DNA from: a virus
IMG/VR virus record: IMGVR_UViG_3300025828_000164
Span: 1-25,885 of that record
Direction: 5' to 3' (one strand)
Length of the DNA stretch: 25,885 nucleotides
Part shown: piece after piece, positions 1-25,885 of the stretch
How the letters are laid out: each line of letters starts with the position of its first letter
How positions within the stretch are numbered: position 1 is the first letter of the stretch
Notes under the pieces: model-generated
Seen by the model: the letters and a program-made list of their open reading frames with translations, nothing else
Told to the model about the DNA's origin: nothing
Databases searched by the model: none
Position numbers and translations under genes: made by a program

Positions 1-177
1 CACTTCTTCTAAAGCTTCTGTGCCTCTTTCAATAATGTTGTAAAGATTTGTTCTTGTATATTCATAATCTTTGTCAATCTGTTCATCATCGTTACCTTCA
101 GGAGGTTGAACAATCTGCTGAACGCTCTGTACACTATCCTCGATATCAAGGACTTCATTTAATTTCTTTTTATTCAT
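1..177 (-). CDS. 16: Small terminase subunit gp16 (partial, N-terminal 59 residues)
   Basis: The frame opens at an ATG that overlaps the stop of gp15 (ATGA) and runs off the left edge of the window. The visible part is a low-complexity, acidic N-terminus (LNEVLDIEDSVQ) followed by a helical stretch, YEYTRTNLYNIIERGTEALE, typical of the N-terminal region of T4-like gp16. This is known to form an oligomeric ring that recognises phage DNA and regulates the large terminase gp17 during packaging. Its place directly after gp13-gp14-gp15 is the T4 gene order, which strengthens the call. An ATG four bases upstream is closed after three codons and cannot be the start. The C-terminus, and gp17 presumably beyond it, lie outside the window. 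Confidence 0.8.
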   Translation of the reverse strand, partial: MNKKKLNEVLDIEDSVQSVQQIVQPPEGNDDEQIDKDYEYTRTNLYNIIERGTEALEEV

Positions 178-1124
178 TCATAATCTTCCAAATCTATATC
201 CAAACCACTAGGTTCAGCAAAAGTTCCAAAATTAAGTCCTCCAACTATTCTGAGATCTACTTCCTGTACAGAATTATTAGAAAAAATAGTTATTAAATCA
301 GAATTTGCAGTTACTGTTGAAGAAAATGTTGTAATAACACCATAATTAGAGTTTGGTAATATCGTGTTTGCAGCTACAGAAAGAGCGCCATTGCTTGTCG
401 GAAGACCATTAGCATACTGTCCGGGTCTGAATCTGAAACTTTCAACACTTGTGTCTGCAGTTCCGACATTGGCGGTAAATCCATCGACACGGAAATTGGT
501 ATTTGCAAAGAGAATGAGTGGTCTTTCGATAACTGGACCAAGCATATATGCTTTCATAAGAAAGTCCATAGTATGAACTAGAACTCTTCTTTGATCGAAA
601 GATCCATCGTAAATATCCTGAGTTGTCACACCATTCAGTATAATTGGAATGTCTTTTGTGATAGGCGGATCCGAAATAAGTTCTACGGTCGGCGTAAACT
701 GAGGTATAAAGAAAGGAAGAATCTGTTCGACAATCCTAACACCATCTTCATTCGTAGTCGTGTAGACGTTCAACGAAAACTGAATGTCGTAGGGAACTTC
801 AGTATAAATCGTCTTAGCTTTTTCTGGCTGAGATCTGCTCACAATCTTATTTGTTGCTGGAAGTTGTCTTCCCGGATCAAAACCCATCCTAACAATCTCA
901 AAAGAAATTCTTGGAAGTGTTATGCCAACTTGTCTTGCTAGGTCTGGATCTTCCTGAAGTCTTGTTACAAACTTTTGTCTCGGACCATATGTTAAAGGAA
1001 CTTCGATAGTAGATATCACGTCACCAAACCTGTTGGTTCTTCTTAACTTTATATCGTTAAACAGAGTACCAAATGTCACAACATATTTTCTGAGAAGATC
1101 GTGGAAAAAGATATGTCCTAGCAT
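174..1124 (-). CDS. 15: Tail sheath stabiliser / tail terminator gp15
   Basis: A 316-aa protein, somewhat longer than T4 gp15 (272 aa). The N-terminus (FFHDLLRKYVVTFGTLFNDI, then KLRRTNRFGD) is the hallmark of the gp15 family: these proteins cap the finished tail tube and last sheath ring as a hexamer and form the interface to the neck. The central part contains the conserved ITLPRISFEIVRMGFDPGRQ segment. The start overlaps the end of gp14, with a GGAG-type ribosome site inside the gp14 3' end, so the two are probably translationally coupled. Family assignment is seen in sequence and supported by the gp13-gp14-gp15-gp16 order. Nothing looks broken. Confidence 0.92.
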   Translation of the reverse strand: MLGHIFFHDLLRKYVVTFGTLFNDIKLRRTNRFGDVISTIEVPLTYGPRQKFVTRLQEDPDLARQVGITLPRISFEIVRMGFDPGRQLPATNKIVSRSQPEKAKTIYTEVPYDIQFSLNVYTTTNEDGVRIVEQILPFFIPQFTPTVELISDPPITKDIPIILNGVTTQDIYDGSFDQRRVLVHTMDFLMKAYMLGPVIERPLILFANTNFRVDGFTANVGTADTSVESFRFRPGQYANGLPTSNGALSVAANTILPNSNYGVITTFSSTVTANSDLITIFSNNSVQEVDLRIVGGLNFGTFAEPSGLDIDLEDYE

Positions 1125-1852
1125 CAGTATTCTCCACTAGCAAATGGGTCATTCTCTGTGAAGTCAACAATCTGATCAAACTCTCTTTGAACTTCAAAGT
1201 TGATTGCACCCGGAATATTGTTAGCACCAGAATCAGTGTTACCTGCCACAACACCCATAGAAAGATTTGACATATATCCGTCTAAAGTATTGTTACCAGT
1301 AGCAAAAACTTCACCAGTATACTCATACTTCTCACATCTTAAATCATATGTTTGCAGTTTACCTAAAGGATAGAAGATTTGTTCGTGTTCGACATACTTA
1401 ATTTCAAAGAATGTATTCGACAAACCAAAGTAAAGAAGGTCGCCTTCTCTTGGTCTTGAGATAGAAATAGCTTCATCGGTATACACATTATTAGAAATTG
1501 CTACATTAGCAGATGAGTAGGTGCTAACAAAGGCACCGTTGGCAATCTCGTTGTTGAACCTTTTCTTAGCAATAGTAAAGGTAACTTGGTCCCTAAGTTC
1601 TAAACCGAATCGAGAAACGAAATCCCCCTCACCTTCAAACCCTAAAACATTCTTCACATACATTTCTACAGGAATAGCATCAATGAAGGCAGAACTAGAA
1701 TATTCTGAGTAAACAGAGTCCGTGCCAAGAGAAATTCTTGGCATATAATCAATATCGAATCCATAAATTTGAATTGATTCTATAATCAGATCTTCATGAA
1801 GATTCTGTTCCGTAGAAGTTGTGTATTGATTAAAGAATGCATTTCTTGTCAC
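1124..1852 (-). CDS. 14: Neck protein gp14 (GTG start)
   Basis: A 242-aa protein close in length to T4 gp14 (256 aa). The N-terminal region (NAFFNQYTTSTEQNLHEDLI, then IESIQIYGFDIDYMPR) matches the gp14 neck family. In T4, gp14 with gp13 forms the neck that seals the filled head and receives the tail. The gene must start at GTG 1852-1850: this codon overlaps the gp13 stop (TAGTG), and the next in-frame ATG is some 60 codons further in and would delete the conserved N-terminus. A purine-rich GGTGGG lies just upstream inside gp13. The GTG start may lower gp14 output relative to its neighbours (inference). Confidence 0.92.
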   Translation of the reverse strand: MTRNAFFNQYTTSTEQNLHEDLIIESIQIYGFDIDYMPRISLGTDSVYSEYSSSAFIDAIPVEMYVKNVLGFEGEGDFVSRFGLELRDQVTFTIAKKRFNNEIANGAFVSTYSSANVAISNNVYTDEAISISRPREGDLLYFGLSNTFFEIKYVEHEQIFYPLGKLQTYDLRCEKYEYTGEVFATGNNTLDGYMSNLSMGVVAGNTDSGANNIPGAINFEVQREFDQIVDFTENDPFASGEY

Positions 1853-2592
1853 TAGCCCACCATGTCAGTAGCCGGAAGTGAGTAAGATGATCTCATTTCC
1901 ATTTCCAACTGCTCCTTATCTCTTAAGCCCTCATTGTATATAGACATTCCATCCATGACCATTCCACCGGGCATTTGCATACCTTGGAACTTCTTTAGGT
2001 TTTCCCCCCACTGAATTTTTATCAAAGCAGTTGCATAACGCTGCAGCCAATAATCTCCATACATTTTTGTGAAGGTATCAGGATCAATTACCTGATACGC
2101 CTCAACAATTAAATATTGATCAACAGCAATTTTGTCCCAATCCATATCAACGTGAAAAACATTTTTATGTCGATTATATCTGATAGGTTGCTTTCCGACT
2201 AAAATCTGTTCGTACAGTTCTAAATGTTGGAAAGCCATGTAGTACGGGACTAAAGATTGAGACGTAAGAGTGTACAGATCATTCAAAGCAATTTGATAAC
2301 GTACATTGAAAAGATTATTCGTATTGTCAGCATCACCAATGTCAAAAATGTTAACTGCGCCAATAATATTGTCAGGCAATGTGATATACTTATTATCTTT
2401 ATCAGACTGTGTAATTTGCTTTTTGTAGAATGTTCTTTCCGTACCATCAAAGTGATAGTCTTGGTAGAAGTTGATTGCCTCATCAACTCTATCATCGACT
2501 TGAGCATCACTCACATTAATCTCAATTACACCTTTGCCTAACTTTCTAAGGCAAAATTCTTTGAACTCTGTATTTGATGTTGGAGTAGCCAT
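1852..2592 (-). CDS. 13: Neck protein gp13
   Basis: A 246-aa protein, shorter than T4 gp13 (309 aa). It shows the family N-terminus (EFKEFCLRKLGKGVIEINVS followed by DDRVDEAINFYQDYHFDGTE) that recurs in gp13 homologues of T4-like phages. gp13 acts with gp14 as the head-tail connector neck. The ATG directly follows the stop of the fibre gene (TAA-ATG, no gap), and its ribosome site GGGGGAA is embedded in the last codons of the fibre gene, so translation depends on reading through that gene's end. The C-terminus is Met- and Gly-rich (PGGMVMDGMS). Identity is well supported by sequence and synteny. Confidence 0.92.
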   Translation of the reverse strand: MATPTSNTEFKEFCLRKLGKGVIEINVSDAQVDDRVDEAINFYQDYHFDGTERTFYKKQITQSDKDNKYITLPDNIIGAVNIFDIGDADNTNNLFNVRYQIALNDLYTLTSQSLVPYYMAFQHLELYEQILVGKQPIRYNRHKNVFHVDMDWDKIAVDQYLIVEAYQVIDPDTFTKMYGDYWLQRYATALIKIQWGENLKKFQGMQMPGGMVMDGMSIYNEGLRDKEQLEMEMRSSYSLPATDMVG

Positions 2593-4371
2593 TTATTCCC
2601 CCGAACATGAACAGTTGCATTTTTTACTCTCTAAAGCTTTGATTCTCTTATCCATTTGCTTTATTGTCGAAAGGAGAACTGCGGTCATTTTACCGTAGTC
2701 CACCATTTTTTCACCTGCACTGTTTTCCGAAACTAGTTCCGGAATGTGCTTCTCAAGATCCTGTGCAACAAAACCAATTTCTGTTCTGTTGTGGAATCTA
2801 ACAGTGTCTTTCCACTGATAAGTGTATGTTTCTACATCAAGAACAGAAGATGAAGCTTCGTAAGGTTGAATATTTTTCTTTAAGTTTATATCAGAATAAG
2901 CAGGTTGATTTAAATCTGATGGTGTACCATCACCCACTACAAAGGCGTGAGGATTGTACTGTACTATTTGAATAATATCAGAACTAACTGGATTATTAGT
3001 TAAAGAAATGTGACTGTTGTTAGATACAGTAAAATCTGAATTACTTAGCTTAACACCATTCATATAAATCTGGATTAGAGAATTTCCAGTCGAAGTATAT
3101 GATATTAAACTATTTGTTAATCCAGTATATTGGTTTTCAGATAAAGAGTTCATTCTACCACTAATGAACCCGTTAGCTGTTCCAGCAAACGTGTTTGAGT
3201 CTGAAGTATTAACTACTCTTATTAAAAGTTCGCCCGGAGAATCTTGAGTATTAACATCATCAATATCATCGATAGAAATAATGTCAATCAATTCTCTAGG
3301 ATAGTTTCTAAACTTTTGAACAGACTCATCCCACACTAATACATCTGCATTAGAAATGCTGCCGTAGTCTACTAAAATATCTCCAATGTCACCAGTATTA
3401 GCAATAGATGAGTTTGAGAATACAAACTTGGTTCCGTCTCCGCTAACTCTTAAATACTTGTTAGCAGAAGAAGCCATACCTGTTATAGAAATGTTGGATG
3501 TATTGGGTAGCTTTACAAACCCACCTACTAAGTTAGCCGTAGAAGTAAAGTTGGTAGTTGAAGTAAATGTAATCTTGCCAGTGACAGTATCATCTTGATC
3601 CGATCTCATGAAACTATCAGCTGCATAGTTGTTAGATACAAAAATATCTTTTACAAAATTGTTTGAAGCAAATCTATTTTGTACATAATTATTTGAAGTA
3701 AATGTATCTTTAACATACGTGTTGGTGGCTCTTAGACCAATTCTAGTCAAAACAAAGTTGTTAGAAGTGTATCTATTCTGGACATAGTTGTTAGAGGTGA
3801 ATCTACCTTCAACATAATTATTTGTAGTAAACGTATCTTTAACAAAGCTGTTAGAAGTATATCTACCCTGAACATAGTTGTTAGATACAACACCAATGTC
3901 AGCTTTGAATGTATCAGACTGAGCATAATTGTTAGTTGTAAATGTAGCTATTGCAAAATTGTTAGAAACTAAGTCAGTTGAATTTAACCCATCTAATGTC
4001 TCAGCATCGACAAAAGTAATGTTGGCTCCGTTTCCAGAGAAATAATCTGCTAGTACTGTTCCTGTAACATTAATGTTAGCAGTATTACTTACACCAGTGA
4101 CAACCAACTTGCCGCCAATATGAGTGTTTCTAGAAACACCTAAGCCACCTCTTGTTTGAAGAGATCCTGTGGTAATGCTTGTAGATTGAGTGGTTCCATT
4201 TGCCTTTAAGTTTCCGCCAGAAAAAGTTCCACTAATAGCAGCACTTCCCGGAGTTGTGTTAGAATTAGTCGTGACAGCCTTCTCTCTGAAAAGGTTTGCC
4301 ATCTGATTAGTTCTAAGTCTCCAGAATTCAAATGTGTTAGTTGTCGTTGTATTAGATACGTTTACTGCCAT
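2593..4371 (-). CDS. Tail/baseplate fibre with decapeptide repeats and C-terminal S74 chaperone domain
   Basis: A 592-aa fibre. The N-terminus (TFEFWRLRTNQMANLF, residues 13-28) resembles the attachment segment of many marine myophage fibres. Residues 75-110 carry GGLGVSRNTHIGGKLVV, a common fibre motif. Residues about 134-254 are a run of ten-residue repeats of the form [FY]-[TV]-[ST]-N-N-[YF]-[VA]-x-x-[RT]. The C-terminal 100 residues are a peptidase S74 / endosialidase-type intramolecular chaperone: SDINLKKNI at 493-501, then WKD, GFVAQDLEKHIPELV and a closing coiled coil. In that family the chaperone trimerises the fibre and cuts itself off before the conserved Ser, here Ser493. The protein ends in an unusual CNCSCSGE tail. 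It overlaps the upstream 67-aa gene by 20 bases. The receptor is unknown. Confidence 0.9.
   Translation of the reverse strand: MAVNVSNTTTTNTFEFWRLRTNQMANLFREKAVTTNSNTTPGSAAISGTFSGGNLKANGTTQSTSITTGSLQTRGGLGVSRNTHIGGKLVVTGVSNTANINVTGTVLADYFSGNGANITFVDAETLDGLNSTDLVSNNFAIATFTTNNYAQSDTFKADIGVVSNNYVQGRYTSNSFVKDTFTTNNYVEGRFTSNNYVQNRYTSNNFVLTRIGLRATNTYVKDTFTSNNYVQNRFASNNFVKDIFVSNNYAADSFMRSDQDDTVTGKITFTSTTNFTSTANLVGGFVKLPNTSNISITGMASSANKYLRVSGDGTKFVFSNSSIANTGDIGDILVDYGSISNADVLVWDESVQKFRNYPRELIDIISIDDIDDVNTQDSPGELLIRVVNTSDSNTFAGTANGFISGRMNSLSENQYTGLTNSLISYTSTGNSLIQIYMNGVKLSNSDFTVSNNSHISLTNNPVSSDIIQIVQYNPHAFVVGDGTPSDLNQPAYSDINLKKNIQPYEASSSVLDVETYTYQWKDTVRFHNRTEIGFVAQDLEKHIPELVSENSAGEKMVDYGKMTAVLLSTIKQMDKRIKALESKKCNCSCSGE
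3610..3972 (-). repeat. 30-bp degenerate coding repeats in the fibre gene
   Basis: About ten copies of a degenerate 30-bp unit encode TSNNYV-type decapeptides in the fibre shaft. Two spacers (an insertion reading IGLRATNTYV and one reading FKADIGV) interrupt the register. The DNA copies have diverged at synonymous positions while Asn-Asn-aromatic is retained, so selection is on protein structure and this is not a fresh tandem duplication. Confidence 0.8.
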
Positions 4372-4555
4372 CTACCAGCGCCTTTAGCAAGTGTTTAATC
4401 TCTTTTACATCTTCATTAAGTTCATCAACCTTTTCGATGTAACTATTTATTTTATTATCTCTAGTCCTTGCCGCCTTGTAAGCAGCAAGAGATGAATTAT
4501 CTACATTTACAATTGCATTAGATTTTTCATCTCTTTTTACGCCACTTAATTCCAT
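4352..4555 (-). CDS. 67-aa coiled-coil protein of unknown function
   Basis: A small protein whose residues about 36-60 (INSYIEKVDELNEDVKEIKH onward) have a heptad pattern of hydrophobic residues and probably form a coiled coil. The N-terminal half includes the segment SSLAAYKAARTRD. Start and spacing are good: AGGT lies just upstream of the ATG, which follows two bases after the stop of the giant upstream gene, and the end overlaps the fibre gene by 20 bases. Small proteins of this layout occur next to fibre genes in marine T4-like phages, but I cannot name a function. A coiled coil lodged between two fibre-type genes could be a trimeric connector or an assembly helper (inference). Confidence 0.8.
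   Translation of the reverse strand: MELSGVKRDEKSNAIVNVDNSSLAAYKAARTRDNKINSYIEKVDELNEDVKEIKHLLKALVDGSKRI
4444..4451 (-). promoter_or_regulatory. Possible T4-type late promoter for the fibre gene
   Basis: The minus strand reads AATAAATA, one mismatch from the T4 late consensus TATAAATA recognised by gp55-type sigma factors. It lies about 70 bases upstream of the fibre start, inside the 67-aa gene. In DNA this AT-rich, such near-matches arise by chance, so this is weak evidence. Confidence 0.3.
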
Positions 4556-4556
4556 T

Positions 4557-7500
4557 TTATACCTGCAGTGCTATGGCTCTTACGTTTTCGATAAGAGCAG
4601 GGTTAGAAGAGTTTTTAGTTCCAAAGCCCAAAGGCGAATCAATAGATGCATAAGTAACAATTTTTAATTGGAACTGCTTGTAAGTTTTATAGTTTGTTCC
4701 ACCTCTGTCATATTCAGCAATTCCAGTGATAGGGTCTGTTGCAATCAAACTATTAGCCGTGTACTTATTAGTATATTTGAATGCATAATCAGAACCTGTT
4801 GCATCGTTGAACACTTTAACCCACTCGGTAGCATTAATTTCATCTCTATTAAACAATCTAAACTCAAATTCTTTAACATCTCTTCTGTCATTACGAGCAG
4901 AATTAAGTTCAGGGGTTAAATTCTTTAACGGAGTGTATAGAACATTGTCCAGATTGTCGTACTGGTTAATAAATCTACCGAAGAGATAAATCTTAGCTCT
5001 AGGAGGCTTAAATGCCGACACCAAAACTCTCATGTCTTCAGCATCTTGTCCATCAGCGAGTGTTATGATTCTTGAAATGTATCTAACGTTAGTCTCACCA
5101 AGACCGGGGAAGATCTCACTGTAGATACTTGCACTTTCAAGAGTGCTTACCGAAGTTCCGTCGATGAAATTATTTGCACTATCATCAGGCGGAATTGTCA
5201 AGTTGCCAACTGCAGAAACCAAAGATCTTCTCATATCAACAAACGGAGAAGTCTTATCTGTTCTGTTGGTCATATCAATATTGACTAAGAACGAAGAGTT
5301 TCCTGTTGCAGATCCAAGTTTAAGAACTTCGTTCGTTCTAGATCTCAGAACTAAAGGATTGTCAGTGTACTCGTATTCATCTTCGTTTGGAACGGGGAAC
5401 GAAATACTAGACGTGTTCGAGATATTATATTCATGTTCAAAATCGATAGAAGAGTTTTTGTAAACACCAGATGTGAATTGTGTCACAATCGTACTATATT
5501 CATGATCAATCAAAGACATAAATGATGTGCCAACAAACTTACTAATATCTAAAGTTTCTAAGTCAAGTAAACTATCACTAGGACGATAAACAGCAATTTT
5601 GTATTTGTCTGTGTTGTAGGTAGTCCCATTAAGTCTTGTTTCAGTGAAAACCTTTGTTGACGAATCAGTCAAGTTTCCTGTAGTGGGAGCTAGTCTAATT
5701 TCATTGTTGATATTATCAATACCAGATACAACGCCAAATATCGCTGTATTCACATTAGCAACGGTCAAAGCTGGATCTGCGCTGGCACTTGTCATACCAA
5801 ACACGTAGTCTCCAATTTCGATAGTTGTTTTGTTGTTTACGAATGTGAAATCCTCAAACTCACCTCTATCAAAGTTTCTTGGAATCATTCTAACTTTAGC
5901 AGAGCCTGTTGAGAATACGGCTCTTCTTAAAGTAAATTTAATGTCTTCATCCTGCAAAGCCGACCATGTGTCCTCGTTTGCACCCAAGAAAGCTATGCCA
6001 CCGTAAGGCTGAGAATTTACAGCTGAACCTGTAGTGATATCGGTTCCACCTAATTGTGAGAAATAAACATCATAATCTGGATCCCCAGCAAACGGCTTAA
6101 CAACAAATGCATATCCTCTACCCTTTTGTAGATAAACTGGATAGTTAAAGGTAAATGTTGTAGGCACAGACGCATCGTCTGAAACATTTATGTCGGCAGG
6201 ATTTAAAGTAACATTTGTTGCTGTGTAGATGTTACTTGAGTCGGGATATCCGTTTCTTTGTGTCGTTACATACAGTTTAATGGGATTTTTTGAAGATTTT
6301 CTTTTGAAGAAAAGATCAATAGAAGACACAAAAACACCATCTGCATCACCTTGATCATCTCTAATATAGAATGTTTGAGCTATCGGGTCTCTTCTTGGAA
6401 GCCCAACATCACTTCGGGTTTGTTCACTAATTAATTCTGTAGTTACTTCAACATCAAATGTACGTCTAACAGCTTCTGCTCTTTCAACACCTATTCTATT
6501 GGAGTAGAACATTTTCTTTGCAGACGAAAGAACAGCGTCTGCTTCCGTTTCTAGATCTTGAATGTCAGCAATGAGAAATTCTCTGTCTCCCTGCAAAAAT
6601 GTTTGCTTAGGCACAAAGAAAACGCCAGAAACTGTTCCATCATCTGAGGTGATTAGGGGAGTTCCTTTAGGGGAAAATCTACGGACAAAAGGTGCAATAT
6701 CAGTCGAGGTTGCAATAACTGGATCTGCAAGACGTGTGCTTCTAATTGCATTAGGTGGAGTTGGCACTGTTGTAAATTTCATATGACCAGTAATTGCATC
6801 CATTGGAAGATCGCTCTCCAATCTTCCTCTTGTGATAGGATCTAAGGTTGGGAGTGGTCTCGGTGTAGGTCTTCCTCCCGGAACAACGTGTTCATCAACA
6901 TTGACGCCATTGAAGAAAACGGAGTGCAATTCCCGTGGCCTTAATCCACGGGCTGAAAATGCAATAGCCATCTCTCTAATGAAAGGTGTTGCTATTACGT
7001 TAGTAATTCTTTCGCCAAGAGATTCTTCACCTTCAACTACATTTGTAGTCACTACCTGTCCGGTTCTAGTGTTTAAAGTGATCGTTCTACGGCCTGTATT
7101 TTGAACCGTTGTTGACCAAGCACCCCAATTGGTAACTGTTCCCTCTTGAACATCTGGACGTTCTTCATCAGGATTGATAATAATTCTACCAATGTTCGTT
7201 TCATCAGTTCCAGCATCATATTCTGGGAATAGTGTAACTTCACCAATAAATTTAATTTCTACTGGAGCAGCAGGTCTAACTTTTGTTGCCTTATCTTGCT
7301 TTATATAATCAACTTCAGTGTAATTGTACATTACTCTTGGGCCGAACACAGAAATGTTGCCGGAAACAATTTCAGGTGTAAAGTTGTTAACAAGAATTTC
7401 TTTGAAAGACGGTCTTAGATGACTTCTACTCTGATCAATACAAGCACGATACTCGTTATCTAAAGTGTCGCCAAATTGATGAGATGAAAAAGGTTCTACA

Positions 7501-10500
7501 AAAATTCCATTTTTAAATCTCTCAATACCATTATCATTTTTAAACTGTTTATTAAAAGTATCACTCTCAAGAGCATTCAAAGAAGTGTAGTATTCAAGAT
7601 TGGTAATTCTTTGGTCAAGAGTGCCAATATCTTTCATGGTGTATCTTCTAATATTAAACTGATTAACATCAATCTTATATGGAATTGTGTTAAATTCAGT
7701 TTTTCTGTCTCTAAGCTTTCCGGAACTGTAGATATTTCTAGCAAGAGAAGCTTCTTCTCTTGTTAAGGATGGGAAAGGTGCAATATTTATTGTTGCTACT
7801 TTCATTGCATTATCTACTTCTGGTGGCGGTCCACTCAAGGTATTTGATACAGAAACGGCAACTTCTGCCCTTTCCGTCATATAAACATCTGCTCTTTTAC
7901 GAGTGTTAATCTTATAGTCTGAAACAAATTCGGTATTGTTCTTAAAAATAAGTAAAGAGTTTTTACTATTACCAGAGCCTTTAGCAGAATCTTTATCTTT
8001 AATGTTTGTGATATTAATAATAGATGTATTTGCTACACCAGAAAGAAGATTAGTGTTTTCTTTATTGTTAAATCTTGGTCTGTAGTCAACAAAGTCTCTC
8101 AAAGGAATTTTTCTATCAGTGCTTGAGATATAAGTTGGAATTTCTTCAAACTTAATAGTAGTCGTGTTTGCTGTTGTTGACGTAGTTGTTGGGTATGAAT
8201 CTACCGTGAAATACCCCTCACCGTCATTATTATCGACTGTAAAGGCATCCATTCTAACAACGATTGTATTATTTTCTGTTACAAAATTTTTGTAACGACC
8301 TTTGTTTGTTAAGCTTAACGTTGCATAATCGTAAAAATGATCTTTTTGACCTGAATCAAACTCAAAGAATCCACCATTCACTCTATTTAAAGAATCAGTT
8401 AATTGATCTTCGGTAAATGTGCTATTTGCAGTTCCACCACTTTCATTGGGTAAAACCCAAACACCTGTTACTTTGTGTACGTCTACTACACCAAGATCCC
8501 AAGGACCAATACTATTGGCCGAATTATTTGCTGTGTTAATTCTTCTATAAAGATTTTTTCTAATGTTTTTGCTGAAAGGCTTATAGTCTCTTCCATTAAA
8601 ATCGTAGGTAGCTCTTACACTGGTTGACCCTGTGAAGTTTGAATTGTTCAAAATAGGGATTTTAACATTAATAGTGTTATCAGCCTGACTTGTAGTTACC
8701 ATTGCTGGATCAACTGCAATTGTCTTGTTCGCAGGGATTACCTTTTCAAGAGTCCCAGATGCCGAATTCATGCTGTCTTTAGTCTGAATCTCAGTAGCGC
8801 TATTAATTTTAGTAACAATAGAAATGTCAGAGCCAATTCTAACAAAATCGCCCACATGAATATTGGCACTGAATCCAGCAGAAAGTGTAATAACATTGCC
8901 AGTCGAAGAAGACGTTCCAGTCGAATCACAAGAGATTTCACTACCTGTATTTGTTAACACAATGTTGTTAACCTCAGAAGCACTGTAAGTTCCGATGTTA
9001 TTGTCACCACTCAAATCTGTTTCATCGTCAACATCAATAACTAAAAAGCCGTTGGCGTTTAGCGTATCAGAAACAGAAGCAAACTTCCTAACAACAAAAT
9101 TATTATCATATGTGTTTGTCGAATCAGTGTAAGATCTGATCGCCTCTTCTCCAAAAGTGTCAAGCGGAATATTCTCAATACTAGAAATCACAGTATTGTT
9201 GCTTGAATTGAGAATTATGTCAGCGCCGCCCTTTACAGTATCATTTGTTACAATAGTTCTGGCGTTAGAAATAGAATCGTTAGCAGACTGCTCCAGACCA
9301 AACAAATGAATTCTGTAAACAGCATCAAAAGTACCCGGAGTACCCGACTCAAGTTCAACAGACTTAACATAGGCTTTACCGACATTGTTAGCAGAAGAAG
9401 GAATAAATCCTGTCAAACTCGATAAAAATGTAGTATTGGACGCTGGGAAATATCCTTGATTTGCTCCATTATGAATAAATGTAACTCTATCGTAAGGAGC
9501 AAAGTTTCCGTTAAATTCTCTTACACGAATGTAGTTTCCGTAATTAATGAAAAGTTCAAAGTCTTCTCTTTGAAGAGTGTTTGTCCCTCTAACAATAGTA
9601 TCTTTTAAAGGAGAAAGAGTTTCAACTTTATATCCATTAACGTAGCCATATCCCGGCTCAACGATAACATTAACCAGTTCGTTGTTGGACCCTACCGCTT
9701 CAGTATCTGTAACAAATCTCTTTACCGTGAAACTACCAGAAGTATCATTTTTTCTATTTGCTAACTGATCACCTAAAATATTGTACTGTGGATCTCTATT
9801 TTCCTGTAAAACATTGCCTTCTTCGTTGAAGTTAATCAAGACAGCAACAGCGTTCTGATTAATTAAGTTTGAAGTGTTAGCTGTAACCATTAAAGGATCG
9901 AGCTTAAGTCTATCTGCTCCCGGAGAAACTTCGTTGTTGAACCCTGCAGAATTATCAAGGAGAGACGTATCGGATTTATAGGTTACAATAGATTCATTGG
10001 AGTCGATTGCAACGATTGCATCATTTGCATCTTCAATATTATCAGACACTACAACGAATCCGGGATCAATGTTTAAGAATTGACCTTTATGATATACAAC
10101 ACCATCTTCGTTCGAGGCAACTGTTGCTCTCTGAGAAGTCAAAATACCTCCAGATTTAAAGCACTGTAGGCCAGAAAATTTAGTAGTGTTTAATGCTTCA
10201 ACAATATTGATCTGATCGTCATTGTTAAGATTGTACTTCAATACAACAGCAGTAGTATTGGCTGTATAATCGACACTATTTTTTTGCTGTTCACTGTTAA
10301 CGTAAACGTTCAGTGTTTGTGTGTTGGCTACAGTAAAATCTAAAATGAAAGTGTTAGATGTAACAGAAGTGTTTACAGTATTTGATTGTGAATTTCTAAC
10401 TGTCCGTTCAACAACATTTAAAATCTCAGGGGAAACTTCTGTTCCCAAAACACCAAAAGTTGTTAAGTTGCTGTGAATGGTAAAATTGTTAGAAGAAATT

Positions 10501-11141
10501 GAGTTATTGCTAAAGGAAATTCTTCTGTTAAGCGTTAAAGATGTATTATTAGCAATATTAACAATTTTTGCTTGGAACGACACTTTTCTTTTAAAAGGTG
10601 TTTCAAACAGAGTCATATAATCACCAACAGCATAATTGGTGAATGATGTCCCCGTACCCGTTACCGTGTTAGAGTTAATGGTAACAGATACGTTACCTAC
10701 AGATGTTTTAGCGTTCGATTCGTCAACATTATTGTAAACAACATAAAGTCTTTTTGTGTTTGGCGCTTCAGCTTGAGATCCTTCACGGTAAAAAATAATT
10801 TTTGCTTCTACATCACTTGACTGAGATGTTAAGAGAAGATTATTGGAAGAGTTGTAGATCTGATCCAAGTCAACAACATTGTTGTTAACGTAAGCATTTT
10901 TAAGTCTAACTACGTGGGCTTGTCTTACTACCTTTGGGTTAACGCCATCAACAATAGAACCATCCTTAAAGACGTGTGATCCAAATCTGCTGATTTGCTT
11001 TTGCAAAATTGTTTGAATCTGTGACAATTCTCTAGCTTGCACAGCAGTACTAGGCTTAAAAAGTACCTTATAAAACTTTTTGTTTTCCAAATAATCGTCA
11101 AAGTAAGGAGCGGTATTTAGATTTGTATTGATATCTGACAT
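4557..11141 (-). CDS. Giant DUF4815-type baseplate/fibre-attachment protein (2194 aa)
   Basis: The largest gene in the window. The N-terminus (PYFDDYLENKKFYKVLFKPS, then ARELSQIQTILQKQI) is the start of the DUF4815 family found in T4-like cyanophages and other large myophages. Around residues 1385-1415 is FSARGLRPRELHSVFFNGV, and from about 1585 to 1740 a conserved block begins with DPIAQTF and includes GVFVSSIDLFF, NGYP and QPYGG; both blocks recur in this family. It lies between gp8 and the fibre, where T4 has genes 9, 10, 11 and 12, none of which I can recognise here. It may therefore supply the peripheral baseplate and fibre-anchoring role (inference). AAGG lies seven bases before the ATG, and a late-promoter match lies about 70 bases upstream. 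Intact, no frameshift seen. Confidence 0.88.
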   Translation of the reverse strand: MSDINTNLNTAPYFDDYLENKKFYKVLFKPSTAVQARELSQIQTILQKQISRFGSHVFKDGSIVDGVNPKVVRQAHVVRLKNAYVNNNVVDLDQIYNSSNNLLLTSQSSDVEAKIIFYREGSQAEAPNTKRLYVVYNNVDESNAKTSVGNVSVTINSNTVTGTGTSFTNYAVGDYMTLFETPFKRKVSFQAKIVNIANNTSLTLNRRISFSNNSISSNNFTIHSNLTTFGVLGTEVSPEILNVVERTVRNSQSNTVNTSVTSNTFILDFTVANTQTLNVYVNSEQQKNSVDYTANTTAVVLKYNLNNDDQINIVEALNTTKFSGLQCFKSGGILTSQRATVASNEDGVVYHKGQFLNIDPGFVVVSDNIEDANDAIVAIDSNESIVTYKSDTSLLDNSAGFNNEVSPGADRLKLDPLMVTANTSNLINQNAVAVLINFNEEGNVLQENRDPQYNILGDQLANRKNDTSGSFTVKRFVTDTEAVGSNNELVNVIVEPGYGYVNGYKVETLSPLKDTIVRGTNTLQREDFELFINYGNYIRVREFNGNFAPYDRVTFIHNGANQGYFPASNTTFLSSLTGFIPSSANNVGKAYVKSVELESGTPGTFDAVYRIHLFGLEQSANDSISNARTIVTNDTVKGGADIILNSSNNTVISSIENIPLDTFGEEAIRSYTDSTNTYDNNFVVRKFASVSDTLNANGFLVIDVDDETDLSGDNNIGTYSASEVNNIVLTNTGSEISCDSTGTSSSTGNVITLSAGFSANIHVGDFVRIGSDISIVTKINSATEIQTKDSMNSASGTLEKVIPANKTIAVDPAMVTTSQADNTINVKIPILNNSNFTGSTSVRATYDFNGRDYKPFSKNIRKNLYRRINTANNSANSIGPWDLGVVDVHKVTGVWVLPNESGGTANSTFTEDQLTDSLNRVNGGFFEFDSGQKDHFYDYATLSLTNKGRYKNFVTENNTIVVRMDAFTVDNNDGEGYFTVDSYPTTTSTTANTTTIKFEEIPTYISSTDRKIPLRDFVDYRPRFNNKENTNLLSGVANTSIINITNIKDKDSAKGSGNSKNSLLIFKNNTEFVSDYKINTRKRADVYMTERAEVAVSVSNTLSGPPPEVDNAMKVATINIAPFPSLTREEASLARNIYSSGKLRDRKTEFNTIPYKIDVNQFNIRRYTMKDIGTLDQRITNLEYYTSLNALESDTFNKQFKNDNGIERFKNGIFVEPFSSHQFGDTLDNEYRACIDQSRSHLRPSFKEILVNNFTPEIVSGNISVFGPRVMYNYTEVDYIKQDKATKVRPAAPVEIKFIGEVTLFPEYDAGTDETNIGRIIINPDEERPDVQEGTVTNWGAWSTTVQNTGRRTITLNTRTGQVVTTNVVEGEESLGERITNVIATPFIREMAIAFSARGLRPRELHSVFFNGVNVDEHVVPGGRPTPRPLPTLDPITRGRLESDLPMDAITGHMKFTTVPTPPNAIRSTRLADPVIATSTDIAPFVRRFSPKGTPLITSDDGTVSGVFFVPKQTFLQGDREFLIADIQDLETEADAVLSSAKKMFYSNRIGVERAEAVRRTFDVEVTTELISEQTRSDVGLPRRDPIAQTFYIRDDQGDADGVFVSSIDLFFKRKSSKNPIKLYVTTQRNGYPDSSNIYTATNVTLNPADINVSDDASVPTTFTFNYPVYLQKGRGYAFVVKPFAGDPDYDVYFSQLGGTDITTGSAVNSQPYGGIAFLGANEDTWSALQDEDIKFTLRRAVFSTGSAKVRMIPRNFDRGEFEDFTFVNNKTTIEIGDYVFGMTSASADPALTVANVNTAIFGVVSGIDNINNEIRLAPTTGNLTDSSTKVFTETRLNGTTYNTDKYKIAVYRPSDSLLDLETLDISKFVGTSFMSLIDHEYSTIVTQFTSGVYKNSSIDFEHEYNISNTSSISFPVPNEDEYEYTDNPLVLRSRTNEVLKLGSATGNSSFLVNIDMTNRTDKTSPFVDMRRSLVSAVGNLTIPPDDSANNFIDGTSVSTLESASIYSEIFPGLGETNVRYISRIITLADGQDAEDMRVLVSAFKPPRAKIYLFGRFINQYDNLDNVLYTPLKNLTPELNSARNDRRDVKEFEFRLFNRDEINATEWVKVFNDATGSDYAFKYTNKYTANSLIATDPITGIAEYDRGGTNYKTYKQFQLKIVTYASIDSPLGFGTKNSSNPALIENVRAIALQV
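6932..6952 (-). other. GC-rich perfect hairpin inside the giant gene
   Basis: CCCGTGG and CCACGGG form a 7-bp perfect stem with a 7-base loop in an otherwise AT-rich gene, over the codons for the conserved ARGLRPRE segment. No T-run follows, so it is not a typical terminator. Confidence 0.4.
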
Positions 11142-11142
11142 C

Positions 11143-13029
11143 TTAAACCTTAACTACAATTTTGAATTCTACATTGCTAGTATCTGTTTTGGACACTTTC
11201 AATATGTTATTTATATACAATACGTGACCGTACAAACCGTCAACGTAGGAATTAGAGACTTCAGAAACGAGAACATTTGCAGTATCTTCTGATACGTTTC
11301 CCTTAATCGTAATTCCAGATGGAAATTTTGTCCCCGCAATAACCAAAGTGTTGGCCGACTTGTTAACAAGAGTCCCAAAATACTTTTTGTCGAGAGAAGT
11401 GATAACTTCACCGTTACTGAAAAGACTAGACTGATCAACAGTGAGTCTAATCACATTATTGAATGTATTAGCTTTGTATACTTTTCTGAAAGGAACATTG
11501 ACATGTGTTCCGGCAAATGGGTTTCTTGCATACATTATCGTATTCGATGAAACATTAAGAACCTCGTAATTTTCATCAAAATCACGACCTTCAACAATAA
11601 TACTGTCAGTCAGAACTTGTTGGTTGGTAATTTGCTTGTTGAATTCGTTAAACAACTCAACAATCGTAGAAGCCTGTGAAGTGTTAGAAGCAGCAGTATT
11701 TGATAGTATTGCAGTATTTACCGCACTCAAAGTAGCTCCTGCAACAGAGCTAAGTGAAGGATTGTTGAACACAGAACTAAACTTAGTATCAGAACCAGTT
11801 ATAATATTTTGACCAGATGTTGTTGATACTGTTCCAGTAAAGGCTACGTTAGCTGGTGATGGATTGGAAAGAATACCTACAGTTCTAAATCCATTCTGGA
11901 GATTTGCTGTGATTGTATTAGACTCATTACCTTCAACAGTAATAGCATACATAATACTGTCGGATCCTAATTCTTCGTGTGGATCATGTCCATGACCCTT
12001 TCTCGGCGCAATCACAGCCTCTGCCACACATCCGGTTCCTGTATTTGCATCAATCAAAACATTTGCAAAAGAGTAAGATCCTCCTGCATCCTTTAAAGAA
12101 ATACTTGTAATAGTTTTTGTTGATGGGTTGACTGTAGCAATTGCTGTAGCATTTGCACCATCACCAACAATTCTAACTCTCGGACTGATCTCATATTTTG
12201 TAGATCCAGAGAAAGAATGAAACCCATCAATCGTAACCCTTTGTGTTGCAGATGAATAGGTGCTGATAGTAAACAAACTACCATTTGCTTTAGCGCCCGG
12301 TTCAAAAAGAAGGATAGACGTGTTGTTAAAATAATTGTTTTCAGGAGTGAATACCAATCCGTTAGAAAATGACAAATTTTTAGATTCAATAATAAACTGA
12401 GAAGCCGAAATAATTGACTGAACCGTGCCGTTAGTCGATTCAACGTAATTATTGCCCCCAGACACCAAAAATACTCTATCAATGCCCTGTGAAGATGCCA
12501 CACCAACTTCAGTATTCGAGACAACAGGAATATATTCTGATGTAATAAATTTTGACCCTGATGGCACGGAGTACATATATTTCCAAACATAACCGTCAGA
12601 TTCTTCTCTAGGGGTCAGGTCAACATGTGAAGGCTCGACACTTGATGTTGCAGAGGAATTGTTATCGATACACTTATACACGTTTCCCGAAGAAGTATAA
12701 ACGTAAAATGACTTCTCGACATCTCCTTCACTGACTGTGAATAACGTATTGGACTTATTATAATACGCTTGATAAATGGTATTCGAAACCCAATCATACC
12801 GTTTAATAACAGGTGATACATCTGGCGGCAGAATTTTCTTACCAAAAACCATTTCCCTAATTGGGTTATGGAGAGACGTATAATAATTTTCAGAATTAGC
12901 TATTTCTTTAATGTTTTCGTTATTATTGTCATGTGTTTTTGACACAAAGACGTAAACGTTTTGTGTGTACGTGGAAAGCTCCGTAATCATTCCAAGACTG
13001 TGTGATAAAGATCTAGTTGTTTGTCCCAT
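11143..13029 (-). CDS. 8: Baseplate wedge protein gp8 (enlarged)
   Basis: A 628-aa homologue of T4 gp8 (334 aa). Shared landmarks in the right order are VIKRYDW (74-80; T4 VIPRRDW), VYKCID (117-122; T4 VYRCLD), DGYVWKYM (145-152; T4 DGYVWEYL) and the GHGHDPHEELG block near 345. gp8 is a wedge component next to gp7 and gp10 in T4. The extra length comes from an insertion near 285-330 with a GxGAxAxA-type beta motif and from about 230 extra residues after the GHG block. The start lies five bases after the gp7 stop, with only a weak purine-rich site (AGAAG). Identification is firm despite the size difference. Confidence 0.9.
   Translation of the reverse strand: MGQTTRSLSHSLGMITELSTYTQNVYVFVSKTHDNNNENIKEIANSENYYTSLHNPIREMVFGKKILPPDVSPVIKRYDWVSNTIYQAYYNKSNTLFTVSEGDVEKSFYVYTSSGNVYKCIDNNSSATSSVEPSHVDLTPREESDGYVWKYMYSVPSGSKFITSEYIPVVSNTEVGVASSQGIDRVFLVSGGNNYVESTNGTVQSIISASQFIIESKNLSFSNGLVFTPENNYFNNTSILLFEPGAKANGSLFTISTYSSATQRVTIDGFHSFSGSTKYEISPRVRIVGDGANATAIATVNPSTKTITSISLKDAGGSYSFANVLIDANTGTGCVAEAVIAPRKGHGHDPHEELGSDSIMYAITVEGNESNTITANLQNGFRTVGILSNPSPANVAFTGTVSTTSGQNIITGSDTKFSSVFNNPSLSSVAGATLSAVNTAILSNTAASNTSQASTIVELFNEFNKQITNQQVLTDSIIVEGRDFDENYEVLNVSSNTIMYARNPFAGTHVNVPFRKVYKANTFNNVIRLTVDQSSLFSNGEVITSLDKKYFGTLVNKSANTLVIAGTKFPSGITIKGNVSEDTANVLVSEVSNSYVDGLYGHVLYINNILKVSKTDTSNVEFKIVVKV
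11208..11215 (-). promoter_or_regulatory. T4-type late promoter upstream of the giant gene
   Basis: The minus strand reads TATAAATA, an exact match to the T4 late promoter element. It lies about 67 bases upstream of the 2194-aa gene start, inside the 3' end of gp8, which would give a leader of about 60 bases. A few exact matches are expected by chance at this base composition; the position is what favours it. Confidence 0.5.
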
Positions 13030-13034
13030 AACTT

Positions 13035-15440
13035 CTATACGCCACTGGCCGTGACACTCTCCTCTAAAATTCTAACTGAGCTTTCTGCTTCATCTTTAAT
13101 TACATTTTTAGTAAAGAACTTTCTTCCAGACATATGAATAAGACTGTCCAGAACATTTTCATACTTTTCATTATTAATACTAGACTCAACTTCATAAGAA
13201 TATTCTTGCCAATAATCACTATCTTGTAATTTAACCTTTTGGTTAAGGTGTGAATTGATGGAAGAATGTCTTCCCTCAATAATAGACTGACCACCTTTTT
13301 CCACTTTGATATTTATATTTTTGGATGAGAAATAATTTTGACCTGTGTTTGAAACAGCTATAGTTGTAATAACTCCATCCAAGCTTGTTGGAACCAATTT
13401 TGCTCCTGAACCAGTGCCATCTGTGACTGTAACAGAAGGAGAAGAATAACCAAATCCACCCTTTGTGACGATAATATCTATAATCTTACCATCAGCATCT
13501 AGAACAGGAAATGCAGATGCCCCTGTTCCAGTACCATCGTTGTCAATAATATTAATTTTAGGTGTTAAATCTTCCGACTTCATTTCAATTTCTTCGCCGG
13601 GTATATAACCAAAGCCAGCATTCAGAATGTTTACTTCTGCAACGGCACCTTGGTCGGAAGTGATTGTATAATCAAAGTCAGCATCTGTTCCTGTCAAAAC
13701 GTCAGTAAATATCAAACCCTCTCTAACTCTAGACTTTATTTTATCATTCGTTTCACTAAAGTTTACGTTAGAAGTGTTATAACCAATTCTTATAGTATAA
13801 GAAGGATTGTCTAAGTTTAGTTCTCCACCCAAAACCTTATCGTCAAGATATACGGCTGTGCTGTTAACAAAGTTGTTAACGGCCCTAACAGTAAAATCAC
13901 CATCACTATCAATCAATTTAATATAGTTAACAAAACCTTTAGAATAATCATTGTTTGAAACTGTATATGGAGAGTCTTGTCCTAGTGTCATGAATGTGGT
14001 GTTGGTGATGGAATCGATGTTATGGTAAGTCGGCAAACCATCATCTGTCATCACTTTCAGAACATCGTGCGCTCTAAAGTCTTCTGTGAAGTTAGTTCCT
14101 GTGCCTATTGCTATATTATTTGCAGCCAATAAAGATACGTTACCAGTAAATGTGTTGGCGACAGTGATTAAACCGTTGCTAAAAATTTCTTTAGATGCAA
14201 CTAGTAGAGTATTAGAAATTGCAGCATTTCCAGTCTGATTTGCTGAAAATGTCACATCTTTGATAGCAACAAAAGGTTTCGTCACACCGTTGTAGTTTTT
14301 AGGGTCTTGGTTTACAGATATTCTTAGAATAGAACCATAAATCCTTGTTTCATTTGAGAGAATATCTCCGATAGGCGTTTGATTGTAAACGTTCAATGAA
14401 TTTGCACTATCGAACTGAAAGCTATTTACATTTGCAGATCCAATTGTAAGAGGATCGAAAGCTTTAAGTAAATCACCATTAACAACGTGTGAAGAATATA
14501 AATCATTCAATACTACAGTGAATTGACCTCTATCAATGTTATTGGATTCTCCCGGCGCTCTTGTGACAATAACTTGTGATTTTGAAGAATAGCCATACCC
14601 CTCAACACCTCTAAGATTAAATGTACCCAAAATCTTTTCAAGTTCTGAGACGGATACCCTTAATTCTCTTCCGGTTTTACTCGAAACAGCGGAAAAAACT
14701 GTTCCCAAAGGAATATTGTCAGATCCATTTTCAACAATAACGTTGTCAACTGGACCAATGACTTTAGGTGCTAAAACTTTTTCTAGAGAAGTTGCATTTC
14801 TAGCAGTAATTTTATCGCCAGTCTTGAACGTTCCTTGAACATTATCAAGTTCAACATAAACAAACGATTTGTCTTTTAGTCTTTTCCTGAAAACATTTTT
14901 AGCAATAGCAGATGCACCAGTAACGGAACCAATTATCTCCGTTCCCACTAAACCTTTAACATCTTCAAAAGAACTCCCTTCTCCCAAAAAAAGTTCAACT
15001 ACATCTGGTCTATTAAATCTAGAATCTGAAGGTCTAAAAAGAAATCTTCCCGGAACAAAAATGTCAGGAGAATCGTTAAACGCCAAACGGAAAAACAACT
15101 TAATCCCTCTTTCCGTTCCCTTAGATCTATAAAGATCTTTGATGTGTTTAATGATGAATCTTAAATCACCAGTTATTACGGCAGGAAGTTCTTTGATAAA
15201 TCTACCAGAACCAAAGGTATACTTATTGTTAAAGCGTATTAAGTTAGCATCAGAGGTAGTATCAATATCACCTTGATACTGAAGATCTCTAATTTTATAA
15301 CCAGTATTGGCTGAAAAATGCTTGTAGTAGGTATCTACAAAATTTACAATTCCCTCACCTTCATCTAGAAAGAAGTCAGGGAATTGTGATTTAACAAAAT
15401 GATCTGTCGATTTTTCACTTTTTGTAAAACGATCAGTCAT
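13035..15440 (-). CDS. 7: Baseplate wedge protein gp7 (reorganised)
   Basis: 801 aa from the chosen ATG, which overlaps the gp6 stop as ATGACTGA; the same 8-base overlap form is used at two other junctions in this operon. An ATG five codons upstream is possible. The N-terminal region resembles the C-terminal part of T4 gp7: FLDEGEGIVNFVDTYYKHFS, then YRSKGTERGIKLFFRLAFND (T4 YSTKGIEASYKFLFKVLYNE) and LVGTEIIGSVTGASA (T4 LVGQTIYTATGRC). After residue about 200 come beta-rich segments unlike T4, including GFGY-type repeats at about 600-715. gp7 is the backbone of each wedge with gp6, gp8 and gp53. Position between gp6 and gp8 is the T4 order. Confidence 0.85.
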   Translation of the reverse strand: MTDRFTKSEKSTDHFVKSQFPDFFLDEGEGIVNFVDTYYKHFSANTGYKIRDLQYQGDIDTTSDANLIRFNNKYTFGSGRFIKELPAVITGDLRFIIKHIKDLYRSKGTERGIKLFFRLAFNDSPDIFVPGRFLFRPSDSRFNRPDVVELFLGEGSSFEDVKGLVGTEIIGSVTGASAIAKNVFRKRLKDKSFVYVELDNVQGTFKTGDKITARNATSLEKVLAPKVIGPVDNVIVENGSDNIPLGTVFSAVSSKTGRELRVSVSELEKILGTFNLRGVEGYGYSSKSQVIVTRAPGESNNIDRGQFTVVLNDLYSSHVVNGDLLKAFDPLTIGSANVNSFQFDSANSLNVYNQTPIGDILSNETRIYGSILRISVNQDPKNYNGVTKPFVAIKDVTFSANQTGNAAISNTLLVASKEIFSNGLITVANTFTGNVSLLAANNIAIGTGTNFTEDFRAHDVLKVMTDDGLPTYHNIDSITNTTFMTLGQDSPYTVSNNDYSKGFVNYIKLIDSDGDFTVRAVNNFVNSTAVYLDDKVLGGELNLDNPSYTIRIGYNTSNVNFSETNDKIKSRVREGLIFTDVLTGTDADFDYTITSDQGAVAEVNILNAGFGYIPGEEIEMKSEDLTPKINIIDNDGTGTGASAFPVLDADGKIIDIIVTKGGFGYSSPSVTVTDGTGSGAKLVPTSLDGVITTIAVSNTGQNYFSSKNINIKVEKGGQSIIEGRHSSINSHLNQKVKLQDSDYWQEYSYEVESSINNEKYENVLDSLIHMSGRKFFTKNVIKDEAESSVRILEESVTASGV

Positions 15441-17202
15441 CAGTTGTCTGTCCATCTATTGTTACGTTAATATTTAACGATTGTATAAGAATAATCTGAT
15501 CCTGATCTACAATAATATCTGGGTTAACATTCTTAGCATAGAACTGAACTCTGTCACCAAATGCTGTTCTACCTCTTGCAAAATATCCATCCAATCTAAA
15601 GTTGGTAAGGTTGACAACACCATTTTGATAATCGATAGAACCAGCATCAAAAATCAGGATTTCCTTGGAGCCTCTAGTTCTGGAACACATTTGAATAGTT
15701 CCATTAACGTCTTCAAGAAACGCTTCAAAATTAACCCCATTAATAGTCTTGGTAAACAAAGAAGAAACGAAAGATCCTCTTTCAATCTCATTATCATAAT
15801 CTAAAACAAAATCACTAGTCGATTGGGAGAATGGCGTTTCTTCTTTGATCATTCTGATTTTGGTATCGTTCGAAAGGATGCTTGTGTCTGTTGCATCAAT
15901 AACGGTCAAAAGTTTACTGTATCTAAAGTCACGATCAAATTCAGAAAGATTGTTTGTACCATACTGAAGAATACTATTGATAACAGAAGAACGTAAATCT
16001 TCTTCCCCTCTGGTAGTTTGAGTAGAGTTAAATCTTACAGAGCTTTGAATGTCCAAAATAATAAACTTGGGATCAGCCGTGATAACTTCTGTGCTAACAG
16101 AAGCTTTATTTTTCAAGAATTCGACAATAGAATCCTTGAGTGATTGGCTTGCTACCTTGGCATTGAAAGGCTTAGGCACAACAACAACTTTACCGAATCT
16201 TGGTGGAGATAACTTTTCACCACCAAAAACATTAAGCGTTTCAATGGTTGGAAACTTATTTTTAACCAGTGACTTGTAGTCTTCTGCCGTTACCGCTCTA
16301 TCTTGTGTGGAGAAGACTCTTGGGGCATTGAATCTGATAGAATCAATAGATTCTCTTTCAGACCCCAAAGAAGATCTTGATACAGTCGAAACAGAAATGG
16401 TTGGATCTGTAGGGGAGAATGTTCTAGCATTGTTAGCTTCTTCGCCTAATGTTTCACGGTATCTAAGACGAATGATGTTTCCCGGAGTAAGTCTTTTCCC
16501 TGTCACATCATTACCAAACTCAATCTCGTATTTGCTATTACCAAAACCCTGAACAAAGAAAACATCTGATGTTGGAGTCAGGTTGAAAAGATTTTCTGCT
16601 CTCAAAAACGTTGAGTTGGCAAGATCAGAAGCACTGTTCTGGACGACAATTTCTAAACTATCAATATCTACGTTAGCTGATGACACAACAATTTTTGTAT
16701 TAGAAGATGTCACGTCAAAAAATTCAGTGATAACCGTACCTTCATAGATGTTCACGTTATTTGCAATGAATGTTCCTGTTCCATCATTGACTGCTGTGAT
16801 GTCTCTATCTGTAGAAAATATTAGTGTATTTCCTCCAACTTCTGATGTAAATGTTGTGAACTTGTTAATGGTTTTTGTTCCATCTGTAACAGATCCGGTA
16901 GTTGACAGGTTGACCACTGCTCTGGACGAGTTTCTGGATCTAGGAAGATAGTTCAGTTCCTTTGCATGAGAAACTACAGACTCTTTTAACTTTGCAGTGT
17001 CAAGAAAAGACTCTGTTCCAATTTGATTAAGATAGTAAGCGTTAATGTGGGTATTGTAAGTCAAAAGATCCATGATAATAGACATGTTAGATCCATCAAA
17101 GTTGTAATCTTTGTACTGACTTTGACCTTGCAAAAATTTTCTAAAATCATCTTTTAAGGAATCGAAATCCAGTTCAGACGTTGATAGATAGTTATCCGCC
17201 AT
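15433..17202 (-). CDS. 6: Baseplate wedge protein gp6
   Basis: A 589-aa protein (T4 gp6 is 660 aa). The N-terminus (STSELDFDSLKDDFRKFLQG, then NFDGSNMSIIMDLLTYNTHI and ELNYLPRS) and the motif QDRAVTAEDYKSLVKNKFP near residue 300 are diagnostic for the gp6 / baseplate J-like family. In T4, gp6 dimers from neighbouring wedges form the inner ring that holds the baseplate together and undergo the switch to the star shape. The ATG overlaps the gp25 stop (TAATG), with only a weak purine-rich site upstream, so coupling to gp25 is likely. A late-promoter-like element CATAAATA lies 47 bases upstream. Confidence 0.93.
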   Translation of the reverse strand: MADNYLSTSELDFDSLKDDFRKFLQGQSQYKDYNFDGSNMSIIMDLLTYNTHINAYYLNQIGTESFLDTAKLKESVVSHAKELNYLPRSRNSSRAVVNLSTTGSVTDGTKTINKFTTFTSEVGGNTLIFSTDRDITAVNDGTGTFIANNVNIYEGTVITEFFDVTSSNTKIVVSSANVDIDSLEIVVQNSASDLANSTFLRAENLFNLTPTSDVFFVQGFGNSKYEIEFGNDVTGKRLTPGNIIRLRYRETLGEEANNARTFSPTDPTISVSTVSRSSLGSERESIDSIRFNAPRVFSTQDRAVTAEDYKSLVKNKFPTIETLNVFGGEKLSPPRFGKVVVVPKPFNAKVASQSLKDSIVEFLKNKASVSTEVITADPKFIILDIQSSVRFNSTQTTRGEEDLRSSVINSILQYGTNNLSEFDRDFRYSKLLTVIDATDTSILSNDTKIRMIKEETPFSQSTSDFVLDYDNEIERGSFVSSLFTKTINGVNFEAFLEDVNGTIQMCSRTRGSKEILIFDAGSIDYQNGVVNLTNFRLDGYFARGRTAFGDRVQFYAKNVNPDIIVDQDQIILIQSLNINVTIDGQTTDD

Positions 17203-17612
17203 TATCTTGCTCTTTCTAATACTACGTTTAGTGTGACTTCTTGTTGACTATTTATGGGAGTGAAAACAATCGAAACGTTTAAATCATAGCTATCTATTTG
17301 TTCAGCAGTGTTTGTGACATTTACTTCTAAAACTTCAATCCTTGGTTCAAAATTTGCAAGTTGAATTTCGATTTCTTCAGCAAGAGCAATTCTGATAAGA
17401 TCACTATCAGGTTCAAAAAGAAGCGCTCTTACATTAGACCCAAACTCAGGCTTAAAAGGTCTCTCACCTTTGTTTGTGCTAATGATATTTCTTACTGATC
17501 TTTTAATTGATTCAAAGTTTTTGATAGACACAACATCATCACTGATTGGATTTTGTGTGAACTGTGTGTCCAAGTCTGAAAAATAAATATCTTTTACGAC
17601 AGGTGATTGCAT
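17202..17612 (-). CDS. 25: Baseplate wedge protein gp25
   Basis: 136 aa from the second of two consecutive ATGs (T4 gp25 is 132 aa). AGGAGG lies two bases before the first ATG but five before the second, which favours the second. The family signatures GERPFKPEFG (about 50-59) and NFEPRIEV, with the conserved EPR, are present. gp25 links the gp6-gp7 wedge to the tail tube and sheath and is the most conserved wedge protein in contractile tails. It follows the degenerate M15A-like gene with a TGATG overlap and precedes gp6; T4 keeps gene 25 in a different cluster, so the gp25-gp6 pairing is a rearrangement relative to T4. Confidence 0.93.
   Translation of the reverse strand: MQSPVVKDIYFSDLDTQFTQNPISDDVVSIKNFESIKRSVRNIISTNKGERPFKPEFGSNVRALLFEPDSDLIRIALAEEIEIQLANFEPRIEVLEVNVTNTAEQIDSYDLNVSIVFTPINSQQEVTLNVVLERAR
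17249..17256 (-). promoter_or_regulatory. Possible T4-type late promoter for gp6
   Basis: The minus strand reads CATAAATA, one mismatch from TATAAATA, 47 bases upstream of the gp6 start and inside gp25. A further TAAATA core (17653-17660, AGTAAATA) sits upstream of gp25. Neither is strong alone. Confidence 0.35.
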
Positions 17613-18256
17613 CATTTCCTCCTAACGAATCCAGCAATGCCTCTTTTTTTATTATTTACTGAAACCATAAGAGTTGGCCTCTCGTATTTCTTTAATGTAT
17701 TGTCGATTAGAAATCTGTCGAATATCGAAAACTCGATAATATAATTAGCGCATAGATTAACGATCTCATTATTTTCATCTTTAGGAAAATTCATGACAAC
17801 AGCATTTCCCTGTATCTGATCAGAAAAGAAAGAGTCCATATCAACACCACTTAGACTGTCCCTAAACAGCAAACCACTTTCGATATTTGGCCTTTTCCCT
17901 GCCATTTCATAAACTGGTTCCATAACTTCAAAACAAAGTCTTTGAAGATTGTCATATATTGTTTTAATACTAAAATGATGCCTTGGTGCCTCCTCAAAAA
18001 CGTTTTCACTTCCTATGTAGGGGAGAATTTCACCTGCTGTTCCTTGTATTTGTTTCCGAATAAAATCACTATCACTAAAATTGCTAGAAAGCTGAAATGA
18101 TTCTTCGTCAAAAGGATCTATTACATCTTCTGGATATTTTTCTATTTTGAATTTTTTAGGTATTGGTAAAAATTTATTTCTTTTAAAAATTTCTAGCTGA
18201 TAAGAATCAAATTGTCGAATTGGTCCAAATGTTCTGCTTCCTACATCAATAATCAT
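17612..18256 (-). CDS. Degenerate peptidase M15A-like baseplate protein
   Basis: A 214-aa protein. Residues about 100-205 line up by eye with the M15A D,D-carboxypeptidase / endolysin fold: NLQRLCFEVMEPVYEMAG (103-120), SGLL (127-130, normally SGYR), SDQIQGNAVV (145-154, normally SQHxxGxAxD), FDRFL (179-183) and LMVSV (196-200, normally WIHVS). On this alignment all three zinc ligands (His, Asp, His) are replaced, so it is probably a non-enzymatic structural domain. The first 100 residues are not recognised. It starts at an ATGA overlap with the spike gene, behind AGGAGG supplied by that gene's 3' end. Its place between spike and gp25 suggests a hub or inner-baseplate role. The alignment is unverified. 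Confidence 0.65.
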   Translation of the reverse strand: MIIDVGSRTFGPIRQFDSYQLEIFKRNKFLPIPKKFKIEKYPEDVIDPFDEESFQLSSNFSDSDFIRKQIQGTAGEILPYIGSENVFEEAPRHHFSIKTIYDNLQRLCFEVMEPVYEMAGKRPNIESGLLFRDSLSGVDMDSFFSDQIQGNAVVMNFPKDENNEIVNLCANYIIEFSIFDRFLIDNTLKKYERPTLMVSVNNKKRGIAGFVRRK

Positions 18257-19053
18257 TCTGTTTGGCCTCCTGAAGTGCCACCAGAACTTGTGGCTGTAGA
18301 ACTTGTGGCTGTAGAACCTGCTGGACCGGATACTGTTGTTCCTGTTGTAACTGGACCCTGAGTAGGCTGATTTGGACCCTGAATAGGCCGAACATCGAAC
18401 TGATCAAATTCAAATAGATCCGGTTGATCATTTTGATCATTTTCTTCCTCAACTTTCTTCGAGTAATCAGGGTTGAATTCTATTTCAAACTCATTACTAA
18501 AGCCACCATTAACTATAAGGTTTCCGTCGATTCTCAAATCTCCCCGGATAATTACATCATCTGCTATAAGCTCAATACCTCTAGATGCACTCATAATAAC
18601 TTTATTTGTTCTAACATCAAATAGATTCGAATCAAACACTTGACTTTGTTCACTATAATTTTTATAAGCGTAACTTTCTGACTTATGAAACCTCTTTGTT
18701 TTAGTGTTAAAATCTCCGCCAACTTCGATGCCATAATCTTTTGAAACTTCATCATGTCTATTGCCATCTACTTGAATTATTTCCACGTCACCATTTTCAA
18801 AAAATGTCAAACGAGTCTTATCATTGCCATGTTGAATGTTGATATATTCGTGACCGGGAGTTGTGTTAAACTCTACCTTGCTGCCGTTCAAATACTTAGT
18901 TGCTTTATTATAAAAATAAGTAATTTCTGGTTGTGGTGCAATTCTTGGTGGAATTGGTTCAAGTGCAATGTGATCATTGTCATAATTAATTTCTTTTGGC
19001 CCGTCTTTCCCCTCACCCCTTGGTGCTGGCAATGGACCGAATTCTTTAGTCAT
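18253..19053 (-). CDS. Putative central spike/needle protein (gp5 C-terminal-like)
   Basis: A 266-aa protein. A proline-rich start leads at about residues 60-175 into short alternating strands (EYINIQHGNDKTRLTFFENG, DVEIIQVDG, GIELIADDVIIRGDLRIDGN) typical of the triple-stranded beta-prism of T4 gp5 C-terminus and VgrG needles. The last 60 residues are low-complexity Gln, Pro, Thr, Ser and Gly. In T4 the needle is fused to gp5; here the OB domain is in a separate upstream gene, so the spike seems split. The start has AAGGAG ten bases upstream and overlaps the preceding stop as ATGACTAA. Function is inferred from fold-like pattern and position; there is no clear tip motif. Confidence 0.6.
   Translation of the reverse strand: MTKEFGPLPAPRGEGKDGPKEINYDNDHIALEPIPPRIAPQPEITYFYNKATKYLNGSKVEFNTTPGHEYINIQHGNDKTRLTFFENGDVEIIQVDGNRHDEVSKDYGIEVGGDFNTKTKRFHKSESYAYKNYSEQSQVFDSNLFDVRTNKVIMSASRGIELIADDVIIRGDLRIDGNLIVNGGFSNEFEIEFNPDYSKKVEEENDQNDQPDLFEFDQFDVRPIQGPNQPTQGPVTTGTTVSGPAGSTATSSTATSSGGTSGGQTE
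18283..18312 (-). repeat. 15-bp tandem repeat in the 3' end of the spike gene
   Basis: Two adjacent exact 15-bp copies (plus strand AGAACTTGTGGCTGT) followed by a partial third encode the ATSS-type low-complexity tail of the spike protein. This is probably replication slippage in a tolerant linker. Confidence 0.75.
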
Positions 19054-19591
19054 TGTTTAACACTCCTTTTCCATATTCCGAGAGATCAAAACCTAGATTC
19101 GTGATCTTATCATAGTTATTGTCAACAGACAGGTTGTCAAAAGAAGTCTGGTAAGAATTTTTTCCAAATGTCAGAATGATACTGTTCAACGTTTTTAACT
19201 GATTATACTGATACAACGATTGAGGTTTCTTTTCGTTATTCAAATTTACATTCTTACCAGAAATACACAAAACAATATTCAGATCACTTGTTTCGTCCGG
19301 ATAAAAGTAAGATTCAGAACTCATCTCAAGATCAGTTAAAAGATTTCCACTTTCGTTTATATAAAAATGAAAAGATCCATTCAGTGATGAAGCTTCAAGA
19401 TCTTTGATCGAATCAAGAAAACCTTTACCCTGATTATTGTAGTAGGAAAATGCACTAATGGTGAAAGATGTTTTTCCTGTATTTTCCATATTATACAAGA
19501 TCTCGTTTTTTAGATGATGTGTATCTACAATCAGTCTGTTTTTTTTATAGTTATTGATACCTAAATCAAAATTAAATGCTAATGGCGTCAT
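19046..19591 (-). CDS. Degenerate amidase-2-like protein of the hub region
   Basis: A 181-aa protein that at first sight is a hypothetical. Its middle lines up by eye with T7 lysozyme-type N-acetylmuramoyl-alanine amidases: FHFYINESGNLLTDLE (74-89; T7 YHFIIKRDGTVEAGRD), LNIVLCISGK (104-113; T7 SIGVCLVGG), LYQYNQLKTLNSIILTFGK (126-144; T7 FTPAQMQSLRSLLVTLLAK) and GFDL (167-170; T7 SFDL). The later zinc ligands of that family (His of AHHE, Cys of ACPSFD) have no counterpart; His25-His26 lie near the first ligand. If right, this is an inactive amidase fold. It starts at ATGA overlapping the gp5 stop, behind GGAGG. The resemblance is suggestive and unverified; the gene itself is certain. Confidence 0.55.
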   Translation of the reverse strand: MTPLAFNFDLGINNYKKNRLIVDTHHLKNEILYNMENTGKTSFTISAFSYYNNQGKGFLDSIKDLEASSLNGSFHFYINESGNLLTDLEMSSESYFYPDETSDLNIVLCISGKNVNLNNEKKPQSLYQYNQLKTLNSIILTFGKNSYQTSFDNLSVDNNYDKITNLGFDLSEYGKGVLNND

Positions 19592-20064
19592 TCTGTTGAG
19601 CCTCCTCCATCACCGCCAACTGGTATTGAAATTATTCTATCTTCTACTGAAGCATCAGCACCACTAGTACCGCTTTGTGGAAACTGAACAACATTAAAAA
19701 TATCTTCCCATTGCCGCATAGAACGTGGCGTAATTCCCGAAAGTGCGCCAATAACACACGGATGTTGCCTGTGTCGATCTAACCAAAAGCCTACAACAAA
19801 AGCACCCACCTCAAGTCCGGGCGTTCCGCCAATATCATATACTGTTGACAAAGTTGTTGGCATGAGTGGTGTTGCTAATGGCAGATCATCTAATTGCGCA
19901 CCCTCATCATGATATCCAAGAATACGAATAGCAACACGAACTAGGTGATCAGCGCCTCTGACATCTTCAGCTTCGTAAACCTGTTCAACATAAGCTAAAA
20001 ACCAGTTATACCTGTTACCGTAGTGGTCACTTTCGAAACCAGCAATGTCAAAAAAATCTCTCAT
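19588..20064 (-). CDS. 5: Baseplate hub OB-domain protein gp5 lacking lysozyme
   Basis: A 158-aa protein matching only the N-terminal OB domain of T4 gp5 (575 aa): NWFLAYVEQVY (T4 NWFVGVVEDRM), HLVRVAIRILGYH (T4 GRVRVRVVGLH), a VYDIGG segment (T4 MSGIGG) and VGFWLDRHRQHPCVIGALSG (T4 YGHFLDKWKTNGIVLGTYGG). gp5 trimers sit under the gp27 hub ring. Neither the lysozyme domain nor the beta-helix needle is present in this frame; the frame ends cleanly in a Gly-rich tail (VGGDGGGSTE). AAGGA lies six bases before the ATG, one gene after the gp27-like hub protein, its T4 partner. The gene symbol refers to the OB domain only. Confidence 0.8.
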   Translation of the reverse strand: MRDFFDIAGFESDHYGNRYNWFLAYVEQVYEAEDVRGADHLVRVAIRILGYHDEGAQLDDLPLATPLMPTTLSTVYDIGGTPGLEVGAFVVGFWLDRHRQHPCVIGALSGITPRSMRQWEDIFNVVQFPQSGTSGADASVEDRIISIPVGGDGGGSTE

Positions 20065-20066
20065 GA

Positions 20067-21326
20067 TTATCCTTCACCATCTTTTGCTAGTTCAAATTGA
20101 GAATAACATTCGCCGTTAGTGTTTACACTGTGTTTTGCAGCTATAACAAAATGAGGCGTACTGTACTCAGTATCGTGACCTCTTCCCGGATCGGCTGTAT
20201 TGATTTTGTAATTCAAAAGAACAACATCACCCGCATGTACATTAAAACAACCGAATGCAGAAATAGTAATTCTTTTTGACAAAAATCCAGAGGCCGGAAC
20301 CTTTTTTTTCAACCATGCATTTCTAACATTAGGGTACTTAAAATACGTGTCATCGCCATTGTGCGCTTCATATATTGCACGGGTTGCTCTTTGTCCAGAA
20401 TGACTTTTAAGAGCTTCAACAACTTCTGGCATTTGCTTTGAACCCATAGCTGTATTTTGGACTTGATCCCTGTCAAATCTAGTAATTTTATTGACAAAAT
20501 CAATTTCAATATACTCTCTAGATGCATAGCCTTGCTGAATGATATCATGAGCATTGAAAGCAGAGTCTTGGTGGAATTGAAGTATTCTACATTGATTGCC
20601 ACCATTAACATAAATCTCATCGATATAATGAGCTTCTGGTGTAGATATGTTTTGCTCGGTCATATGGAATAAAAATTTTGGTCCTTGACCAGCTAATCTA
20701 CTAACTTCGTCCAACTGGAATCTAGGACTAGACCCTATAAATTTTTGATAATAGACAAAAAGATTAGACCCTGAACCAGAAGCTCTTTCAAGCAAAAAGG
20801 AAATTGCCTGAAGTGGAGTTTGATTCACAATATCTATATTTACCGCTGGATATGAAGAAACATTTACATCCAACTGTCCCTTAAGATATTTGTCATTAAT
20901 ATATTCAATTATATTTACGCAAGTCTCTCTGGTGTGTTTAAATTTCCACTCTGTGACTTTTTGTGCAGCGTTGTTAAGATGTTCTGCAGTCATACCAACA
21001 AATTCGATACCGTAGGCTCTTCTACCATTTGTAGTGTATGTTCTCATACTGTTAATATGAAATTTTCCTGTAAGTTTTCTACCGCCACCATCTGTCATAG
21101 AAGCAACTATAGAATAATCACCGTTAATATTGTTATTATGTTTAAATCCATATTCATCCATCATTGTCAAACTCATCGAAATAAAAGGATGTTCTATGGA
21201 AGAATAAACACTAAAAGCAGTAAGGCCCGGTGTTAAGTCGTCCACCTTACCGCCCAAAGTACGATGAAGTTCCATTACTGGTTTAGCTTTACCTTTGGCT
21301 GGTTCTAAAGCCTCTATGCTAGCCAT
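20067..21326 (-). CDS. 27: gp27-like baseplate hub protein
   Basis: 419 aa from the chosen ATG (MASIEALEP). This ATG overlaps the gp53 stop as ATGGCTAG and has GGAG ten bases upstream; an ATG seven codons earlier lacks any ribosome site. T4 gp27 is 391 aa. There is no long identical block, but the plan fits the hub fold: an N-terminal part on domain-swapped barrels (KFHINSMRTYTTNGRRAYGI), a middle with FLLERASGSGSNLFVYYQ, and a C-terminal FGCFNVHAGDVVLLNY followed by HFVIAAKHSVN (T4 NLTPGVKIIF, YVDEVIHEL). It sits directly upstream of gp5, whose OB domain binds gp27 in T4. Trimeric hub role is inferred from this pairing. Confidence 0.72.
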   Translation of the reverse strand: MASIEALEPAKGKAKPVMELHRTLGGKVDDLTPGLTAFSVYSSIEHPFISMSLTMMDEYGFKHNNNINGDYSIVASMTDGGGRKLTGKFHINSMRTYTTNGRRAYGIEFVGMTAEHLNNAAQKVTEWKFKHTRETCVNIIEYINDKYLKGQLDVNVSSYPAVNIDIVNQTPLQAISFLLERASGSGSNLFVYYQKFIGSSPRFQLDEVSRLAGQGPKFLFHMTEQNISTPEAHYIDEIYVNGGNQCRILQFHQDSAFNAHDIIQQGYASREYIEIDFVNKITRFDRDQVQNTAMGSKQMPEVVEALKSHSGQRATRAIYEAHNGDDTYFKYPNVRNAWLKKKVPASGFLSKRITISAFGCFNVHAGDVVLLNYKINTADPGRGHDTEYSTPHFVIAAKHSVNTNGECYSQFELAKDGEG

Positions 21327-21867
21327 TAAACAACAACTCCATTTCACGTTTTATCTGATCGGTAAAGGAAGGGTCTATTAACTTAATATTTCTCAAATTA
21401 TCGTTCCTTTCTTCTTCATATTCAAATGCTGTAACAGGCTCCCATCCAGTTCTTTCAACACTAATCGTAGCATCTACGAAATCAGAATTTGCATATCTAG
21501 AATAGGTGGCTTGATTGATTGTAAACCCGTACTTAGGATTTTTGTAGTGCAAAATTTGTTCTTTGGCTGCTGGGACAGAGCCATACTTTTGAGTGTAATA
21601 TTCCGTCATTTGCTTATATGATTTGGGCCACTCGTTGTGAACGTCAACAATATCATTCGAAAATAAAACTAACCAAGAATAAAATACACTATCATAAAAC
21701 GTATAAGCAATTTCTTCTGGAGTCTCACCGTCCTCAACGGTGTAATTAAAGAAGGCAATAGGATTTGCAAAGGCATCCTTAACAATCTTCGAAGATACCA
21801 TTAGATTTCTTGCCAACTTTCCATCATATTCTATGATCGGTAGATTTTTAAAAAGACCTTTTGGCAT
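21319..21867 (-). CDS. 53: Baseplate wedge protein gp53
   Basis: A 182-aa protein (T4 gp53 is 196 aa). The N-terminal part (IVKDAFANPIAFFNYTVEDG followed by ETPEEIAYTFYDSVFYSWLV) contains the LysM-like fold and the YxFY-SWLVL segment that marks the gp53 family, then NEWPKSYKQMTEYY. In T4, gp53 is added last to the wedge and clamps gp6, gp7 and gp25 for six-fold assembly. Its ATG overlaps the gp48 stop as TAATG, and its own end supplies the ribosome site of the gp27-like gene. Placement between gp48 and gp27 differs from T4, where gene 53 precedes gene 5. Confidence 0.9.
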   Translation of the reverse strand: MPKGLFKNLPIIEYDGKLARNLMVSSKIVKDAFANPIAFFNYTVEDGETPEEIAYTFYDSVFYSWLVLFSNDIVDVHNEWPKSYKQMTEYYTQKYGSVPAAKEQILHYKNPKYGFTINQATYSRYANSDFVDATISVERTGWEPVTAFEYEEERNDNLRNIKLIDPSFTDQIKREMELLFNG

Positions 21868-23096
21868 TATGCAAATCCACTTGGTGCCGCAGCGAAATCA
21901 CTTCTTGTCTTACTGGTAACTTCAGTAATAGATAGAGATAATGCTATGGAAGTTGGAGCGCCCGATTTAAAGAAGAAAGGAGCGCCTGATGCTGAATAGT
22001 CTACAGTAATGTCAGTTATAACACTTTCAAAAACAGGAAATATAATCAATCCATTTGGAGATCTTATATCAAATCTCGATAAACGAGCAGGATATCTGAC
22101 AATATTGAGAATAGGATCGACAAGATCTGGGTGAGCAGCTTCTTTTAAAATCTGAATGATTTGAAATATAGCTTTAGAGCCAGATTCAGAATCGGCATAC
22201 AACTTCCATCTAAAATTAAAAGATCTTGGCATAACACCGGAAAACTGTTGAACCATGCTGTTGTTGAACGCCGTATCAAAGTTTCCCACCCCTGCCATGT
22301 TTCCGAGAGCGCCAAGAAAGTTAGCAACGTTTCCCTTTTTCTCATAAAAACTTTTCATATCAGCAAAAGTTTCTTTCATTTGAGTGATCATAGAGTTATT
22401 TGGACTTCCCGTTTCAGCAACGTTTCTCAATGAAGTTGCAACAGCATTCATCATTGCATCTTGAATAGCCATGCCCTGACCTTTGTGTTTACTCTCATAA
22501 CTGATGTTCATGTTTTCTTGCAAATTATCGGGAGTTGGCAATCCTATTGTTCCGCCCGATGCACTAACACCTGCGGATCCACCGCCACCTCCAGCGCCTC
22601 CTCCACCAAAACCTGTTCCTCTAAGAGACGGACTATCTATTCTGCTTAAACCCGTGGAAAAATTCTGGCTAACACCCTGCTGGAATGCTGCTGCACCTTC
22701 CTGTCTATTTGCTGAAAAAGCAGTTTGACTACTTATATTTTGAAGTTTTTTCAAAAATTCTTCAGTTGTAAAGCCAATATCATCCTTATCTGGTGAATAA
22801 TGTTCCCTAACACAAATGACAGAATCACCATTTATTCTACCTTCATCAAATCTTTCAACGGCACCTCTTGCATCAATAACATTTGTCGTCTTTCTTCGAT
22901 TTCTGTTTGCCAGTTTATTTCTATAAGCCTGAGAAGATTTTTTCTTTTTGATGCCAGTTCCACCAATACCAAAGTTTCCGCCATTTTGCTTAACAAGATG
23001 TTGATGGTTTTGCCTTATTGACCTTTCATAGTTAGACATCCCAAGTCCTTGTCTTGACTTAGCGCTTATTTGTGGAAGTGATGCAAAATCTACCAT
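21867..23096 (-). CDS. 48: Baseplate tail-tube cap gp48
   Basis: A 409-aa protein (T4 gp48 is 364 aa). The first 200 residues are basic, then Ser-, Gln- and Gly-rich with a glycine linker (GFGGGGAGGGGGSAG, about 160-175). The C-terminal part matches the tube-like domain of gp48: FNFRWKLYADSESGSKAIFQ (T4 FTWDLTPRSTEDLMAI), RYPARLSRFDIRSPNG and APTSIALSLSITEVTSKTRS (T4 STFTLEITMREIITLNRA). gp48 caps the gp27 hub and, with gp54, seeds tail-tube polymerisation. It is the first gene of the leftward operon; AGGA lies six bases before the ATG and an exact late-promoter match lies about 90 bases upstream within gp4. Confidence 0.85.
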   Translation of the reverse strand: MVDFASLPQISAKSRQGLGMSNYERSIRQNHQHLVKQNGGNFGIGGTGIKKKKSSQAYRNKLANRNRRKTTNVIDARGAVERFDEGRINGDSVICVREHYSPDKDDIGFTTEEFLKKLQNISSQTAFSANRQEGAAAFQQGVSQNFSTGLSRIDSPSLRGTGFGGGGAGGGGGSAGVSASGGTIGLPTPDNLQENMNISYESKHKGQGMAIQDAMMNAVATSLRNVAETGSPNNSMITQMKETFADMKSFYEKKGNVANFLGALGNMAGVGNFDTAFNNSMVQQFSGVMPRSFNFRWKLYADSESGSKAIFQIIQILKEAAHPDLVDPILNIVRYPARLSRFDIRSPNGLIIFPVFESVITDITVDYSASGAPFFFKSGAPTSIALSLSITEVTSKTRSDFAAAPSGFA

Positions 23097-23107
23097 TTTA
23101 AATCCTA

Positions 23108-23114
23108 CTAAATA
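23108..23114 (+). promoter_or_regulatory. Possible late promoter for the rightward operon
   Basis: The plus strand reads CTAAATA, sharing the TAAATA core of T4-type late promoters. It ends five bases before the gp4 ATG, so a transcript started at the usual distance would have almost no leader. The gp4 start has no Shine-Dalgarno sequence, which fits, but a single seven-base match is weak. Confidence 0.35.
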
Positions 23115-23119
23115 TTAAT

Positions 23120-23557
23120 ATGGCTGCTAAAAAAGGTTACTTTAAACCAAAAAACTACAAAAAATATAAAGGTGATCCAACTAACATTATTTATAGGAGT
23201 AGTTGGGAAAAAATGTTTATGGGCTATCTTGATAGCAACCCAAACGTTATCGAATGGTCATCAGAAGAATTTTTCATACCTTACAGAAGTCCTGTTGATG
23301 GGAAGACAAGAAGATATTTTCCTGATTTCTACGTCAAGAAAAAGAACAAGCAAGGTGGTGTTGATGTTTTGGTAATAGAAATAAAACCAAAGTACCAAAC
23401 CGAAAAGCCAGAAAAAGTCAAAAAAGTAACTAGACAATATGTAAATAAAGTTAAGACATATGCCATTAACGAATCCAAATGGAAGGCTGCTGAAAGCTTC
23501 TGTAAGGATAGAAAATGGCAGTTCCAAATCTTAACGGAAAATGAACTAGGACTTTAA
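23120..23557 (+). CDS. 4: Head completion protein gp4 (nuclease-like)
   Basis: A 145-aa protein (T4 gp4 is 150 aa). It matches the family from the start: YFKPKNYKKYKGDPTNIIYR, then SSWEKMFMGYLDSNP, with T4 reading WVPKNISKYRGDP and YRSNWEKFFFEWLDKNP. Residues fitting a PD-(D/E)xK nuclease core are visible: E30, P68-D69 in RRYFPDFYV, and E87-x-K89 in VIEIKPK. gp4 is needed to complete DNA-filled heads before tail joining; whether it cuts DNA in the virion is not settled here. First gene of the rightward operon. Unlike its neighbours it has no AGGA-type ribosome site, so initiation may be leaderless or SD-independent. Confidence 0.92.
   Translation: MAAKKGYFKPKNYKKYKGDPTNIIYRSSWEKMFMGYLDSNPNVIEWSSEEFFIPYRSPVDGKTRRYFPDFYVKKKNKQGGVDVLVIEIKPKYQTEKPEKVKKVTRQYVNKVKTYAINESKWKAAESFCKDRKWQFQILTENELGL
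23188..23195 (-). promoter_or_regulatory. T4-type late promoter upstream of gp48
   Basis: The minus strand reads TATAAATA, an exact T4 late promoter match, 92 bases upstream of gp48 and inside the gp4 coding region. It is the best-placed candidate to drive the long leftward operon. Leader and promoter would overlap gp4 in antisense. Confidence 0.5.
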
Positions 23558-24220
23558 ATGGCTATAACACTAAATTCCTTCAAGGAAACAGTAGAAAAGG
23601 TTGTAGGTAAACGACCTAAAGACGTTTTTCATTCTATTCTTCAAGAAGGTCTAGAACAAGAGATTGTTCCAGCAAGAACAAAAAGAGCCAGAGAATACTA
23701 TCGTGGATTTGGTGCAATGGCTTTAGAAAGTTCTAAAGAAACAATTTTAAAAAATAGAGATAGAGTAGCCAAACTTCCTACTATCGGAAAAATGTATTTT
23801 TTTCAGTACTATCCCAAGATGATAAAGGAACTACCTTATCATGATAGACTACCGATGATATTTCCTATTGACACCATAAATAATGGAATAATGGGCATCA
23901 ACCTACACTATTTGCCTCTTCAACCGAGAGCAGCTTTGATGGATGCACTTTATACTTTGTCAAGCGACAATACATATGATGATAAAACGAGATTGAGAAT
24001 AAGCTATCAGATTCTGAAGGTTGCTTCGAAATTTAGTATGTTTAAGCCTTGTGTTAAAAAATACTTATTCAATCAACTTCAGTCTCCTCTTTATGAGGTT
24101 AGATCATACGAATGGGATATTGCTTTATTCTTACCTGTTGAAATGTTCGCCATTGGGACAGGAGCGCCTAGTTCAGGTGTTGCTGGAATTGCACAAAAAG
24201 ATTCACTCGATAGGATTTAA
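23558..24220 (+). CDS. 220-aa virion-associated protein of uncertain role (gp2 candidate)
   Basis: Starts directly after the gp4 stop, with AGGA six bases upstream. The sequence contains YYPKMIKELPYHDRLPMIFP (about 84-103), then NNGIMGINLHYLPLQPRAAL, a conserved-looking core I associate with a widespread family of large-myophage proteins without firmly recognising it. The C-terminal half is helical with aromatic and basic residues (KFSMFKPCVKKYLF) and ends PVEMFAIGTGAPSSG. In T4 genes 2 and 4 are neighbours, so a DNA-end-protector (gp2) role is one possibility by synteny; another is a tail completion role such as gp3. No catalytic motif, signal peptide or membrane segment is visible. The gene is certain, the function is not. 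Confidence 0.85.
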   Translation: MAITLNSFKETVEKVVGKRPKDVFHSILQEGLEQEIVPARTKRAREYYRGFGAMALESSKETILKNRDRVAKLPTIGKMYFFQYYPKMIKELPYHDRLPMIFPIDTINNGIMGINLHYLPLQPRAALMDALYTLSSDNTYDDKTRLRISYQILKVASKFSMFKPCVKKYLFNQLQSPLYEVRSYEWDIALFLPVEMFAIGTGAPSSGVAGIAQKDSLDRI

Positions 24221-24221
24221 A

Positions 24222-24857
24222 ATGGGCTTTAGTATAGAACAGTTTAAAGGAAGATTTAAGAACGACTTTGCAAAGGCAGCTTTGTTTGAAGTCTTCTTCT
24301 CAAGCTTTCCTGAATTGAGGTTTCAAGCCTCTTCTGGAACTTTACCCGGCTCTAGTGTAGTTACCGATACTTTTAGTAACGGACCCTACAGACCTTTGGA
24401 AAAAGCAGTTTCAAGATCATATGGTGGAGCAGGATACAGTTTTCTTTTGGACAATGAAGGAAGATGTTTATCCGCTCTCAACCAAATGCTTGATTCTATT
24501 GTAGATCCTAACGGATTTGTAGGACAGGGATCTGGCACAGCCGTTTCTATAACACACTACAATCAACAAGGCAGACCCATCACAATCTATACCCTGAACC
24601 AAGCATACATCGCTTCTGTCTCAGACGTATCACTTGATTGGGGCAATGGAGACGCTATTGCTACAGTATCGTGTGTGATTAAATACAGATCTTACTCGAT
24701 GAGTGCATTTGGTGGAGGAAGTTTCCCATCAGCATCATTCGGAGAACCCGGTTACGTTAATAAGATTCCGATGCCAGATGTAGTTCCTCCTATTACCGAA
24801 AGACCTAAAACAAGACCTCCAATTGGAACCGTTAGTACTGGACCACAGATTGATTAA
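24222..24857 (+). CDS. 54: Tail-tube initiator, gp54-like (tube-fold protein)
   Basis: 211 aa from ATG 24222, which has AGGA six bases upstream; the same frame is open further upstream but that part lies inside the preceding gene. The N-terminus FSIEQFKGRFKNDFAKAALF parallels T4 gp54 (YSLEEFNNQAINADFQRNNMF). The body has the tube fold shared with gp19: LLDNEGRCLSALNQMLDSIV (T4 gp19 NDEAHDARQKFVDWQ) and VSDVSLDWGNGDAIATVSCV (gp19 VGELQLDWDSNNEIQTFEV). A proline-rich tail follows. It is shorter than T4 gp54 (320 aa). With gp48 on the other strand it would form the initiation ring for the tail tube; a minor tube protein is the alternative. Confidence 0.75.
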   Translation: MGFSIEQFKGRFKNDFAKAALFEVFFSSFPELRFQASSGTLPGSSVVTDTFSNGPYRPLEKAVSRSYGGAGYSFLLDNEGRCLSALNQMLDSIVDPNGFVGQGSGTAVSITHYNQQGRPITIYTLNQAYIASVSDVSLDWGNGDAIATVSCVIKYRSYSMSAFGGGSFPSASFGEPGYVNKIPMPDVVPPITERPKTRPPIGTVSTGPQID

Positions 24858-24867
24858 AGGATGAAAA

Positions 24868-25557
24868 ATGTTACCACAAATTCAGACTGCTGTTTTTAAG
24901 ACCAAAATCCCATCTTTAAACAGAGAAATATTAATGAGACCATTTTTGGTCAAAGAAGAAAAAATTCTTTTGATGGCAAAACAGTCTGGCGAAAAAGATC
25001 AAATCTTTCTTGCTATCAAACAGGTAATTCAAAATTGTGTTGTCGATGATTCTTTGGATATTAGTAGACTTCCTTACTACGATATCGAATACCTTTTTAT
25101 CCAACTAAGAATCAACTCTGTTGGAGAATTCATCGAGATCGAAATTACAGATCCTGATACTGGTGAAAGGTGTCCTGCAACCGTAAATCTAGAGGACGTA
25201 AATATTATTTCGGGTGATGTTGTAGATAGAGTTATTATCAATGACCACACAGCCTTGATTATGAAGTACCCGACTCTGGATGAAATTTCTAGGGTAACAT
25301 CTGATAATGACGTTCAAGCATTTTTTGATACACTGAAATACTGCATCAAATCAGTATTCCACGAAGATCAAACATACGAATTTTACTCTTACAGTGATCA
25401 TGAAAAGGAAGAGTTTGTTGATTCTCTTACCGTGAAAAACATTGAAGAGTGTAAGGATTGGATTGCCGCAATGCCTTCTGTCGAAGTTGAAGCAAAGTGG
25501 AAAGAAGGCAAAAAGAATAAATCTATGAAGTTGAAAGGGATCAACAATTTTTTTTAA
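24868..25557 (+). CDS. 26: Baseplate hub assembly protein, gp26 family
   Basis: A 229-aa protein in the size range of the T4 baseplate protein family that includes gp26 (T4 gp26 is 208 aa). The pattern is an N-terminal PSLNREILMRPFLVKEEKIL, LLMAKQSGEKDQIFLAIKQV, then LPYYDIEYLFIQLRINSVGE, a two-domain layout like tail-assembly chaperones. T4 gp26 with gp51 acts in hub assembly and is not a major virion part. AAGGATG lies six bases upstream of the ATG. The frame ends in NNFF and TAA within a run of eight T, which is the slip site of a predicted -1 frameshift; this frame is the non-shifted product and the fusion would be 290 aa. Confidence 0.85.
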   Translation: MLPQIQTAVFKTKIPSLNREILMRPFLVKEEKILLMAKQSGEKDQIFLAIKQVIQNCVVDDSLDISRLPYYDIEYLFIQLRINSVGEFIEIEITDPDTGERCPATVNLEDVNIISGDVVDRVIINDHTALIMKYPTLDEISRVTSDNDVQAFFDTLKYCIKSVFHEDQTYEFYSYSDHEKEEFVDSLTVKNIEECKDWIAAMPSVEVEAKWKEGKKNKSMKLKGINNFF

Positions 25558-25618
25558 TACTGCTGGCTCATAACAACCTTAAAAATTACTACAAGCTAAT
25601 TTTTAATATGGCCCAGCA
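25548..25618 (+). promoter_or_regulatory. Predicted programmed -1 ribosomal frameshift signal
   Basis: The heptamer T TTT TTT occupies 25548-25554 in the correct phase (X XXY YYZ) with the gp26 stop TAA directly after it. Six bases later a nested structure begins: outer stem TGCTGG (25561-25566) with CCAGCA (25613-25618), inner perfect 10-bp stem TTAAAAATTA (25579-25588) with TAATTTTTAA (25597-25606) and an 8-base loop. Slip site, short spacer and downstream stem are the three classic elements of -1 frameshifting. The -1 frame is open from the slip site to 25737. The inner stem is all A-T and weak alone. Confidence 0.75.
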
Positions 25619-25739
25619 TCATGGATACAATATTTCTGATTTAGAAAATATGATTCCATTCGAAATGGAGTTATACTCTTCTATGCTAATTGACTATTTG
25701 GAGAAAAAGAAAAACGAACAGGAAATGGCTAGAGGCTAA
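25554..25739 (+). CDS. 51: gp51-like C-terminal extension read by -1 frameshift from gp26
   Basis: The -1 frame relative to gp26 reads 61 codons to TAA at 25737: an opening LILLAHNNLKNYYKLIF, then NMAQHHGYNISDLENMIPFE and MELYSSMLIDYLEKKK. The helical style, with YY...IF..A..H.Y...DLE.M.P.E, resembles the distal part of tail-assembly chaperones and the gp51-like proteins beside gp26 in T4-like phages. The only ATG (25608, giving 43 aa) lacks a ribosome site, sits within the stem-loop, and would discard coding-like sequence before it, so expression as a gp26 fusion is favoured. Homology to T4 gp51 rests on position (26-51 adjacent in T4) and is not a firm match. Confidence 0.65.
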   Translation, partial: LILLAHNNLKNYYKLIFNMAQHHGYNISDLENMIPFEMELYSSMLIDYLEKKKNEQEMARG

Positions 25740-25885
25740 TGGCAGACACTTTAAATGGACACATACGAAACGATATTCCAAAAAATGCAACAAAGGCATC
25801 TATTCGTTATAAAAATCCGGGTGCTGCTTACCCCGACATGTACTCCAAGATGTTTGGAGCAACTGAGTATGGAATAATTGGTGGA
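25739..25885 (+). CDS. N-terminal 49 residues of the next rightward gene (unidentified, tape-measure candidate)
   Basis: An ATG overlapping the stop of the gp51-like segment (TAATG) opens a frame that runs off the right edge. It reads MADTLNGHIRNDIPKNATKA, then SIRYKNPGAAYPDMYSKMFG. I do not recognise it. In phages with a frameshifting tail chaperone pair the next gene is usually the tape measure protein, and in T4 the 26-51 pair lies upstream of gene 29, so a tape measure is a reasonable guess by position. The start also has no clear ribosome site, suggesting coupling to the frameshifted product. The visible part is too short for domain analysis. Confidence 0.6.
   Translation, partial: MADTLNGHIRNDIPKNATKASIRYKNPGAAYPDMYSKMFGATEYGIIGG

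Follow-up and report, generated by a model that had tools for sequence, protein, structure and literature searches.

The -1 frameshift signal of E. coli dnaX is comprised of a Shine-Dalgarno-like (SD-like) sequence about 10 nt upstream, the heptamer A AAA AAG, and a hairpin located 5-6 nt downstream. For T4-like phages, the 2022 abstract of Vladimirov, Gautam and Davidson reportedly describes frameshifting as conserved in several groups. Lambda G/GT, and the wider set of Xu, Hendrix and Duda (2004), display a short chaperone gene with a -1 slip near its 3' end, a C-terminal extension, and a long ORF downstream. In T4, genes 26 (minus strand) and 51 (plus strand) are separate and on opposite strands, so that no frameshift can join them; according to a review of T4 tail assembly, gp26 and gp51 are both hub assembly chaperones, and gp51 is absent from the final particle (PMC3004832). 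The T4-like tail-assembly chaperones, including the two-gene arrangement of T4, were treated by Vladimirov, Gautam and Davidson (Virology 2022, 566:9-15, as cited in PMC10885494), and to judge from that reference the frameshift/chaperone idea for T4-like phages is already published.

The locus described here is located at the end of a 25,885-nucleotide stretch of viral DNA (IMG/VR record IMGVR_UViG_3300025828_000164), the whole of which is referred to as the window. Sequence comparison makes it very probable that programmed -1 ribosomal frameshifting takes place at the end of its gene 26, with gp26 and a 290-aa fusion as the predicted products, which would form a lambda-like chaperone pair. 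The arrangement is the same as that of lambda G/GT, from which it differs by the T-run slip sequence, the stop codon directly after it, and the presence of a hairpin. With dnaX it has in common the three-part signal of SD-like sequence, slippery heptamer and hairpin, whereas the gene is a different one, a T-run takes the place of A AAA AAG, and the strength of the stimulators varies between lineages. Compared with the T4-like chaperones of Vladimirov et al., as far as these are described in the citing paper, the genes are the same, gp26 being the short form and gp51 either the extension or the long form. The link between gp26, gp51 and the tail-chaperone system put forward in the original prediction is therefore right but not new, since both this link and the two-gene solution of T4 were, as the citing paper indicates, published before.

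Organization of the gene 26 locus

The following features, all on the plus strand, were identified at the end of the window:

24868..25557 (+): gp26 / TAC-N ORF, 229 aa, 0 frame, with an SD-like AAAGGA upstream
25534..25539 (+): Shine-Dalgarno-like AAAGGG at a spacing of 8 nt from the slip site, pairing weakly with the anti-SD in the window (-4.4 kcal/mol)
25548..25554 (+): slippery heptamer T TTT TTT, preceded by AAT, with 0-frame codons TTT TTT for Phe228-Phe229
25555..25557 (+): 0-frame stop TAA, directly 3' of the heptamer
25561..25618 (+): RNA hairpin, putatively stimulatory, with TGCTGG/CCAGCA as outer stem, a middle stem of 5 bp, and TTAAAAATTA/TAATTTTTAA as inner stem of 10 bp
25554..25739 (+): -1 frame extension, gp51 / TAC-C domain, 61 aa, open to 25736, stop at 25737-25739
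24868..25739 (+): predicted gp26-gp51 fusion (TAC-NC), 290 aa, by putative -1 slippage at 25548-25554
25739..25885 (+): start of the next ORF, with a TAATG overlap, running off the window end

The gp26 ORF matches the Pfam family T4_baseplate (PF12322, E 4.5e-47) and the PHROG family phrog_150, 'baseplate hub' (E 1.7e-46), and in gp26 this uncultured relative of T4 is only about 36% identical to any named phage. The extension matches phrog_634, 'baseplate hub assembly catalyst' (E 2e-20). The elements on which the original prediction was built, an in-phase T TTT TTT with an adjoining stop, a -1 frame open for 61 codons (25554 to 25736), and a nested stem-loop at six-base spacing, are all present, the last with an extra 5-bp helix between both stems. 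The heptamer is of the in-phase X XXY YYZ type and lies inside the ORF overlap; the 6-nt spacer to the hairpin falls within the 5-9 nt range of canonical -1 frameshift structures. The three helices (25561-25566/25613-25618, 25568-25572/25607-25611 and 25579-25588/25597-25606) fold with a minimum free energy of -16.5 kcal/mol (z -3.40), a value reached by one of 200 shuffled sequences.

The T7 run alone is unremarkable, as such runs are fewer on both strands of the window than expected from shuffling (11 observed versus about 31), and a second in-phase T TTT TTT is found at 23797-23803; the significance of the slip site thus rests on conservation. This second heptamer lies within an ordinary 220-aa gene, has no known role, and would be of use as a natural control.

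The ORF that follows the extension may encode a tape measure protein. The ORF at the same position in one relative (L002) is a candidate tape measure protein of at least 772 aa with no Pfam match; a putative tail tape measure is annotated two genes down in HTVC008M, and the annotation of phiM12 was likewise used.

For the fused protein, the structure was predicted with the 290-aa ORF of relative L006 as query, giving a mean pLDDT of 88.5 and a pTM of 0.80. The model displays a mixed alpha/beta N-part to about residue 223, and a helical extension of lower confidence. Foldseek comparison with viral models retrieved mainly gp26/gp51-like and uncharacterised phage proteins, and no solved lambda-type tail assembly chaperone was matched, either by fold in the PDB at E <= 0.001 (Foldseek) or by sequence. 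As the model has no counterpart among solved structures, its relation to lambda gpG is limited to arrangement and presumed function, in the sense of 'works like' and not of 'is a member of', and descent is not claimed.

Conservation of the slip site and its flanking elements

An in-phase T TTT TT(T/C/A) located 0-9 nt before the stop was found in 93 of the 99 related loci where the gp26 frame could be followed, and in 68 of at most 74 loci after removal of redundancy at 80% identity; these locus counts are not phylogenetically independent. In all 93, the -1 frame opens into a common domain of approximately 60 aa, ending 53-65 codons on where the contig was long enough. Named carriers of the heptamer include Kyanoviridae phages, Vibrio phage nt-1, Aeromonas phage 65, Cronobacter phage LPCS28, Stenotrophomonas phage Ps15, and Sinorhizobium phages phiM12 and phiM7. 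The codon usage of these genes predicts a heptamer rate of about 45%, even with Phe-Phe fixed, and the excess over this rate has a binomial p of 3e-17, to be read with the loci not fully independent and relatedness uncorrected. A further 80 loci were collected by way of the extension only; in 79 of them a long open 0 frame ends in a correctly phased heptamer, and only two of these 79 repeat sites of the first set. The sole exception (L129:1150-1215) has a gp26 end that was seemingly deleted or misjoined. As it is conserved across related loci, the slip signal is, on this comparative evidence, not a product of chance, and the two checks proposed with the original prediction, for conservation of the T-run and for stops in the -1 frame of relatives, both came out in its favor.

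Statistics on the hairpin, the SD-like element and start codons were obtained on the 68 non-redundant loci, which were drawn from the heptamer-bearing ones; a count of 68 of 68 is therefore uninformative on conservation, for which the fair figures are the three fractions given above. In 67 of these loci, the 65-nt stretch 3' of the site has a mean fold z-score of -2.49 versus -0.23 for control windows of the same genes (p 1.4e-15), with z below -2 at 60% of the sites versus 5% of the controls. The effect is weaker yet present in the independent set found through the extension (z -1.48 versus -0.47, p 3.5e-4). The stems occur in at least two registers among the relatives, about 40% of which have no clear hairpin, depending on the lineage, and ungapped RNAalifold over the 67 loci returned no single consensus hairpin. 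The registers were consequently analyzed group by group, leaving out of the folding alignment A4, in which fragments of gp26 and of the extension were mixed and the gp26 end was misplaced. In the register that the window uses (columns 15-23 against 62-70 in alignment A2), pairing holds in 93% of the cells, a percentage that is biased because the groups were picked by fold, the unselected z-scores being the fair test. Three pairs of this register have changes on both sides, and shifting the partner by one column reduces pairing to about a third; the second register has seven pairs with changes on both sides. An example among the closest relatives is the pair 25563-25616, for which the window has C-G, L002 U-G and L005 U-A, with silent changes in both codons. 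Covariation of the stem, another of the proposed checks, is thus seen in two registers, and the downstream hairpin looks selected by these sequence comparisons.

The SD-like AAAGGG of the window is replaced in many relatives by a strong GGAGGG. Pairing with the anti-SD peaks in stretches of nine bases whose 3' ends lie 6-9 nt upstream of the heptamer, with a mean down to -4.4 kcal/mol, and is about 0 to +1 kcal/mol at most other places. Codon choice points the same way: the Glu of a conserved 'LEGL' is encoded by GAG in 20 of 30 loci versus a background of 22% (p 2.6e-7), and the Gly codon of this motif ends more often in a purine than elsewhere. The upstream SD-like GAGGG thus also looks selected. 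A strong SD-like element goes with a weaker hairpin (p 0.006, relatedness uncorrected).

Proposed mechanism and competing explanations

In the mechanism that we propose, most ribosomes would stop at 25555 and release gp26, the short tail assembly chaperone TAC-N, while a minority would slip one base back with two tRNA-Phe on T TTT TTT and produce the 290-aa TAC-NC, aided by the hairpin that starts after 6 nt and perhaps by the upstream SD-like stretch. On the model of lambda gpG/gpGT, the N-part common to both products would serve to bind the tape measure protein, whose gene probably lies just downstream, and the extension at the C-terminus would bring in tail-tube subunits. What the sequences show is the signal with its conservation, the open frame, the hairpin, and the homology to T4 gp26 and gp51; that ribosomes slip in the host of the phage, how often they do so, and that the products act as chaperones is what we infer.

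It is improbable that the extension is a separate small gene, translated either from the ATG at 25608 or by reinitiation near the stop, although most annotators call gp51 in this way: GenBank records of relatives have it annotated as a separate gene or lack it, and an ATG is found just past the slip site in a number of relatives, that of S-CRM01 being accompanied by an SD. The annotated starts, however, vary between relatives. In the window, the ATG at 25608 is the first possible start in the -1 frame; it has no SD, would leave 43 aa, and would lose about 18 conserved residues. Moreover, 31 of the 68 loci have no ATG, GTG or TTG ahead of the conserved block of the extension, and a separate gene leaves the fixed -1 phase and the conserved T-run unexplained. 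An extension with its own ribosome site and start, part of the situation named in the original prediction as speaking against frameshifting, is rare among the relatives, an extension start with an SD being found in only two of the 68 loci.

The T-run itself can be read in two further ways. Transcriptional slippage, by which RNA polymerase would add one U on the T8 and bring some of the mRNA into the fused frame, draws on the T8 run shared by the window and its nearest relatives, and on L006, where a T9 reads through as a 290-aa ORF; it is nevertheless very unlikely, as 20 of the 68 non-redundant loci have six Ts only (TTTTTTC), which would be short for polymerase slippage, and the conserved feature is the tandem-slip register X XXY YYZ together with the hairpin and the SD-like element, which are marks of ribosomal -1 shifting. 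Homopolymers are also prone to sequencing error, and the fused frame of L006 might suggest that an indel in the T-run has split one in-frame gene; the probability of this is close to nil, and for the family a sequencing indel is refuted by the presence of the same split in over 150 loci, many of them in complete isolate genomes. Programmed -1 frameshifting, with gp26 and a gp26-gp51 fusion as the predicted products, is the interpretation of the original prediction, and is supported by the conserved heptamer, the open -1 frame, the covarying stem, and the low number of own starts.

The two-gene solution of T4 and loci without the heptamer

Of the T4 proteins compared with a profile of the fusion, gp26 is matched as far as 'GLKEFF', the equivalent of the slip site (E 8e-17), and gp51 over residues 7-244 of 249, extension included (E 1e-9), with no match to ten other T4 proteins or to shuffled gp51. 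In addition, tblastn directly connects the gp26 of T4-like coliphages with that of Aeromonas phage 65, a phage with the frameshift site. The gp26/gp51 link of the original prediction holds, the extension matching the gp51 family; T4 gp51 corresponds to the whole fusion and not only to the extension. Because T4 gp51 aligns with the whole fusion, T4 gp26 is, by these matches, the short form and T4 gp51 the long form with its own N-part, separately encoded. The absence of gp51 from the T4 particle (PMC3004832) fits this reading.

Six of the 99 loci lack the heptamer: L006, Listeria phage LIS04, and a diverged group of four Vibrio and Aeromonas phages. In L006 (3180-3200), T9 replaces T8 and gp26 and the extension form one ORF, which reflects either a homopolymer assembly error or a natural loss of the frameshift, the error being more likely. 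The two diverged groups keep the extension. In Vibrio phages K444, VPALA and D510 and Aeromonas phage TSW001 (L094, L095, L097 and L098, respectively), CTT TT(C/T) stands in place of the heptamer and the extension keeps its -1 frame; in K444 and D510 a TAATG overlap at the gp26 end would allow reinitiation, and VPALA and TSW001 have no nearby start for the extension. LIS04 (L096:3119-3409), from the same genus as Bacillus phage SP-15, has a gp26-like gene with the ending GAG TTT TTT AGT, followed by a gp51-like segment read in the +1 (= -2) frame; a shift by -2 or +1 on the T6 run may therefore operate in this group.

We consider it possible, with the balance of probability somewhat against it, that the two stimulators, the upstream SD-like GGAGGG and the downstream hairpin, are exchangeable and were traded between T4-like lineages, holding the ratio of short to long chaperone with the heptamer fixed, and that in lineages that lost the heptamer its place was taken by gene duplication (T4) or other recoding (the +1/-2 extension of Listeria LIS04/SP-15 and the CTTTTC of the Vibrio K444 group). 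A literature search on gp26/gp51 and frameshifting returned no open paper describing it, the prior work appearing only as a reference in PMC10885494. The conserved hairpin and SD-like element were not found described in the open papers searched, and the two-part stimulator may be a new detail. Judged from many genomes, in most T4-like groups the 'baseplate hub' gp26 and the 'hub assembly catalyst' gp51 appear to be two parts of one recoded gene, and hundreds of database entries are therefore probably misannotated, with gp51 as a gene of its own, often with an arbitrary start, or missing. The conserved slip site and its two stimulators lend themselves readily to tests of how a phage keeps two proteins at a set ratio.

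Elsewhere in the window, two large proteins are encoded on the minus strand. The protein at 4557-11141 (2194 aa) contains three DUF4815 stretches (PF16075, E 1.5e-42) and is presumably structural. That at 2593-4371 (592 aa) has many 'FTSNNYV' repeats and is likely a tail fibre, with a C-terminus that by eye resembles an S74-type self-cleaving chaperone domain.
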